Below are positions 1-64,000 of a DNA stretch of 64,000 nt, piece by piece. Both the position numbers and the translations under genes were made by a program. Origin of the DNA: Lachnospiraceae bacterium. Lineage in GTDB: Bacteria > Bacillota > Clostridia > Lachnospirales > Lachnospiraceae. A model generated the notes under the pieces. The model did no database searches. It saw only the letters and a list, made by a program, of their open reading frames with translations, and was not told the DNA's origin. Positions within the stretch are counted from its first letter, which is position 1; every line of letters starts with the position of its first letter. The stretch covers positions 186,001-250,000 of the forward strand of contig CAJTDN010000002.1 in NCBI GenBank assembly GCA_910574865.1, written 5' to 3'.

Positions 1-626
1 CCTTCCAGGCACCCCGCATAGCAGTACGTTCCCCGCGCGTCCAATTTTTCCTTTTTATAAGCATGGACATGTCCCAGTGCCAAATAATCAATCCCCTTGT
101 TTCGCAACGCCTTCAAGTCGATCACTTCCGCCTTGTCCCGCGCCGCGCCCCGCGATTCCTGCCCATGCAGCATCACGATGTTAAACTTCCGCGTATCCAG
201 CACCAGGGACGCATGGGCCAGGTTCGCGTTCTCCGCCGACAGCTCAAGGCCCGAAATGGCAACCTGGCCGCCGGCCGCCTCGTACGTCGTCCACCCCGGG
301 CCGAACAATTTCAAATTGGCCGGGATTTCCTCCAGCCTGGAGAGGAAATTGTCATTGTCATGGTTCCCTTTCAAATAATAAAACATGATTTCCGGGTGGT
401 TCGTGACATTGTGCAACACCGTGTTCCTGGCCGTGGCGGAAATGTTCTTCACGTCAAACAGGTCCCCCGCGACCAGGATGGCTTCCACGCCATGCTCCGC
501 GGCATAGGAAACCATCCGTTCGAACGTGTGCAATATCTCTCCCTTTCTCTCTTTCGCGTGCTCCTTGTCCAAATTCGCGTTCAACTTGGAATCCAAATGC
601 AAGTCCGCGCAATGAATCAATTTCAT
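1..626 (-). CDS. SbcD/YhaO-like DNA repair phosphoesterase (3' end outside window)
   Basis: Read on the minus strand from ATG at 626, the protein begins MKLIHCADLHLDSKL and continues with GDLFD, LKGNHDND and ALGHVHAYKE. These are the ordered metal-binding motifs of calcineurin-like phosphoesterases of the SbcD/YhaO type, the nuclease half of a DNA double-strand-break processing complex. About 208 residues are present and the frame is open at position 1, so the C-terminus is cut off by the window edge. The partner SMC-like ATPase would be expected to the left. An AGGGGAGGGG-type ribosome site lies just upstream of the start. A stand-alone phosphoesterase remains possible. Confidence 0.85.
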   Translation of the reverse strand, partial: MKLIHCADLHLDSKLNANLDKEHAKERKGEILHTFERMVSYAAEHGVEAILVAGDLFDVKNISATARNTVLHNVTNHPEIMFYYLKGNHDNDNFLSRLEEIPANLKLFGPGWTTYEAAGGQVAISGLELSAENANLAHASLVLDTRKFNIVMLHGQESRGAARDKAEVIDLKALRNKGIDYLALGHVHAYKKEKLDARGTYCYAGCLE

Positions 627-641
627 CAAAACCCCTCCCCT

Positions 642-1526
642 TTATCCCATGTCCAGCGTCCGAAATTCCTTCGGCGACATGCCGACGTGTTTTCGGAACA
701 AGCGGCAGAAATAACCAACGTTTTCATAGCCGACGCGCCCCGCGACATGCGAAACCTTGTCCGACGTCTCCTTCAGCATCTTGCAGGCCATGGTAATCCG
801 ATACCGAATCAAATATTCAATCGGCGACTGTCCGATGTTCGCGTCAAAATAACGAATGGCCGTGTTCTTGCTGATGTTGGTCGCGGCCGCGACATCCGCA
901 AGGCCGATATTTTCCATGTAATGCTCCTGGATATATTGAATCATGACCATCACGCTGTTATGGGCAAAGTCGGCATCGCCGCCATGCTTGTTTTCCCCAG
1001 GCAGAGACCCGATTTGCTCCACCATCACCAGCCACGCCTCGGAAAGGAGGTTCCTCACACGCAATTCATTGACGCTCCCCGACTCCAGATGGGAAAACAG
1101 TGCGCCAACCAGTTCCAACACCCGCCCTTGCCATCCATGCCCCTTTCGCAACACGAGATATTCCAGCGTCGATTTTTCCACGGGCGCGACGTATTTCTGG
1201 TAAATGGCCGTCCGGGCCGGGGCAATAAATTCGGGGGCAAACACGATGTTCGGCATGATGCCGTAATCCTCGGCCGTAAACTGGTGGAGCACCTTGCTGT
1301 TAATGAAAATGGCCTCCCCGGCCTCCAGGGCAAAAACGTGCCGCCCGATATGAAACATGACGGTTCCTTCCGAGACGAGGAGCAGTTCGAACTCGTTGTG
1401 CCAGTGCCAGCCCACCTGGCTGTTGTAAAAGTCCCTCGTGTCGTCCAAATAATACTCCAACGGGAAATCCGGCACCCCGTGCCGCCTCGTTTCCCGCAAG
1501 TCATCCGTCGTCAAAATCCTCTGCAT
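642..1526 (-). CDS. AraC family regulator with N-terminal cupin
   Basis: 294 residues. The N-terminal half is a cupin-like sensor domain with the typical GWHWHNEFELLLVSEGT strand. The C-terminal ~100 residues carry two helix-turn-helix motifs, IGLADVAAATNISKNTAIRYF and the AraC signature VGYENVGYFCRLFRKHVGMSPKEFR. Such proteins sense a small molecule, often a sugar, and activate nearby genes. It is divergent from the MFS transporter starting at 1872, so that transporter is the most likely target. The ligand cannot be read from the sequence. Confidence 0.85.
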   Translation of the reverse strand: MQRILTTDDLRETRRHGVPDFPLEYYLDDTRDFYNSQVGWHWHNEFELLLVSEGTVMFHIGRHVFALEAGEAIFINSKVLHQFTAEDYGIMPNIVFAPEFIAPARTAIYQKYVAPVEKSTLEYLVLRKGHGWQGRVLELVGALFSHLESGSVNELRVRNLLSEAWLVMVEQIGSLPGENKHGGDADFAHNSVMVMIQYIQEHYMENIGLADVAAATNISKNTAIRYFDANIGQSPIEYLIRYRITMACKMLKETSDKVSHVAGRVGYENVGYFCRLFRKHVGMSPKEFRTLDMG

Positions 1527-1753
1527 GACGTCACCTCGCCTAATCCCACCTTTGATGAATGTACACGTGTCCCGTCCCCCTACCGGCCGACGGCCGTGGT
1601 TAAAACTCCATGGTGGTTACTTCCCCACCCCGTGAAAAGTAACCCGTGGTGACATTGTACCATAAACATGTGATAAAGTTCAATTGCCTAAATCCAATTT
1701 GGTGATATAATGGTCATGCACGGCCACCGTCCGACAAAGTGATGGTACCAGTG

Positions 1754-1835
1754 GGCATCCAGCCCATTGCCAGAGGCAATTTTAAATGGCTGGATGCCGT
1801 TACAATCCACGGCCGGTTAGGCCGTGAATTGTAAC
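1754..1835. repeat. Two adjacent strong inverted repeats upstream of the MFS gene
   Basis: Hairpin 1 pairs GGCATCCAGCC (1754–1764) with GGCTGGATGCC (1788–1798) and has an inner ATTGCC/GGCAAT stem. Hairpin 2 pairs GTTACAATCCACGGCC (1799–1814) with GGCCGTGAATTGTAAC (1820–1835). Closely similar sequence recurs at 23335–23370 and the same ends recur elsewhere, so this is a copy of a dispersed intergenic repeat. The rest of 1527–1871 shows no gene. Confidence 0.75.
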
Positions 1836-1871
1836 CACGCATATACAAAATCACGGAAAGGAACACTTACC

Positions 1872-3074
1872 ATGGAAAAAAAATACCAAAAAACCATTTA
1901 TGCTTGCTTTATCGGCTATATCGTACAAGCAATCGTCAACAACTTCGTCCCGCTCTTGTTTTTGACTTTCGAGAGCACGTACCACGTCCCGCTTAGCCAG
2001 ATTACCATACTGATTACCTTCAACTTCGGAATCCAGTTATTGGTGGACCTCTTGTCGGCAGGCTTCGTGGACAAGATTGGCTACCGGGCCTCCATCCTGA
2101 TTGCGCATGTCGCCTCCGCGTCAGGGCTCCTGGGACTTGCCGTCCTGCCGGAAATTTTGCCGAACGCCTACGCGGGGCTTTTGATTTCCGTCACGATTTA
2201 CGCCCTCGGGGGCGGGCTTTTGGAAGTCCTCGTCAGCCCCATCGTGGAAAGCTGCCCGACGAAAAACAAAGAAAAGGCCATGAGCCTCTTGCACTCCTTC
2301 TACTGTTGGGGACACGTGGCGGTCGTGCTGCTCTCCACCTTGTTTTTCAGCGTGTTTGGCATCGAAAACTGGAAAATCCTCACCTGCATCTGGATAATCA
2401 TACCCGTCGCCAACGCCTTCCTCTTTTCCAGGGTGCCGATGGCACCGCTCGTGGAAGAAGGCGAGAAAGGAATGACGATGCTGGACTTGTTCAAGAGCAA
2501 AGTGTTCTGGGTGCTCATGCTGATGATGGTATGTTCGGGCGCGAGCGAACAAGCCGTAAGCCAGTGGGCATCGACGTTTGCCGAGCGGGGTCTTGGCATC
2601 AGCAAGACCTTGGGAGATCTCGCGGGACCGATGGCGTTTGCCGTCTTGATGGGCGGCGCGAGGGCATTTTACGGAAAGTTCGGTGACAAGATTGACCTGG
2701 ACAAGTTCATGGTGGGAAGCGGGATACTCTGCATCGCTTCATACCTCTGCATCTCCCTCTCCCCGTCCCCCGCCATGTCGCTGGCCGGCTGCGCGGCCTG
2801 CGGATTGTCCGTGGGCATCATGTGGCCGGGAAGCTTTAGCAAGGCGTCTGCCCTCGTCAAGAACGGCGGGACGGCCATGTTCGCCCTGCTGGCCTTGGCC
2901 GGCGACCTCGGGTGTTCCGGCGGCCCCACGCTGGTGGGATTCATTTCCAGCATCACGGCGGGCGATTTGAAGAAAGGAATCCTGACGGCGATATTCTTCC
3001 CCCTATTGCTGGTGGCCGGGATATACTTGTTAAAAAATCCGAAAATTTCAAACAAACGGCCAAGTCCAAAATAA
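1872..3074 (+). CDS. MFS transporter
   Basis: 400 residues with about twelve hydrophobic segments and a charged central loop near residues 200–215, the layout of a major facilitator permease. An in-frame ATG exists 16 codons upstream, but the start at 1872 is preferred because a GGAAAGG ribosome site sits 11 bases before it and the first helix begins directly (KTIYACFIGYIVQAIVNNF). It resembles sugar-type or FucP-like MFS proteins. Divergent from the AraC regulator at 642–1526, which suggests regulated uptake or export. The substrate is unknown. Confidence 0.8.
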   Translation: MEKKYQKTIYACFIGYIVQAIVNNFVPLLFLTFESTYHVPLSQITILITFNFGIQLLVDLLSAGFVDKIGYRASILIAHVASASGLLGLAVLPEILPNAYAGLLISVTIYALGGGLLEVLVSPIVESCPTKNKEKAMSLLHSFYCWGHVAVVLLSTLFFSVFGIENWKILTCIWIIIPVANAFLFSRVPMAPLVEEGEKGMTMLDLFKSKVFWVLMLMMVCSGASEQAVSQWASTFAERGLGISKTLGDLAGPMAFAVLMGGARAFYGKFGDKIDLDKFMVGSGILCIASYLCISLSPSPAMSLAGCAACGLSVGIMWPGSFSKASALVKNGGTAMFALLALAGDLGCSGGPTLVGFISSITAGDLKKGILTAIFFPLLLVAGIYLLKNPKISNKRPSPK

Positions 3075-3130
3075 GCGGACACGAAACCAAAACGCCATTG
3101 CGAAAGCGTGAAAACCGAAATGGCAAACGG

Positions 3131-3163
3131 GGGCGCGCAAGTCAAAATTCCACTCACGCGCCC
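3131..3163. terminator. Inverted repeat between convergent genes
   Basis: GGGCGCG (3131–3137) pairs with CGCGCCC (3157–3163) between the stop of the MFS gene and the stop of the convergent kinase gene. There is no T-run, so termination is inferred from position only. Confidence 0.4.
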
Positions 3164-3179
3164 TCGTGCACTAACACGT

Positions 3180-6100
3180 TTACCGTAATATTTCCGTCAA
3201 AAGTTCCATCAGCTTCGGGATGTCTATCGGCTTCGCGATATGCCCGTCCATTCCCGCGTCACGTGCCGCTTTCCTGTCCTCGTCAAACGCGTTGGCCGTC
3301 ATCGCGATGATGGGGATTCCCTCCAGGTTCGAATTTTCCATCGCCCTTATCTGCCTCGTGGCCTCGTACCCGTCCATGATCGGCATCTGGATGTCCATCA
3401 AAATCAAGTCGTACTGGCCGACCTCGGCCTTTTCCACCTTGTCCACCGCGACTACGCCGTCCTCCGCCACGTCTATGAAAAATCCCGCCTCCTGCAAGAT
3501 TTCCACGGCAATCTCCTGGTTCAACTCGTTGTCCTCCACCAGGAGGATTTTCTTCCCCTCAAAGCACGCCCTTCCCCCGCAAGCGGCCTCCCCGGCCACC
3601 AGGGCAGTGAACGGCGACTCCAAAATGTCCCTAAGTTCCGACAAGAAAATCGGCTTCGAGCAAAACGCCGTGACGCCCGCCTTCCTCGCCTCTTCCTCAA
3701 TGTCCGACCAGTCATACGCGGTCAGGATGATGATGGGCTTCTCGTTTCCAATGATTCCCCGGATGCGCCTCACGACCTCGACCCCGTTCATGTCCGGCAT
3801 CAGCCAGTCGATGATGTACGCGGCGTACTCGTCATTTTGCTCCCCGGCAAGCTTGGCCCGAAGCACCGCCTCTTTCCCGGAAGTTGTCCAATCGGGCCGC
3901 ATGCCGATGATGGACAACATCTTGGTCACGCTGGAGCAGGTATTGAAGTCATCGTCGGCGACGAGCGCCCGAAGACCCTTAAGCTCCAGAATCTCTTCCT
4001 GCCTTACCGGCCCCGAACAAGTCTTGAACTGCAGGGCGACCGTAAACGTCGTTCCCTTTCCTTCCGCGCTCTCGACGGAAATCGTGCCGCCCATCATGTC
4101 CACGATGTTCTTGGTGATGGCCATGCCCAGCCCCGTCCCCTGGATGCCGCTGACCGTGCTCGTCCTCTCACGCTCAAACGGCTCGAAAACGTGTTCCGCA
4201 AATTCCCTGCTCATCCCGATTCCGGTGTCTTTCACCTGGAATTCATAGGACGCGCACCCTCCCGGCGCGTTTCCCTTCTGCAGGATGCGCACGCTCACCA
4301 TGCCGCCGGGCTTCGTAAATTTCATGGCATTGCTCAACAAGTTGAGCAGAACCTGGTTGAGCCGCAACTTGTCACACAAGACGTGCTCGTTTACCACGTC
4401 GGCGGTGTCGATAAAGAATTCCAACCGTTTCGACGCGATGTCCGCCTGCACGATGGTCTTCAAATCATGCATGATTTCGGGGAGCGACGTTTCCTTCTCC
4501 TCTATCTTCACCTTTCCGCTCTCAATGCGGCTCATGTCCAAAACGTCATTAATCAGGCTGAGCAAATGATTGCTCGACGTGGTAATCTTTGCCAAATACT
4601 CCTGGACCTGCTTCGTATTGTCAATGTGCGCCGCGGCAAGGGACGTAAACCCTATGATCGCGTTCATCGGGGTCCGTATGTCGTGGGACATGTTGTTGAG
4701 GAACGTGGTCTTCGCCCGGTTGGCATGCTGTGCGGCCACCAAGGCATCCTGCAAGTCCTTCTTCTGCTCCTCCAGACGTTCTTCCATCTCCTTCTCGTCG
4801 TCAATGTCCACAAAAAGTCCAACGAACGTGATTGGCGATCCGTCCTCACGTCTGGACAACCGGCCGGCCGCATGGAACCACCGCCATCCGGCATCCCTGG
4901 TCATGAGACGGTACTCCACGTCATACGTCTTCTCCCCGCTGTAATCCCAAACGGTGTCCCAGTATTCCGCCAGGATGCGTTCCTTGTCCTCCATATGTAA
5001 CAAATCCGACCAGGATTCCAGCTTGTTGGGAAACTCCTCCTCACTTTGATACCCCAGCATGTTTCGAAACACCTCGGACCAAGTGCAGGAAATCATCTTC
5101 GCGTTCTTGTCAAACTCCATGCTCCAAAGACCCGACCCCATCGCGGCATGAATCATCTCCATGGCCGTCTGTTCCCTCTCAATCTGGACATAGGCCGACC
5201 GAATCCTGTCACCGTCCTCCTTTTCCTGCCGCAAGAGGATGCCGGCGTTCTTCCTCGACTGGTAAATCAATACCAGGAACACCCCCAGCATCGCGCACAT
5301 CGTGACCAGGACCTGAACCACGCCGCGCCCCATCATCCCGGAACTGATGGAGCCTATCTGCTCGCTGATGACGCTGTCTTGTACCAAAATCGTCATCATC
5401 CAATTCGTCCCCTCAACCGGAATGTAACAAAGCTCTTCCCGCACGCCGTGATGCCGGAACGAAGTCTGCCCCGACCTGCCATTTTCAAAATCTTCTTTCA
5501 ACCTTTCATACCCAAAGCCGTCGTCAAACGTCGCATTCGAAACGGCCGAAAGAAGGTTGCCTCCTTCCACGAGATGGCCGAACTTGTCATTTGTCAGGCT
5601 TTCCCCGTCGCGGTAATATAAATTACAATAGGTTCCGTTTTCGCTGGTCTGCAACGTCAGGTAACTCAACATCCCGTCGATGTCAATCGAAATAAAACAC
5701 GTCTTCACCCTCGCTCCCTGGAAATAAATCCCTTCCACGGGAATTGCCAAAAGAATGTGTTCGCGCGCCCCTTGAAGCTCTGGCGTGCGAACCACGGGTT
5801 CCGTCAGTTCCTCAAAAAGGAAGTCATAATCGTCGCCGTAACCGTCATGTCTCGAAACGGCGCCCCCTTCCGTATAAACCATTCCATTTTCATCCACCAG
5901 CGCGAACTCGTCCATACCATGAAGCATCTTGATCCTTCCCAGAAACCTTTGCAGGGTCTCCAAAGATTCCAAATCCGAAGCCTCCAAAATGCCAAGCGCG
6001 TTCTCCATGTAGGCAAAATTATTTTTCAAGTCCTCGTTCACCACCTGCGCCCTTCGCCCGGCCAGCTCCTCCAGGTAAAATTCGCTGACCTTGTCCACCG

Positions 6101-6248
6101 CCTGGTCGGTGCCTTTCCTTGCCGCGTTCGACACCCACAAGGTCGTGACGAGGAGAATCACCGCGATGACTATTCCACCGCACACCGCGAAAGTGATAGT
6201 CTGCCTTCTTTGTTTTTCATTAATACTTTTGTGCCGTGATTGTTCCAT
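3180..6248 (-). CDS. Hybrid sensor histidine kinase with two receiver domains
   Basis: 1022 residues. A membrane segment near 20–42 and a second near 300–320 enclose an extracellular sensor of about 260 residues. A PAS domain follows (~365–485), then HisKA with the phospho-acceptor in NNMSHDIRTPMNAI, a HATPase domain with LLNLLSNAMKFT, DTGIGMS and GTGLGMAI, and two receivers. Receiver 1 has VADDD and IIDWLMPDMNG; receiver 2 has LVEDNELNQE and LILMDIQMPIMDG. The protein ends right after receiver 2, so no Hpt domain is present and any phosphorelay must finish on another protein. No separate response regulator adjoins it. The signal is unknown. Confidence 0.92.
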   Translation of the reverse strand: MEQSRHKSINEKQRRQTITFAVCGGIVIAVILLVTTLWVSNAARKGTDQAVDKVSEFYLEELAGRRAQVVNEDLKNNFAYMENALGILEASDLESLETLQRFLGRIKMLHGMDEFALVDENGMVYTEGGAVSRHDGYGDDYDFLFEELTEPVVRTPELQGAREHILLAIPVEGIYFQGARVKTCFISIDIDGMLSYLTLQTSENGTYCNLYYRDGESLTNDKFGHLVEGGNLLSAVSNATFDDGFGYERLKEDFENGRSGQTSFRHHGVREELCYIPVEGTNWMMTILVQDSVISEQIGSISSGMMGRGVVQVLVTMCAMLGVFLVLIYQSRKNAGILLRQEKEDGDRIRSAYVQIEREQTAMEMIHAAMGSGLWSMEFDKNAKMISCTWSEVFRNMLGYQSEEEFPNKLESWSDLLHMEDKERILAEYWDTVWDYSGEKTYDVEYRLMTRDAGWRWFHAAGRLSRREDGSPITFVGLFVDIDDEKEMEERLEEQKKDLQDALVAAQHANRAKTTFLNNMSHDIRTPMNAIIGFTSLAAAHIDNTKQVQEYLAKITTSSNHLLSLINDVLDMSRIESGKVKIEEKETSLPEIMHDLKTIVQADIASKRLEFFIDTADVVNEHVLCDKLRLNQVLLNLLSNAMKFTKPGGMVSVRILQKGNAPGGCASYEFQVKDTGIGMSREFAEHVFEPFERERTSTVSGIQGTGLGMAITKNIVDMMGGTISVESAEGKGTTFTVALQFKTCSGPVRQEEILELKGLRALVADDDFNTCSSVTKMLSIIGMRPDWTTSGKEAVLRAKLAGEQNDEYAAYIIDWLMPDMNGVEVVRRIRGIIGNEKPIIILTAYDWSDIEEEARKAGVTAFCSKPIFLSELRDILESPFTALVAGEAACGGRACFEGKKILLVEDNELNQEIAVEILQEAGFFIDVAEDGVVAVDKVEKAEVGQYDLILMDIQMPIMDGYEATRQIRAMENSNLEGIPIIAMTANAFDEDRKAARDAGMDGHIAKPIDIPKLMELLTEILR

Positions 6249-6489
6249 TTCTCAATTCCACCCCTTCTTTTTAGCAATGAACCATATTACCAAGATACCT
6301 TTTCCATTCAAAGCCACGCAAACGGGTTTTCCGCATCCGGGTCGGTGAATTGCCCGCAATCCGTTTTAACGGGCAACAGATTTCTCTGTCGATTGGTATA
6401 ACTGGATTCATTATACTTCTCTCCGCAAATCATTTCAATCATTTTCCACGCAAACCACATAAAATAATTCTTCACCTTATGCCGCCACC

Positions 6490-6807
6490 ATGCGGTTGGA
6501 AAAATCCGAAGGATCGGTATCGGTCGCCAACGAAAACGACACGCCGAAGGCGGACGATACCTCAAAAGAAACCGCCTATGGCAGCGGGGAAACTTACGTA
6601 CTTGCCCAAAGCGGAATGACGACGTATGAACTGATTTTTGAAAACGGCGTGCTCACCACCGTTTATTATGACGGTGACGATGGCAAGGACGGCTGGGGCG
6701 AGGACTGCAGTTCGGAAAGCGGGGACAGCGAGTTTTACGGGATGACCGTGGAAGAAGCCGCAAAAGTACTGGAAGAAGACCACGGCCTCACCGTGACCAT
6801 CAACTAA
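6490..6807 (+). CDS. Unrecognised acidic protein, possibly a 5'-truncated remnant
   Basis: 105 residues, strongly acidic, beginning with a low-complexity Ser/Thr/Glu/Asp stretch and ending FYGMTVEEAAKVLEEDHGLTVTIN. The N-terminal part resembles the linker that follows a lipoprotein signal peptide, but there is no signal peptide and no clear ribosome site before the ATG. It may be the surviving 3' part of a secreted lipoprotein gene. I do not recognise a family. 6249–6489 upstream shows nothing else. Confidence 0.35.
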   Translation: MRLEKSEGSVSVANENDTPKADDTSKETAYGSGETYVLAQSGMTTYELIFENGVLTTVYYDGDDGKDGWGEDCSSESGDSEFYGMTVEEAAKVLEEDHGLTVTIN

Positions 6808-6853
6808 GGGCATGAATTCGACCGCATAATTAACAACCCAAAGCCTCTCCATT

Positions 6854-7546
6854 TTAAAGAAACGTCGCGAATATGGACGCTCCCGCCACGGTCAAAAGCC
6901 CCGCCACGGCGATGGACAAACTGCTCATCGCCCCTTCCAGTTCCCCCATCTCCATCGCCTTCACCGTTCCGATGGCATGGGAAGAACTGCCGATGGCAAT
7001 CCCTTTGGCAATCGGTTCTTCTATTCGAAACAGTTTGCAGACCAACTCCGCAATCATGTTGCCAAGCACGCCCGTAATGATGATGACCGCCACGGTTATC
7101 GTCACGTAGCCGCCCAGTTCTTCCGAAACGCCCATGCCGATGGCGGTCGTGATGGACTTTGGAAGTAACGTGGCATATTCTTCGTGCCCGAGGCCGAAAA
7201 GAACGCAAAAGGCCAGCACGCTGGCCAGGCTGGTTACGACCCCGGTGCAGATTCCCAGCACGATTGCCTTCCAGTTTCCCTTCAGCATTTCCACCTGCTC
7301 ATACAGCGGAATGGCAAGACATACCGTCGCCGGGGTCAGTAGGTAACTCAAATATTTCGCCCCTTCATAATACACGTCATATTCGACGTGGCATACGGAC
7401 AAGGCTACCATGACAAGGACGATTGACACCAAAAGCGGGTTGAAGACCGCGATTTTAAATTTCTTTTTCACCTGCAAGCCGATTCCATAGGCAATCAGGC
7501 TCACCATCACGCCAAAAAACGCCGACTCCGTCAAAACGACCTTCAT
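6854..7546 (-). CDS. lrgB: LrgB family membrane protein
   Basis: 230 residues, highly hydrophobic. It has the conserved LrgB/CidB region [22 protein letters not shown] and the later [13 protein letters not shown]. LrgB works with LrgA in holin/antiholin-like control of murein hydrolase activity; in some bacteria the pair exports small carboxylates. The start at 7546 is chosen because its ATG overlaps the lrgA stop as ATGA and a GAGGTGG site lies 6–7 bases upstream, giving translational coupling. Confidence 0.88.
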
Positions 7547-8004
7547 TCGCATCCACCTCTTTCCCCGTCCATTTCTTTCGTCCCTTCCTTTTCCACGCCG
7601 GGATCTTTCCTCGCCCGACCTCCCTTTTTGCCCGACCCACTTGCCTTTTTGCCTGCCCGGCCTTCCATTCTGATGACGAACTGGGTCACCCTCCCGGCCG
7701 CCACCATCACGAGAATCGTGGTGAGCAGCGTAATCGTAATCACCGGCACGAAAATCGGTTGCAGCACGCCCCAGCTTTCCAGCAACCCGACCGCCGCCGG
7801 AATGAACATGAGCGGCATGATTTCTATCAAAAACTTGCCGGTCTCCTTGACCGAATCCAGTTTCACCCATCCTAAGAGCAGCCCGGCGAACAAGATTACC
7901 AGGCCATAAATGCTGGCTGGAACCGGCAACGGAATCATTTGGTTGCACAACTCCCCGATAAAAGAAATCGTCAGGATGATGCCAAATTGCTTGATGTATT
8001 TCAT
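7543..8004 (-). CDS. lrgA: LrgA/CidA family holin-like protein with basic tail
   Basis: 153 residues. Four hydrophobic segments and the family region NQMIPLPVPASIYGLVILFAGLLLG mark an LrgA/CidA protein. The start at 8004 (MKYIKQFG) is preferred over an ATG at 8040 because the promoter predicted at 8046–8074 would start transcription at about 8039. After the last helix there is an unusual hydrophilic Lys/Gly/Glu-rich tail of roughly 40 residues, not typical for the family, whose coding sequence runs into lrgB. Confidence 0.85.
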   Translation of the reverse strand: MKYIKQFGIILTISFIGELCNQMIPLPVPASIYGLVILFAGLLLGWVKLDSVKETGKFLIEIMPLMFIPAAVGLLESWGVLQPIFVPVITITLLTTILVMVAAGRVTQFVIRMEGRAGKKASGSGKKGGRARKDPGVEKEGTKEMDGERGGCE

Positions 8005-8045
8005 TTCAATGCCAATCCTTTCCTTCGTTTCCATGTACACGGGCT

Positions 8046-8074
8046 ATTATATTCCCTGGCCAGGGGATAGTCAA
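8046..8074 (-). promoter_or_regulatory. lrgAB promoter with palindromic operator
   Basis: On the minus strand TTGACT (8074–8069) and TATAAT (8051–8046) are separated by 17 bases. The spacer contains the perfect palindrome CCCTGGCCAGGG (8054–8065), a good candidate operator. It marks the last clearly chromosomal site before the island. Confidence 0.7.
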
Positions 8075-8106
8075 GGAGCATGTGCTTTTAACCTATATTT
8101 TCTTTT

Positions 8107-8301
8107 CTATATTTTCTTTTCTATGTTTATCACTTTCTGCGTCCACTCACGGTAAAACGCTTCCTCATGTGAAACTAATAGCACTGTTCCCTCAAATTCT
8201 TCCAGTGCGGTTTTCAATGATTCTTTCGCAAGTGCATCAAGGTAGTTTGTCGGCTCGTCCATGATAAGGAAATTGCACGGCTTCATCATAAGCAGGCACA
8301 T
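8107..8301 (-). pseudogene. C-terminal fragment of an ABC-F ATPase
   Basis: 64 codons keep the Walker B region FLIMDEPTNYLD and the H-loop LLVSHEEAFYREW of the second ATPase domain of an ABC-F protein, the family that includes ribosome-protection antibiotic resistance factors. Everything upstream (first ATPase, linker, second Walker A and signature) is missing, so the fragment cannot be functional. It lies at the left edge of the island beside a KTR-gene remnant, which suggests a deleted mobile-element segment. Confidence 0.8.
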
Positions 8302-8331
8302 TTTTTAATCAGATGTTACGCTTGTATAAAA

Positions 8332-8395
8332 ACAGAGCCAGCAAACTATGGTTTTCCACACGTTCATCGGCTCTGCATCTAATGTGTCTGGCTCT
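8332..8395. repeat. Left copy of KTR 3'-end/terminator repeat
   Basis: ACAGAGCCA (8332–8340) and GGCTCTGC (8369–8376), followed by a GTCTGGCTCT tail, match 12928–12992 in order and spacing. In the right copy this sequence is the 3' end of the KTR gene plus its hairpin, so the left copy is probably a KTR remnant. The two copies flank the efflux cassette. The arms form a stem beside the MATE stop. Confidence 0.6.
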
Positions 8396-9749
8396 ATCCT
8401 ATATTCTTCTTGAACCGTATTCCCATTGAAAAATACGGTTCAATCAGATATACCGTCAGCATAAGAGTGAGCAGCTCCGCAAGCGGGACTGCAAGCCACA
8501 CACCCGTTACCTTCAAAAATTTCGGCAATGCCAGAAGGAACACCGTAATAAATCCAAACGTCCGCAGAAAAGATATGGTTGCAGACGCTTTCCCATTGGA
8601 TAATGCCGTAAATAAAGCGGATGAAAAAATATTGCATCCAGAGAACAGAAAGCTGAATGAAAAAATGACAAATCCATTCTTTGTAATTTCAAAAACATTC
8701 CTATTGTTCTCGGCAAATATCTTTGCAATGCTTTCTCCGCCAAGCAGGGAAAACAAAAATACAAATATGGAAATCCACGCTATAAAGCTGAAACAAATAC
8801 GGACGGTTTTTTTTAGCTGTTTTACATTCCCGCTCCCATAGTTATAGCTTACGACGGGGGCTGTTCCCATTGAAAAGCCAATATAAAGCGTTGTTAAGAG
8901 GAACTGCGAATATATAATAACTGTAATCGCCGCCACACCGTCCTCGCCTAGCAGCTTCATCATTGTTACATTAAACAGAAATGTAGTTACGGCAGTCGAA
9001 CACTGGCTTACCAATTCCGACACACCGTTGGAGCAGCTTTTCAGCAAAACGGATGCGTCCATATCAGGCTTGCAAAAGTGCAATTCACTTCTTTTCATCA
9101 GAAAAAATATTGTACCGATAATTGTCGGTATCATATATCCGATGCCTGTCCCAATGGCAGCTCCCTTGATTCCCATTTGCAGTAAAACGATAAAGACATA
9201 ATCAAAAACAATGTTGCTGATCCCCGCCAGAACAGCAAGTGCTAAACCTAATGTCGGTTTCCCCGCCGTCACAAACAGATTCTGATATAGCACCTGCATC
9301 ATGTTAAAAGTGGCGAAAATAAGCTGTATCGTCAGATAATCCCTGCAATATGGGAACAATATTTCACTTGCACCCAATCCCCAGATGATTTCATCCAAAA
9401 AGACAAGCCCTGCCGCTGTAATCAGCAGACCGATAACCGCCCCTGCCACGACAATCAACGTAAAATTGCTTCTGGCTTCCCTTATGTTTCCATTCCCCAT
9501 TTTCTTCGCAACGACCGCACTGCCGCCTGTCGCAAGCATCGTCCCCAGACCTACAATCAGATTGATGACGGGGCAGACGATATTGATGGACGACAAGGCG
9601 TTCGTATTTACAAACCGTGCAACGAAAATCGTGTCCACAATGGTGTATAATCCCATAAACAGCATCATCACCATGCTTGGGAAAGCAAATCGGATAAGGG
9701 ATAGGGCGTTAAAGCTCTCTGCTAACGGGTTTTTCTGTGTTTCGGTCAT
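8394..9749 (-). CDS. MATE family efflux transporter (first copy)
   Basis: 451 residues with twelve predicted membrane segments and a MATE N-terminus (LIRFAFPSMVMMLFMGLYTIVDTIFVARFVN). MATE proteins export cationic drugs and dyes using Na+ or H+ gradients. The start at 9749 follows a strong GGAGG ten bases upstream. It lies inside the end of the upstream AraC–GNAT gene, which stops at 9709, so the two are translationally coupled. It may be regulated by that protein. Codon use is AT-richer than the chromosome to the left, in keeping with transfer. Confidence 0.88.
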   Translation of the reverse strand: MTETQKNPLAESFNALSLIRFAFPSMVMMLFMGLYTIVDTIFVARFVNTNALSSINIVCPVINLIVGLGTMLATGGSAVVAKKMGNGNIREARSNFTLIVVAGAVIGLLITAAGLVFLDEIIWGLGASEILFPYCRDYLTIQLIFATFNMMQVLYQNLFVTAGKPTLGLALAVLAGISNIVFDYVFIVLLQMGIKGAAIGTGIGYMIPTIIGTIFFLMKRSELHFCKPDMDASVLLKSCSNGVSELVSQCSTAVTTFLFNVTMMKLLGEDGVAAITVIIYSQFLLTTLYIGFSMGTAPVVSYNYGSGNVKQLKKTVRICFSFIAWISIFVFLFSLLGGESIAKIFAENNRNVFEITKNGFVIFSFSFLFSGCNIFSSALFTALSNGKASATISFLRTFGFITVFLLALPKFLKVTGVWLAVPLAELLTLMLTVYLIEPYFSMGIRFKKNIG

Positions 9750-10641
9750 TCCTTGTTTCCTCCTTACTGCCGAATGGCATAGAGGTATCCCCGAAGGGGG
9801 TTTCCTCCTTGTTTTTCGGTGGAAGCACGAAACGCTGCGTCGGATAGCCATATTCCACAAGCAGTTCCCGTTCTGCAAATCCCAGACGGCGGTATTCTTC
9901 CCGCCAACCCGTATCTGCCTTGTCGCCTGCACGGTATGTCGTCAACGTAATCTCTTTCTCATAGAGCAACTCGTCTGCCAGCTTATCAAGGAACAGCTTT
10001 GTAATGCCGAGATGCCGATACTGCGGATGGACAGCCAGAAAGTCTATGCTGCCTGTGCCTTGCGAAAATCCCATCACGCCAATAGCCAATCCAACATCCC
10101 GTAAAATCAAAGCCTTTTTATCCGCAATATACCGATGCAGGTTTGCGGCGTAATCTTCCTTATCCAGACATGGATAACCGTCAATCGTGAGACTTACCAG
10201 TTCCATCCAGTCATCCACATCTTCGAGCGTGGCAAACTTTATGTTGTCTTTTGTCAAATCCGTTTTTACAAACTCCTCCTTCAGATAGATTTCAAGCTGT
10301 AACGGGTAGAAGTTTTCCGTTTCCCGAAATTCCGCAGGGGAAGTCTTATACATCGCCTTAAAAATATCCGTAAATGCCTGCTGGCTTTCATACCCGCTCA
10401 TAAGGGCAATCTCGATAATCGGCTTTGCAGAAAATACCAGAAGTTTTGCCGCTTCTGTAAGCTGCCGCCGTTTTGCGTAGTCATGGATAGTCAAGCCGAC
10501 GGTCTTTGTAAAAATCCGATGCAGGTGGTATTTGGAATAGTGCAGTGCCGATGCCACCATCTCTAAATCCATCTTTTCATGCAGATGTTCTTCGATATAG
10601 CGGATAGCCCGTGAAACAATGCGTACTGTCTGACCTTGCAT
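9709..10641 (-). CDS. AraC HTH–GNAT acetyltransferase fusion regulator
   Basis: 310 residues. Residues ~5–105 form an AraC/XylS DNA-binding domain with MVASALHYSKYHLHRIF and MSGYESQQAFTDIFKAMYKT. A bridge follows, then a GNAT fold at ~145–270 with DFLAVHPQYRHLGITKLFLD, the acetyl-CoA binding segment. The start at 10641 has GGAGGGAG nearby. The gene overlaps the start of the MATE gene by 41 bases. The simplest reading is a regulator of that pump that also acetylates or senses a small molecule; the substrate is unknown. Confidence 0.8.
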   Translation of the reverse strand: MQGQTVRIVSRAIRYIEEHLHEKMDLEMVASALHYSKYHLHRIFTKTVGLTIHDYAKRRQLTEAAKLLVFSAKPIIEIALMSGYESQQAFTDIFKAMYKTSPAEFRETENFYPLQLEIYLKEEFVKTDLTKDNIKFATLEDVDDWMELVSLTIDGYPCLDKEDYAANLHRYIADKKALILRDVGLAIGVMGFSQGTGSIDFLAVHPQYRHLGITKLFLDKLADELLYEKEITLTTYRAGDKADTGWREEYRRLGFAERELLVEYGYPTQRFVLPPKNKEETPFGDTSMPFGSKEETRNDRNTEKPVSREL

Positions 10642-10827
10642 TTTGCTCCCTCCTTTCTTCATTCTTGCCCATGCTTTATGGGCATAAAGGTACACCCTTG
10701 TGGTGTTTCCTTTTTTCCGCACTCATTAAGCATTATGATATGCCTATGCGGTATTTCAATGAAATATTGTAGCACAAGGAGTTTTCTATCTTTTCATCAT
10801 TCTTGCTATGTTTTAAATCATCCACAT

Positions 10828-11355
10828 TCACGGCAGTTCTTCTTTCAATGCCTTTATCCATTCTTCGATTGCCTGCACTAATTGAAATTGCTGATGCAGA
10901 ACTGCCATGCCCGTGGCAGGAATATCGGGGGCGTTTTCTTTTAAGTCCATGTTCTCCTCAAGATAGGATTTCAGCACATTGATATTACTCTCAATGTTAT
11001 CCAGACATTCCCTCTGTTGTTCCTTTTCCATGCTTTCTAAATTAACGATAACCGCATTAAAATCCAAGAATATGTTAATCGGCTTGCAGGATATTTCAAG
11101 CATCAGTTTCTCAAATTCCTCATTTCCTGCATCCGTCAAGGAATATACTGCCTTTTCGGGCATTTTTCCCTCTTTCTTGGTGCGGCTTGTGATAAGCCCC
11201 TTTTCCTCCAACTGGATAACCTTTTTATAGATGGATGGTGTGCTGATTTTTACCCATTTTGAAATGTTGCGGTATTCCACCAGTTTCTGAATATCGTATG
11301 CACTCAAGGATTCCCGTTTCAACATTCCCAATACAATCAAGTCAATGGTCGCCAT
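10828..11355 (-). CDS. PadR family transcriptional regulator
   Basis: 175 residues. The N-terminal winged helix (IDLIVLGMLKRESLSAYDIQKLVE…STPSIYKKVIQLEEKGLI) and the C-terminal helical dimerisation domain are typical of PadR proteins, which repress efflux genes and release DNA on binding drugs or phenolics. It is divergent from the MATE gene at 11479. Two near-palindromes in the shared intergenic region match the size of PadR operators, so it probably represses both itself and the pump. Confidence 0.88.
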   Translation of the reverse strand: MATIDLIVLGMLKRESLSAYDIQKLVEYRNISKWVKISTPSIYKKVIQLEEKGLITSRTKKEGKMPEKAVYSLTDAGNEEFEKLMLEISCKPINIFLDFNAVIVNLESMEKEQQRECLDNIESNINVLKSYLEENMDLKENAPDIPATGMAVLHQQFQLVQAIEEWIKALKEELP

Positions 11356-11376
11356 TTAAAATCCCTCCTTTTTCTA

Positions 11377-11462
11377 TTGACAACTACTATAAATTATAGT
11401 ATTATAATCCCCGCAATGCAACTACTGTATTTTATAGTAGTATAAACAACACTATTTGTCAA
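11377..11462. promoter_or_regulatory. Overlapping promoters with two PadR-type operators
   Basis: Plus strand: TTGACA (11377–11382), 17 bases, TATTAT (11400–11405), driving the MATE gene. Minus strand: TTGACA (11462–11457), 17 bases, TACTAT (11439–11434), driving padR. Near-palindromes ACTACTATAAATTATAGT (11383–11400) and CTACTGTATTTTATAGTAG (11422–11440) lie across the spacers and −10 boxes. The promoters point toward each other, so the predicted transcripts start about 15 bases apart and overlap at their 5' ends. Confidence 0.7.
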
Positions 11463-11478
11463 GAGAAAGGAGTTCAAA

Positions 11479-12906
11479 ATGAACAGTCAAAGCAAAAAGA
11501 TGGAGCTGCTCGGCAGCACATCCATACCAAAAGCACTTTTAGCAATGGGCATCCCAACAATGATTGGCATGTTGGTAAATGCTTTCTACAACCTTGTTGA
11601 CGCTTATTTTATCGGCGGATTAGGAGAGAGCCAGATGGGGGCAATCTCCGTGGTCTATCCGCTCGGACAGGTTGTTGTCGGTCTTGGCCTGTTGTTCGGA
11701 AACGGTGCGGCTTCTTACATTTCCCGATTGCTAGGTCGTGGGGATAAGGAAAATGCGGATAAAGTGGCAAGTACCGCTTTATACAGCAGCGTATCCGTAG
11801 GGGCGGTCATCATTATCATTTCTATGGTGTTCCTGCATCCCATACTGAAGCTCTTAGGCGCAACAGACAGTATCCTCCCCTTTGCCTCCACATACGCAAG
11901 TATCTACATTATTTCCTGTATTTTTAATGTATTCAACGTCACGATGAATAATATTGTAACAAGTGAAGGTGCCGCCAAAACAACCATGTGCGCCTTGTTG
12001 ACGGGTGCGGTACTCAATATCGCCCTAGACCCGCTATTTATTTATGTGTTTGATTTAGGCGTGGCAGGAGCGGCGATAGCGACCGCAATCTCACAAATCG
12101 TTTCAACCTGCATATATCTGACCTATATTTTTCGCAAAAAAAGCATATTCCATTTTCGGGTTAAGGACTGCACATATACAAAAGAAACCCTCTCCGAGGA
12201 TACCTCTATGACATTCGTCAGCACTAAGGAAACCATGTCTGAGATTTTCAAAATCGGCATCCCGACATTGGTATTCCAGATTTTAACGAGTGTGTCCATT
12301 TCCTTAATCAACAATGCCGCTGGCGATTACGGGGACTCTGCCATTGCAGGCATGGGCGTTGTCACCCGCCTTATTTCAATGGGCAGCTTGTCCGTATTCG
12401 GCTTCATCAAAGGCTTTCAGCCCATTGCTGGGTACAGTTACGGGGCGAAAAAGTTTGACCGTCTGCGTGAAGCAATCAAGACTTCCATCCTATGGTCTAC
12501 GGTTTTCTGTGTGATTTTCGGTGTGATACTGGCTCTGTTCCCTACGGCTATCGTTTCCCAGTTCACAAAGGGCGATCACGAGATGATTCGCATCGGGGCA
12601 ATGTCTTTAAGGGCAAACGGCATTTCCATTATGCTCTTTGGATTTTATACGGTGTATTCTTCCCTATTCCTTGCTTTGGGAAAAGGCAGAGAGGGCTTTA
12701 TCCTCGGAGCTTGCAGGCAGGGGATTTGTTTTATCCCCGTTATCCTGCTGCTTCCGATTGTCTGGGGGCTAAATGGAATAATGTATGCCCAGCCGATTGC
12801 CGATGTGCTTTCCGCAGTCATAACGGTATTCATGGCGATACCGCTCCACAAAAAAATAAATGACATGCAGAAACAAACTATCGCAATAAGTACGAACAAC
12901 AACTAA
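11479..12906 (+). CDS. MATE family multidrug efflux transporter (second copy, MepA-like)
   Basis: 475 residues with twelve hydrophobic segments. It starts LGSTSIPKALLAMGIPTMIGMLVNAFYNLVDAYFIGGLG, typical of MepA-type MATE pumps, and later has FIKGFQPIAGYSYGAKKFDRL. An AAAGGAG ribosome site precedes the ATG. It is transcribed away from padR, and the operators between them suggest substrate-induced expression. It is not closely similar to the other MATE protein of this cassette, so the pair is not a recent duplication. Confidence 0.9.
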   Translation: MNSQSKKMELLGSTSIPKALLAMGIPTMIGMLVNAFYNLVDAYFIGGLGESQMGAISVVYPLGQVVVGLGLLFGNGAASYISRLLGRGDKENADKVASTALYSSVSVGAVIIIISMVFLHPILKLLGATDSILPFASTYASIYIISCIFNVFNVTMNNIVTSEGAAKTTMCALLTGAVLNIALDPLFIYVFDLGVAGAAIATAISQIVSTCIYLTYIFRKKSIFHFRVKDCTYTKETLSEDTSMTFVSTKETMSEIFKIGIPTLVFQILTSVSISLINNAAGDYGDSAIAGMGVVTRLISMGSLSVFGFIKGFQPIAGYSYGAKKFDRLREAIKTSILWSTVFCVIFGVILALFPTAIVSQFTKGDHEMIRIGAMSLRANGISIMLFGFYTVYSSLFLALGKGREGFILGACRQGICFIPVILLLPIVWGLNGIMYAQPIADVLSAVITVFMAIPLHKKINDMQKQTIAISTNNN

Positions 12907-12927
12907 ATATTCATTTTTTCTATACTA

Positions 12928-12992
12928 ACAGAGCCAATGAATTGTGAAGTATCTCACAAATTCACTGGCTCTGCGTCTTTGCGTCTGGCTCT
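12928..12992. terminator. Convergent-gene hairpin; right copy of the KTR 3' repeat
   Basis: CAGAGCCAATGAATTGTG (from 12929) pairs with CACAAATTCACTGGCTCTG (ending 12973) around a short loop, lying between the convergent MATE and KTR genes. The KTR stop falls inside it. The segment is an imperfect direct repeat of 8332–8395. Confidence 0.6.
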
Positions 12993-13150
12993 TTGATGAC
13001 TGTTACTTTCAACTTCTTCGCTTCAATCAATGTTTCCTGCTTGCACTTCGGACAATAGAGAGGATAATTCTTCAAAACCGTATCATCTCTAATTCTATCA
13101 CGGGTTTTGTTTTTACAAACAGGACAATGTACCCATTCTGTTCTTATCAT
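12962..13150 (-). CDS. Cysteine-rich KTR domain protein
   Basis: 62 residues with two CPxC pairs (HCPVCKNKTRDRIRDDT and LYCPKCKQETLIEAKKL), which would bind one zinc. This is the small cysteine-rich KTR family repeatedly found on Tn916-like conjugative elements and next to resistance genes. Its function is not established. It marks this stretch as mobile-element derived. The upstream small ORF overlaps its 5' end. Confidence 0.85.
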   Translation of the reverse strand: MIRTEWVHCPVCKNKTRDRIRDDTVLKNYPLYCPKCKQETLIEAKKLKVTVIKEPDAKTQSQ

Positions 13151-13289
13151 AATGATACATTTTTACCTTTCCTTTAAAATAACCTTTTTTCAGCTCCAAT
13201 ACCGGGGTTTTCCCATAGTATCTGCCGCTGTCTGTTGGGCATTGCGGGCATTCGTAAATCTCATAATACAGAATCTTGTAATCTGTCAT
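13113..13289 (-). CDS. Small cysteine-containing protein upstream of and overlapping KTR
   Basis: 58 codons from ATG 13289 to TAA 13113, reading MTDYKILYYEIYECPQCPTD…, with a good AAAGGAG site 9–10 bases upstream. It has one CPQC pair. Its last 38 bases overlap the KTR gene in another frame, so it may couple KTR translation or be the 5' part of a longer ancestral gene. No family is recognised. It is too short to be certain. Confidence 0.5.
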   Translation of the reverse strand: MTDYKILYYEIYECPQCPTDSGRYYGKTPVLELKKGYFKGKVKMYHYDKNRMGTLSCL

Positions 13290-13333
13290 TCCTGGTTGCT
13301 CCTTTCGTTTGTCTGATTTTAAGCATCAAAAAA

Positions 13334-13357
13334 AGAGCCTATTTTCCGACTGGCTCT
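13334..13357. terminator. AGAGCC/GGCTCT hairpin
   Basis: AGAGCC (13334–13339) pairs with GGCTCT (13352–13357) after an A-run. It resembles the hairpins at 8332 and 12928 and separates the KTR genes from the toxin array. Confidence 0.4.
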
Positions 13358-13447
13358 AAGGTTGATTTTAGTTGACCGCAAATTAGCACATATGCACCCG
13401 CATATTTTTCACTTACAGATTGGAAATTTAAAAACGGGAAAAGCAGA

Positions 13448-13476
13448 TTGCCGAATGGCATAAGATATGATATAAT
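13448..13476 (+). promoter_or_regulatory. Toxin unit 1 promoter
   Basis: TTGCCG (13448–13453), 17 bases, TATAAT (13471–13476) with an upstream TG. Unit 2 has TTGTCG and TATAAT at the same spacing. Unit 3 has a poorer TAAAAT. Confidence 0.65.
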
Positions 13477-13510
13477 TTGCAAATGGAGTGACCGTGTTAC
13501 AAGGTGGTAG

Positions 13511-13538
13511 CCTCCCTAGCTTCACAGAAGAAGGGAGG
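13511..13538 (+). promoter_or_regulatory. Leader hairpin hiding the toxin ribosome site (unit 1)
   Basis: CCTCCCT (13511–13517) is complementary to AGGGAGG (13532–13538), the Shine–Dalgarno of the toxin. The same pair occurs in units 2 and 3. Sequestration of the ribosome site is a known trait of type I toxin mRNAs. Confidence 0.6.
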
Positions 13539-13546
13539 TGATGCAT

Positions 13547-13642
13547 ATGAGTACATACGAAGTTTTAACATTGTTAATTCTTTTCGGTACGTTCCTCATT
13601 GCATTGCTTGCCTATTTAGATAGGAACAACAAGCGAAAATAA
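13547..13642 (+). CDS. Type I toxin, holin-like small membrane peptide (copy 1)
   Basis: 31 residues beginning MSTYEVLTLLILFGTF and ending in a basic RNNKRK tail, with a single membrane-spanning helix at about 6–25. The MSTYE start and layout match the putative holin-like toxin family related to TxpA of Bacillus. Such peptides insert in the membrane and are silenced by an antisense RNA. The start at 13547 is chosen because GGGAGGTG lies 6 bases upstream; an in-frame ATG at 13541 is too close to that site. Confidence 0.8.
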   Translation: MSTYEVLTLLILFGTFLIALLAYLDRNNKRK

Positions 13643-13644
13643 AT

Positions 13645-13679
13645 AAGCCTACCTTGTACTTGGCGGTCTAGGTAGGCTT
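13645..13679 (+). terminator. Toxin unit 1 terminator
   Basis: AAGCCTACC (13645–13653) pairs with GGTAGGCTT (13671–13679) right after the toxin stop. Equivalent stems lie at 14098–14133 and 14553–14589. Confidence 0.65.
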
Positions 13680-13725
13680 AAAGCTAATCCTGGGAGGCTA
13701 ACCACTTTGTGGGCGGTTGCTCCTT
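13646..13725 (-). ncRNA. Antisense antitoxin RNA, unit 1 (ends approximate)
   Basis: A minus-strand promoter, TTGATT (13760–13755), 17 bases, TATATT (13737–13732), would start an RNA at about 13725 running toward and into the toxin 3' end, the convergent layout of TxpA/RatA-type systems. The RNA also carries AGCCTCCC, able to pair with the toxin GGGAGG ribosome site. The 3' end is a guess at the shared terminator stem. Confidence 0.55.
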
Positions 13726-13999
13726 TTCTATAATATAACATTTCTGTAGCTGAAAATCAACAACATTTTATTATTAAATCTTCAATCAGTTTATTCATTT
13801 TCATCTCCTTTCGGTGATTATACTTCACAAATGTACCCGATTATTTTTACGATTGCTAATGCGAAAATGTATACGGATAAATCCAAAGAGAAAAAGCAGA
13901 TTGTCGAATGGCATAAGATATGATATAATTTGCAAATGGAGTGACCGTGTTACAAGGTGGTAGCCTCCCTGACTTCACAGAAGAAGGGAGGTGATGCAT

Positions 14000-14095
14000 A
14001 TGAGTACATACGAAGTTTTAACATTGTTAATTCTTTTCGGTACGTTCCTCATTGCATTGCTTGCCTATTTAGATAGGAACAACAAGCGAAAATAA
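14000..14095 (+). CDS. Type I toxin, holin-like small membrane peptide (copy 2)
   Basis: Encodes the same 31-residue peptide as copy 1, with the same GGGAGGTG ribosome site, leader hairpin and TTGTCG-17-TATAAT promoter. Identical coding sequence in tandem suggests a recent duplication or selection to keep the peptide. Confidence 0.8.
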   Translation: MSTYEVLTLLILFGTFLIALLAYLDRNNKRK

Positions 14096-14099
14096 ATAA

Positions 14100-14180
14100 G
14101 CCTACCTTGTATCTTGGCGGAACAGGTAGGCTTATTATAACCAATCTGGGAGGCTAACCACTTTGTGGGCGGTTGCTCCT
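14100..14180 (-). ncRNA. Antisense antitoxin RNA, unit 2 (ends approximate)
   Basis: Minus-strand promoter TTGATT (14216–14211), 17 bases, TATATT (14193–14188). The predicted RNA runs into the 3' end of toxin copy 2 and carries the same CCTCCC segment as unit 1. Confidence 0.5.
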
Positions 14181-14454
14181 TTTCTATAATATAACATTTC
14201 TGTAGCTGAAAATCAACAACATTTTTTTATTAAATCTTCAATCAGTTTATTCATTTTCATCTCCTTTCGGTGATTATACTTCACAAATGCACCTGATTAT
14301 TTTTACGATTGCTAATGCGAAAATGTTTACGGATAAATCTAAAGAGAAAATGCAGATTGCCGAATGGCATAAGATATGTTAAAATTGCAAATGGAGTGAC
14401 CGTGTTACAAGGTGGTAACCTCCCTGACTTCACAGAAGAAGGGAGGTGATGCAT

Positions 14455-14550
14455 ATGAGTACATACGAAGTTTTAACATTGTTAATTCTTTTCGGTACGT
14501 TCCTCGTTGCATTGCTTGCCTATTTAGATAGGAACAACAAGCGAAAATAA
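14455..14550 (+). CDS. Type I toxin, holin-like small membrane peptide (copy 3)
   Basis: 31 residues, identical to the other copies except Ile18 to Val. The ribosome site and leader hairpin are kept, but the promoter −10 is TAAAAT and the antisense region lacks the GGGAGGCTAACC segment of units 1 and 2. This copy may be weaker or use a different antitoxin specificity. Confidence 0.75.
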   Translation: MSTYEVLTLLILFGTFLVALLAYLDRNNKRK

Positions 14551-14554
14551 ATAA

Positions 14555-14632
14555 GCCTACCTTGTCACTTGCCCGGTGAAGGTAGGCTTTTAAGCTACTA
14601 GAGGTCAACCACTTTGTGGGCGGTTGCTCCTT
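14555..14632 (-). ncRNA. Antisense antitoxin RNA, unit 3 (ends approximate)
   Basis: Minus-strand promoter TTGATT (14667–14662), 17 bases, TATATT (14644–14639). The RNA would overlap the 3' end of toxin copy 3. Its body differs from units 1 and 2 (AGAGGTCAACC replaces GGGAGGCTAACC on the plus strand), so pairing to the ribosome site would be weaker. Confidence 0.45.
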
Positions 14633-14691
14633 TTCTATAATATAACATTTCTGAATAAGAAAATCAACAACATTTTTAATCTTGCGGATTA

Positions 14692-14798
14692 TCTCATATC
14701 ATACTAAAATATTTAAACGCCGCCATAATCGCTTTTTCTTTCTCCGGCGGGCATTTCGGCACACGACTTTTATTATCGCCTACATTGTAATTCAGACG
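14692..14798 (-). pseudogene. Truncated copy of the RlmD-tail domain (3' end only)
   Basis: The minus strand encodes LNYNVGDNKSRVPKCPPEKE followed by a KAIMAAFKYFSMI ending, with no start or upstream domain. It matches 15578–15684 base for base except six differences over 107 bases, and the same protein motif closes RlmD at 19726. The right edge breaks off abruptly at 14799. Confidence 0.75.
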
Positions 14799-14854
14799 CT
14801 TTACTGTTGCTGATGGAGGAAAACTTTTTCTTGTTTCAGTTCAGATATATCGTG

Positions 14855-15188
14855 CTATTCCAGTTCCATTTTTCCAAGCTCCACTAACTGATTTCGTTTT
14901 CTATATACAACTGCTGTTATATGGCCGTCCTATGTCCGTCGTCTGCCCAGTAATAGATGATAAAATTTTTTACCATTGTTTTCCTGATTCCCTGCTTTCT
15001 CCATTTTTCCGAATCAACCAGCGGATTACGCTTCGGCATATTCTCTAATGAAGCAACCGTTTTTTCATTTCCGAAAATAAGTCATATGCCGCCTGCGGGG
15101 CAAGAAGTTCATCCGCAATATAGTCCCTTATTTTCATCATCTGCAAAAAGGCATATTTTGTAATTTTGACATTATATTGTTCTTCCAT
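14855..15188 (-). pseudogene. RelE/YafQ-type toxin, two frameshifts
   Basis: Starts 5 bases after the antitoxin stop with MEEQYNVKITKYAFLQMMKI and reads to a premature stop. Dropping back one frame at the A-run in ATGAAAAAACGG continues SLENMPKRNPLVDSEKWRK…NFIIYYWADD, a RelE-superfamily toxin core. A second one-base loss near 14910 is needed to reach AVVYRKRNQLVELGKMELE and the TAG at 14855. So the mRNA-interferase toxin is inactive unless the shifts are sequencing errors. Confidence 0.75.
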
Positions 15189-15193
15189 GATTA

Positions 15194-15493
15194 TCAAAGC
15201 CCTTCCATAAGCCGGTCAAAAGCTTCTTCATAAGGAACTGATTCTCCCTTTTTTGCCTGCTCCAGTCCGGTCTGCATCATTTCATCAAACTCTGCATCGG
15301 TCATGGTATCAAGGGTTTTGATTCCTGAAGGCAACTCAACCGAAAAAGGAATCCCCCTTTTCATAATTACCTGCCTATAGGTCATATTAATAAAAGCCGA
15401 TGTGGATACACCGAGTTTTTCCAGTATATCTTCCGCCTGTTTCTTGACATCAGGTTCCACTCTGACATTTACATTTGCACTTCGTACTGCCAT
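15194..15493 (-). CDS. RelB/DinJ family antitoxin
   Basis: 99 residues beginning MAVRSANVNVRVEPDVKKQAEDILEKLGVSTSAFINM, the ribbon-helix-helix DNA-binding domain of RelB/DinJ antitoxins, with an acidic C-terminal arm that would wrap the toxin (MTDAEFDEMMQTGLEQA). It is intact and has its own leader. The cognate toxin directly downstream is broken, so it is now an orphan that might still repress its promoter or neutralise a related toxin elsewhere. Confidence 0.88.
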   Translation of the reverse strand: MAVRSANVNVRVEPDVKKQAEDILEKLGVSTSAFINMTYRQVIMKRGIPFSVELPSGIKTLDTMTDAEFDEMMQTGLEQAKKGESVPYEEAFDRLMEGL

Positions 15494-15579
15494 ATTGCCG
15501 CCGCCTTTCTTTTTTCTTTATTATATCCTTTTGTGCCGCAAAATGCAACACTATTATTGCCATTACCAAATCTGCCATC

Positions 15580-15909
15580 TCATATCATATTAAAATGCTT
15601 AAACGCTGCCTTAATTGCTTTTTCTTTCTCCGGCGGGCATTTCGGCACACGACTTTTATTATCGCCTACATTGTAATTCAGACGTTTCTCAATACAGCAT
15701 TTGTCTTTTATCTGCGCCACATACAGTGACGACACCTTAAAACCATACTCCGACTTTATCCATTCTTTGATTTCCGTATAGGTTGCACAACACTCTACGT
15801 CTCTCAGATATTCGTTGTCTTTCGGCTTATAATCAAGGTACGTATAGACCATATCAGCGGTGTTACTATTTCCTACCCAAAAGGACACACGTCTCAACAT
15901 GTTCACCAT
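15580..15909 (-). CDS. RlmD-tail-like domain protein, probably a truncated remnant
   Basis: 109 residues. The last ~70 (CATYTEIKEWIKSEYGFKVSSLY… to PKCPPEKEKAIKAAFKHFNMI) match the C-terminal tail of RlmD (ATYAEIKQYVLDKYGLKVSSLN…FKYFQMI). The first ~40 residues are not recognised, and there is no good ribosome site. I think this domain is shared among Clostridial mobile-element proteins, but that is memory, not a search. Best read as the 3' part of a lost larger gene. Confidence 0.6.
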   Translation of the reverse strand: MVNMLRRVSFWVGNSNTADMVYTYLDYKPKDNEYLRDVECCATYTEIKEWIKSEYGFKVSSLYVAQIKDKCCIEKRLNYNVGDNKSRVPKCPPEKEKAIKAAFKHFNMI

Positions 15910-16041
15910 TGTCCAAACCTATACTTAAATCATTTTCAATAATCGGCAGCTTAAACCGAATTGATTTAAGCCACTGCCCCCCCTCATGTCTGTTATCCTA
16001 TTTGTGCAACGGTCGTTGCACTTTTGCTGTTAATTTTGTTA

Positions 16042-17118
16042 TTATTCTAATTCTTTTTCTATTTCTTCAATAGAAGGCAAACTGCTCTGGAACTCCTCTG
16101 GCAAAGACTGTGTGAGCTGATTCTGCCAATCTGCAACACCAATCGGGTTCTGATAACCAGATAAAGAATATTCCACTACAGTTTTATTCTTACCCTTAAC
16201 CAACAAAAGCCCGATTGTCGGTTTGTCATCAGGATGGCACAAAATATCATTTACTATATTCTGATACATATTTAACTGACTGATAAATCCCGGCTCAAAA
16301 TCACAGGCTTTTAATTCTATCACAACATAGCAACGTAATTTCAAGTGATAAAACAAAAGATCTAAATAAAAATCCTGTCCTCCAACCTCTAAATGAACCT
16401 GCCGCCCAACAAATGCAAATCCCTGTCCTAATTCTAATAGAAAACTTTGAATATGTTCTGTTAGTTTCTGTTCTATTTCCACCTCACGTCTTGGCATATC
16501 GGTTCCCAAAAAGTCAAACAAATAAGGATCTTTAAATATTTGATTCGCCATATCAGAATCAAGCGGTGGCAGTGCCACAGGGAAATTGTTGACTGTTTTT
16601 CCAGTACGTTCCATTAATTTACTTTGTATCTGTAACTCAAGTATCGTTTTACTCCAACCATTTTCTATCGTTTTACCAGCATACCATATGCGTTCTTCCT
16701 GTGTTTTTAATTTATCCATCAAAGTAATATTTGTCCGCCATGGTATTTGTGCAACGACCCGTTGCACAATTTCATAATCCCCCCAACACTGGGCAAATTT
16801 TCGCATATACTTAATATTACGTGGAGAAAAGCCGGACATTTCTGGAAAAGCAATTTTCAGATCCTTTGACATACGGTCAATAACCTTTGCACCCCATCCC
16901 TCTTCCTCTTGTTTTTTCAAAATAGCCCTGCCAATATTCCAGTAAAGGCAAATCATGCTTGTATTAGCGTTCAATACAACTGAAACTCTCTGCTTCTGAA
17001 TTTCTTTCTTAATTTCTTCTATAAATTGCAAATAACTATCACCCATTTCAGAAAGATTCGGAGCAACCGGAAATATCACTCCCTCTTTATCCTTTCCCAT
17101 CCGCTTGCGCTTATCCAT
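16042..17118 (-). CDS. DUF1016/YhcG family PD-(D/E)XK nuclease
   Basis: 358 residues. The N-terminal domain (~25–170) has the YhcG pattern YWNIGRAILKKQ…FSPRNIKYMRKFAQCW; the C-terminal domain (~190–340) is a PD-(D/E)XK nuclease fold with FYLDLLFYHLKLRCYVVIELK, where the Asp and Glu-x-Lys are the catalytic set. Family members occur in restriction and defence islands, with unclear roles. GGAGGTG lies just before the ATG. It follows a decayed AAA ATPase gene on the same strand, so the two may once have been one defence operon. Confidence 0.88.
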   Translation of the reverse strand: MDKRKRMGKDKEGVIFPVAPNLSEMGDSYLQFIEEIKKEIQKQRVSVVLNANTSMICLYWNIGRAILKKQEEEGWGAKVIDRMSKDLKIAFPEMSGFSPRNIKYMRKFAQCWGDYEIVQRVVAQIPWRTNITLMDKLKTQEERIWYAGKTIENGWSKTILELQIQSKLMERTGKTVNNFPVALPPLDSDMANQIFKDPYLFDFLGTDMPRREVEIEQKLTEHIQSFLLELGQGFAFVGRQVHLEVGGQDFYLDLLFYHLKLRCYVVIELKACDFEPGFISQLNMYQNIVNDILCHPDDKPTIGLLLVKGKNKTVVEYSLSGYQNPIGVADWQNQLTQSLPEEFQSSLPSIEEIEKELE

Positions 17119-17382
17119 AAAACACCTCCTATATTCCTATTTTCCAATTACCATATTTATCCTATTCTTACATCCACATTTGGCAAAGCATAAATTGTTT
17201 TAGGTGTATTTTTAGGCAAAGTCAGTATCGACTACTTCGATACATTACGATTTCTCCTTACATTCAAATTGTATTTCCCCGATAATCTTAAAAATACCTT
17301 AATATAGAAATCATTTTATCACCTGTCTTTGGTTAAATATAGACCACGTCCTTAATTCCCATGGAATATAATGCAATCATAA

Positions 17383-19712
17383 TCACACCGTCACTTCATC
17401 ACCTGCACAAAAACTTTTTATATCTGCACACCACTTTTGAATGTTGGTTTCAATGTTTTGCTTTCCTTCCAAGTGTGCCAAAACATGCCTTTTATTTAAT
17501 AAATAAACGAAACAAATAACTTCCTGTGCAGTTCTTCGTCGCTCTTCATCACTTAAAAATTCAAATAATCCATGTCATCCAGACTATTTGTTCTCTCTAG
17601 CATATGACTATCGCCATTAAGCACAAGCTTATACATTAGATTCTTGAAATAATCAATGTAATCTTTGTCTCCAATCTGTTGCAAAATCGTATCATCATAG
17701 GAAATCTCTGCTATTCCCTTTTTATACACAAATGTTGAGAACGCCTCCATCACTCGTCGCATTAAATTCCCAACAATCAGAGTGTCATTCGCATTCTTAC
17801 CACAAGCATAATCATATACAGCTTTCAAAATCTCAGAATATTCGTTTCGTTTTGTGTAACTGAATGGAATAATCTCTTTGTTTTTTAATTCACAACAAGC
17901 ATATGTAACTTTCTTTTGCCCGTTGCTTTCTCGCTTATATTCGATGCAAACCTCTTCTCCAATTTTTTGAAGATCATATAAACACTGAATATCATGTGTC
18001 ATCACTAGCGCCTTGTCCCGTTGACATTTAGCCAATGACTTGCCTGAATTTTCATCCGCTACGTTGTTGTCAATCGACGTAGCCCGCTACGTCTCTTTCC
18101 TCCGCCTTGCGGATGGAAATTCATTCTGCGTCATTTGGCTAAACATCAACGGGACAAGACACTAGAATTTGGCTTTCTGGATTGGTTTTAATAATATCGG
18201 CTACCTTTGCTTTCAGCAGTGACATAATTCCCACTTTGTTTTCAAAATCAAAACTTGATATGGGATCATCAATAACAAGGATTAGTTTTTTTGAATACCC
18301 GTCTTTCGCCTCCTGATTCATAATCAGTTCTGTAAAAAAATAGCATAAAGCAATAATATTTCTTTCACCAGCAGACACATTGTTAGGCTTTACTACTTTT
18401 CCGTGGGCATACAATACATATTTATCACCTTCAACTTTGATTTCTAATCTATCCTTTGAAAAGAACACAAATCTAAGGCTCTTATTAATCAAACTGACTG
18501 CTATTTTTATGTTTTTCTTTCGAGATTTTAAGATATTCAGTTCATCATTGAGATTTTTGATTTTCTCGTCAGATTCCTTTAATGCTTCATCAGCTTTCTT
18601 CTGTTCCCCCAAGGCTTGCTTCCATAACTTAATATCGCTAGAAACCTCATAATGTGCAATGGCCGCATTATCATTTGTGAGATTCCTTTTAAGCGTTCCA
18701 ATTTTTTTAACTGCATTGTTATAATTTTCTATTTCCTGCTGTAACTTAGTCCTAAACAACTCATATTGCTCAAGTTTATCAATCAGGCAGCTCTCAAAAT
18801 CAGTAATAGGTGTATACGGATGATTAATCTTTTTAAGAATAATTTCTCGTATCTTAAATATCTCTTTATTGATTTCTTCCACTACGTCTTTACACTTTAT
18901 ATAATTAGGTGAATTCAAGACATCCATACCAGAAAAATCAACATTCAATTCCTGTATGATGCATTTTTTGAGTTTTTCCTCATGAATATCAACCTCTTTC
19001 GATAATACTTTCTCTATACTACCAATCAAATCTCGTTTACCTTGATCTGAAATTTCTTGAAACAAAAAGGACATTTCTTTGTCTTTTCTTTCGAAAATAC
19101 TGACTTCATTTCACTAATTTGATCTAATTTCCCGTCATCAATAAGCTGAAGAAGATATTGCTCACGATCTGACAACGTAGGTCTTTCAACCTTCTGTGAA
19201 AGAAGATTTTGTAATACCTTTTCATCATATGGAACATTCAATTTCACAGTATTTCTAATCTGAGCCGCTTCATTAGCTATTACCTGACTTAACAGTTGAA
19301 GATTCTCTTCATAACGTTTTCTCAAATCCGCCAATGTTTCAGCAGGTTGCAATGCGATAATAGAATCCATTACTTTATCCGTAACGCTGGAATTGCGTTT
19401 ACCATTATTAATAATCTTTTCTCGTTCAGCCCAATGTCCATTTCCAGACAATCCAAGGTTAATCTGAAATTTACAGTTGCTTGGAGACTTTATATTATCT
19501 TTGTCTTTATATTCGCCAGCAACTGTTTTAAGTTCTGCATTTCTTTTAGATTCAGCTTCAATTCTAAGTTCCAAATCCAATATTTTATCTTCAAGATTAC
19601 CTAATTCACCCAGAAGAATAATTGCATTCAACCCATCGTCTCGTATTTTAACACGTGAACTCACATAATCTTCATTAAAAAAGCCCCCTTTAAACTTTAT
19701 CTTTTTTAGCAT
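17383..19712 (-). pseudogene. AAA_13-type (RloC/PrrC-like) ATPase, broken in four places
   Basis: Three open fragments (19712–19026, 19074–18139, 18035–17553) and a frameshifted tail to TGA at 17383 rebuild one protein of roughly 700 residues. Seen are a CPFC zinc-hook-like motif, long coiled-coil stretches, the ABC signature VSAGERN and Walker B LILVIDDPISSFD. Lesions: the Walker A region is absent between MLKKIKFKGG and FNEDYVSSRVKI; one base is lost near 19046; a 153-bp element with a CTAG duplication sits at 18009–18161; one T is lost near 17571, after which LSDEERRRTAQEVICFVYLL continues. The family includes phage-exclusion ATPases. It starts 14 bases after rlmD with a GGAGG site. Confidence 0.8.
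18009..18161. mobile_element. MITE-like element, 153 bp, ~52-bp terminal inverted repeats, CTAG duplication
   Basis: The left end CGCCTTGTCCCGTTGACATT and the reverse complement of the right end TGTCTTGTCCCGTTGATGTT continue to match for about 52 bases to TTTTCATCCGC/TTTCCATCCGC. The centre holds the palindrome GACGTAGC-CC-GCTACGTC. CTAG flanks both ends (18005–18008 and 18162–18165). Removing the element and one CTAG restores SQILVMTHDIQCL in frame. It carries no transposase gene, so it must be moved in trans. Confidence 0.85.
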
Positions 19713-19725
19713 TTTATCCTCCCAT

Positions 19726-21201
19726 TTAAATCATTTGAAAATATTTGAACGCGTTTTTTATTGCATTTTCTTTTTCTTCTGTACAGTTTGGCTGCTTAAC
19801 ATTTTCGTTCTTTGCCGTATTATAATTCTCACGCTCGATAATACCACACTTTGCTTTAATCTGAGCAATATTCAAACTGGATACTTTCAATCCGTATTTA
19901 TCAAGCACATACTGTTTAATTTCCGCATAAGTGGCTTTGCTCTCCGCAGCCGTCAAATCAAGCTCGCTCATTTCCAATTCCACTTCTATATTCTGTTTTG
20001 TATGAAGTTTTGAAAGCAACACGATACTTTCCACCGAATCCGTCCATGGGAACATGTCCACCGGCCACGCCTCCATGGCCCGATACCCATGTTTCACCAG
20101 ATATCGCAAGTCCCTCGCCTGCGTCTGTGGGTTACAAGAAATGTACACGACCCGCTTTGGAGCCAGCCCGGCCAATGCCGACAAGAACACCTCGTCGCTC
20201 CCTGAGCGCGGCGGATCCATGAACACCACGTCAACATTTCCACCGTTTTCCGCCATCGTCGCCATGAATTTTCCGGCATCATTTTGATAAAAGGAAATGT
20301 TTTTTACCTGGTTTCGCTTGGCGTTCGTCCTCGCGTCACGCACCGCGTCGGGATTCAACTCCACGCCGATGACTTCCTTTGCCCGGCCGCCGGCCACGAT
20401 GCCAATCGTCCCGATGCCGCAATAAGCGTCCAGCACCCGCTCCTTCCCGGCCAGGCCAGCCAAATCCATGGCCTTTTGGTAGAGGACTTCCGTCTGCACG
20501 GGATTGACCTGGTAAAAAGACTTTGGCGAGATGCGAAATGTCTTGCCACACAGCGTGTCCTCGATATAGCCCTTTCCATACAACACGATTTCCCGCTCCC
20601 CTAAAACCATGCTGGTCTTTTTGTCATTGACGTTAATCACAATGGAAGTGATTTCCGGGTGCAGCGACCGCAACACCTTGACGAAATTATTTTTCGACGG
20701 CAGAATAGGCGAGGAAAGCACCAGCACGACCAGCACCTCGCCGCTGGCAAAGCCGCGGCGAACCAACACGTGGCGGAGCAGGCCATAACGGGTGTCCTCG
20801 TCATACGTCTTGATTTTGAATGATTTCAGCATGCCGCGAATGTCGCGGATGATGGCGTCGGCCGTCTCGTCCTCTATCATGCACGCGTCTACCGGCACTA
20901 CCTTGTGGGTGTTTCGCTCGTACACGCCGGAAATAATCGTGCCGTCCTTTTTTCGGTCGAACACGGCATGCACTTTGTTTCGATAATGATAAGGGGTTTC
21001 CATGCCGATGATGGGCCGCACCGTACAAAATTCTTTCAAGAGCTTTGAAACTTCTTTTTGCTTGATTTTCAATTGTTCCCCATAAGGGGTTCCCTGATAG
21101 GCGCAGCCGCCGCACTTCCCGGCCAGGCCGCATTTTGAAACTTGTCCGCTTTTCACTTGTTTGGCTCTCATCTTATCATTTCCCGTCCGCATATTTCCCA
21201 T
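19726..21201 (-). CDS. rlmD: 23S rRNA (uracil-C5)-methyltransferase RlmD with extra C-terminal domain
   Basis: 491 residues. The iron–sulfur cysteines are in KCGLAGKCGGCAYQGTPYGE. The SAM site is VLDAYCGIGTIGI…VIGVELN, followed by VVFMDPPRSG and catalytic ISCNPQT. The core ends at SVESIVLLSKL (~residue 410). An extra ~80-residue tail follows, AT-rich and like the fragments at 14692 and 15580. The composition change near 19990 suggests the tail came with the island. The ATG at 21201 has GGGAG 7 bases upstream; a GTG at 21207 overlaps the previous stop. Confidence 0.9.
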   Translation of the reverse strand: MGNMRTGNDKMRAKQVKSGQVSKCGLAGKCGGCAYQGTPYGEQLKIKQKEVSKLLKEFCTVRPIIGMETPYHYRNKVHAVFDRKKDGTIISGVYERNTHKVVPVDACMIEDETADAIIRDIRGMLKSFKIKTYDEDTRYGLLRHVLVRRGFASGEVLVVLVLSSPILPSKNNFVKVLRSLHPEITSIVINVNDKKTSMVLGEREIVLYGKGYIEDTLCGKTFRISPKSFYQVNPVQTEVLYQKAMDLAGLAGKERVLDAYCGIGTIGIVAGGRAKEVIGVELNPDAVRDARTNAKRNQVKNISFYQNDAGKFMATMAENGGNVDVVFMDPPRSGSDEVFLSALAGLAPKRVVYISCNPQTQARDLRYLVKHGYRAMEAWPVDMFPWTDSVESIVLLSKLHTKQNIEVELEMSELDLTAAESKATYAEIKQYVLDKYGLKVSSLNIAQIKAKCGIIERENYNTAKNENVKQPNCTEEKENAIKNAFKYFQMI

Positions 21202-21203
21202 CT

Positions 21204-22334
21204 TCACACTCCCTCGTTGTCAAATGCCGGGATAAAGCTTTCCCCAGCCGTCTCGCCCTCCTGGATAAACCCGTTTTCCACGCCAAGTGAAATCGCATAC
21301 TCCACCAGCCGCTCATATTCCCGCCTGGTCACGCGGCGGTTTAACTCCGGCCAACCGTTTTGTTCAAACTTGTCCCTCATTTCCGGCATCGGCGTGTACT
21401 GGTTCATCAGGCTTAAATAAACCTGGTTCCCATAAGTCTGATAAACATAGCGTACCACTTTTTTTGCATTCTGTAAATGCCTAGGCAGCAACAAGTGCCG
21501 CACAATCACGCCCCTTTTCATCATGCCCTCCTCGTCAAACTTTGCTCCCTCCTGCCGCACCGCTTCCTTCCCCTCGAATATCGCGGCTTCCCGCCGCTCC
21601 GTTTTCTTACCGTCAAACTCCGCTCCCTCCTGCCGCATCTCGTCGCCCCCATCGTATTCCAATTTAGGGGCGCCTGCTTGCCGCACCATCTCCGCCAGCG
21701 CGGCCTTGGCCACCCGCGGGTAATCCGCCGCCCTAGAATAATTCGCCGCCAATTCCTCTTCCATATATTTAAAATCCATCAAATAAACATCCACGATGCC
21801 CTCCAGCAGTTTCAACGTGTCCGCTTTCTCGTAACCGCTGCAATTATAGACAATCGGCAGCACCAGCCCCTGGTTTCTCGAAAGCTCCACTGCCTGCACG
21901 ATTTGCGGCGTATAATGCGTCGGCGTCACCAGGTTGATGTTGGCCGCCTTTTTCCCTTGCAATTCAAGAAATATTTCCGCAAGCCGCCCCGTCGAAATTC
22001 GTTTCCCCGTCCTGGCATGGGAAATCGCCTCGTTCTGGCAATAAACGCAATGCAGGGGGCAACCACTAAAAAACACCGCCCCCGAACCATGTTTCCCGGA
22101 AATACAAGGCTCCTCCCACATGTGCAGGGCCGCCCGAGCGACTAACACGTCCTCGCCTACCACGCCACAGCCCCCCGCACGCGCTAAAACCGTGTCCTTC
22201 CCCGTCACGCCACAATCTCCCGCGTGCGCCAAAACCGTTTCCTTCCCCATCATGCCGCAAGCTCCCGCGCGTGCGTCCAGACGGTTCGCATGGCATTCAC
22301 GGGGACACAAGGTGCAATCTGCCAGGCAACTCAT
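21204..22334 (-). CDS. Radical SAM protein (PflX/PflA-like) with two internal repeat expansions
   Basis: 376 residues. CTLCPREC opens the protein, and GCPLHCVYCQN is the CxxxCxxC radical SAM cluster site. The rest follows the PflX-like activase pattern (INLVTPTHYTPQI, VYNCSGYEKADTLK, DVYLMDFKYM). A single CG-x-G…ARA unit of the family is tripled here (residues 23–67, period 15). A second low-complexity expansion of three ~14-residue units rich in RQEGAEFDGK lies before MMKRGVIVRHLLLP. Start 22334 has AGAGGGG; a longer start at 22376 overlaps the preceding stop. The substrate protein is unknown. Confidence 0.8.
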   Translation of the reverse strand: MSCLADCTLCPRECHANRLDARAGACGMMGKETVLAHAGDCGVTGKDTVLARAGGCGVVGEDVLVARAALHMWEEPCISGKHGSGAVFFSGCPLHCVYCQNEAISHARTGKRISTGRLAEIFLELQGKKAANINLVTPTHYTPQIVQAVELSRNQGLVLPIVYNCSGYEKADTLKLLEGIVDVYLMDFKYMEEELAANYSRAADYPRVAKAALAEMVRQAGAPKLEYDGGDEMRQEGAEFDGKKTERREAAIFEGKEAVRQEGAKFDEEGMMKRGVIVRHLLLPRHLQNAKKVVRYVYQTYGNQVYLSLMNQYTPMPEMRDKFEQNGWPELNRRVTRREYERLVEYAISLGVENGFIQEGETAGESFIPAFDNEGV

Positions 22335-22375
22335 ACGCCCCTCTTGAGAATTCCCGCCATTCTCCGACCTTCCCA

Positions 22376-22783
22376 TCACTTTGCCCCCCGTTTCCTTTCA
22401 CACAGAAGCAAGGACGCCAGTAGCAGCAAAAGTGAAACGCCGCCCATGCATAAGAAGGCCGGCTTTACACCTTGGAGCGGTGCGTCCACACCATGGTTTA
22501 CAATTGATTTTTCGGCAACGGCATTTATGATGCCAACAAAGGCTGCGCCCCCTATGGCACCCGCCATTGTCCTTAACGCCGTCAAAGGCATCATAAGCCC
22601 CATGACCAAAGAATAACCGCTGGTGAGCCATTGCCCCATGGCCACGCCGACATGAAATTCATCCACGATGGCGGGTAAGGCGGTCGTCAAGGCGGTCATC
22701 AACATCGTCGAGGCAATACTGCTAATGACGATATTGGTAAAAATCAAATTTCTTTTTTGTTTTGACAAGCCTTGCGCGTTCAT
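22376..22783 (-). pseudogene. Multidrug MFS transporter with a large internal deletion
   Basis: 135 residues. The first ~65 are the N-terminus of a 14-helix drug MFS pump (ASTMLMTALTTALPAIVDEF, GQWLTSGYSLVMGLMMPLTA). The rest is the C-terminal end (LRTMAGAIGGAAFVGIINAV to the final KRKRGAK-like tail). The join after MMPLTA removes some 300 residues in frame. It overlaps its MarR regulator by ATGA. Export function must be lost. Confidence 0.8.
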
Positions 22784-23220
22784 CTTTCCTCCCCCTCCGT
22801 TTCCAGATAGAAACTTCTAATTTTCTCCAAAATACGGTAAAAGGCCTCTTTCTCTTCCACCGTCAAGGGTGACAACATTTCACCTTGTACCAGCGCGTTT
22901 TCCCTTCTCGCCCTCTTTACTTCCGCTTTTCCCATATCCGTCAGCGATACCAATATTTTCCTTTTATCTGTCTTCGAAGAAGTTCTTCGCACCCATCCCT
23001 TTTGCTCAAGCCTCGACAGCAGCTCGCCTACGGACGTCGGGCGTATATGCAGCAGCTCCGCCAGTTCCTTTTGTGCGACGGCCTCCGCGTTTTCTAATAC
23101 AAACAAGCAATGATACTGTCCCTTGTAAATATTCACGCCGTCGTGCCGCAACGCATAGGAACGGCGATTCAACCTATGCACGTCATAAAACGCCATGACC
23201 ACTTCTTCATCCTTTACCAT
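22780..23220 (-). CDS. MarR family regulator
   Basis: 146 residues with a winged helix (QKELAELLHIRPTSVGELLSRLEQKGWVRRTSSKTDKRKILVSLT), the MarR signature. The start at 23220 has GGAGG upstream; an ATG at 23241 lies too close to the promoter. It is cotranscribed with the gutted MFS gene and very likely repressed the operon through the palindrome at 23249–23275. With the pump inactive it may be a relic or act elsewhere. Confidence 0.88.
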   Translation of the reverse strand: MVKDEEVVMAFYDVHRLNRRSYALRHDGVNIYKGQYHCLFVLENAEAVAQKELAELLHIRPTSVGELLSRLEQKGWVRRTSSKTDKRKILVSLTDMGKAEVKRARRENALVQGEMLSPLTVEEKEAFYRILEKIRSFYLETEGEER

Positions 23221-23248
23221 TTTCCGACTTCCTCCAGCCATTTAATAA

Positions 23249-23288
23249 GGTACCGTACTATATTAATACGGTACCTCATCAATGTCAA
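23249..23288 (-). promoter_or_regulatory. marR promoter and operator
   Basis: TTGACA (23288–23283), 17 bases, TAATAT (23265–23260) on the minus strand. The inverted repeat GGTACCGTA…TACGGTACC (23249–23275) covers the −10 box and should be the MarR operator. Confidence 0.75.
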
Positions 23289-23334
23289 GTCAATTTTAAA
23301 TTTTTCCCAACCGCAAATTCGGAAACCGAATGCA

Positions 23335-23370
23335 CTTACGATTCACGGCTTAACCGCCGTTGATTGTAAC
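23335..23370. repeat. Dispersed GTTAC-type hairpin repeat
   Basis: TTACGATTCACGGC pairs with GCCGTTGATTGTAAC. The sequence is close to 1799–1835. A second hairpin, TGTCGCC/GGCGACA, follows at about 23382–23399 and may end the isomerase transcript. Confidence 0.6.
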
Positions 23371-23436
23371 GAAACACCCATGTCGCCTGACGGCGACACC
23401 ACCACAAGTAAAAACTTTCCAATTCAATGATTTCCA

Positions 23437-24930
23437 TCACAGTTGTACCATGTCAATCGCCAATAAATCCGAGACTTTCCAAAGCACCGACGCGTTATGT
23501 CCGACGCTCATCGCGAAATGGTGCGTGGGCGCTTCCGCGAACCACTTGTCCATGTAAGAATCCGGATCCGTGTCAAACTTCACCGGCGTCTGCGTGTTCC
23601 CAATCGTCATGATTTCCCCGTCCGTGGACTCGGCCTCGGTGACGATGAATTTGAGCCGCCCGTCTATCGTCTGCGTGCACCCGAGGTTGGTAATTTCCCC
23701 GGTCCGCACCTTCGCCTCCACGGAAACCCCGGTTCCTTGCTTTCCATGGTACATTCCCATGCCGCGAAGAATCGGTTTTCCCTTGGCAATCTCAAGGTGG
23801 AACGGCCCGTCGTGCCCGAGGAGGATGGTGCCGTCCTCGTAATCCACCGTCACGATTTCGCAGAAGCTCCCGCCTTTGCCGAGAATGTCGCAGATTTTCA
23901 TGGCCAGGCAGGTTTTCAAGTCCCCCTCGCCCGAGCAGGGAAGTCCCGCCGCCGTCAAGAGCGAATGTCCCACGATGAAGCCGCCCTGCACGTCCTCGTA
24001 ATGATTGCCGGGAGCACCGTGATAATAATAGGTCAACGCGTCCAGGTCAAACTCCTGAACCAGCTTTTCCTGCGCCACCGCCACCCTCGCCGACCAGTCA
24101 AGCTGCTCGTTCGTCGGTTTTTGTGCCAATGGGTCTGCCGCGTCATCCTCGCTGATTGTAAAGAATTCCTCAATTTCCTTTCGCTTCTCCGCCACTTCCA
24201 CCTCCGTCACCGTCTGCAAATGCCTGTCGAGGTCGCACATCTCCAACACTTGCAAATGCGCGCCCGTCTGCCCCTGGAACATGGTGAAGTCGCTGTACAT
24301 GTCCAACATCCCGCTATACGTGTTGCCCAAAAATCCGAACCTTGCCCCTTCCAAGTTTCGTTTTACCTTCGCCGCCATCACCCACTCCTCAACCTTCTTC
24401 CAAGCCCGAATCGCCTCCGGCCGATGGCAGGTCACCTCGTCCGTCATGGAATTTTCCGGCGTTTTTTCCAGTCCCAGCATCCCGTTCACCACACGGAATG
24501 AAATGCCCGCCCGGTTGAACGCGTTGGCAATTTCCGGCACCGGGCACGCCCCGCAATGCGCCAGCCATTCGCCCGTCGTCGTCTTTGCATAATTGATTCT
24601 GGCCGTCGGCTGCAGGTTCAATAGCACGGCCCTCGCATGGCAAACCTGGTGCACGGGAAGGATGGACGCGCTCGTCACGTAAGTGGCGGAATGCGCGAAA
24701 ATCAAGTCCACGTTAGCCTTGTTAAAATATTCCCCGGCCTTTCGCCCTTCCTGCTCGCAGTCCACCAGGCCATAAAAGAATACTTCCGCCCCCATCGCCT
24801 CGACCTTGTCCGCGATAAATTTTCCATAACCCGTCAGGCGTTTTCGAAGCCCCGGAAACTGGTTCCAATAATGTTTCAAACCCATCGAGTACACACCGAT
24901 TCTCGGTTTTTTTGCCTCTTTTCTCAACAT
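23437..24930 (-). CDS. L-fucose/L-arabinose isomerase family protein
   Basis: 497 residues. The fold-defining segments MGLKHYWNQFPGL, LVDCEQEGRKAGEYF, HSATYVTSASILPVHQ and FLGNTYSGMLDMYSDFT match the L-fucose/L-arabinose isomerase superfamily, which converts aldoses to ketoses with Mn2+. With an L-rhamnose mutarotase, a sugar importer and a propanediol microcompartment nearby, a 6-deoxyhexose isomerase is the best guess, but L-arabinose cannot be excluded. A GGGAGGTAG site precedes the ATG. It is divergent from the AraC regulator at 25061. Confidence 0.75.
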   Translation of the reverse strand: MLRKEAKKPRIGVYSMGLKHYWNQFPGLRKRLTGYGKFIADKVEAMGAEVFFYGLVDCEQEGRKAGEYFNKANVDLIFAHSATYVTSASILPVHQVCHARAVLLNLQPTARINYAKTTTGEWLAHCGACPVPEIANAFNRAGISFRVVNGMLGLEKTPENSMTDEVTCHRPEAIRAWKKVEEWVMAAKVKRNLEGARFGFLGNTYSGMLDMYSDFTMFQGQTGAHLQVLEMCDLDRHLQTVTEVEVAEKRKEIEEFFTISEDDAADPLAQKPTNEQLDWSARVAVAQEKLVQEFDLDALTYYYHGAPGNHYEDVQGGFIVGHSLLTAAGLPCSGEGDLKTCLAMKICDILGKGGSFCEIVTVDYEDGTILLGHDGPFHLEIAKGKPILRGMGMYHGKQGTGVSVEAKVRTGEITNLGCTQTIDGRLKFIVTEAESTDGEIMTIGNTQTPVKFDTDPDSYMDKWFAEAPTHHFAMSVGHNASVLWKVSDLLAIDMVQL

Positions 24931-25060
24931 CGTGACTACCTCCCTTTTTTCTTTACAAACCCATTATATACGTGTAAAATAGAAAATACATCCAAACAAA
25001 TTGGCGGGAAATAACAGAATCTTGTCGTACACTTGCAAAAAGAAAGGTGAGGGTATACCC

Positions 25061-25969
25061 ATGGCACCCACAAACCGTCCAAACGAACAAAAGAAACTCC
25101 TGGAACGCGGCATCCACAATTGGAGCGAAGACTCCATCCGATTAATCCTGACTCCCAGCCACACGGCCAAGAACCTATATTTTTACACACAGGAGGTCGG
25201 GTATTTCAAAACCAGCCACCCCTATTTTTCCGAGCGGCAAAACCTGGATTCCTTCTTAATCCTATACACCTTGTCGGGCAAGGGACATTTGCAATACGGG
25301 GAGAACGGGGAAGAAAAAGAATATGTCCTGGAAAAAGGGACTTGCTTTTTTATCCACTGCGAACGGCACCATTTATATTATACGGGAAAGGAAAGTGATT
25401 GGGAATTTCTTTGGATTCATTTTAACGGAAACGGTTCCCTTGGGTATTACAAAGAATTCGTGAAGGACGAATTTCGCATCGTTCCCTGCCGCGACCATTT
25501 TTTCTGGGAGCGCACGCTGTGGCGAATCATCGCCCTCCACCAAAAGAGAGACTCGACGACGGAAATCGTCACCTCCCACCTGATTCATTCCCTGCTGACC
25601 GAACTTCTTGTCGAAACCGCCACGAACGGCGCGGACACGTTTTTGATGCCGGATTACGTGAAGGACGTCGCGAAGGACATCGACAAGAACTTCAAGCAGC
25701 CGCTTTCGCTGGAACATTTCGAGGCGGCATGCCACCGGAGCCGCTACCACATTTTGAAGGAATTTAAAAAATATATGGGAATCACCATCAACGAATACCT
25801 GATTCTGACACGTATTTCCTATGCCAAGGAGCTGTTGAAATATACCAGCCTTCCCGTAAGTGAAATCACGTTTGAAGTCGGCATGAACAACGTGACACAT
25901 TTTATCAATCTGTTCAAGGCACGCGAGGGCTGCACCCCGCTCGTCTACCGAAAACGCTGGAAAGAATAA
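25061..25969 (+). CDS. AraC family sugar regulator
   Basis: 302 residues. A cupin sensor (LDSFLILYTLSGKGHLQYGENGEEKEYVLEKGTCFFIHCERHH) precedes an AraC domain (ISEITFEVGMNNVTHFINLFKAREGCTPLVYRKRW at the end). The start at 25061 is preferred to an ATG at 25001 because GAAAGGTGAGG lies just upstream and the first codons of the longer form fall in the likely promoter. Divergent from the isomerase, so probably its activator. 24931–25060 is their shared control region. Confidence 0.85.
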   Translation: MAPTNRPNEQKKLLERGIHNWSEDSIRLILTPSHTAKNLYFYTQEVGYFKTSHPYFSERQNLDSFLILYTLSGKGHLQYGENGEEKEYVLEKGTCFFIHCERHHLYYTGKESDWEFLWIHFNGNGSLGYYKEFVKDEFRIVPCRDHFFWERTLWRIIALHQKRDSTTEIVTSHLIHSLLTELLVETATNGADTFLMPDYVKDVAKDIDKNFKQPLSLEHFEAACHRSRYHILKEFKKYMGITINEYLILTRISYAKELLKYTSLPVSEITFEVGMNNVTHFINLFKAREGCTPLVYRKRWKE

Positions 25970-26028
25970 CATGCCTGGAGACGCGGCCAAAACAGCCCCT
26001 GAACCATCACTTTACCAGACGGCGGCCA

Positions 26029-26055
26029 CAGTTGTTGCAAAATTTGCAACAACTG
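26029..26055. repeat. 27-bp near-perfect palindrome between convergent genes
   Basis: CAGTTGTTGCAAA followed by ATTTGCAACAACTG forms a 13-bp stem with almost no loop. It lies between the stops of araC and rhaM. No T-run follows, so it is either a bidirectional end signal or an operator for an unknown factor. Confidence 0.5.
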
Positions 26056-26102
26056 AGTCATTCCACATCTGGTATAATATCCTTCCATACTCCAAAGACA
26101 CC

Positions 26103-26417
26103 CTAGTCCAGATGGAACACCGGATGCAAGTCCACGCTCACCGGGCTGTTGTCCGGATTCGACTCCATGATGTCGGCCATGAAGTCCCACCACTTGCGGT
26201 TGATTTTCGTGTCTGCCCCCTTCGCCCACAATTCTTCATCCTCAATCTCGATATAGCCAAAAAGCGTCAGCGTCTCCTTGTCCAGGTAGATGGAATAGTT
26301 CTTCCCGCCGTGATCATGAATCATGTCCTGCATCTCCGGCCACAATTCGTTGTGCCGCTTCTCGTATTCCGCTTCCATCCCTGGATACAGCTTCATTTTA
26401 AACCCTTTTCGAATCAT
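26103..26417 (-). CDS. rhaM: L-rhamnose mutarotase
   Basis: 104 residues reading KGFKMKLYPGMEAEYEKRHN, with catalytic-region HNELWPEM, IYLDKETLTLFGYIE and the ending NRKWWDFMADIME…PVFHLD, the RhaM pattern. It interconverts anomers of L-rhamnose. GGAGG lies seven bases before the start. It is last in the sugar-import operon, following the binding-protein gene, which supports a deoxysugar substrate for the importer. Confidence 0.92.
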   Translation of the reverse strand: MIRKGFKMKLYPGMEAEYEKRHNELWPEMQDMIHDHGGKNYSIYLDKETLTLFGYIEIEDEELWAKGADTKINRKWWDFMADIMESNPDNSPVSVDLHPVFHLD

Positions 26418-26457
26418 AACGCACCTCCTATATCTAAACCACGCCTTATTGTAGAAG

Positions 26458-26484
26458 AGCCGCCGCACTCTTCGTGCGGCAGCC
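26458..26484. terminator. Hairpin after the sugar-binding protein gene
   Basis: GCCGCAC and GTGCGGC pair around TCTTC. The T-run follows only on the plus strand, so on the minus strand it more likely protects the binding-protein mRNA or lowers read-through into rhaM than fully terminates. Confidence 0.45.
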
Positions 26485-26522
26485 CCTTTTTTCCTTCGGC
26501 AGCCTCTGCCTGAAAAACAATC

Positions 26523-27626
26523 TTAGTAAATCTCTTTCCATTCCTCGATGTTAGACGGATCGAACTTGAACGGAGCGCCAAGGATGATTTCCGTGCCGCC
26601 GTCGCCAGCGTCCACGATCGTGTATTCGCCCAGGTCACCGGCGGTGAACGTCTCGCCCTCGGCACCGGTGATGTCGCCCTCTACCAACGCGATGGAGACA
26701 TATGCGCCAAGTTTGCCCACGTCAATCGGGTTCCACAAATACATGTACGGGCAAGAATGCTCATCGTCTTCACCAATGTATTCCGCCATCTCGGACGGCA
26801 ATCCAAGCCCGGTCAATTTTACGGAAGACCCCTTGTCCTGGAGAACCTTCGCCGCCGCGTTGATACCAACGGTGGTAGGCGCGCAGATAACTTTCAAATC
26901 CGAATACTTTTCAAGCAAAGCCTGCGTCTGGTCCGTGGATTTCTGCGGTTCGTCATCGCCATAAGCCACTTCCACGAGCTCCAGCTTGGAATACTTCTCG
27001 TCCTTCATGATTTCCTTCATCGCGTCAATCCATGCATTCTGGTTTGCCGCCTGGGAAGTCGCGGAAAGAATTGCCCATTTACCTTCGCCATCGGCAAGGT
27101 CGTATACGGCCTCCATCAACGTCTCGCCGATTTCCTTGGTTCCGGCCTGGTTCACGAACGTCGCGCGGCTTGCCGCGTTTACCTTGGAATCCATGCAGCA
27201 TACCTTGATGCCGGCAGCCATCGCGTCCTCCAATGAGGCCTGCAGCGCGTTCTCGTCATTCGCGGCAAGGCAGATGGCGTCCACGTCCTGGGAAATCAGG
27301 GACTGAATCACGCTCTGCTGCGCGTCCGCCGTCGCCTGCTCCGGATACTTCACGACCACTTCGTAACCTGCGGCCTTGGCAACTTCCTCAAAACCCGCCA
27401 CTTCTCTTTCGTTATACGGGTTTCCGGCCGACTTCGGAACTACCGCGAGCACTTTCTTGTCAGAGCCGCCCTTGTCCGCGTCGTCTCCACCCTTGTTGGC
27501 ATCATCGCTGGTGGACTGCTTGTCGTCGCCGGCATTGCCGCCGTCTCCGCCATTGCCGCCACAGCCGATTGCCAACGTCGCGACCATTGCCGCACATAAC
27601 AATACGCTTAAAACTTTTTTCTTCAT
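26523..27626 (-). CDS. Sugar ABC transporter substrate-binding lipoprotein
   Basis: 367 residues. MKKKVLSVLLCAAMVATLAIGCGG is a lipoprotein signal with the lipobox LAIGC. A Gly/Asp/Lys linker follows, then a periplasmic-binding type I fold (VLAVVPKSAGNPYNEREVAGFEE, the RbsB/RhaS entry). The closest type is the rhamnose binder, supported by rhaM downstream. The ligand could also be another deoxysugar. A GGAGG site precedes the start. 27627–27781 before it has a GCATCG/CGATGC hairpin. Confidence 0.85.
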   Translation of the reverse strand: MKKKVLSVLLCAAMVATLAIGCGGNGGDGGNAGDDKQSTSDDANKGGDDADKGGSDKKVLAVVPKSAGNPYNEREVAGFEEVAKAAGYEVVVKYPEQATADAQQSVIQSLISQDVDAICLAANDENALQASLEDAMAAGIKVCCMDSKVNAASRATFVNQAGTKEIGETLMEAVYDLADGEGKWAILSATSQAANQNAWIDAMKEIMKDEKYSKLELVEVAYGDDEPQKSTDQTQALLEKYSDLKVICAPTTVGINAAAKVLQDKGSSVKLTGLGLPSEMAEYIGEDDEHSCPYMYLWNPIDVGKLGAYVSIALVEGDITGAEGETFTAGDLGEYTIVDAGDGGTEIILGAPFKFDPSNIEEWKEIY

Positions 27627-27781
27627 GCTTTTCTTCCTCCTTGGAAATTTTTATTTATACAAAGCATCGGCTTCGATGCCTGTATTCCTCATTCAAGGGC
27701 TGCCGCCTCTTCGCGGATGCCCTTTCGCGGTGGTTTCGCCCTTACCGGCAATCGCCGCACGTTCCTTTCTTCGCTTCCTTA

Positions 27782-28795
27782 TTATTTCTTCATTGCTTTC
27801 TTCCTCATCTGGCCAATCTGTGCCGACACGTTCGGCAGCATGACCGCCAAAATCAAAAGGATGCCGAGGATAATCAAAATCAATTGCGGGTTCATGTTAA
27901 TCAAGCCCAATGCCACGCGCAGACAGATGATGACGAAGCCGGAAATGATGCCGCCAATCAAGCGCCCCTTTCCACCCGTGGAGGCGATGCCGCCGAATAC
28001 CGCCATGGCGATGGCGTCCATCTCGAAGCCGTTACCGGTCGTCGTGTTCGCGCCGTACAAGTAAGCTGTCAAGAACAACGCACAAAGCCCCGCCATCGTT
28101 CCCATTACCGTATAAACGATCAACCTGTATTTTTGTACCGGCACTCCCGAATAATAAGCCGCCTGCCTGTTCGTCCCGATGGCATACATGCTGCGGCCAA
28201 AGGTCGTCTTCGCCAAAACCACCGTGAAGATGACGGCAAAAATCAGTAACACGAAGAATACATATGGTATCAGGCCGCCGACCCTTCCGCTGATGGCGCG
28301 GAACCCTTCCGTGTTCTGCAGGGACACGGATCCCCCGCTGCCAAGCGTGATTTCGGCAATTCCGCGAAACATGATTTGCGTCCCCAACGTCACGATCATC
28401 GGAGGCAGCTCCGTGAACTTCGTGAGGATGATGCCGTTTAGCAACCCGCAGGCCGTTCCCACCGCCAATGCCGTGAGTATCACGACGATGAACGGCGCCC
28501 CGGTGTTACAGACCATGCAGGCCATCGTGGCGGAGAGGCAAACCGTCGCCCCGACGGAAATGTCAATCTCCCCCAACACCAACAAATACGCCATCGGCAA
28601 CATCAAAAACATTTCTGCCAGATACCTTGGCATCTCGCGCAGCACGTTGCTCGCCTGATAATTTGGAGAAATACCCTGGCCGAAGATGTTGATAAATATG
28701 AACAAGACGACCAGCATGCTCTCCCAACAGAGGAGCGTCTTCTTTACCGATTTTTCTGGCACGTGCGCAATTGTTCTTCCTGATTTTCCAGCCAT
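27782..28795 (-). CDS. Sugar ABC transporter permease (second)
   Basis: 337 residues with about nine hydrophobic segments and the permease loop GVPVQKYRLIVYTVMGTMAGLCALF plus AIAMAVFGGIASTGGKGRLIGG, typical of the RbsC/RhaP-Q family. It starts two bases after the first permease and works with it as a heterodimer. The likely substrate is L-rhamnose or a related deoxysugar. Confidence 0.88.
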   Translation of the reverse strand: MAGKSGRTIAHVPEKSVKKTLLCWESMLVVLFIFINIFGQGISPNYQASNVLREMPRYLAEMFLMLPMAYLLVLGEIDISVGATVCLSATMACMVCNTGAPFIVVILTALAVGTACGLLNGIILTKFTELPPMIVTLGTQIMFRGIAEITLGSGGSVSLQNTEGFRAISGRVGGLIPYVFFVLLIFAVIFTVVLAKTTFGRSMYAIGTNRQAAYYSGVPVQKYRLIVYTVMGTMAGLCALFLTAYLYGANTTTGNGFEMDAIAMAVFGGIASTGGKGRLIGGIISGFVIICLRVALGLINMNPQLILIILGILLILAVMLPNVSAQIGQMRKKAMKK

Positions 28796-28797
28796 GA

Positions 28798-29790
28798 TTA
28801 CAACTCCCTTCTTTCCAGATTTTGTTTGTTCATCATTCTCTGCGTGATGACGTTCAGTATGATGACCGCCAGAATGATGACGCCTTTTACCGTGTTTTGT
28901 GCCAACGCGTCAATCCCCACCAGCGGAAGCGCCTTGGCGATGACTGCCAACACCAGCGAGCCTAGGAGCGCGCCTCCGACGCTTCCACGTCCGCCCGACA
29001 TGCTGACGCCGCCGATGACGCAAGCCGCGATGACGTCCATTTCCTTCGCGTACTGCATGTTCGGCTGCGCCGACGCGTAAATGGATACCGACAGTGCCCC
29101 GCACAAGCCGGCCAACGCGCCCATCATGGCATAAACCCGAAGTTCCACGTTCGCCACGTTGATACCGGAAATCTGCGCCGCCTCGCGGTTGCTTCCCACC
29201 GCGTAAATCGTCCTGCCGAACTTCGTCCATTTCATCACGACGAAGAAGATAATGTAGCAAAGCACCATAATCCAAACCACGATGCTAAAACCCGCAATCT
29301 TAATCTGTGCAAAATCCTTGAAGGAACCAAGCGCGTCCGCGCCCGCCCACTCACTGTTGCTGACCATGTAGGCCAGGCCGCGGAATATGTACATGAATCC
29401 CATCGTCGCGATGATGGGTGCCACCTTCCCTCGTGAAATCGCCAACCCGACCAGCGTCCCGCAAATCGTTCCCATGCCAATCGCAAGCAGGAACAGTAAA
29501 AACGTGTTTTCAATTACATGATATTTTAACAGCATTCCCACCGTCATACCCGTAAATCCAAGGGTTGAGGCAATGGAAATGTCAATTCCGCCAATCAGCA
29601 GCACGCACAACATGCCAAGCGCCATAATCATGACGACCGTGTTGTTCATCAACATGTCGGCGATGGACTGTAACGAAAGAAATGACGGGCTTCTCAAGGA
29701 AACCAACGCGCAAAGGACAATCAACACGATGACCAGGCTTGCCTCCCGGGAACCGGTAAGCATTTTTATGATTGATTTTTTCTCTTTCAT
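28798..29790 (-). CDS. Sugar ABC transporter permease (first)
   Basis: 330 residues, RbsC family, with AQISGINVANVELRVYAMMGALAGLCG and DVIAACVIGGVSMSGGRGSVGG. Its ATG overlaps the stop of the ATPase gene (ATGA), so the importer subunits are translationally coupled. It pairs with the next permease to form the channel. Confidence 0.88.
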   Translation of the reverse strand: MKEKKSIIKMLTGSREASLVIVLIVLCALVSLRSPSFLSLQSIADMLMNNTVVMIMALGMLCVLLIGGIDISIASTLGFTGMTVGMLLKYHVIENTFLLFLLAIGMGTICGTLVGLAISRGKVAPIIATMGFMYIFRGLAYMVSNSEWAGADALGSFKDFAQIKIAGFSIVVWIMVLCYIIFFVVMKWTKFGRTIYAVGSNREAAQISGINVANVELRVYAMMGALAGLCGALSVSIYASAQPNMQYAKEMDVIAACVIGGVSMSGGRGSVGGALLGSLVLAVIAKALPLVGIDALAQNTVKGVIILAVIILNVITQRMMNKQNLERREL

Positions 29791-31295
29791 CTTCCCTCTT
29801 CCTCCCGCTTTGATTTTTCCATGGCCAATTCAAGAATCTTTTCCTGCGTCGCCTCGCCCCGCTTCAACTCCCCGGTCACTTTTCCGTTACACATCACGAC
29901 CACGCGGTCGCTCATGCCGAGAATCTCCGGCATCTCAGAAGAAATCAGGATGATGCCGTAGCCTTGCTTTGCCAAGTCTCCCATAATCTGGTAAATCTCG
30001 GCCTTGGCCCCGACGTCGACACCCTTGGTCGGCTCGTCCATGATGACCACCTTCATCTTCTGCCCCAACGCCTTCGCGACCACGACCTTCTGCTGGTTGC
30101 CGCCGGACAACGAAGACGCCGGGTCAAAAATCGTCACGGCCTTCGTGTCCACGCTCTCCAGCAAGTCCTTGGCCACCCCGCGCTCCTTCTTATCATCCGT
30201 AAATCCCATCCTGGCATATTTTCCCATCGTGGGCAACGTCACGTTGCGTCCCAACCCCCAGTTCAAAATCAATCCCGTCCTTTGGCGGTCCTCCGGCAAG
30301 AGGATGATGCCAAGGTTCATGGCGTCGGCCGGCTTCTTCACATGGATTTCCTTTCCTTCCAGGAACACCTTGCCCTCTTTCGCCCGCGTGATGCCGCAGA
30401 CGCTCTCCACCACTTCGGTACGCCCGGCCCCGACCAACCCGGTCAGTCCCACGATTTCCCCCGCATGGACGCTAAAGGAAACGCCCTTATAAAATCCGGT
30501 TCTGGATAATCCTTCTATTTTTAACAATTCCGCCCCGATTTGCACTTCCGGCTTCGGGAACAAGTCCTTGATTTCACGTCCCACCATCGCCTTGATGAGG
30601 TCGGCATTCGTGATGCCGTCCACGTCGTACGTCCCGATGTACTGGGAATCACGGAATACCGTGACGCGCGTCGCCAGACGGTACATGTCTTCGAAACGGT
30701 GCGAGATGAAGATGATGGAAACCTCTTCCTCCCGAAGCTTGTCAACGATACGGTACAGCTTTTCCGACTCATTGTTGGTCAGTGCCGCCGTGGGCTCGTC
30801 GAGGATGATGATTCTCGCGTTGGTGGACAAGGCCTTGGCAATCTCCACCATCTGCTGCTGGGCCACGGAAAGCGTGCCCATCTCCGCGGTCGATTTAAAA
30901 TCCGCGTCCAACTGGGCGAGCAGCTTGTCAGCCTCCTCGTTCATCTGTTTCCACTGCATGATGCCGTTTTTCTTTATTTCGTGCCCCATGAAAATGTTCT
31001 CGGCAACGCTCAAGTCGGGATAGGACGTCGGATGCTGGTATACCGCCGCGATGCCGGCGGCCTGCGCGTCTTTCGGGCCTTTAAAATCCACCTTTTCCCC
31101 GTTTAGGAACATTTCTCCTTCTTCTGCCTTATGTACGCCCGTTATGACTTTGATAAAGGTCGATTTTCCTGCACCGTTTTCCCCCATCAGGGCGTGCACC
31201 TCGCCTTTCTTCAGTTGGAACTGTACATTATTCAGTGCTTTCACGCCGGGAAAAATCTTCGTAATGCCTTTTAATTCCAGAATATACTCAGACAC
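29787..31295 (-). CDS. Sugar ABC transporter ATP-binding protein
   Basis: 502 residues with two ATPase domains, as in RbsA/RhaT. Domain 1 has GENGAGKST, LSVAQQQ and IIILDEPTAAL; domain 2 has LVGAGRTE, LSGGNQQKVVVAKALG and VVIMDEPTKGVD. The degenerate second Walker A is normal for this family. It is first in the importer operon, and its promoter region carries repeated GGTAAAAT boxes. Confidence 0.92.
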   Translation of the reverse strand: MSEYILELKGITKIFPGVKALNNVQFQLKKGEVHALMGENGAGKSTFIKVITGVHKAEEGEMFLNGEKVDFKGPKDAQAAGIAAVYQHPTSYPDLSVAENIFMGHEIKKNGIMQWKQMNEEADKLLAQLDADFKSTAEMGTLSVAQQQMVEIAKALSTNARIIILDEPTAALTNNESEKLYRIVDKLREEEVSIIFISHRFEDMYRLATRVTVFRDSQYIGTYDVDGITNADLIKAMVGREIKDLFPKPEVQIGAELLKIEGLSRTGFYKGVSFSVHAGEIVGLTGLVGAGRTEVVESVCGITRAKEGKVFLEGKEIHVKKPADAMNLGIILLPEDRQRTGLILNWGLGRNVTLPTMGKYARMGFTDDKKERGVAKDLLESVDTKAVTIFDPASSLSGGNQQKVVVAKALGQKMKVVIMDEPTKGVDVGAKAEIYQIMGDLAKQGYGIILISSEMPEILGMSDRVVVMCNGKVTGELKRGEATQEKILELAMEKSKREEEGR

Positions 31296-31325
31296 TTTTT
31301 CCCCCTCCTTTTCTTTTCTGGGATT

Positions 31326-31383
31326 ATTTTACCAATTTCTTCATTTTTTTGAAACGGTAAAATCTTTCGATTGAGGGTAAAAT
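31326..31383. promoter_or_regulatory. Three GGTAAAAT boxes between the importer and the response regulator
   Basis: GGTAAAAT occurs at 31356–31363 and 31376–31383 in direct order, exactly 20 bases apart, and inverted at 31326–31333 (ATTTTACC). Direct sites two helical turns apart are typical for AraC-type regulators, and the adjacent gene encodes one. They lie upstream of the ATPase gene. Confidence 0.55.
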
Positions 31384-31472
31384 ATTTCTCTCTTTTTTCA
31401 GCCCCGCCAAACGCTTGTCTTTTCGAACAGATTCTGTTAGAATATTTTTTGAGAAATGGAGGTGTTTTCATT

Positions 31473-33134
31473 ATGAAGCTTTTGATTGCGGACGACGAAA
31501 CCCTCACCCGCGAGGGTCTTGTTTCTTCCATTGACTGGGAATCCTTGGGAATCACGGAAATCTACCAGGCGGACGACGGGGTGAACGGCCTGCAGATTGC
31601 CAGGCGGCACAAGCCGGACATCATCCTTTCCGACGTGCGCATGCCCCGCATGGACGGCATTCACATGGCCATGGAGATTGAATCCTTCCTGCCGGATGCC
31701 TCGATTATCTTTATGAGCGGTTATTCCGACAAAGAATATTTAAAGGCGGCCATCAAGTTGAAAGCCATCGACTACGTGGAAAAGCCGCTTGACCCGGAAG
31801 AAATATATACGGCCGTGAAAAATGCCCTCTTTCGCCTGGAACAGACCATGCGCACCCGCAGGAACGAAAACCTTTACTCTCTGGAGACTTCCTCGCACCT
31901 GGCGTTGTTGCTTACGATGCCATATAAGGAACACGAGGAGCAGATTGTCGCCTTGACGGACGAGTTACATATCCCCTCGGCTTCTGCCGGATGTTACGTC
32001 ACCTATATCGTGAAGTCAGCACCCCCGCGGCAGAACAATAGGGGTGTTGACCCTCGCGGCAGTCGCCAAGGTCATGCAAGCATGAATTTGGCTCGTTGCC
32101 CGCAGGAATTAAACTCCATGGGCTCAAACCCGCCCAGGATGCAGGAATTTTATGCCGATTTCCAGAAATTCGTCTCACGTTACCACTTATGTGCATTTTA
32201 TATTCGCTCTCATGTGTTCTACCACGTCTTTCACCTGATGGGAGATCACGCGCCCTCGGCGGTCACGCTTTCGGAAGTGGAAACGTTTTTGGCGGAATTT
32301 TTCGAAAAACTGGGGGAATATTATATAAGCCATGGGGAAAGCGTGTCCGGGATTTCCCATGTGTACCAGTCCTATGCGTCAGCCGTCGTTTATATGCAAA
32401 GCAGCTTTTTCTTCGCGCCCGGAACCCTTCTGGACGGCGAATTGCTTGCTGGCTGTAAAAAAGAGTTTCCGAAGAATTTCTCCCCCGAACACCTGATACA
32501 CGATTTTTCCGACCTCCTCATGGAAAAAGGAGAAGACGAATGCGAGCGGTTCCTCCTTTCCCTGCACGACGCCTTTTCAAAAAACGCGGGTCTTTTGCCG
32601 AACCAGACCAAGGACACGTACTACAAACTTTTCAACACGCTCGGCGGCTGCCGGCAGAAACGGTTGCTTTCCGCCGACACGATTTCCATGGACGGGGAGG
32701 AAAACGTCATGGACGCGCTGGAACGTTGTTTTTCATTTGACGAACTGCACCGGCTGCTCACGGAAAAAACACGCTTGTTTTTTCAGGCGCTTACAAATTA
32801 TGACCCGGAGGATTCCACCATTTTCAAAATCAAGGAATACGTTTCCAGACATTATGCAAAAGACACCCTCTCCATCAAGGAAATCAGCGAACACGTTTAC
32901 TTGTCCGCGTCCTACGTCTGTACCTATTTCAAGGCGCAGACCGGGCAAACGCTGAACCAGTACCTGACGGAATACCGCATGGAGCGCGCGATGCAGCTTT
33001 TGGCGGACGAGCGGTGCCAGATTACGGAGATTTCCTCGCGGGTCGGCTATCACGATGATAATTATTTTAGTAAAAGCTTCCGAAAATTTACCGGCCTTTC
33101 CCCGTCCAAGTACCGGGAGAAGATATTGGGATAG
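31473..33134 (+). CDS. YesN-type response regulator (REC–AraC) with an in-frame repeat insertion
   Basis: 553 residues. The receiver domain (1–120) has LIADDE, the phospho-Asp in IILSDVRMPRMDG and Lys in YVEKPL. The C-terminus is an AraC domain (LSIKEISEHVYLSASYVCTYFK…VGYHDDNYFSKSFRKFTG). Residues ~185–225 contain a basic, low-similarity stretch whose DNA (32040–32118) matches the intergenic repeat at 60104–60228. The start has GGAGGTG. It is paired with the kinase at 33392 and probably controls the importer. Confidence 0.88.
   Translation: MKLLIADDETLTREGLVSSIDWESLGITEIYQADDGVNGLQIARRHKPDIILSDVRMPRMDGIHMAMEIESFLPDASIIFMSGYSDKEYLKAAIKLKAIDYVEKPLDPEEIYTAVKNALFRLEQTMRTRRNENLYSLETSSHLALLLTMPYKEHEEQIVALTDELHIPSASAGCYVTYIVKSAPPRQNNRGVDPRGSRQGHASMNLARCPQELNSMGSNPPRMQEFYADFQKFVSRYHLCAFYIRSHVFYHVFHLMGDHAPSAVTLSEVETFLAEFFEKLGEYYISHGESVSGISHVYQSYASAVVYMQSSFFFAPGTLLDGELLAGCKKEFPKNFSPEHLIHDFSDLLMEKGEDECERFLLSLHDAFSKNAGLLPNQTKDTYYKLFNTLGGCRQKRLLSADTISMDGEENVMDALERCFSFDELHRLLTEKTRLFFQALTNYDPEDSTIFKIKEYVSRHYAKDTLSIKEISEHVYLSASYVCTYFKAQTGQTLNQYLTEYRMERAMQLLADERCQITEISSRVGYHDDNYFSKSFRKFTGLSPSKYREKILG
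32040..32118 (+). repeat. Dispersed repeat inside the response-regulator gene
   Basis: ACCCTCGCGGCAGTCGCCAA and the bases after it to GCAAGCA match 60113–60145; the preceding GGGGTGTTG matches GGGGTATTG, and TTTGGCTCGTTGC is shared further on. It is translated in frame in this gene. Confidence 0.7.
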
Positions 33135-33151
33135 CGGCGGCATAAAAGGAG

Positions 33152-33376
33152 GTTGCTATTCACGGGGCCATGTGCTTCTACGCTCCCGCTCTGGTCCGTG
33201 CTAAACGTGTGCCACTGGCACACAGCGCCGCCGCATGGCCTCCGTCCGATAAAGTGATGGTGCCGATTAGGCATTTCGGCCTTCTCCGCTCCGCTTCGGT
33301 CCGTCCAAAACAAGTGCCACTGGCACTTAGGACCGCCGCAGGCGATTTTAAATGGCCGTAGGCCGTGATAGTAACA
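33152..33376. repeat. Long GTTRCTATTCACGG-ended repeat with two internal hairpins
   Basis: GTTGCTATTCACGG near 33152 is complementary to CCGTGATAGTAAC near 33365. Inside are GTGTGCC-ACT-GGCACAC and AAGTGCC-ACT-GGCACTT hairpins, each following a CGGTCCGT…AAA(A)C segment. It fills the space between the response regulator and its kinase. Confidence 0.65.
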
Positions 33377-33391
33377 ACGAAAGGAGAAACC

Positions 33392-35194
33392 ATGTTCAAG
33401 CGAATCATTATCTTATATAAGAGCTTGCGCATCCAGACCAAGCTGACCATCACCCACCTGGTCATCGCCACCATCCCGATGATCGTGCTGGGAATTTTTC
33501 TCTACACGCACCTTTACAACATGGTCGTCTCCGACACCATCGGCAAGGAGCAGACGGCTTCCATGCAAACGACGCCCTTGATTGAAGAGGCAGTCTCCAA
33601 AATCCTCGACGTGCATTCCCAGGTCACGCAGCATCCGTTCTTTCGCTCGGTGACCAGCCGTTACCGAACGGAAGACCTGGGCGACCTCGTCACTTCGGAA
33701 ACGACCAGGGAGTATTGTGACGCGCTCGACTCCCTGATTGACGGGACGCTCATTACCGACGTGAAAATATACCTTGACCTCCCAAAGTCCGAAAGCTTGT
33801 TCAAGACATCCCATTCCCGGAACTATTTCCTCCCGATTGACGAGGCCCACGGGACTTACTGGTATGGCATCTTCAGCGGCAACATTACAACCGCCTCCTT
33901 GTTTTGCCCCAGTTTTTACCTCAGCAAGAATGAACTTGGACAAAATGGAGACATGGCATACATCACGAGAGGGACGATGACCTTTGACGGCAGCCTTGTA
34001 CCTTATTATGCCGCCGTCTATTTCTCCCAGAATTATTTTGACCAGATACTGAAAGAAAATTTAAGTTCCGGCAGCAACGTCGCCTACATCATCAACAGCC
34101 GGGACAGCATTGTCGCGACCTCCAACACGGCGCTCTCCGGCACTTATCATTTCAGCTATGACATCGTGCAGGAATCGTTCATGTCCTCCAACAACTTTAT
34201 TTCCAGGAACATCGTGGGGGAGGATGTATATGCGGGATTTTACAAGTTGAAAAACACCGACTGGTACATGGTCGTGGCCATTCCTTCCCGCCCGCTGATT
34301 ATGCGTAGCGGCCTCGTCGTGTTCGGCTTCGTCTGCGCCTATGTCGCGTGCATCATCGCGGCGCTTCTCATCGCCACGTTCCTCTCGCGTTCCTTTACCG
34401 GCCGGCTCTCCACCGTAATCAACCAAATGGCGCAATCGAGGAGCGCCCTGCCCGTCGCCCTGCCCGACTCCGACACGCAGGACGAAATCGGCGACCTGAT
34501 TAGCAGCTACAATTATATGAGCCACATGATTAACAAACTGGTATCGGAGCAGGCAAAGGCCGCGGAGGATCTTCGGAACGCGGAATTCAATACGCTCCAG
34601 GCGCAGATGAACCCGCATTTTCTGTACAACACGATGGACATGATCAACTGGCTGGCACAGCAAGGGCGCACAAACGAGGTCACGACGGTCGTCCAGAAGC
34701 TTTCCCGCTTCTACAAGCTGACGCTCAGCCGCAAGCAAAGTTTAAGCACCATCGCCGACGAACTGGAGCACGTTTCGATTTACGTGGACTTGCAAAACAT
34801 GCGCTTTCATGACATGATTGATTTCATCGTCGACGTTCCCGACACGCTGATGGATTATTCGATTCCCAAACTGACTTTCCAACCAATCGTTGAAAATTCC
34901 ATCCAGCATGGGATTTTAGAAAAGGAGGAGAAGCAAGGAACCATCGTCCTGACCGCCTGGACGGACGGGCAAAACATCGTCCTTTTGATTTCCGACGACG
35001 GCGTGGGGATTCCTGAAAATATCCTGGAGCACTTATTGGATGAAAATCAATTGCCCGCCCGAGGGAGCGGGAGCCAGATTGCCGTATATAACACGCACCG
35101 GCGGTTGCAGCTATTCTACGGAGGCGAGTACGGGCTAAAATATAAAAGCACGCCGGGAGAAGGTACGGAAGTGGAAATCCGCATTCCGATGTAA
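33392..35194 (+). CDS. YesM-type sensor histidine kinase
   Basis: 600 residues. Membrane helices at ~20–42 and ~305–327 enclose a large extracellular sensor. HAMP follows, then the His_kinase domain with phospho-acceptor QAQMNPHFLYNTMDMINWL and an ATPase domain with IVENSIQHG, SDDGVGIP and GSGSQIAVYNTHRRL. AAAGGAG lies five bases before the start. It signals to the REC–AraC protein upstream. By position the likely cue is the imported deoxysugar. Confidence 0.9.
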   Translation: MFKRIIILYKSLRIQTKLTITHLVIATIPMIVLGIFLYTHLYNMVVSDTIGKEQTASMQTTPLIEEAVSKILDVHSQVTQHPFFRSVTSRYRTEDLGDLVTSETTREYCDALDSLIDGTLITDVKIYLDLPKSESLFKTSHSRNYFLPIDEAHGTYWYGIFSGNITTASLFCPSFYLSKNELGQNGDMAYITRGTMTFDGSLVPYYAAVYFSQNYFDQILKENLSSGSNVAYIINSRDSIVATSNTALSGTYHFSYDIVQESFMSSNNFISRNIVGEDVYAGFYKLKNTDWYMVVAIPSRPLIMRSGLVVFGFVCAYVACIIAALLIATFLSRSFTGRLSTVINQMAQSRSALPVALPDSDTQDEIGDLISSYNYMSHMINKLVSEQAKAAEDLRNAEFNTLQAQMNPHFLYNTMDMINWLAQQGRTNEVTTVVQKLSRFYKLTLSRKQSLSTIADELEHVSIYVDLQNMRFHDMIDFIVDVPDTLMDYSIPKLTFQPIVENSIQHGILEKEEKQGTIVLTAWTDGQNIVLLISDDGVGIPENILEHLLDENQLPARGSGSQIAVYNTHRRLQLFYGGEYGLKYKSTPGEGTEVEIRIPM

Positions 35195-35212
35195 CCCTCC
35201 CCGGCGCACCAG

Positions 35213-36358
35213 TTACCATAACTCTTTGTAAATCTGCACGACCTCCACCTTGCGCGGCACGCGCGGGTTCGTCTCCGTGCAGGCATCTAAAAGCGCGGCA
35301 TCCGCCATGCGGTCGATGGCCCCGAAATATTCCTCCTCGGAAATCGTCCCCATCTGGGAAATCGACAACGGGATATCCATCTCTTTCAACATGAACTGCA
35401 CCCAGTTCACAAGCGAGCGCACGGTCATGATTTCGTTATAGCTGCTAAGCCCGAGTATCTGCGCGACGGTGGCATAGCGTTTCACCGCCGGCAAATATTC
35501 GCTGCGGCTCTTGCTGTGCTTGTTAATGTCACTATTGTACTCGATGATGTGCGGCAACAACATCGCGTTCGCCCGCCCGTGCGGAATGTGGAACGTCGCC
35601 CCCAACTGGTGAGCCATGCCATGGTTTAATCCCAGCGAAGCCGAGTTAAACGCCAGCCCTGCCAGACAAGAGGCCGAATGCATCTTCTGCCTCGCGTGCG
35701 TGTCATTGCCATCAAGGTACGCCCTCAATAGAAATACGCCGCACAGCTCGATGGCCTTCTCGGCCAGGGCCGTCGCAAAGTCATTACGGTCAACGCTCAC
35801 GCAGGCCTCCAACGCATGGGTGAACACGTCCATTCCGGTATCCGCCGTCACGGCCGGCGGCACGCTCTTTACCAGTTCCGCGTCCAGGATGGCCTCGTCC
35901 GGCGTCAGGCTCGGTGACACGAGCGGATATTTCAACTGCTCCTTCGGCTCGGAAACGACCGCGAACGAAGTGACTTCCGACCCCGTCCCGCTCGTCGTCG
36001 GAATCGCGATAAGCCCGACTTCCCCATAATTTTCCACGCGCAACGCGAATTCACGGATGGACTTCGAAGAATCGATGGCCGAACCGCCGCCGACCGCGAT
36101 AATCGCGTCCGGCCTATAGGCAAGCATCGCCTTGACCCCTTGCGAAATCTTCTCAATCGGCGGATCCGGCACGACTTCCTTGAACACTTCGAATTCCTTG
36201 TTTCCCTTTTTCAACGGATCCAAAACCAGGGAGAACATTTTGCTCTGTGCCATGAACGGATCCGTGATAATGAGCACCTTTTGGTAAGGTATCTCCGCCA
36301 ACCGGTCCAATGCCTGGTCGCCAAAATAAATTTTTGTCTTGATTTCAAAACTCTTCAT
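35213..36358 (-). CDS. Iron-dependent alcohol dehydrogenase, PduQ-like
   Basis: 381 residues. NAD site IAVGGGSAIDSSKSI; iron ligands include the Asp in ADTGMDVFTHALEA and the His residues of LNHGMAHQLGATFHIPHGRANAMLLPH. It matches 1-propanol dehydrogenases of propanediol microcompartments, which regenerate NAD+ by reducing propionaldehyde. It is last in the BMC gene set, after the DeoR gene. It has no terminal encapsulation helix, unlike the Zn enzyme at 41806. Confidence 0.85.
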   Translation of the reverse strand: MKSFEIKTKIYFGDQALDRLAEIPYQKVLIITDPFMAQSKMFSLVLDPLKKGNKEFEVFKEVVPDPPIEKISQGVKAMLAYRPDAIIAVGGGSAIDSSKSIREFALRVENYGEVGLIAIPTTSGTGSEVTSFAVVSEPKEQLKYPLVSPSLTPDEAILDAELVKSVPPAVTADTGMDVFTHALEACVSVDRNDFATALAEKAIELCGVFLLRAYLDGNDTHARQKMHSASCLAGLAFNSASLGLNHGMAHQLGATFHIPHGRANAMLLPHIIEYNSDINKHSKSRSEYLPAVKRYATVAQILGLSSYNEIMTVRSLVNWVQFMLKEMDIPLSISQMGTISEEEYFGAIDRMADAALLDACTETNPRVPRKVEVVQIYKELW

Positions 36359-36399
36359 AATCATTTTTCCTCAATGCCAACTAATTGTTGCCAAAGTCT

Positions 36400-37164
36400 T
36401 CACTCCGGATAAACGCACTCCACGCCGAACTCCCGAAACTTCCCAAGCCATTCGTCGCCCGGACAAACGTCCGTCACCACGGTGGTAATGTCCTCCAACG
36501 TCCCGACGGTAATAAACGCGCACCGGCCAAACTTGCTCGAATCCACCACCAGGATCCGTTTCCGTCCCGCCTTTAGCATGGTTCGCTTGTTATTGGCATG
36601 CAATTCATCCGAATCAAAAAAACCCGATTCCAAATCAAACCCGTTACAAGAAATGAACGTCTTGTCCACATGGTAGGAACGAAGCATGCGATCCGTCTGC
36701 GGCCCCACCAAGGCAAACGAACCCTCGCGGGATACGCCGCCCGTCGAGATGACGGTCACCCCCGGAGCGTCCAAAAGTTCCATGACGATTTCTATAGAGT
36801 TCGTAATTACGGTCAAGTTCTTTTTTTCTTTTAACGCTTTCGCGATATACACCGCCGTCGAACTGGCATCCAAAATAATGTTTTCCCCGTCCTTGACGTT
36901 AGACGCGACCAGTTCCGCCATCCGCTGCTTGCCGACGACGTTGCGGTTTTTGCGCACGTTGAACGGCAGGTCGATGTTCGAGTTCTCGTTAATCACGGCA
37001 CCGCCATAACTTTTGATGGCATATCCGTCAACCACCAGTTTTTCCAAATCCCTTCGAATCGTCTCCTCGGATACCTCGTAAAACTGGCTCAGCTCGCTCA
37101 CCACCACCCGCCGCTCGTTCTGCAGCTTTTCCAGGATTTCATTTCGTCGTTCAATTGCCAGCAT
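36400..37164 (-). CDS. DeoR family regulator
   Basis: 254 residues. N-terminal helix-turn-helix (RRNEILEKLQNERRVVVSELSQFYEVSEETIRRDLEKL) and a sugar-phosphate sensor domain with NVRKNRNVVGKQRMAEL and ILDASSTAVYIAKAL. Start 37164 has GGGAGG at a good distance. Placed between PduT and the iron dehydrogenase, it probably controls the BMC operon, with a phosphorylated deoxysugar as effector. The palindrome at 50406–50421 is a candidate site. Confidence 0.88.
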   Translation of the reverse strand: MLAIERRNEILEKLQNERRVVVSELSQFYEVSEETIRRDLEKLVVDGYAIKSYGGAVINENSNIDLPFNVRKNRNVVGKQRMAELVASNVKDGENIILDASSTAVYIAKALKEKKNLTVITNSIEIVMELLDAPGVTVISTGGVSREGSFALVGPQTDRMLRSYHVDKTFISCNGFDLESGFFDSDELHANNKRTMLKAGRKRILVVDSSKFGRCAFITVGTLEDITTVVTDVCPGDEWLGKFREFGVECVYPE

Positions 37165-37215
37165 CCCATTTCCTCCCGGATTTCTAAGCTTCATCATAAT
37201 TTTAGTAACTATTTT

Positions 37216-37322
37216 CGTAGCCATAACACCCAAGGATTACCACGCGCTTCGTGCTCCCGCTGTCTCCGCTGCGGTCGGCGCCAAGCGAACGTCCATCGGA
37301 CGTTCAGTGCCCTGGTGTTACA
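37216..37322. repeat. Hairpin repeat between pduT and deoR
   Basis: GAACGTCC-ATC-GGACGTTC is a perfect 8-bp stem, and outer ends TAACACC…GGTGTTA pair. It follows the CGGTCSG…CAAGC pattern of the repeat at 33152. It may separate deoR expression from the shell operon. Confidence 0.55.
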
Positions 37323-37866
37323 GTATTGCGTTGCGTATCTGCGCGTCCGGATGCGCGATGACGGAGGAATCCAGATACATCCCGTCCTTTGCCACCACGC
37401 TCTTCGCCCGCTCAATCGCCGCTTCCACGGCAGCCACCTCGCCGGTCAGCATCAAATAGGACTTTCCACACATGCCCCTGGCGATGCGCAGCTCCACCAA
37501 ATCGACAATCGCCGTCTTGGCCGCCTCGTCCGCCGCCACGATAATCGAAGTAGCGTCATACGTCTCCATGATTCCCAACGCCGATACATCCTCAATCGCC
37601 GTCGCGCCATAGATAGCCGGGAAAATGGACTCGTGCGGGTTGCCGAGCACGAAACTGTTAATCAGGTACATCCCATGCAACGTCTTCGCGGTCTCCACTG
37701 CCGCGTTGACCGCACTCAAGTCTCCTGAAATGATTACGATATACTTGCCGGGACATACGGTCTGTGCTTCAATGATGCTGACTTCAGAGGTCTTGACCAT
37801 GGCATCGGCCGCCACGACACCCGCTGAAACAGTCTTGTATTCTACCATTCCAATTGCCTTACTCAT
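37318..37866 (-). CDS. pduT: BMC-T shell protein PduT
   Basis: 182 residues with two fused BMC domains (AIGMVEYKTVSAGVVAADAMVKT and ALGIMETYDATSIIVAADEAAKT). Cys38 in QTVCPGKY matches the PduT cysteine that binds a pore-centred [4Fe-4S] cluster for electron passage through the shell. Its start overlaps the end of pduS by ATGA, as expected for partner proteins in electron transfer. Confidence 0.92.
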   Translation of the reverse strand: MSKAIGMVEYKTVSAGVVAADAMVKTSEVSIIEAQTVCPGKYIVIISGDLSAVNAAVETAKTLHGMYLINSFVLGNPHESIFPAIYGATAIEDVSALGIMETYDATSIIVAADEAAKTAIVDLVELRIARGMCGKSYLMLTGEVAAVEAAIERAKSVVAKDGMYLDSSVIAHPDAQIRNAIL

Positions 37867-39206
37867 TTACCTGCACGTCCTTCCTGCTTTTCTATGATAA
37901 TGTACTTGTCCGTCACTTCGCTCACGTTCCCGTCAATCGAAGCGTGGATGCCGACGCTAAGTCCCTTCGCCGGTTCCGCGATCATCTGTCCCGCGTTCAC
38001 CTGGTCGCCCGCCTTTACGGTTGCCGATGCCGGAGCCCCGATGTGCTGGCTTAACATAATCTTCACTTTGCTTACCAGTACCGGACTCTCGTCAAGTGGC
38101 GCCTCCTTGTCGTATTTCGTCAAATCCAGCCTCGCCATCAACCGTTCCATTGGAACCTTGCGGTACTCGCGTTCCTCTCCCACCAGCTTCGGCACTACTT
38201 GTGGCGGCTTGAGGCCGTGGCTTCGAAGTCCCGCCTTGTACTCTGCCATCAGCGAACGCGGAGCCAGCCCTTGCATGCAGGAGTACATCTCGCACAGTCC
38301 GCAGGATGAGCAGAAGAACGTGTTAACAAAAATGTCAGGCTCCTGCACGTCCTTGCAGGTTGCCGCACGCATGAATAAATGTGGCTGGATTGGATGGCCG
38401 AGACGGTTTCTCGGACACAAATCCGTACACATCGAGCACTGACAGCAGCATGCCGCCGCGCGCTTTAAGTCGATGGACGTTTTCTTGCGCTTCTTCTGCA
38501 CGATTAAATGATCCTCGGGAAGCACCAACACGGCGTTGGTCGTCTTCGTCACCGGCTGCGAACCGCTGCCAATGAAGCCCATCATCGGCCCGCCGATAAA
38601 GTACACCGGATTCTTGGTCGTCGCCGCACCAGCCAGGCTCACCGTCTCCTCGATGCTCGTCCCAATCGGCACGCGCACGGTCACGGGATGCTCCACCTCT
38701 GCCACCACGGATACCAGTTTGTCCACTACCGGGACGTTCTGGTTCATGGCACGGTACACGTTGTAAACGGTCTCCACGTTGAACACGGCCACTCCGCATT
38801 CAATTGGCAGGCCGCCCGGCCTTACGACCTTCTTCGTCACTTCATAAATCAGGACTACTTCGTCGCCCGCCGGATACACTTCATCGAGAAGCCCCAGACG
38901 CACCTCGGGATAAGTGCCGATGACCGCGTTCAACGCGTCAATCGTCTTCGTGTACGCCTTCTTGATTCCGATAATGACTTCCTTCGCGCCGACCGCCTCT
39001 CCAATCAGGTGAAACGTATCGACAATTTCCTGCGCGTACTTTTCCAGCAATTGCCTATGTAATCTCAGAAGTGGCTCACACTCCGCACAATTCAAGATAA
39101 TCGTGTCCGCGTTCTCATTCAACTTGGCGTACGTCGGGAAACCGGCACCACCGGCGCCGACCACCCCGCCCTGCTGCATGATTCGGCTTAATTCTTTCAT
39201 GTCCAT
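37863..39206 (-). CDS. pduS: PduS/RnfC-like flavin and iron–sulfur electron carrier
   Basis: 447 residues. Glycine-rich GGVVGAGGAGFPTYAKL opens the RnfC-like NADH/FMN region. Two cluster motifs follow: CCQCSMCTDLCP and CSSCGLCEMYSC. A C-terminal barrel-sandwich region ends the protein. PduS moves electrons across the BMC wall with PduT, recycling NAD inside or serving reductive activation. It overlaps pduT and follows the vertex-protein gene by six bases. Confidence 0.92.
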   Translation of the reverse strand: MDMKELSRIMQQGGVVGAGGAGFPTYAKLNENADTIILNCAECEPLLRLHRQLLEKYAQEIVDTFHLIGEAVGAKEVIIGIKKAYTKTIDALNAVIGTYPEVRLGLLDEVYPAGDEVVLIYEVTKKVVRPGGLPIECGVAVFNVETVYNVYRAMNQNVPVVDKLVSVVAEVEHPVTVRVPIGTSIEETVSLAGAATTKNPVYFIGGPMMGFIGSGSQPVTKTTNAVLVLPEDHLIVQKKRKKTSIDLKRAAACCCQCSMCTDLCPRNRLGHPIQPHLFMRAATCKDVQEPDIFVNTFFCSSCGLCEMYSCMQGLAPRSLMAEYKAGLRSHGLKPPQVVPKLVGEEREYRKVPMERLMARLDLTKYDKEAPLDESPVLVSKVKIMLSQHIGAPASATVKAGDQVNAGQMIAEPAKGLSVGIHASIDGNVSEVTDKYIIIEKQEGRAGK

Positions 39207-39212
39207 AATCTT

Positions 39213-39479
39213 TTACTCCAGTCCTGTCCCGTCGTCAATAATTCCAACAATCGCGGCATCAATTGGCGCGTCCTTCATGCCGGTTCCAATCCTGGCCGCG
39301 CTGCCTTGCGCCACCAGCACGTATTCGCCGATTCCGGCACCAATCTTATCAATTGCAATGATTTGCTTGGCACCGTTTTGCATATGCTCCAATATGTCAA
39401 CAATCATGAATTTATTGCCGACCAGGTTGTCGCTTTTTCGTGTTGAAACAACACTTCCCGTCACTTTTCCTATCAGCAT
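39213..39479 (-). CDS. pduN: BMC vertex protein (EutN/PduN/CcmL)
   Basis: 88 residues beginning MLIGKVTGSVVSTRKSDNLVGNKFMIVD, the pentamer-forming vertex family that caps the corners of the compartment. Its start overlaps the end of pduL, so the two are coupled. Confidence 0.92.
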   Translation of the reverse strand: MLIGKVTGSVVSTRKSDNLVGNKFMIVDILEHMQNGAKQIIAIDKIGAGIGEYVLVAQGSAARIGTGMKDAPIDAAIVGIIDDGTGLE

Positions 39480-40123
39480 GGCAGGATCCTCACGGTATCG
39501 CCCGTCGCAATCTTGGCCGCGTTCGCCTCGTCGGTGTCAATGTGCATCTCCAGGGTGAAGCTTTCATCCACGCGGATTTGCACGTGGTTGAACACCGTCC
39601 CGCGCTCATTGTCCGCTTTCACGGAAACGATGTCGCCGTCATGCACGCCGGCAGCCATCGCGTCCTTCGGCGCCATGTGAATGTGCCTCTTGGCGATGAT
39701 GCAACCCTCCTTCAAGTAAATGACACCCCTCGGCCCCACTACCGCGACCGAAGCCGAGCCGACAATGTTGCCCGACTCGCGAATCGGCGCCTTCACGCCG
39801 AGGCGGATGGCATCCGTCGCGGAAACCTCCACCTGCGATTTGCCCCGAACCGGTCCCAAAATCCGAACGTTCTCAATCGCCCGCAGTTTCAATCCCACGA
39901 TGGTCACGGTCTCATTGGACGCATATTGCCCGCCCATCAGTTCCTTTTTCTTCGTGAGCTGGTAGCCTTCCCCGAACAACGCCTCCACATGCTCCTGCGT
40001 CAAGTGGACGTGTCTTGCCGACACGCCGACCGGCACCATGTATCCGCCGTCCTCGGAACCCTTCTGTTTTTCTATGGTCTCCAATACCAGTTTGGTAATC
40101 AGAGCGATGTCTTTATTTTCCAT
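39473..40123 (-). CDS. pduL: Phosphate propanoyltransferase PduL
   Basis: 216 residues. It converts propionyl-CoA and phosphate to propionyl-phosphate, recycling CoA in the compartment. Zinc-binding histidines lie in VSARHVHLTQEH and AKRHIHMAP, and the tandem β-barrel motifs are complete. The first ~20 residues (ENKDIALITKLVLETIEKQ) form the amphipathic encapsulation helix. Confidence 0.93.
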   Translation of the reverse strand: MENKDIALITKLVLETIEKQKGSEDGGYMVPVGVSARHVHLTQEHVEALFGEGYQLTKKKELMGGQYASNETVTIVGLKLRAIENVRILGPVRGKSQVEVSATDAIRLGVKAPIRESGNIVGSASVAVVGPRGVIYLKEGCIIAKRHIHMAPKDAMAAGVHDGDIVSVKADNERGTVFNHVQIRVDESFTLEMHIDTDEANAAKIATGDTVRILPC

Positions 40124-40140
40124 AATGATTCTCCTTACTC

Positions 40141-40240
40141 GTTGTTACCATTGACGGCCTGAGGCCGCGACGGTAACTACTCGCTACCACGTAAGCGGGC
40201 GGGGCGGCCAAGAAACCTCGCCGGGTCTTCGCCCCCGCCC
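40141..40240. repeat. Two hairpins between shell gene and pduL
   Basis: TTACCATTGACGGCC-TGA-GGCCGCGACGGTAA, followed by GGGCGGGG/CCCCGCCC near 40198–40241. The first has the dispersed-repeat ends. Within the operon they probably protect the upstream shell mRNA. Confidence 0.55.
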
Positions 40241-40250
40241 TCCTCCAACC

Positions 40251-40847
40251 TTACTCGATTGCCGGAAGAATCTTCTCCACGTCGGTATGCGGCCTCGGGA
40301 TGACATGGGTCGCAACCAGCTCGCCAAGCCTGCCGGCCGCCTCGGCGCCGGACTCCACCGCCGATTTCACCGCGCCTACGTCGCCGCGAACCATGACTGT
40401 TACCAAACCGGAACCAATCTTCTCCGTTCCCACCAATACGACGTTCGCCGCCTTGAGCATGGTATCCGCCGCCTCAATCGATGCTACCAAACCTCTTGTT
40501 TCAACCATTCCTAATGCTTCTTGTGACATTCTTTTTTCCTCCTTCGGGATTTGTTTTGTTAAGATTGCCTGCTCCGCCGTCGTCTGCACGCTTTCCGCCT
40601 GGATACGTTCCACCCGGGCCGCCCGCGCGCTTTCCTTCCGGGTCGGCTGAACCGCCTGCGCGTTTTCCGCCGCAGCCGCCTTTTGCGCGCTCTGGCGCAC
40701 CCGCTGGACAGTCTTGGCCGGAGCCTTGGCCGTTGTCGCCTTCGTCGTCTTTTTCGTGGATGCAGCCGTACTTTTCTTTGCCGCGTCTGCCGTCTCGGGG
40801 TTTTTCTTCTTACGTCCCCGGCCCGTCGGCTTCTTCTCTTCCGCCAT
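40251..40847 (-). CDS. BMC-H shell protein with long Lys/Ala-rich N-terminal extension and internal start
   Basis: 198 residues. Residues 1–106 are a basic low-complexity extension ([23 protein letters not shown], many Ala/Arg). Residues 107–198 form a full BMC-H domain ([23 protein letters not shown]…[11 protein letters not shown]) nearly identical to the shell protein at 41162. The internal ATG at 40529 has AAGGAGG eight to nine bases upstream, so a 92-residue shell protein should also be made. The extension could bind nucleic acid, polyphosphate or cargo. Confidence 0.85.
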
Positions 40848-40861
40848 GTCACTGCCTCCCT

Positions 40862-41146
40862 CTAACTTACTCTGTTGTTACTGCCATTGATGATTTTCAA
40901 AATCTCTTCGTGGGGGTTGGGGATGACCACGTACGCGGCGGGCTTCTTAATCCCGCCCGTCGCCGCGGCCTCAATGGCCTCCGTCACCGCGGACACGTCT
41001 CCCCGGACGATGACCGTCACGAGCCTTCCACCCAGCTTTTTCTCCCATGTGACGAGTTCCACTCCGGCGGTCTTGCACATAATGTCAATTGCCACCACCG
41101 CCGCCGTCACACTCGGGATTTCAAAAAATCCATACGCCTGTCCCAT
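40862..41146 (-). CDS. BMC-H shell protein
   Basis: 94 residues, one BMC domain ([29 protein letters not shown]…[14 protein letters not shown]). It differs from its neighbours in the first strand (GFFEIPSV rather than GMVETRGL) and ends with a short polar tail, so it likely forms a distinct hexamer with its own pore. GGGAGG precedes the start. Confidence 0.9.
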
Positions 41147-41161
41147 GAGGCACTACCTCCC

Positions 41162-41437
41162 TTAGACGGTCGGGAGAATCTTCTCCACATCGTTGTGCGG
41201 TCTCGGAATGACATGGGTCGCAACCAGCTCGCCAAGCCTGCCGGCGGCATCCGCGCCCGTCTCAACCGCCGCCTTCACGGCTCCCACGTCTCCGCGTACC
41301 ATGACCGTCACGAGACCGGAACCAATCTTCTCCGTTCCCACCAGCGTGACCTCCGCCGCCTTCGTCATCGCGTCAGCCGCCTCGATTGCAGCCGTAAGTC
41401 CTCTTGTCTCCACCATTCCCAATGCTAACTGTGCCAT
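41162..41437 (-). CDS. BMC-H shell protein, PduA/PduJ-like
   Basis: 91 residues ([21 protein letters not shown]…[18 protein letters not shown]), the minimal hexameric shell tile and probably the main facet protein. It is nearly the same as the shell domain of the extended protein at 40251, implying duplication. A GGAGG site precedes the ATG. Confidence 0.93.
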
Positions 41438-41450
41438 TTTCTTGTCCTCC

Positions 41451-41795
41451 CTAAACTTCTTTTATGAATTTTTTATTTGGTTTTCCTTTATCCAAGCCGC
41501 TTAGCTTCAACATCTTTTCCGTATCCCCGGTCGGTCTCGCGATTTCGTATTCATTCACGACTCCCGCAAGCTCGTTCGCCCTCGTCCTCGCCGCCTCCAA
41601 GGCAGCCGTCACGTCCGCGACGTCCCCGCGGAACTTGATCATCACGATGACCGGGACGGGTAACGCGTCCGCATTCGCCGGCTTGTTTTTGTCGAAGGTC
41701 TCAAGCCTTACGTTTCCCGCCTTGCACCCGGCATCCGCCGCCGCAAACGCGGTCGCCAGCCCAAACACCTCCAACATGCCTACCGCTTCTTTCAT
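41451..41795 (-). CDS. BMC-H shell protein with C-terminal extension
   Basis: 114 residues. The BMC fold ([24 protein letters not shown]…[16 protein letters not shown]) is followed by a Lys-rich tail. It carries an insertion around [16 protein letters not shown] compared with the neighbouring tiles. It probably forms a minor facet hexamer. GRM-type loci often hold such a divergent shell gene after the dehydrogenase. Confidence 0.88.
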
Positions 41796-41805
41796 AATAC
41801 GTCAC

Positions 41806-43017
41806 CTACTTATTTACGATGGCAATCTTTAAGCCTTCCTGTTTCAAGTTCGTCACGTGTGCCTCGTTAATTTGCTCCAACGGGAACTCATGCGTAATCA
41901 AATCATCCATCGGAAGCCCGATTGCCTTGGCTCTTTTCAAGAAATCGAAAGTGGTCGCGTAGTCCCTCAAGGTGTATACCCAGGAACCGACCGTCGTGAT
42001 TTCCTTCGAACAGATGTCAAAGTGTGGATTGATGGTCGCGTCCCCGCCGTTAATAAAGAATCCCAGTTCGCAAAGCCCGCCGCCGTTGCGGATGAACTTA
42101 TAAATGTTCGCGTGGGCGATTGGCGAACCGGTGCACTGGAACGCAAAATCGGCCAAATATCCGCCGAACGCGTCCTTCACCGCTCCTGAAAGCGCCTCGA
42201 TGCCTTTGTGCTCCATGAAATTCACGGACTTCTCCGCGCCCATCTTCTTGGCAAAATCAAGTCTCTGCTGGTTTCCATCCACCGCCACGATGTTCTCGAT
42301 GCCCATCGTGCGCAGAACCGCGATACAAATCAGGCCAATCGGTCCGCAGCCTTGCACGACCACGCGGCTGTTGAACCTTAAGATGCCCGTCGTCTTCGCC
42401 CGCTCCACCGCGTGAATCAAAACCGCGCATGGCTCAATCAGGATGCGGGACTTCAAGTCCAAGTCACTTACGTTGAATATCGTGGAGCCTTCCCTGACCA
42501 GTATGTAGTCGGAAAACCAACCGTTCAAATGAATGTCGTCATCCGGCAGAAGCCCGTACACGTCCGCGCCGCCGACATTCTTCTTATTTAAATCAAACAT
42601 CTCGATGTCCGGGTCGTCCTTGAAAATCATGCAGGTAACGACTTTGTCACCGACCTTCAACGGCTTTCCGGCGCTGTCCTTCTTTACGTTCTTGCCCATC
42701 TTGACGATTTCGCCGGTTCCCTCGTGTCCCAGGGCGACCGGTATTAATCCGAACGGGTCACGCTTGAACTCGTGCGCGTCCGTTCCGCAGACTCCGCAAC
42801 CCTCTACCTTGACCAAGACGTCCCCGTCCCCAAGCTCCGGTATCGGGAACTCCTTGATGTCATAATGCTCCAAAGCCGTCAGCATGGCGACACGTGCCGT
42901 CTTCGGAACCGCCTGGCTTTCCGCCCTGGCCGCCGCCGGAGCCGCCGTCTGCGAGCCGAGCATCTGCTCCAAGACTTGCTTTACGACAGCTTCCACATTT
43001 GCTGAATTCATTTCCAT
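41806..43017 (-). CDS. Zinc-dependent alcohol dehydrogenase with encapsulation helix
   Basis: 403 residues. An N-terminal helix (SANVEAVVKQVLEQMLGS) and an Ala/Gln linker precede an MDR dehydrogenase. Catalytic zinc: GCGVCGTDAHEF and GHEGTGE; NAD site VVVQGCGPIGLICIAVL. No complete structural-zinc four-Cys cluster is visible. The helix marks it as compartment cargo. It may reduce lactaldehyde to propanediol or propionaldehyde to propanol, a role overlapping the iron enzyme at 35213. Confidence 0.85.
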   Translation of the reverse strand: MEMNSANVEAVVKQVLEQMLGSQTAAPAAARAESQAVPKTARVAMLTALEHYDIKEFPIPELGDGDVLVKVEGCGVCGTDAHEFKRDPFGLIPVALGHEGTGEIVKMGKNVKKDSAGKPLKVGDKVVTCMIFKDDPDIEMFDLNKKNVGGADVYGLLPDDDIHLNGWFSDYILVREGSTIFNVSDLDLKSRILIEPCAVLIHAVERAKTTGILRFNSRVVVQGCGPIGLICIAVLRTMGIENIVAVDGNQQRLDFAKKMGAEKSVNFMEHKGIEALSGAVKDAFGGYLADFAFQCTGSPIAHANIYKFIRNGGGLCELGFFINGGDATINPHFDICSKEITTVGSWVYTLRDYATTFDFLKRAKAIGLPMDDLITHEFPLEQINEAHVTNLKQEGLKIAIVNK

Positions 43018-43036
43018 TTTAATATTCCTCCCTTAC

Positions 43037-44425
43037 TTACCGTATGCATAGACTTTCAGTCATTACACAGCGTCTTCTCTTCGTGAAGGTGCTTGCGCTC
43101 GTCAGACCCTCGCCGGTACGGCTGGCTATCGTAAAGGTACAAAAACCTTCGCCGCCAAAACCGAGTGCCGCATAGGATGGCCCGTTCTTCACCAAGATTG
43201 CCGTGTCAATCGCCTTGGCGTACTTCGTGATGTTGTCAATGTTTTTGGAATGAATGTGCGCGGAATGACGGTTGCCATGTTCCAGCCACACTGCCTGCTC
43301 CACCGCGTCGTCAAAGTCTTTCGCCCTCACGACGCCAAGAATCGGCATCATCAATTCCGTGGTAATCAACGGGTGCTCCTTCGGCCCTTCGAAAGTGATG
43401 CAACGGACGTTGTCCGGTACCGTCACTCCTATCATGGACAACAAGGTCTTGGCATCCCTTCCGACACACTTCCGATTCAGTCTTCCGTCTTTTAAAACAA
43501 CCGCCGTCAACTTATCCTGCTCCTCCTTCGAAGCCAGGTAGCAGCCCTGTTCGCTTACCATGTAGTGCATCAGCTCGTCCACCACGGAGTCCACCGCCAC
43601 GATTTCCTTCTCGGCAATGCACGGAAGGTTATTGTCAAACGTACAACCATTGACGATGTCCTGCGCCGCCTTGCGAATGTCCGCGGTCTCGTCCACCAAT
43701 GCCGGCGGATTGCCCGCTCCCGCGCCGATTCCCCTTCTTCCTGAAGAAAGAACCGCCGTCACGACTCCTGGTCCTCCGGTCGCCGCAATCAGTTGAATCG
43801 CCTTATGCTTCATCATCACGTTACTGCTCTCCAGCGTCGGCTTCTCGACCGTACAAGCAATGTTGTCCGGCCCGCCCGCCTCCAACGAAGCCTCGTTCAG
43901 CAAATTGATGGCATAAATGGACGTCTTGATGGCCGCCGGATGCGGGTTGAACACGACCGTGTTGCCGCCGGCCAGCATCCCGATGGTATTGCAAAGCACC
44001 GTCTCGCTCGGGTTCGTACACGGGGTGATTGCCCCGATGACCCCGAACGGCCCCATCTCGATCAAAGTCAGTCCTTTGTCTCCCGACCAGGCGGTGGTCG
44101 TGATGTCCTCCGTGCCCGGAGTCTTCTCCGCCACCAGTTGATGCTTCAAAATCTTATGTCCGACATTTCCCATGCCGGTCTCCTGTACTCCCATCCGCGC
44201 GAGAATCTCCGCATGTTCCTTGATTTTTGCGCGAATGTTGGAAATAATCTGTTCTCTCTGATCCATGGACATGCGGCATACGATTTTCTGCGCCTTCCGT
44301 GCCGCCGCGATGGCATCGTTCATATCCCTGAACACGCCGTGACCATCGGTGACGTCCGAAGAAATCTGCAGCTTCGCCATAACTTCCTGCACGATGTCCT
44401 GAACCATCTGTTCATTTACAGACAC
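43037..44425 (-). CDS. pduP: CoA-acylating propionaldehyde dehydrogenase
   Basis: 462 residues from GTG 44425, which follows AAGGAGGTAACA at proper spacing. The N-terminal helix SVNEQMVQDIVQEVMAKLQI is the encapsulation peptide. The aldehyde dehydrogenase core has ITPCTNPSETVLCN and catalytic Cys in FDNNLPCIAEKE. It turns propionaldehyde plus CoA into propionyl-CoA, feeding PduL. Acetaldehyde (EutE) is a possible alternative substrate. Confidence 0.92.
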   Translation of the reverse strand: MSVNEQMVQDIVQEVMAKLQISSDVTDGHGVFRDMNDAIAAARKAQKIVCRMSMDQREQIISNIRAKIKEHAEILARMGVQETGMGNVGHKILKHQLVAEKTPGTEDITTTAWSGDKGLTLIEMGPFGVIGAITPCTNPSETVLCNTIGMLAGGNTVVFNPHPAAIKTSIYAINLLNEASLEAGGPDNIACTVEKPTLESSNVMMKHKAIQLIAATGGPGVVTAVLSSGRRGIGAGAGNPPALVDETADIRKAAQDIVNGCTFDNNLPCIAEKEIVAVDSVVDELMHYMVSEQGCYLASKEEQDKLTAVVLKDGRLNRKCVGRDAKTLLSMIGVTVPDNVRCITFEGPKEHPLITTELMMPILGVVRAKDFDDAVEQAVWLEHGNRHSAHIHSKNIDNITKYAKAIDTAILVKNGPSYAALGFGGEGFCTFTIASRTGEGLTSASTFTKRRRCVMTESLCIR

Positions 44426-44430
44426 GATTG

Positions 44431-44519
44431 TTACCTCCTTACTATGAGCACTTAGTGCCTGTGTTTCAGGCACTTACGTGCGAGTGTACTCCGCGTACCT
44501 TGGCGAGGTTTCCCACGAG
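44431..44519. repeat. Hairpins between the PduO-like gene and pduP
   Basis: AGTGCCTG…CAGGCACT (about 44452–44472) and ACTCCGCGTA…TTACGCGGAGT (about 44489–44534) form nested inverted repeats in an otherwise tight operon. Likely mRNA stability elements. Confidence 0.5.
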
Positions 44520-45086
44520 CTAGTTACGCGGAGTTTCCTCTTGCCATGAGGTGTCTTCAAAACATTTTTTTCCATAGGCCGCGAGATGGGTATCCTCATC
44601 GGCACTTCCCCCGCTTACGCCTATCGCCCCGACAATCCGTCCTTCCACCTCCAGCGTTTCCCCGCCACCAAATATCACGATTTTTCCTCCGTTCGTGAAC
44701 TGGATGCCATATAACGACCCTCCCGGCTGACAAAGCGTCCCCAACCTTTGTGTTGACATCTTGAGGCTCGCCGAAGTAAACGACTTATTTAACGCGATAT
44801 CGAAACTTGCAATATAGGCCCCGTCCATGCTCTGCACCGACACCGGCCGGCCAGCCGCGTCCGCCACGGCGACCACGACGGACAATCCCATCTGCTCCGC
44901 CTGGCCCTGCACCTTTTCAATCAGCGCGTTGGCTTTGGCCAAAGTCATTTTCCCGTCCTTGCATTTACAAACATGACCCGGCTCCTTCTGCAGGCGCTTA
45001 CCATGTTCCGCCCCCTGGCCTTGCCCCGGAGTCTGGCGCTCGTCCAGCACCGCGCGCACGATTTTCGCAATTTCTTGTTCGTTCAT
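44520..45086 (-). CDS. PduO C-terminal/GlcG (HbpS-like) domain protein with encapsulation helix
   Basis: 188 residues. Residues 1–18 (NEQEIAKIVRAVLDERQ) are an encapsulation-type helix; a flexible linker with CKCKDGK follows; then the GlcG/HbpS fold (LSVVVAVADAAGRPVSVQSMDGAYIASFDIALNKSFTSASL…GAIGVSGGSADEDTHLA). In other organisms this domain binds heme or cobalamin-related cofactors. Since the dehydratase here needs no B12, a redox or heme role is more likely. It has no adenosyltransferase domain. Confidence 0.82.
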   Translation of the reverse strand: MNEQEIAKIVRAVLDERQTPGQGQGAEHGKRLQKEPGHVCKCKDGKMTLAKANALIEKVQGQAEQMGLSVVVAVADAAGRPVSVQSMDGAYIASFDIALNKSFTSASLKMSTQRLGTLCQPGGSLYGIQFTNGGKIVIFGGGETLEVEGRIVGAIGVSGGSADEDTHLAAYGKKCFEDTSWQEETPRN

Positions 45087-45090
45087 CGCC

Positions 45091-45900
45091 TTACATTCCC
45101 AACTGCTCCATGACCTTCTTGGTGATGGACGCTACCAAGTCGGCATCGTCGGCCGCCGGAGCGGACGCGCTCTTGCCACAAGAACCGCTGCAGGAATGGC
45201 AGCTCGGCTTTCCCGCTTTCGCGTTCGGGCAAAGGTTCGCCGGATGCTTACCTTTCATGCCGAACTGTCTCCTGATTTCGTACAAGTCCTCGACCTGCTG
45301 CGGGGAGAACTTCTGCGGCTCGCCGAGCATCTTGGACTGATAAAGCAACTGTGCGTAAAACTCGACGGATTCCATCTTGTGGTACGCGTTTAACAAAGAG
45401 TCGGAATAGGAAAGTGCCCCGTGGTTTTCAAGCAAAACGGCATCGAAGTACTGAAGGTACTCGCTTACCGCGTCCGGAATCTCCATCGTGGACGGACGGC
45501 CATACTTGGCAATCGGAACACACCCAAGCGCGATGACGGCTTCCGGCATGATTGGCTCCGTCAGCGGAATGCCGCAGATGGCGAACGTCGTCGCGTACAG
45601 TGGATGTGCGTGCACGACCGCGTTCACGTCCGGCCTTTCCTTATAGACGCGCATGTGCATCTTGATTTCGGATGACGGCTTGAAACCTTTGTTGGCCTGA
45701 ATCACGTCGCCGTTCTCGTCTACCTTGCAGATGTACTCCGGCGTCATGAATCCTTTGCTGACGCCGGTCGGCGTGCACAAAAACTCGTGGTCATTGAGCT
45801 TTACGGAAAAGTTTCCGTCATTTGCCGCGACCATTCCGCGCATATACACGCGCTTGCCGATTTCGCACATTTCTTTTTTGATTTCGTACTCGTTTTGCAT
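45091..45900 (-). CDS. Class II aldolase (fuculose/rhamnulose-1-phosphate type) with Cys-rich linker and encapsulation helix
   Basis: 269 residues. Aldolase core: MVAANDGNFSVKL, zinc ligands VVHAHPLYAT and LENHGALSY, catalytic Glu in the KPSSEIKMH loop. It splits a ketose-1-phosphate to dihydroxyacetone phosphate and lactaldehyde. After residue ~222 come CPNAKAGKPSCHSCSGSCGK, then an amphipathic helix DADLVASITKKVMEQLGM at the very end that targets it to the BMC. The start has GGAGG. L-fuculose and L-rhamnulose phosphate cannot be told apart here. Confidence 0.88.
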   Translation of the reverse strand: MQNEYEIKKEMCEIGKRVYMRGMVAANDGNFSVKLNDHEFLCTPTGVSKGFMTPEYICKVDENGDVIQANKGFKPSSEIKMHMRVYKERPDVNAVVHAHPLYATTFAICGIPLTEPIMPEAVIALGCVPIAKYGRPSTMEIPDAVSEYLQYFDAVLLENHGALSYSDSLLNAYHKMESVEFYAQLLYQSKMLGEPQKFSPQQVEDLYEIRRQFGMKGKHPANLCPNAKAGKPSCHSCSGSCGKSASAPAADDADLVASITKKVMEQLGM

Positions 45901-46024
45901 GTTCTTTTCCTCCTGAATATTGCAAAATTTTGTTCTCGGTTCGGCATCATGGCCTTTTCGCCCCTTTTTGCCCAAAACCTTTTAGTTATACTCGCGGCAG
46001 ATTAATCTGACGCTCAATATACCT

Positions 46025-46498
46025 TTATGATGGCACCTTTTCGTCATTCTTCTCCCACGGCAGGACGTCCCCTTCTTCCTTCAGGTGCCTCAGAATCTCG
46101 GGAATCCCCTCATATGTCTTGGAATCCACATGGAAAATCTTTTTGCATCCCGCCAGCCGAAGCCACCGCTCGGCACGCGAAACGTCCGCCTTCTCATCAT
46201 GAATCTTGGTGACAATTCCGATGACTTCCCGGTTACACATCGCCGTGCAGCACGGCGGATACAGCGAATACGGTTCGGTCGCCGACAAAAGCAGCCCGAC
46301 CACGTCCGCCTCATAAGAATACAGCGCCAACGCGTAACCCAAATGTTTCGTCTGCGCGTATTCTCCCGGCGTGTCGATAATGACGTCGAAGTGATTCACA
46401 TACTGTGTCTTGTGATACTTGATTTTTTCTCCTTTTAATGCCTGGGTCAGCGTCGTCTTGCCACACTCGCTCCTGCCCATCAATACTATTTTCCTCAT
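46025..46498 (-). CDS. EutP/PduV family small GTPase-like protein
   Basis: 157 residues. Walker A GRSECGKTTL and IDTPGEYAQTK. The usual G4 position reads VTKIHDEKAD, as in EutP/PduV. The role is uncertain; PduV has been linked to compartment movement. It begins four bases after the preceding shell gene. Confidence 0.9.
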   Translation of the reverse strand: MRKIVLMGRSECGKTTLTQALKGEKIKYHKTQYVNHFDVIIDTPGEYAQTKHLGYALALYSYEADVVGLLLSATEPYSLYPPCCTAMCNREVIGIVTKIHDEKADVSRAERWLRLAGCKKIFHVDSKTYEGIPEILRHLKEEGDVLPWEKNDEKVPS

Positions 46499-46502
46499 AC
46501 TG

Positions 46503-46865
46503 TCAGGTCCTTGTAATCTCGCACACGGAGAATCCCATCTTGTCCTTCGCATATTCGAGCACCGCCCTCGTGGCGGCCTCGACCTCGGAAATGGAACCGG
46601 TCACAATCAGTGTCCCGCTGAAGCGGTCTACGAATCCAAGTTCGATTCCCGCCGACTTGATGGCAATGTCCCCCGCGATAATGGCCGTTTCCGCCGGACT
46701 GATGGTCAGTACGCCGATGGCCGACTTACTGTATTCCACCCTCGGGTCAAGCCCCAGCTTTTCATACAGCGTGATGTCCGGACTGGCAATCAAGTGAGCA
46801 ATGGTAATCTCTTTGCCCGGCACCAGTTCCTGCACGATACGGCTCGGCATCAATTCCTCTCCCAC
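46503..46865 (-). CDS. pduU: Circularly permuted BMC-H shell protein, PduU/EutS-like
   Basis: 120 residues with the permuted order of PduU/EutS: RIVQELVPGKEITIAHLIASPD…AIGVLTISPAETAIIAGDIAIK. The N-terminal strand can build a β-barrel over the hexamer pore. It starts six bases after the activase gene. A short ribosome site, GGAGGGTGA, is visible. Confidence 0.9.
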   Translation of the reverse strand: MGEELMPSRIVQELVPGKEITIAHLIASPDITLYEKLGLDPRVEYSKSAIGVLTISPAETAIIAGDIAIKSAGIELGFVDRFSGTLIVTGSISEVEAATRAVLEYAKDKMGFSVCEITRT

Positions 46866-46871
46866 TTGTCG

Positions 46872-47666
46872 TCACCCTCCTATCTGGCACTCCACGCCGG
46901 AAACTTCTTTTGCGGCTTTGAGCAATTCCCTCATTTTTTCATTGGCCGGCGGCTCCACGTCCCCCATCAGGTATTCTCTCCCAAGGCCGGTATATTTATC
47001 CTGCCCGAGCCTGTGGTAGGGAAGCAGGTGCAGCCTTCGGACGTTCACAAGCTTTTTCGTGTATGCCGCGATGTCCCTGATTTCCTCCGGCGTGTCGTTG
47101 AATCCCGGAATGACCGGCACGCGGATGCTAAGCTCCGTCTCATGGGAAGCCGCGATTTTCACCGCGTTCTCAAGCATCAGCTCGTTCGACCTGCCGGTAA
47201 ACTCTTTGTGTTTCACGGGATCCATGTGCTTGATATCCAGCAAATACTGATCCAGATACGGGAGAATGCCCTCTATCGTCTCCCATTTCGCACATCCCAT
47301 GCTCTCCATCGACGTGTTGATTCCCCGATCCTTCGCCGCCCGAAGAAGTGCCTTCGCGAACTGCGGCTGGCATAGGCTCTCGCCGCCCGAAAGCGTCATC
47401 CCGCCCCCGGTTCTACGGTAATACGGCCTGTCCCTCTCGACCGTCTCCATCACCTCGGCCACCGTCACGTCACGTCCGATCACCTTCGGCTTTCCCTGCA
47501 CCATCATCGTCTGGATGGCATATTCCTGGGACTCCGGATTGCAGCACCACCGGCACCGCAGCACGCACCCTTTCAAAAACACGATGGTGCGGATGCCGTT
47601 TCCGTCATGGATGGAATACCTCTGAATGTCAAAGATACGTCCCTTTGTGTTCAAATATTCTTCCAT
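46872..47666 (-). CDS. Glycyl radical enzyme activase (radical SAM)
   Basis: 264 residues. Radical SAM cysteines GCVLRCRWC with GGGMTLSGGE as the SAM-binding turn. It installs the glycyl radical on the dehydratase encoded just upstream. The ferredoxin-like insert with eight cysteines seen in many such activases is absent: only CCNPES follows the first cluster. The start at 47666 lies two bases after the dehydratase stop, giving coupled translation. Confidence 0.9.
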   Translation of the reverse strand: MEEYLNTKGRIFDIQRYSIHDGNGIRTIVFLKGCVLRCRWCCNPESQEYAIQTMMVQGKPKVIGRDVTVAEVMETVERDRPYYRRTGGGMTLSGGESLCQPQFAKALLRAAKDRGINTSMESMGCAKWETIEGILPYLDQYLLDIKHMDPVKHKEFTGRSNELMLENAVKIAASHETELSIRVPVIPGFNDTPEEIRDIAAYTKKLVNVRRLHLLPYHRLGQDKYTGLGREYLMGDVEPPANEKMRELLKAAKEVSGVECQIGG

Positions 47667-47667
47667 A

Positions 47668-50205
47668 TTAAAAGCCCTGCTCCGTCCTGCGGATGATGTC
47701 GTCCTGCAAGGACTTGGACAATGTCGTAAACAATGCACTGTATCCCGCCACACGTACGACTAAATGCCGGTACTGCTCCGGATGTGCCTGCGCGTCCAAA
47801 AGCGTCTCCCTGTCTACGACGTTAAACTGCATGTGACTGCCCTTCTGGTCAAAGTAGGAACGAATCAATCCGACAAAATTCTCCAAACCGTCCTTGCCGC
47901 TAAGTGCTGACGGATGGAACTTCTGATTAAACAGCGTTCCGTTGGATGCAATGTAATGATCCAATTTGGAAACCGAATTGGCCGCCGCGGTCGGGCCGTT
48001 CACGTCCTTTCCTGATGTCGGGGAAACCCCGTCCGCCACCGGCGTGTGGGCCAGCCTTCCGTCCGGCGTCGCTCCGGTCTGCTCTCCTAACGGAACGTTT
48101 GCCGATACCGGATAAAGTCCGGCCTGGAAGCGTCCGCCCCTCGGATTGTAGTAGCGCTCCACCGGCTTCGTGTAAGTATAGGCCGCCTCTCTGGCAAACT
48201 CGTCAATCTCGTCCACGTCGTTACCAAACTTCGGCACGTTCTCGATCAATTCCAAAATCCGCTCGCCCTCGGCCTTCACCTTCGGAGACTCGCTCGCCTC
48301 CTTCACGGATTTGAAAATCGCCGCGATTTCATTCTCGCCGACTTCGCGTCCGCCCTCCTGCATCGCCCTGGCAATCCGAGTCACCATGTAGGCCGCGTCC
48401 TCCGCCGCCAGGCCCCTGCCATAATTCAGGGCCAACATGCCCTTAAGTTCCTTCATGGTCACTTTCTTTTCTTCGTAGACCAGCTTCTTGACCGCATACA
48501 GCGAATCCGTCACGTTGGCGATGCCAAATCCCTGAGGCCCGCTGAAGTTGTACACCGCCCCGCCCTCCTCGAAGGTCTTGCCGGACTTCATGCAGTCGTC
48601 CACCATCGCCGACAAGAACGGAAGCGGACACCTCTCGGCATGCGCCATGTCAATCGCGTTGTCCGCGTTGACCATCAGCTTGATGGCATATTCCATCTGA
48701 ATCTTGTAAGCGCGATAGAACTCTTCGAAGGTCGCCATCTTTTCCACGTCTCCGGTCTGCGGTCCTACCTGCGCCCCCTTGTCCATGCCATTGGAAAATA
48801 CCAGTTCCAACGGACGGCACATATTGAAGAACGCCGCATCATGCCAGCCGCAAGTCTTTCCTGCCTTCTGCGGTTCCACGCAGCCGATGATATTGTACTC
48901 ACGCGCGTCTGCAAGCGTCAACCCGCGGCTCATCAAGGACGGAATGATGACCTCGTCGTTGTAATAAGCCGGCAATCCGATACCCGTGCGGGTCAATTCG
49001 GCCGCCTTGACCAAGAACTCATGCGGCGAGCCGTTCCAAACGCGAACGGAGAACGACGGCTGCGGCAAGAACACGTGGTGGCAGGCTTGAATACACATGA
49101 ACGACAAATCATTCGTCACGTCGATGCCCTCCGCATTCTGTCCGCCTGCAATCAAATTCTGGAACAGGCCATAACCGGCAAAGCCTTCCGCCGACGCGGC
49201 ATCACGGCATTTGCTCAAATCGTTCATCTTGACCCAGATGCAGTCCATAAGCTCTTGTGCGAACTCCCTCGTAATCTTCCCTGCATCAATATCCTTCTTA
49301 TAATAAGGATACATGTACTGGTCAAATCGTCCCGGTGAAATTGAATGTCCGCTGGACTCAATCTGTAAAAGCTGCTGTACGAACCAGAATGACTGGCAAG
49401 CCTCATAAAAGCCCGTCGCTCCTTTTTCCGGGACATTGGCGCAATTCTGCGCGATTTGCAAAAGTTCCCGCTTCCTCGTCGAATCCGTGCACTTCTCCGC
49501 TTCCTCAAGTGCCAGTCTGGCGTAACGCCTCGCATATGTAATTGCCGCGTCACAGCTCATCATCATGGCCTGAAGGAGCCTTGATTTCTTCTGGTAATTG
49601 GCATCCGTGATACTGCACTTCGCCAACTCTTCCCCGGCTTTCGCCTTGATGCCGCCGAAGCCAATCTCCAGCACTTCCCAGTACTTGACAGTCACATGGC
49701 CGACACCGTTGTAAAAATAGTTGCCCGGCGTGAACATGTTGTGTTCCATCGCCAGCAGGGTCTCCGGTTCCATGTAGGCAGTCGCCAGCTCGCTGCTCGT
49801 CTTCCCCTTCCAATACTTGTCCGCCTCAAGAAGTTCCTTCTTCGCCCGCTCGGAAATATGGAACGGGTCGGCACTGCGCGTCTCCAGCGTCTCGAATTCG
49901 CCCTCAAGCCACTCATAAGAGAACTCCGGATATGTCTGGCAACTGTGCGGCGCAATCGTCGTGCTGCCGACAATCAATTCCAATGGCCGGATCACGATTG
50001 GAATGTTCTCCAAAATGTGGGCAAATGCCTTCGCCCTGCGGATGACCATCGGCTCGTTCTCCGTCTGCTTATACGACTCGGTAATCAAAACCGCACGGGC
50101 GGACTCGACTTCCGGGGTCTTCTCAAACAGATGCGCCACCAGCTGCGGAATCCGGTCTGACTTTGGAATGTCTGTACTGTCATAGGTGTATAATCCCATC
50201 TTCAT
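47668..50205 (-). CDS. Glycyl radical B12-independent propanediol dehydratase
   Basis: 845 residues. The thiyl-radical cysteine is in NIIGCVEPQKAGKT, with GCVEP typical of diol/glycerol dehydratases rather than pyruvate formate-lyase (which has two adjacent Cys). The glycyl radical loop is LVVRVAGYSALFTTL near the C-terminus. It removes water from 1,2-propanediol to give propionaldehyde. Start 50205 or 50199 after AAAGGAG. No encapsulation helix is seen at either end. Glycerol is a possible second substrate. First gene of the BMC operon. Confidence 0.92.
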   Translation of the reverse strand: MKMGLYTYDSTDIPKSDRIPQLVAHLFEKTPEVESARAVLITESYKQTENEPMVIRRAKAFAHILENIPIVIRPLELIVGSTTIAPHSCQTYPEFSYEWLEGEFETLETRSADPFHISERAKKELLEADKYWKGKTSSELATAYMEPETLLAMEHNMFTPGNYFYNGVGHVTVKYWEVLEIGFGGIKAKAGEELAKCSITDANYQKKSRLLQAMMMSCDAAITYARRYARLALEEAEKCTDSTRKRELLQIAQNCANVPEKGATGFYEACQSFWFVQQLLQIESSGHSISPGRFDQYMYPYYKKDIDAGKITREFAQELMDCIWVKMNDLSKCRDAASAEGFAGYGLFQNLIAGGQNAEGIDVTNDLSFMCIQACHHVFLPQPSFSVRVWNGSPHEFLVKAAELTRTGIGLPAYYNDEVIIPSLMSRGLTLADAREYNIIGCVEPQKAGKTCGWHDAAFFNMCRPLELVFSNGMDKGAQVGPQTGDVEKMATFEEFYRAYKIQMEYAIKLMVNADNAIDMAHAERCPLPFLSAMVDDCMKSGKTFEEGGAVYNFSGPQGFGIANVTDSLYAVKKLVYEEKKVTMKELKGMLALNYGRGLAAEDAAYMVTRIARAMQEGGREVGENEIAAIFKSVKEASESPKVKAEGERILELIENVPKFGNDVDEIDEFAREAAYTYTKPVERYYNPRGGRFQAGLYPVSANVPLGEQTGATPDGRLAHTPVADGVSPTSGKDVNGPTAAANSVSKLDHYIASNGTLFNQKFHPSALSGKDGLENFVGLIRSYFDQKGSHMQFNVVDRETLLDAQAHPEQYRHLVVRVAGYSALFTTLSKSLQDDIIRRTEQGF

Positions 50206-50318
50206 TGTCTCCTTTCTATATGCACACGTCACGATACGCATATAAATTCCCCCGGTGAGTCGGCACGCCCCGTCCAAAAAACCCCAAAAGCTCCAAGTTT
50301 CCTAAAAGCAAGTCGAAA

Positions 50319-50356
50319 TGCCCCTTGTCGCGAATTCGAATCCGCACGACGGGGCA
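50319..50356. promoter_or_regulatory. Leader hairpin of the BMC operon
   Basis: TGCCCC-tt-GTCG pairs with CGAC-GGGGCA around a ~16-base loop containing AATTCGAATC. It lies in the predicted 187-base 5' leader, with further G4 and T6 runs downstream. Could be a leader control element; no known riboswitch is recognised. Confidence 0.4.
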
Positions 50357-50398
50357 CGAGGTTCAACGACGGCAATCCCATCCCACCTAGTTACCGTT

Positions 50399-50427
50399 AT
50401 TATACTTCATGCAGTCATGAAAGTCAA
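50399..50427 (-). promoter_or_regulatory. BMC operon promoter with operator palindrome
   Basis: TTGACT (50427–50422), 17 bases, TATAAT (50404–50399). The spacer holds the perfect palindrome TTCATG-CAGT-CATGAA (50406–50421), a candidate site for the operon's DeoR protein. 50428–50732 is otherwise AT-rich with no gene seen. Confidence 0.75.
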
Positions 50428-50732
50428 CATGATTCAACATATTTTTTATTGCTTTCACAAACAAATCCCACGCAAATCCACATTTCTAATGTTGGTTTTT
50501 ATTGTTGTTTGTTTTTTACCCGATTCGTACTCCTATCACGCCCTTTGGAACCCGCCCTCTTTTTAAATTTCATTTCCCCCACATCATTTTTTAGTTGACA
50601 AATTCACAAATGCATAGCATACTAAAGCCATCGCATGGAATTTATACAATTTATATTAAGGATATTATGATGATGCCAGGTTCGAAAGGTCATGCATGGC
50701 TTTGCATTCCTCATGAAAGGTTGGATATACTT

Positions 50733-51449
50733 ATGACACAGATAAAATTTGACATACACACCCATACGATTGCCAGCGGGCACGCCACCACCGCCACGAT
50801 TACCGACATGGCGAAAGCGGCGGCGGCCCGGAACTTGAAGCTGCTCGGCATTTCCGACCACGGCCCGGCGACCGCCGGCGGCGGACGCGCTTCATACTTT
50901 CGCTCCCTCCACCTGTCACAAAAAAAACGCCTCGGGGTGGAGATGCTTTATGGCGCGGAAGCCAATATTTTAGATATGGACGGGCATTTAGATTTAGACG
51001 ACGACATACTGGCCACGCTCGATTACGTCATTGCCAGCATGCACCGGCCGGTCATCAGGCCAGGCACCATCGAAGAAAACACGCGTGCCTACGTCGCGGC
51101 AATGAAAAATCCGCATGTAAGTATCCTCGGGCATTGTGACGACGTCAAGTTCCCGGTTGACTATGAAGCCATCGTCAAGGCAGCGGCGGAACACCACGTG
51201 CTACTCGAAATCAACGAAAGCTCCTTGAAGCCGGACGGCTATCGCGGCGATACCCGTTTCAACAATTTGATGATTTTGAACTTGTGCAAACATTTTCAAT
51301 ATCCAATCCTGCTGTCGAGCGACAGCCATGGACCGAAACGGTTAGGAGATTTCACGTATTCGCTGGAATTGTTAAAAAAGGCGGAGTTTCCAGACTCGCT
51401 GGTGTTAAATTACTCCATGGATAAGTTGAAGAAATGGATTGGAAAGTGA
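50733..51449 (+). CDS. PHP domain phosphatase (YcdX-like)
   Basis: 238 residues with the metal sites of PHP hydrolases: FDIHTHT at the start, GISDHGPA, YGAEANILD, ASMHRP, LGHCDDVKF and SSDSHGPKR. Family members are histidinol-phosphatase-like or YcdX-type phosphatases. The start at 50733 puts the first metal motif at residue 6, as usual; the ribosome site (AAAGG) is rather far. Substrate unknown. Confidence 0.85.
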   Translation: MTQIKFDIHTHTIASGHATTATITDMAKAAAARNLKLLGISDHGPATAGGGRASYFRSLHLSQKKRLGVEMLYGAEANILDMDGHLDLDDDILATLDYVIASMHRPVIRPGTIEENTRAYVAAMKNPHVSILGHCDDVKFPVDYEAIVKAAAEHHVLLEINESSLKPDGYRGDTRFNNLMILNLCKHFQYPILLSSDSHGPKRLGDFTYSLELLKKAEFPDSLVLNYSMDKLKKWIGK

Positions 51450-51567
51450 AACGGGAGCCACCCGACAAGTGGCTCCCTTCCTTTATTTCCTATACTTCTA
51501 TTTCCGTTTTGCCTACATGGGACATCCCGGCACTACCACATCCGGCCTTCGGCCATGCACGGCAGCC

Positions 51568-53262
<1,695 letters not shown>

Positions 53263-53325
53263 TCACTCATCAAACCTTTTACTGGTAACTCCTTTGCCGG
53301 CCAGGTTCTGCCGTCATCTTAACGG

Positions 53326-53613
53326 TCATTCTTCCACGATGGCCAAAATGTCGCCCTGCTTCACCACGATATACTCCTCGCCGTCAAGCTCCACGTTCGT
53401 CCCGGCATACTTGGAATAAATCACCTTGTCACCCACTTTAACCTGCATCGTCACTTCTTTTCCATCTATCACTCCGCCCGGTCCTACGGCGATGACCTCC
53501 GCCTCCTGGGGCTTCTCCTTTGCCTGCCCCGGAAGAACGATGCCGGACTTCGTCGTCTCTTCTGCCTCTAACTGCCTTAATACAATCTTATCACCCAATG
53601 GTACTAACTTCAT
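53326..53613 (-). CDS. groES: Co-chaperonin GroES
   Basis: 95 residues, MKLVPLGDKIVLRQLEAEE…KVGDKVIYSKYAGTNVELDGEEYIVV. Forms the heptameric lid on GroEL. AAGGAGG lies upstream of the start. Confidence 0.98.
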   Translation of the reverse strand: MKLVPLGDKIVLRQLEAEETTKSGIVLPGQAKEKPQEAEVIAVGPGGVIDGKEVTMQVKVGDKVIYSKYAGTNVELDGEEYIVVKQGDILAIVEE

Positions 53614-53640
53614 TGCAATTCCTCCTTTAATTAATTGTTG

Positions 53641-53667
53641 TTAGCACTCAATCACTTTGAGTGCTAA
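53641..53667. promoter_or_regulatory. CIRCE operator
   Basis: Perfect TTAGCACTC-N9-GAGTGCTAA, the HrcA-binding site for heat-shock control, just downstream of the groESL promoter. Confidence 0.97.
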
Positions 53668-53678
53668 ACACTAGATAT

Positions 53679-53707
53679 AAAATAGCACTCCACCAGCCAT
53701 TTGTCAA
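53679..53707 (-). promoter_or_regulatory. groESL promoter
   Basis: TTGACA (53707–53702), 17 bases, TATTTT (53684–53679), reading into CIRCE. Confidence 0.8.
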
Positions 53708-53751
53708 CAGAGTTTGTTATTTTTTATAATTAGTTTATAAAATAGCTACCG

Positions 53752-54069
53752 TCACCGTGCACCACCGCTCTCCGACGCGCTATAAAACCCGTCCTCTATC
53801 CGAAACACCAGCATGTTGCCTTCTTCCGACTGAAACCGCTCCTTCACGACGCCCGTGCAGTACAATACCTCCTTCTTCGTCGAAATATGGCACCCATACC
53901 TCGCGTCCAGGGAAATCACCGTCAAATCATTTTCCTTCAACTTCAGGTAGATGTAATCATCCTCGACGTCGTACCTATGCACCTTGCAGTGACGTATCGT
54001 GTTGTCAAAAATCGCGTCCGCAGAAATGATTTTCACCATCTGCAGGCTTACCGGGCTTCCCTCGTACAT
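53752..54069 (-). CDS. Conserved small protein downstream of codY, function unknown
   Basis: 105 residues, predicted mostly β-strand (VSLQMVKIISADAIFDNTIRHCKVHRYD…YIYLKLKENDLTVISLDARYGCHI). The pattern is somewhat like a PilZ-type small barrel, but I cannot assign it. It follows codY by 15 bases on the same strand and is probably cotranscribed. Confidence 0.65.
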   Translation of the reverse strand: MYEGSPVSLQMVKIISADAIFDNTIRHCKVHRYDVEDDYIYLKLKENDLTVISLDARYGCHISTKKEVLYCTGVVKERFQSEEGNMLVFRIEDGFYSASESGGAR

Positions 54070-54084
54070 ACCAGAACACTCCTT

Positions 54085-54861
54085 TTATTCCTCTCTTTTT
54101 AGCTTGTCCAACTCCGCGAACACATAATCATTCAAAACCTTTATATATGTACCCTTCATGCCCGAAGAGCGCGATTCAATCACCCCGGCGCTCTCGAACT
54201 TACGCAACGCGTTCACGATTACGGAGCGGGTGATGCCCACGCGGTCGGCAATCTTGCTGGCCACGAGAATCCCCTCCGTCCCGTCCAGCTCCTCGAATAT
54301 GTGCACGATGGCCTCAAGTTCCGAAAATGACAACGTGCTGATGGCCGATTGCACGACATGCTCCCTGCGGGACTCTTCCGCGCTCTCCTCGTTTACCGAA
54401 CGCAACATCTCCAGGCCGACCACGGCCGTCCCGTACTCGCTCAAAATGATATCGTCAATCTCGAACATGTTCGCCTGGCGGTAGAGGAACAGTGTCCCCA
54501 GCCTCTCCCCGGCAATGTCAATCGGCGTGATGATTGCCTGGTAACCCCTTGCCGAATCCGCAGAAAATCCGAGCGTCTCCAAGTTGACGTTTTCCTTCGT
54601 GGACAAAACGCTCAGGAGGCGCTCGTTCAGCATCTTGTCCACATGGCCACCGACATTTTCCGTAAGCAGCTCGTCAAGCTTCTTTACCTTGACGCTCCTT
54701 CCCACGCCCAAAACCTTTCCTTTCTTGCTGATTACCAACACGTTCGACTCCAAAATCTCGGTCAACACGGCGCAAATGTCATTGAATACCACTTTGCTGG
54801 AATTATTGTTATGCAGCAATTTGTTAATCTTTCTCGTCTTATCTAATAACTGTACACTCAT
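54085..54861 (-). CDS. codY: GTP/branched-chain amino acid-sensing regulator CodY
   Basis: 258 residues. GAF sensor domain at the N-terminus (LLDKTRKINKLLH…) and winged helix at the C-terminus (ILVASKIADRVGITRSVIVNALRKFESAGVIESRSSGMKGTYIKVLN), the near-invariant CodY DNA-binding segment. Global repressor of nutrient-limitation genes. Position after topA is typical for Clostridia. Confidence 0.97.
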   Translation of the reverse strand: MSVQLLDKTRKINKLLHNNNSSKVVFNDICAVLTEILESNVLVISKKGKVLGVGRSVKVKKLDELLTENVGGHVDKMLNERLLSVLSTKENVNLETLGFSADSARGYQAIITPIDIAGERLGTLFLYRQANMFEIDDIILSEYGTAVVGLEMLRSVNEESAEESRREHVVQSAISTLSFSELEAIVHIFEELDGTEGILVASKIADRVGITRSVIVNALRKFESAGVIESRSSGMKGTYIKVLNDYVFAELDKLKREE

Positions 54862-54951
54862 TACTTTCCTCCATTTTCAAATTGCACACACAATTTTTTT
54901 AAAACTGCCAATTTATCTTATATTATCACACAATTCAAGAATTGGCAATCG

Positions 54952-57036
54952 TTAATTGATTCCTTCCTTTTTCTTCTTATTGTCGACATAACCACAAGAC
55001 TCGTCGGCACAAACCAGCTTGTTTCCCCTCTCCAGCATGTAACCGCCACACTGGGGGCATTTTTCCTTGGAAGGCTTCTGCCAGGACATGAAGTCGCACT
55101 CCGGGTTGTCCTCGCACCCAAAATATCTCCTGCCCTTCTTCGTCTTGCGGATTACCAGTTCCTTCCCGCATTTCGGGCAAGGGATTCCTATTTTTTCCAG
55201 ATATGGCTTGGTATTGCGGCATTCCGGGAATCCCGGGCAGGCCAGGAACTTCCCATGTGGCCCGTATTTGACGACCATGTTGCGCCCGCATTCTTCACAG
55301 ACGACATCGGTCACCTCATCCGCGATTTTCACGCTCTCCAACTCCTTCTCGGCAACCTGCACGGCCTCCTCCAAGTCGGGGTAGAAATTGCGCACGACTT
55401 CTTTCCATTCCACGCGCCCCTCCGCGATCATGTCCAAAAGCCCTTCCATGTTGGCCGTAAAATTGACGTTCACGATGCTCTGGAATGACTGCTTCATGAT
55501 ATGGTTGACCACCTCGCCAATCTCCGTGATATAAAGGTTCTTGCCCTCCTTCGTGATATAGCGGCGGGCCAATATCGTGGAAATCGTCGGGGCGTAGGTG
55601 CTCGGACGGCCTATTCCCAGTTCTTCCAAGGTCTTCACAAGGGACGCCTCCGTATAATGAGCCGGCGGCTGCGTGAAATGCTGCTTGGCCTCCATATCCT
55701 TCCTCGTCAACTTGGAATCCATACGCAGCCCGTGCACAAGCACGTTGCTCTCTTCCTTCTCCTCATCCGCCTCCGTATAGACACTGCGAAAACCCTCGAA
55801 CGCCACCTTCGAAGTCGCCACCGTGAACAAATATTTTCCCGCGCCAATCTTCACCGACGTCGTCTCGTACCTGGCCGCCTTCATCCGGCTGGCGGTAAAA
55901 CGCTTCCAAATCAACTGGTAAAGGCGAAACTGATCCCTGCTTAAGGAATCCTTGAGCATCGCCGGAGTCCTCGTGACGTCCGACGGGCGAATTGCCTCGT
56001 GCGCGTCCTGTATCTTTTGTTCCTTTTTCTTCGTCCCGCCCGGCGTGGCGACGTATTCCTCGCCATAAACGCTCGCGACATACTCCCTGGCCGCCGCGTC
56101 CGCTTCCTCGGAAATACGGGTGGAATCCGTACGCAGGTAGGTGATGACGCCGACCGTCCCGTTCCCTTTGACATCGATTCCCTCGTACAACTGCTGGGCG
56201 ATACGCATCGTTTTCTGGGTACTGAAATTCAGCGCTTTCGCCGCCTCCTGCTGCAAAGTACTGGTCGTAAACGGCAAGGGAGCCTTGCGGAGCCGCTCGC
56301 CATTCTTAATGTCCTTGATTTGAAATTCCGCCTGTTCAATTTCCTTTAAAATCTCATCCAGTTCCTTTTGCGAGGAAATGGTCACCTTTTTCTTGTCCGT
56401 CCCATGGAACTTGGCAACGAGCGGGCGCTTCTCCCCCTCCACCTGCAAGACCGCGTCAAGACTCCAGTATTCCTTCGGAATAAAAGCATTAATCTCCTCC
56501 TCACGATCCGCCACGATCCGAAGTGCCACGGACTGCACGCGACCGGCACTCAACCCCCGCTTCACCTTGGCCCATAAAAGGGGACTGATGCGGTAACCAA
56601 TCATGCGGTCGAGCTCGCGCCTTGCCTGCTGCGCGTCCACCAAATCCATGTCAATCTCGCGCGGGGATTTTAACGAGTCCTTCACCGCCTTCTTGGTAAT
56701 CTCGTTGAACGTGATGCGGCGCATCTTCTTGTCGTCCAACTTCAGCGCCTCGGCCAAATGCCAGGAGATTGCCTCTCCCTCGCGGTCAGGGTCGGTCGCC
56801 AGATACACTTTGTCCGCCTTCTTGGCCTCCTTGCGCAGCCCGGCAAGAACGTCGCCTTTTCCCCGAATCGTGATGTACCTGGGTTCATAGTCATGCTCCA
56901 CGTCAATTCCCAAATTGCTCTTCGGGAAGTCACGGACGTGCCCGTTCGATGCCGCGACCGTGTAGTTGCTGCCTAAAAACTTCTTGATTGTCTTTACTTT
57001 TGCGGGTGACTCCACAATCACCAGATAATGTGCCAT
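54952..57036 (-). CDS. topA: DNA topoisomerase I
   Basis: 694 residues. Toprim domain YLVIVESPAKVKTIKKFLG, catalytic Tyr in VITYLRTDSTRIS, and three C-terminal four-Cys zinc ribbons (CEECG…CPGFPEC, CPKCG…CEDNPEC, CPQCG…CADESC). Relaxes negative supercoils. Follows dprA in the usual order. Confidence 0.97.
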   Translation of the reverse strand: MAHYLVIVESPAKVKTIKKFLGSNYTVAASNGHVRDFPKSNLGIDVEHDYEPRYITIRGKGDVLAGLRKEAKKADKVYLATDPDREGEAISWHLAEALKLDDKKMRRITFNEITKKAVKDSLKSPREIDMDLVDAQQARRELDRMIGYRISPLLWAKVKRGLSAGRVQSVALRIVADREEEINAFIPKEYWSLDAVLQVEGEKRPLVAKFHGTDKKKVTISSQKELDEILKEIEQAEFQIKDIKNGERLRKAPLPFTTSTLQQEAAKALNFSTQKTMRIAQQLYEGIDVKGNGTVGVITYLRTDSTRISEEADAAAREYVASVYGEEYVATPGGTKKKEQKIQDAHEAIRPSDVTRTPAMLKDSLSRDQFRLYQLIWKRFTASRMKAARYETTSVKIGAGKYLFTVATSKVAFEGFRSVYTEADEEKEESNVLVHGLRMDSKLTRKDMEAKQHFTQPPAHYTEASLVKTLEELGIGRPSTYAPTISTILARRYITKEGKNLYITEIGEVVNHIMKQSFQSIVNVNFTANMEGLLDMIAEGRVEWKEVVRNFYPDLEEAVQVAEKELESVKIADEVTDVVCEECGRNMVVKYGPHGKFLACPGFPECRNTKPYLEKIGIPCPKCGKELVIRKTKKGRRYFGCEDNPECDFMSWQKPSKEKCPQCGGYMLERGNKLVCADESCGYVDNKKKKEGIN

Positions 57037-57069
57037 ATCTTCTACCCCTCCAGAACTAGTTTCATCATG

Positions 57070-58167
57070 CTAACTCCTCACATAGTGATTCTTCGATATC
57101 TGGCGGACATGCCCTTCGATTTCCAAAACCGCCAGACTCCCCAGCACCTCCTTGGCCGAAAGATGCGTTTCCTCAATCAAGTCATTTACACTTTTGGGTT
57201 GCAAACATACTGAACTATACACCATATCTTCTTTCGTTTCAAGCACTTTTTCAGTTTCCAATCTTTTTTGTGAAATATTTCCAGAAATCAGGTTTCCAGA
57301 AATTTCCAGTTCCTCAAGTAAAAGTTCCGGGGACAAGAGGATTCCGGCTCCTTGTGCAATCAGCCGGTTACACCCGCCGCTTAGCCCGCTGTCAATCGGA
57401 CCCGGCAAGGCATACACGTCCCTTCCTTGTTCCAGGCCAAAATCCGCCGTAATCAGGGAACCGCTCTTTTCCTTCGCCTCCATCACCAGCACCACGTCGG
57501 ACAGTCCACTGATAATCCGGTTGCGCCTGGGGAAGTGATACCCCTGCGGAGGGGTACCTGGTGGAAGTTCCGACAAAATCCCCCCTCCGCAAGCCAAAAT
57601 GTCCTCATAAAGCCCGATATGTTCCTGTGGATAGCAAATGTCCACCCCGTTCCCCATCACGGCAAACGTCTTGCCCTTCCCCATAAGCGCCCCGCGATGT
57701 CCCATCCCGTCAATCCCGCGTGCCAGGCCGCTGATAACCTGCACGCCGCACTCCGCAAGCCTCCTGGAAAAATCACAAGCATACTTTTCCCCATATGGCG
57801 TGCACCTCCTCGCCCCCACGACGGCAACGCTGCACGATTGTTCATCCGGCAGGCGCCCTTTGACATAGAGTGCGTAAGGTTTGTCCGAAAGTTGGCCAAG
57901 CCTCTTCGGATACTCCCCGTCAAAAACGGTAACAAGACGTATCCCCCGCTTACACAACGCCTCGTAACGGGCAGGCACGTCCCAGTCTTTCCGCGCCTGC
58001 TTTATTGTATGGCAATCCTTTTCGTTTAAGAACGAAAGTCTCCCCAATTCTGTTTCTTCTATATAATAGGCCGCTTTCGCCGATTTCATGTGCGAGCGGA
58101 GCAAATATTTCTTCCGATCCGGCAACATCGACATCGCCGCCAGCCAATATTCATATTCCATCCCCAT
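57070..58167 (-). CDS. dprA: DNA processing protein DprA
   Basis: 365 residues with the DprA Rossmann core (VAVVGARRCTPYGEKYACDFSRRLAECGVQVISGLARGIDGMGHRGAL) and the GNGVDICYPQEH and FPRRNRIISGLSD motifs. Loads RecA on incoming single-stranded DNA. A C-terminal winged helix follows. It starts 3 bases after comM. Confidence 0.95.
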   Translation of the reverse strand: MGMEYEYWLAAMSMLPDRKKYLLRSHMKSAKAAYYIEETELGRLSFLNEKDCHTIKQARKDWDVPARYEALCKRGIRLVTVFDGEYPKRLGQLSDKPYALYVKGRLPDEQSCSVAVVGARRCTPYGEKYACDFSRRLAECGVQVISGLARGIDGMGHRGALMGKGKTFAVMGNGVDICYPQEHIGLYEDILACGGGILSELPPGTPPQGYHFPRRNRIISGLSDVVLVMEAKEKSGSLITADFGLEQGRDVYALPGPIDSGLSGGCNRLIAQGAGILLSPELLLEELEISGNLISGNISQKRLETEKVLETKEDMVYSSVCLQPKSVNDLIEETHLSAKEVLGSLAVLEIEGHVRQISKNHYVRS

Positions 58168-58170
58168 TCC

Positions 58171-59706
58171 TCATCGCCCCCAGTACTTCTTGTCCAGCGT
58201 CCGATAGCCTATCGCCTCCTGGAGGTGGACGCTCCCTATTTGCCCGGCCCCGTCCAAATCCGCGATGGTGCGGGCCACCTTGAGAATCTTGTGGTACGTA
58301 CGGGCTGTCAGGCCGAGTCTGGAAAACGCCTTTTGCATCATCCGCTCCTCCTTCCCGCCCAGCGCGCAGTACCGCTTGATTTCCTTCGTCCCAAGCATGG
58401 CATTGGATAACAATTCGCTTCCGGCATAGCGGTCGTTTTGTATCGCCCTTGCCTTGCACACCCGCTCGCGGATGGCAGCCGAACATTCCTCCCTGCCCTT
58501 TCCTGCCAGGGACTCGTACCCCACCTTCGGCGCCTCCACGCAAATGTCCATGCGATCCAGGAACGGTTGGCTCAGCTTACTCAAATAGTGCTGTATCTGC
58601 CCGGGCGTGCACGTACAACGGTTCATGTCCGGATAACAGCCGCACGGGCAGGGATTCATCGCCCCCACCAGCATGAAATTGGCCGGGAACTGGTATGTCC
58701 CATGTGCGCGGGCAACGTACACCTTCCGCTCCTCCAACGGCTGCCGCAAAGCTTCCAGCACGTTCTTGGAAAATTCCGGCAACTCATCCAAAAAGAGCAC
58801 CCCCTCATGTGCGAGGCTGATTTCCCCCGGCGCGGGAATCGCGCCGCCGCCCACCAATGCCGCCTTGCTGGCCGTGTGATGGACGTTGCGGAACGGCCTC
58901 TTTCGAATCAAGGGACGCTCGCTGTCAACCATTCCCAAAATGCTGTATACCTTCGTAATCTCCATGCTTTCCTCGCGCGTCATCGGCGGGAATATGGTCG
59001 GAATCCGTCGGGCGGTCATCGTTTTCCCGCTTCCCGGCGGTCCGACGAGCAACAAGTTGTGTCCCCCGGCCACGGCCACCTCCGTGGCACGCTTTACCGC
59101 CGCCTGGCCGCAAATATCAGCATAATCGGGCATCAACTCTTCCCCGCTTTCCTCCTCGTACATGTCATGGCGCCGTTCCGGCTTGATGACGCGATTTCCT
59201 ACCAAATATTCCACCGCGTCCCGCAAGGTCTCCACCCCGATGACCGAGACACCCCCCACGAGCGCGCCTTCCGGCGCATTTTCCTTTGGAAGCAGACATT
59301 TTTTGACTCCATTCTCCTTCGCCTGCAAAAGAATCGGCAAAACCCCTGGCACCTTCTGCACGCGCCCGTCCAGCCCAAGTTCACCTATCACCAGCATGCC
59401 GCCGACTTCCCTTTGCCGGATTTTTCCCAAAGAGATGAGGATCGCCACCGCGATTGGAAGGTCGAATGCCGCCCCCCTCTTCTTCACGTTTGCCGGCGAC
59501 AAATTAATCACCGTCCTCTTGGCCGGATAATCCAACCCCGAGTTACGGATTGCCGTGCGCACCCGCTCCGCCGCCTCCTTCACTTCCGACGAGAGGTATC
59601 CCACCATGTTAAACGCCGGAAGCCCGTTGCTTACGTCCGCCTCCACATGCACGGGTTCCACCTTCAGCCCGACAATTGATGCGGATAATACCGTGCTAAA
59701 ACTCAT
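58171..59706 (-). CDS. comM: YifB/ComM family Mg-chelatase-like AAA ATPase
   Basis: 511 residues from ATG 59706 (GGAAGG upstream). N-terminal ChlI fold, Walker A VGPPGSGKTM, Walker B GVLFLDELPEF, and a zinc-like CPCGCYPDMNRCTC segment. ComM is a branch-migration helicase in natural transformation. It precedes dprA in the common order. Confidence 0.95.
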   Translation of the reverse strand: MSFSTVLSASIVGLKVEPVHVEADVSNGLPAFNMVGYLSSEVKEAAERVRTAIRNSGLDYPAKRTVINLSPANVKKRGAAFDLPIAVAILISLGKIRQREVGGMLVIGELGLDGRVQKVPGVLPILLQAKENGVKKCLLPKENAPEGALVGGVSVIGVETLRDAVEYLVGNRVIKPERRHDMYEEESGEELMPDYADICGQAAVKRATEVAVAGGHNLLLVGPPGSGKTMTARRIPTIFPPMTREESMEITKVYSILGMVDSERPLIRKRPFRNVHHTASKAALVGGGAIPAPGEISLAHEGVLFLDELPEFSKNVLEALRQPLEERKVYVARAHGTYQFPANFMLVGAMNPCPCGCYPDMNRCTCTPGQIQHYLSKLSQPFLDRMDICVEAPKVGYESLAGKGREECSAAIRERVCKARAIQNDRYAGSELLSNAMLGTKEIKRYCALGGKEERMMQKAFSRLGLTARTYHKILKVARTIADLDGAGQIGSVHLQEAIGYRTLDKKYWGR

Positions 59707-60045
59707 ATGCATCCTTCCTTTCCTGATAATCCGTAAACCCCTGAAAACATGGCTGAAACACCCGATTTTCGCATGTCGGCTTCCATATGGAGAAACCGCC
59801 ACTTTTAGATTCACTTTGAAATCCTTGCTGCCAATGCCAGACGCGTTGGCGAACCAGATGCTTGTATCTTAGTCCATTCCATCCTAAATGTCAATCGAAC
59901 ATCCCTCGATTACCATATTTTGTGAATGTTTACCAAAGGACATGCGCAAAAAAGCCCCCGCCGCGCCACAAACGGCGGAAACACAAGCATTTTACATGTC
60001 AAAAGGAAAAACGCCAGGCACGACGGACACCATCCTTGTAAAACA

Positions 60046-60236
60046 AGTGAAATACCCCGCAGCAAGCTACGGGGCATCATAGCTTGAATGCGCAGCAAGC
60101 TGCGGGGTATTGCACCCTCGCGGCAGTCGCCAAGGTCATGCAAGCACAAGGTGAATTGCCGCTTGCGGCAAGAGAAGGTGCCCTGGGGCATGACTTTGGC
60201 TCGTTGCTCGCGGGAATAAAGAGCCGAGGGCATCCG
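60046..60236. repeat. Intergenic repeat block before sigK
   Basis: ATACCCCGCAGCAAGCTACGGGGCAT and CGCAGCAAGCTGCGGGGTAT are related inverted units. They are followed by the 32-base segment shared with 32049–32081 in the response-regulator gene. 59707–60045 has no gene that I can support; it carries a GCGGCG-rich hairpin near 59960–59985. Confidence 0.6.
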
Positions 60237-60268
60237 TCATATGAAAAGAAATAAAATCGGAAAAGCAC

Positions 60269-60293
60269 GAATTCTGTCCCCTTCTCATACACT
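60269..60293 (+). promoter_or_regulatory. Possible sigma-E promoter of sigK
   Basis: GAATT (60269–60273) and CATACACT (60286–60293) resemble the sigma-E −35 and −10 consensus. Knowing that sigK is sigma-E dependent in other spore formers supports this, but it is a visual match only. Confidence 0.35.
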
Positions 60294-60320
60294 ATATCAA
60301 ATGTCTTTTGAGGTGCTAGT

Positions 60321-60938
60321 TTGAAATCCTTTCCTCCTCCTTTATCCCCTTCGGAAGAAAAGTATTACATTCAAAAATACACCGAAGGAGATTTGCAGGC
60401 AAAACATATCCTGATTGAACGAAACCTCCGATTGGTGGCACACGTCATAAAGAAATACCAGTATCTGGAAGAAGACCCCGAAGACCTGATTTCGATTGGC
60501 ACGATTGGGCTGATTAAGGCCGTGGTCACGTTCAATTCCGCGAAAGGGAACCGCCTTGCCGCATACGCCTCCAAGTGCATCGACAACGAAATCCTCATGT
60601 ACCTGAGGACAAAGAAAAAAAGCAGCAAGGAAGTCTCCATCTACGAACCGATTGGCACGGACTGCGAAGGCAACGAAATCAAGCTTTATGACATTATCGA
60701 GACGGAAGAAGTCGACATCGCGGAAAAATTATTTTTACGGGAAAATATCCAGAAACTCTATGAAAAAGTGGAAACCGAACTGTCGAAACGTGAAAAACTC
60801 GTGCTAAAGATGAGATACGGCCTATACAACGGGGAAGAATACACGCAGCGGGAGATTGCCAGACAACTTGGAATCTCCCGCTCCTATGTCTCCCGTATTG
60901 AAAAAAGCGCCGTAGAAAAATTGCGGACATTTTTTTAA
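60321..60938 (+). CDS. sigK: Sporulation sigma factor sigma-K, no pro-sequence, uninterrupted
   Basis: 205 residues from TTG 60321 after GAGGTG. Sigma-70 regions 2 and 4 are clear: HILIERNLRLVAHVIKKYQY, DLISIGTIGLIKAV, ENEILMYLR-like core and TQREIARQLGISRSYVSRIEKSA. It starts at the segment matching the mature form of Bacillus sigma-K (FPPPLSPSEEKYY). An in-frame TGA four codons upstream rules out a longer pro-protein. There is no skin insertion. Confidence 0.9.
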   Translation: MKSFPPPLSPSEEKYYIQKYTEGDLQAKHILIERNLRLVAHVIKKYQYLEEDPEDLISIGTIGLIKAVVTFNSAKGNRLAAYASKCIDNEILMYLRTKKKSSKEVSIYEPIGTDCEGNEIKLYDIIETEEVDIAEKLFLRENIQKLYEKVETELSKREKLVLKMRYGLYNGEEYTQREIARQLGISRSYVSRIEKSAVEKLRTFF

Positions 60939-61042
60939 TTCACGGGGCTGTCGGGAAATGACTGCAGGCCCACAATATATACCGTGGCGCATCCGGATTT
61001 GCCACCATATATCGTGGGTTTTCCGCATTACCCGCCCCATGA
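60939..61042. repeat. Hairpin repeat after sigK
   Basis: ATTCACGGGGC pairs with GCCCCATGAAT at the outer ends, and CCCACAATATAT…ATATATCGTGGG inside. It belongs to the dispersed ATTCACGG-ended family and may end sigK transcription. 61043–61308 shows no gene that I recognise. Confidence 0.6.
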
Positions 61043-61308
61043 ATTTCGCGCTGGTCGCGGCCGCGAAGCGGCATGATTCGTCATGCGACCGTGCGCACCA
61101 TGCTACCGGGCGGTAGATTTATCTAACGTCCGGTATAAACGCCCGCCCCAATCTTCGGGCGCCACGCCCGCAACGTGTTGATGTGCGCATCTGCCCGCGC
61201 CATGTCTCCCGTTTCGGGCAGGCACTGGCATACGCTTTTTTCTTGTCATCATTAACACGGCACGAAAACCATGAATTATCAAGCAATCTTTTGTGTAAAA
61301 TGACAAAA

Positions 61309-61572
61309 TCATGCCAGCGGTTTTGGAACTTCCGGTTCAAAACAAAATGTTCCGTCCTCGTATCCCGCCTCCACTTCTGCCATTGTCAGGCTTTTCGTAT
61401 AGTCTACCCCTTCGGGTGATATCAGTCCCAAATCCTTTTTTGCCCTCAGCGACACTTCTTCCGGATTCACAATCTCCCGCAATTTACGCTCAAACCACGC
61501 CAGAACATCACGATATTCTGGTTTACCTGCCAAATTTTCAAGTTCACACGGGTCTTTTTGCATGTATTCCCG
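61309..61572 (-). pseudogene. C-terminal fragment of a sulfatase
   Basis: About 85 residues reading QKDPCELENLAGKPEYRDVL…GVDYTKSLTMAEVEAGYEDGTFCFEPEVPK, the usual C-terminal end of type I sulfatases. The catalytic N-terminal part is gone. It is fused, out of frame, to the inulin fructotransferase remnant at about 61565–61575. Confidence 0.75.
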
Positions 61573-62077
61573 TTTTCCCGTTCTTATATGTATTTTCCGC
61601 ATCCGTCCTTCCTGTCCCGTCATCTAAAAAATGCAGTCCGTCAATACAGAAATTCATGAACTCCACGGAACTGACACGGGGGCTGCCTTCCCTTTTCACA
61701 TAAAATGCGGCACCGTCACTTTCCTCCCCACCCGCCGTCAACGGCAAATCCACAAGAATGCGGCTCCCCCCCGGCCATATTTCGTGCCAGCCTTTCAGTT
61801 CATCCTCCGGCGTGTTGAAACGGATGCTGGAAGACGTGAATCCATGGCCGGAACCCATAATTTTCAAATAACTGATATCTATAACGACCTGCGTGGCCAG
61901 CCGATAATCCCCGACAGGAATGTAGATAACCGCCCCCGGTTTCCCCCCTTCATCTTTATCAACCTCCGCCTGCCTGTTCTTAATATCCGCGATTATACTG
62001 TTAATCACGGCTCCAATGTCCTGATGCGGATTCCCGCTGCCCCATTTTGTCACGTCGTAAAAATTTTTCTCACTCAT
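61544..62077 (-). pseudogene. N-terminal fragment of inulin fructotransferase (DFA-forming)
   Basis: 177 residues with DVTKWGSGNPHQDIGAVINSIIADIKNRQ, KPGAVIYIPVGDYRLAT, KIMGSGHGFTSSSIRFNT, GWHEIWPGGSRILVDL and SSVEFMNFCIDGLHF, matching the start of the β-helix enzymes that turn inulin into difructose anhydride. The family is about 400 residues; the rest is deleted. GGGAGG precedes the start. It follows the GH32 gene and was part of a fructan operon. Confidence 0.75.
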
Positions 62078-62145
62078 AATGTTTCCTCCCTAACCGACCA
62101 TCCTTATAATATAAGTTCCACCAAAATGCCTTTTTCCTATCTTTC

Positions 62146-63633
62146 TTAAGAATGACATGCATCCTTTAACCCGCACGTCATGATATCCTTTATGACCGCA
62201 GTACCCCCATATGCCCGGATACTCAACAAATTCTGCTCGCTTGGCGCAAACACGTTATTTGAGTGATTGTTCCGGTACTGATCCGTGAAAATTTCTAACG
62301 AGCTCTGATCTGAAAATACGTGCACGTCCAATCCCTTTTTTCCTTTCAAATACATCACGCTCCTTGAAACACCCTCGCTCCATCCGTCCGCGTTCGTCCT
62401 GTCCACTCTGAGTTCCGCGTTTTCAAAGTCAAACACGCAAGCCGTCTTTCTTCCGTTCCCGCACCGCAAATCCAGCTCCAACCTGCCCGCGTTCGTTTCC
62501 ATGAGGTCTATTTCCATCATCAATTCAAAACAAATACCGTCCCCGGCCGAAAGCGCCACCCCATCTTCCGTCACGGCCAGTTCATCCCGGTCCCACACGT
62601 CTTTTCGTAACGCCCTGATTTCCCTGACGGGAAGAAATTGTAAAGTTCCATCACTAAGCATGCGTACTTCCCGCGGGATATTGAAAAAACCGCACCATCC
62701 CTCCTTATATGTCGGCCCCCAGTCTTTCCACTGGGGCATCCACTCCCACTCGTTGGACCATCCCACGATAATGCGTCTTCCGTCCGGAGCCTGAAAGGAC
62801 TGTGGCGCATAAAAATCCAGCCCCCAGTCAATCTCCCCAGTCACACGGCAATCAAATTTTCCGGTATTATAATCAAAGTCACCCGTAAAATACACGGCCG
62901 TGTGATCCCCCGCGCCCATGGGTGAGAACGTTAACACGTACTTTTCTCCCAAAGGGTAGAAGTCCGGGCATTCCCACATGCTTCCCCATTCCCCCCGGCT
63001 CTCGGCCAGTACGCTAAAAAATTCCCAATGATACAAATCTTTAGAACGGTACAGCAACGCCTGCGCCCGATTGCCATGGCTCGCCCCGCATACCAAATAG
63101 TAAACGCCTTCATGTTCCCATACCTTTGGATCCCTGAATTGATCCTTCGCGACCCCTTTCGGTGCTGTTAAAACCGGATTTCCATCATATTTTATAAAAT
63201 GAATCCCGTCTTCACTGTACGCCACGCATTGCGTTTGTTCAAACCCCCTTCCCTCGTTTGTCGCCGCGGTAAATACCAAATACAGTTTCCCGTCCATTTC
63301 AACCGCGCTCCCTGAAAAACACCCCCCTCGGAGATGGTCATCATACGACTCGCTGGGAGCCAATGCCAACGGAAGATACTCCCAATGCAACATGTCCTCA
63401 CTCACCGCATGCCCCCAGTGCATCCATTCCCAGAATCCGTGGTACGGATTGTACTGGTAGAAAAAATGGTATTTCCCCTGGAAATAAATCAGTCCATTCG
63501 GATCGTTCAACCACCCTGTTTGTGCCATAAAGTGGTAGTGCTGGCGCATTTTCCCATTTTTCACCTTGTCCTTCTTTCCATTAATTTCCTGCTGTGCCCT
63601 TTCAATGTTCTTTTTCATTATCTCATATGACAT
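62146..63633 (-). CDS. GH32 β-fructofuranosidase
   Basis: 495 residues. The five-blade propeller motifs are present: nucleophile WLNDPNG, FSGSAV, transition-state FRDPKV and acid/base WECPDF. A C-terminal β-sandwich follows. No signal peptide, so it acts inside the cell on sucrose, sucrose-6-phosphate or short fructans. It lies between LacI operators and the inulin enzyme remnant. Confidence 0.93.
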   Translation of the reverse strand: MSYEIMKKNIERAQQEINGKKDKVKNGKMRQHYHFMAQTGWLNDPNGLIYFQGKYHFFYQYNPYHGFWEWMHWGHAVSEDMLHWEYLPLALAPSESYDDHLRGGCFSGSAVEMDGKLYLVFTAATNEGRGFEQTQCVAYSEDGIHFIKYDGNPVLTAPKGVAKDQFRDPKVWEHEGVYYLVCGASHGNRAQALLYRSKDLYHWEFFSVLAESRGEWGSMWECPDFYPLGEKYVLTFSPMGAGDHTAVYFTGDFDYNTGKFDCRVTGEIDWGLDFYAPQSFQAPDGRRIIVGWSNEWEWMPQWKDWGPTYKEGWCGFFNIPREVRMLSDGTLQFLPVREIRALRKDVWDRDELAVTEDGVALSAGDGICFELMMEIDLMETNAGRLELDLRCGNGRKTACVFDFENAELRVDRTNADGWSEGVSRSVMYLKGKKGLDVHVFSDQSSLEIFTDQYRNNHSNNVFAPSEQNLLSIRAYGGTAVIKDIMTCGLKDACHS

Positions 63634-63650
63634 TTCTTACCTCCGTCTTA

Positions 63651-63709
63651 TGGAACGGGTTCCACTTTTTATTCTAAAAAGAGAGGCGTTCTTTGTGGAA
63701 CGGGTTCCA
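63651..63709. promoter_or_regulatory. Twin LacI-type operators before the GH32 gene
   Basis: The perfect palindrome TGGAACGGGTTCCA occurs at 63651–63664 and 63696–63709, centres 45 bases apart. TTCCAC (within the second site) and TTAGAA/TAGAAT form a weak promoter between them on the minus strand. The LacI protein encoded next door is the obvious ligand. Confidence 0.8.
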
Positions 63710-63749
63710 TTCGTTTGTAATAAAAAAACGCCTCTTCCTCTATCTCTTA

Positions 63750-64000
63750 TTATATTCGCTTTTTCCCATCTGTCAATAGCTTTTTCCGGCCAATCGTCGT
63801 ATTCCCTTCTCGAAGATGCACCTGCAGCGTAATCTTTTTATTTTTATATTCTTTTCCGGCAATCAGTTCCCCCACCAGCCTTACCGTCTCTTTCGCAAGC
63901 TTCTCTATCGGCTGGACAATGGCTGTCAGCCTCGGCTCTGTCAATTTTGTGATAAATGTCCCGTCATAAGCAACGATTTTTATGTTCTCTGGTACCCGCA
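63750..64000 (-). CDS. LacI family regulator (5' end outside window)
   Basis: The frame is open at 64000 and reads VPENIKIVAYDGTFITKLTEPRLTAIVQPIEKLAKETVRLVGELI…, the C-terminal end of a LacI-type sugar-binding domain, ending at 63750. The DNA-binding part is beyond the window. It likely represses the GH32 gene through the twin palindromes. Confidence 0.88.
   Translation of the reverse strand, partial: RVPENIKIVAYDGTFITKLTEPRLTAIVQPIEKLAKETVRLVGELIAGKEYKNKKITLQVHLREGNTTIGRKKLLTDGKKRI

Follow-up and report, generated by a model that had tools for sequence, protein, structure and literature searches.

Conserved nested starts in an armed BMC-H shell gene of a GRM5-type locus: a candidate source of plain and armed tiles

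Can one shell gene of a bacterial compartment supply both a plain tile and a version of it that bears a long charged arm, and what would such an arm do? The question is raised by a gene of a Lachnospiraceae bacterium, found in a DNA stretch of 64,000 nucleotides (the window). The minus-strand ORF 40847-40251 encodes 198 amino acids, in which residues 1-106 form an arm that is followed by a canonical shell domain (PF00936). The original prediction gave the coordinates, the 106-residue arm and the internal ribosome site with ATG at 40529 correctly and did not mention the strand; the plus-strand reading of 40251-40847 has stops in frame 1.

The armed gene and its locus

PF00936 matches residues 111-186 as a single domain (E 1.3e-29, 102.4 bits vs. 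a curated cut-off of 24.5). Profile positions 1-75 are matched in one stretch, and the domain order is canonical, not permuted. The protein carries the basal motifs KAAN (132-135) and PRPH (184-187), named as in PMC8217296, and is co-linear with PduA (3ngk). An internal in-frame ATG (Met107, 40529-40527, minus strand) is preceded by AAGGAGG at 40544-40538, 8 nt 5' of it; a product begun there would be a plain tile of 92 residues. For the long form, a separate GGGAGG stands 7 nt 5' of the ATG (40847), which lies 14 nt past the stop of the preceding shell gene. The features of the gene and its operon are as follows, all on the minus strand.

37318..37866, minus: PduT-type tandem shell protein (profile match)
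37863..39206, minus: PduS-like protein (Complex1_51K, RnfC_N, Fer4)
39213..39479, minus: BMC-P vertex protein (EutN_CcmL)
39473..40123, minus: PduL phosphotransacylase (PTAC)
40251..40847, minus: extended BMC-H gene, long form of 198 aa, second basal BMC-H copy of the operon (ORF, PF00936; arm coding by pN/pS and indels in relatives)
40251..40529, minus: predicted short form, 92-aa plain tile from Met107 (PF00936; ATG at domain start in 328/328 genes)
40530..40847, minus: codons of the 106-residue low-complexity arm, rich in K/A/T/E (sequence; low AF2 confidence over most of it)
40538..40544, minus: internal ribosome site AAGGAGG (GGAGG kept in 84/86; synonymous freeze)
40855..40861, minus: upstream ribosome site AGGGAGG for the long form (duplex -11.9 kcal/mol)
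40862..41146, minus: upstream BMC-H, 94 aa (stop 14 nt before the long-form start)
41162..41437, minus: first basal BMC-H copy, 91 aa, without arm (82% identical to the domain of the armed gene)
41451..41795, minus: further BMC-H, 114 aa (profile match)
41806..43017, minus: lactaldehyde-reductase-type zinc alcohol dehydrogenase (ADH; profile match)
43037..44473, minus: aldehyde dehydrogenase (AldDH; profile match)
44520-45086, minus: HbpS-like protein (profile match)
45091..45975, minus: class II (fuculose/rhamnulose phosphate) aldolase (profile match)
46025-46552, minus: EutP/PduV-type GTPase (PF10662)
46872..47753, minus: glycyl radical activating enzyme (profile match)
47668..50277, minus: glycyl radical enzyme (profile match), by locus type a presumed 1,2-propanediol dehydratase

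The locus is of the GRM5 type (fucose/rhamnose, glycyl radical enzyme). Judged by the gene set that defines this type (PMC6325248), it holds a glycyl radical enzyme and its activase together with a class II aldolase and a lactaldehyde reductase, and also PduS, recognized by Pfam domains only, and PduT, whose 128.3 bits lie under the NCBIfam equivalog cut-off of 250.3. A 120-aa BMC protein, taken for PduU, is among the operon neighbours. The GTPase belongs to a family (PF10662) that was once tied to compartment positioning (PMC8262871). The first basal BMC-H copy (41162..41437) is the probable partner of the armed gene in mixed facets. By eye, short terminal stretches resembling encapsulation peptides are seen in PduL (39473-40123), ADH (41806-43017), AldDH (43037-44473), the HbpS-like protein (44520-45086) and the aldolase (45091-45975), all on the minus strand, and GroEL- and GroES-like ORFs, also recognized by eye, lie near the operon at 51568-53613 (minus).

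Selection on both starts and on the arm

Homologues were collected in four ways. A family search matched 117 of 397 genomes, with 30 loci kept; GTDB contigs contributed the best 80 of 575 confirmed stretches; 48 regions were taken by place; a class-wide search matched 112 of 391 genomes. The 187 sequences, including the window, yielded 328 distinct BMC-H genes at a domain identity of at least 70%, which split into 86 extended, 223 short and 19 ambiguous genes, the last being dropped from the counts. A gene was called extended if at least 25 open codons precede the domain ATG and an upstream start has SD pairing of -4 kcal/mol or better. The upstream start is the best SD candidate, a choice that favours it, and is the first ATG of the frame in 72/86. 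Exact duplicates were removed from the 86 genes and near-duplicates kept. A first data set of 66 dereplicated genes was obtained from 76 candidates by discarding eight (weak or absent upstream SD, or masked bases) and then two near-duplicates among the remaining 68. A descent-controlled test used 12 non-overlapping close pairs (one of 13 was left out), and the alignment of armed proteins from named contigs left out 3 of 25. The set leans to near relatives because the window protein served as the query.

An ATG stands at the domain start in 86/86 extended genes and in all 328 BMC-H genes. GGAGG is present at -17 to -4 of this ATG in 84 of the 86 distinct extended homologues, with a spacing of 8 nt in 80, 5 in three and 7 in one; the other two have AGGAG. 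In the anchored profile, AAGGAGG holds 1.5-1.9 bits per base vs. a mean of 0.37 further upstream. The motif occurs at the internal start of 64 of the 66 dereplicated genes; synonymous recoding according to the codon usage of each gene would produce it in 10.3. It is seen at 36 of 2703 control in-frame positions inside the arms (Fisher P 9e-22 for the internal GGAGG, a value that treats the genes as independent and leaves shared descent uncorrected). As background, 1454 further ORFs called mechanically in these loci contain 9807 internal in-frame ATGs, of which 128 have GGAGG before them (12 of the 128 in the window); some of these 128 are perhaps true starts. Across the 12 non-overlapping pairs, none of the 27 synonymous sites in the final five arm codons differs (binomial P 1e-7), while pS in the same pairs is 0.447 over the rest of the arm and 0.338 over the domain. 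The recoding expectation, the ORF background and the pair test rule out chance or codon bias as the origin of the internal site. The original prediction had staked itself on an internal start conserved in relatives, and on this point the start passed.

Two arms, in loci L041 and L049, have a different internal ribosome site before the domain ATG, AAGGGAGG, spaced by 5 nt and spelled by other residues; it looks like the same signal re-made.

The long form bears marks of its own. Pooled over the 12 non-overlapping pairs, arm pN is 0.147 vs. pS of 0.447; pN is below pS in each of the 13 close pairs scored, and all 17 arm indels are multiples of three. The pN/pS values and the in-frame indels rule out the arm as an untranslated leader. 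The preceding BMC-H gene was located for 62 genes, and in 48 of these its stop overlaps the upstream start or is at most 21 nt away. An SD energy of -5 or better is seen at the first in-frame ATG in 69/82 vs. 18% of random sites, and the long form begins with MAE or MAD in 55/86. By these patterns of sequence change, both starts and the arm as a translated protein are under selection. Since both start signals have been kept by evolution in many related Clostridia, this one shell gene very probably makes its tile in two versions, plain and with a long charged arm attached; the idea of two products from one gene thus gains strong support from the conservation of both starts.

As to which form prevails, pairing with the anti-SD is stronger at the internal site in 85/86 (mean -11.5 vs. 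-8.1 kcal/mol upstream), and in the extended set the surroundings of the internal site are less folded (-4.1 vs. -6.9 kcal/mol upstream). Because the internal site pairs better and lies in weaker folding, the plain tile is predicted to be dominant. In the window itself the two duplexes are nearly equal (-12.2 internal vs. -11.9 kcal/mol upstream), and only the folding (-4.2 around the internal site vs. -8.3 around the upstream one) favours the plain tile. The expectation that armed tiles are the minority therefore agrees well with the set and less surely with the window; the plain tile is probably the more abundant form, which stays a prediction.

Each of the two forms might nevertheless be the only one that counts. 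SD-like codons inside genes can slow ribosomes. If only the long form were made, the internal AAGGAGG might serve to pause elongation, or simply follow from the residues of a KEEKR linker, which are indeed common there. This is very improbable: a Met codon stands at initiation spacing in 86/86, GGAGG-ATG opens the stand-alone short copies too (198/223), and the residues that spell the site change (KEEKR, REVK, TEVRK, KEVPK, EEEIK, KENVK) but the site stays, so that recoding gives about 10 of 66 and 64 are observed. Conversely, only the short form might be made in quantity, with the upstream start and the arm as a leaky remnant of a 5' region whose frame happened to remain open. The stronger internal site in 85/86, the many relatives without an arm and the weak upstream sites of some members all agree with that, but it is hard to reconcile with purifying selection at the protein level, with indels that are exclusively in frame, with an upstream SD that in the window is as strong as the internal one, and with the recurrent MAE or MAD start (55/86). 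We therefore regard a leftover arm as improbable, though less so than a long form made alone.

Distribution of the arm among loci

An extended gene occurs in 19 of the 27 class-wide loci that hold such a BMC-H gene, so the trait extends to several families beyond Lachnospiraceae. The 78 loci from family genomes, including the window, comprise 43 with an extended gene, 32 with short genes only and three ambiguous. Of the extended genes, 83/86 occupy the second place in a pair of basal copies, a place that is taken by a short gene in 63 cases. Of the extended loci of at least 15 kb, all 18 have PduT, PduS, BMC-P, PduL, ADH and AldDH in view, 14 the aldolase and seven the glycyl radical enzyme. 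The 24 short-only loci of at least 15 kb include 15 with PduT and 11 with the aldolase, and those 11 look GRM5-like. The 63 short second copies and the 11 of 24 GRM5-like short-only loci suggest that the arm is dispensable or replaceable. A gene tree over 309 genes gives 28 (protein) or 33 (DNA) changes of state; because the 88-residue domain is too short, gain or loss of the arm is not read from it. In 20 loci with long 5' gaps, examined by the longest open stretch and its K/A/E/T share, no clear relic of an arm in another frame was seen by eye 5' of the short copies. Locus L025 (minus) has a 99-codon open stretch of imperfect repeats (RRETSGRDGGK...) before the BMC-H domain, without an upstream ribosome site; it was either dropped or classed as ambiguous.

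Nature and possible role of the arm

Over the 66 dereplicated genes the arm is 19 to 114 residues long and consists of 19% K, 17% A, 13% E and 12% T, large hydrophobic residues being scarce (V 5.9%, I 3.5%, L 0.9%) and aromatics nearly absent. Its net charge averages +0.09 per residue (+0.14 in the window), being positive in 56/66 and neutral or negative in 10/66. Near relatives share a 12-residue arm motif. What these arms have in common is a hydrophilic character, low complexity and, in most of them, a mildly basic charge that is loosely kept, rather than a particular sequence. The AF2 model (mean pLDDT 63.5) has low confidence over most of the arm and draws the start of the domain as a helix. 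In known BMC folds this part is a strand. Given that mean pLDDT and the helix, the model adds little beyond a low-confidence arm.

In unpermuted BMC-H proteins both termini lie on the concave, outward (cytosolic) face (PMC6787980; PMC6109187 for PduA), although the orientation in native compartments is still disputed (PMC6109187). By this published topology the arm should face the cytosol. A precedent is PduK, a BMC-H protein with a flexible C-terminal extension, which is needed for the normal cellular distribution of Pdu compartments and whose extension is proposed by its authors to act from the concave face outside the shell (PMC9132943). The outward topology and the PduK precedent support spacing or positioning better than a cargo tether. 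On topology and analogy, spacing or positioning of the compartment is thus the likelier, though hypothetical, role. The original prediction had instead proposed a basic arm that tethers cargo, enzymes or nucleic acid. It is the less well supported of the two: 10 of 66 arms are neutral or negative and the sequence is barely conserved, and for enzymes inside the shell the published outward N-termini argue against a tether (PMC6787980, PMC6109187), with the native orientation in dispute.

The best explanation that we can offer is the following. One mRNA region carries two in-frame starts. Ribosomes loading upstream would make the 198-residue long form, a disordered arm plus a tile; those loading directly at the internal AAGGAGG would make the 92-residue plain tile, predicted to be more abundant. 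The two forms would co-assemble with each other, as expected from their identical BMC domain, and with the nearly identical first copy, so that GRM5 hexamers would carry zero to a few arms instead of six. On the concave cytosolic face the arm may serve as a sparse flexible spacer that keeps the compartments apart, soluble or positioned, comparable to the role proposed for the flexible extension of PduK. We give this whole account, from nested starts through armed and plain tiles in mixed hexamers to the outward arm as spacer, a probability of about 0.7; within it, we infer the accumulation of both proteins, their ratio, the mixed hexamers, the outward arm and the spacer role. A further proposal is much more tentative: the strengths of the two nested ribosome sites might set the number of disordered charged arms outside the GRM5 shell, a tunable coat whose arms would keep the organelle spaced or in position with no dedicated positioning protein.

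Two other roles have to be weighed against the spacer. The arm could bind the enzyme core and tie it to the shell in place of the N-terminal 37 residues of PduB, the short form being a filler tile. Among known shell genes with two forms PduB/PduB' comes nearest, and residues 1-37 of PduB join the core to the shell (PMC9132943). The GRM5 locus lacks PduB, and the sole PduB found in the genome (262218-262889 of another contig, G000:C3) lacks such a linker, its match to a PduB model beginning at position 38, and stands alone, with no other BMC gene among its scanned neighbours. PduB exceeds the cut-off in 12 of 200 family genomes. Nine of these genes start 12-16 residues before the anchor and three carry an N-terminus of 36-44 residues; apart from this genome, the linker-less genes occur in eight other family genomes, and of the nine genomes concerned eight have an armed BMC-H and one only short copies. 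This pattern fits a linker job moved to BMC-H, but also a shell without such a linker. The 12-residue arm motif of close relatives could be a helix. However, PduB 1-37 is reported to be highly conserved over four genera, whereas the arms vary in length (19 to 114) and sequence and by eye bear no likeness to that N-terminus; 17 of the 25 armed genomes of the searched set have no PduB over the cut-off; canonical BMC-H N-termini point outward in recombinant shells; and GRM enzymes are predicted to carry encapsulation peptides of their own (PMC6325248). A role as core linker is thus conceivable but unlikely. Alternatively, the arm might bind nucleic acid or another polyanion, placing compartments on the nucleoid or gathering RNA. 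The net positive charge of 56/66 arms and of the window arm speaks for it, as do the core features of the positioning protein McdB, which include length-variable, compositionally biased disordered regions (PMC8262871), and the lack of a ParA-type ATPase (PF13614) in the window, none of the genome's 13 matches to this potential McdA-type partner lying there. Nevertheless, 10/66 arms have no net charge or an acidic one, Glu ranks third among the residues, and no conserved binding motif was seen in the arms. Polyanion binding seems rather improbable, more so than a linker, and an outward spacer remains our preferred reading.

Known systems and significance

The long and short forms of CcmM (CcmM58/CcmM35) and CsoS2 (CsoS2A/B) in carboxysomes are also made from one gene each; unlike the window gene, these are scaffold proteins, not shell tiles, and CsoS2 uses frameshifting. 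PduB/PduB' is closer: one shell gene with two in-frame starts, in which only the long form has an N-terminal extension and both forms build the same shell (PMC9132943, PMC10100840). The window gene shares the nested in-frame second start that removes the N-terminus, as judged by conservation. It differs in that PduB belongs to the two-domain BMC-T class and has a linker that is short (37 residues) and conserved, whereas the window gene is a one-domain BMC-H of GRM5-type loci, without PduB models of NCBIfam among its matches and with a low-complexity arm (19-114 residues in homologues) that has no visible sequence resemblance to that linker. PduK likewise combines a BMC-H tile with an extension that should lie on the concave outer side, and the protein is needed for compartment distribution (PMC9132943, PMC12058022), but its extension is C-terminal, whereas that of the window gene is N-terminal and optional through the second start. 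Cphy_1182 of the Clostridium phytofermentans GRM5 locus has the same operon position, before PduL (PMC3557285). According to a footnote to Table 1 of Petit et al. 2013, only its residues 73-161 were aligned to the homologue, which implies an N-terminal extension of about 72 residues; the passages of that paper available to us do not discuss an extension or a second start (PMC3557285). Long extensions of BMC-H proteins have been recorded, usually at the C-terminus (PMC8217296). In the openly accessible literature searched, no account of a dual-start BMC-H was found.

If the account is true, nested translation starts would govern shell composition in a second, unrelated case. The tile concerned is the canonical one of the facets, and its compartment occurs in many Clostridia. 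Annotation that assigns a single product to each ORF would overlook one of the two proteins. The dual-start gene would offer a ready genetic design to display a chosen fraction of tagged tiles on engineered shells, and a direct experimental way into the spacing or loading of such compartments.
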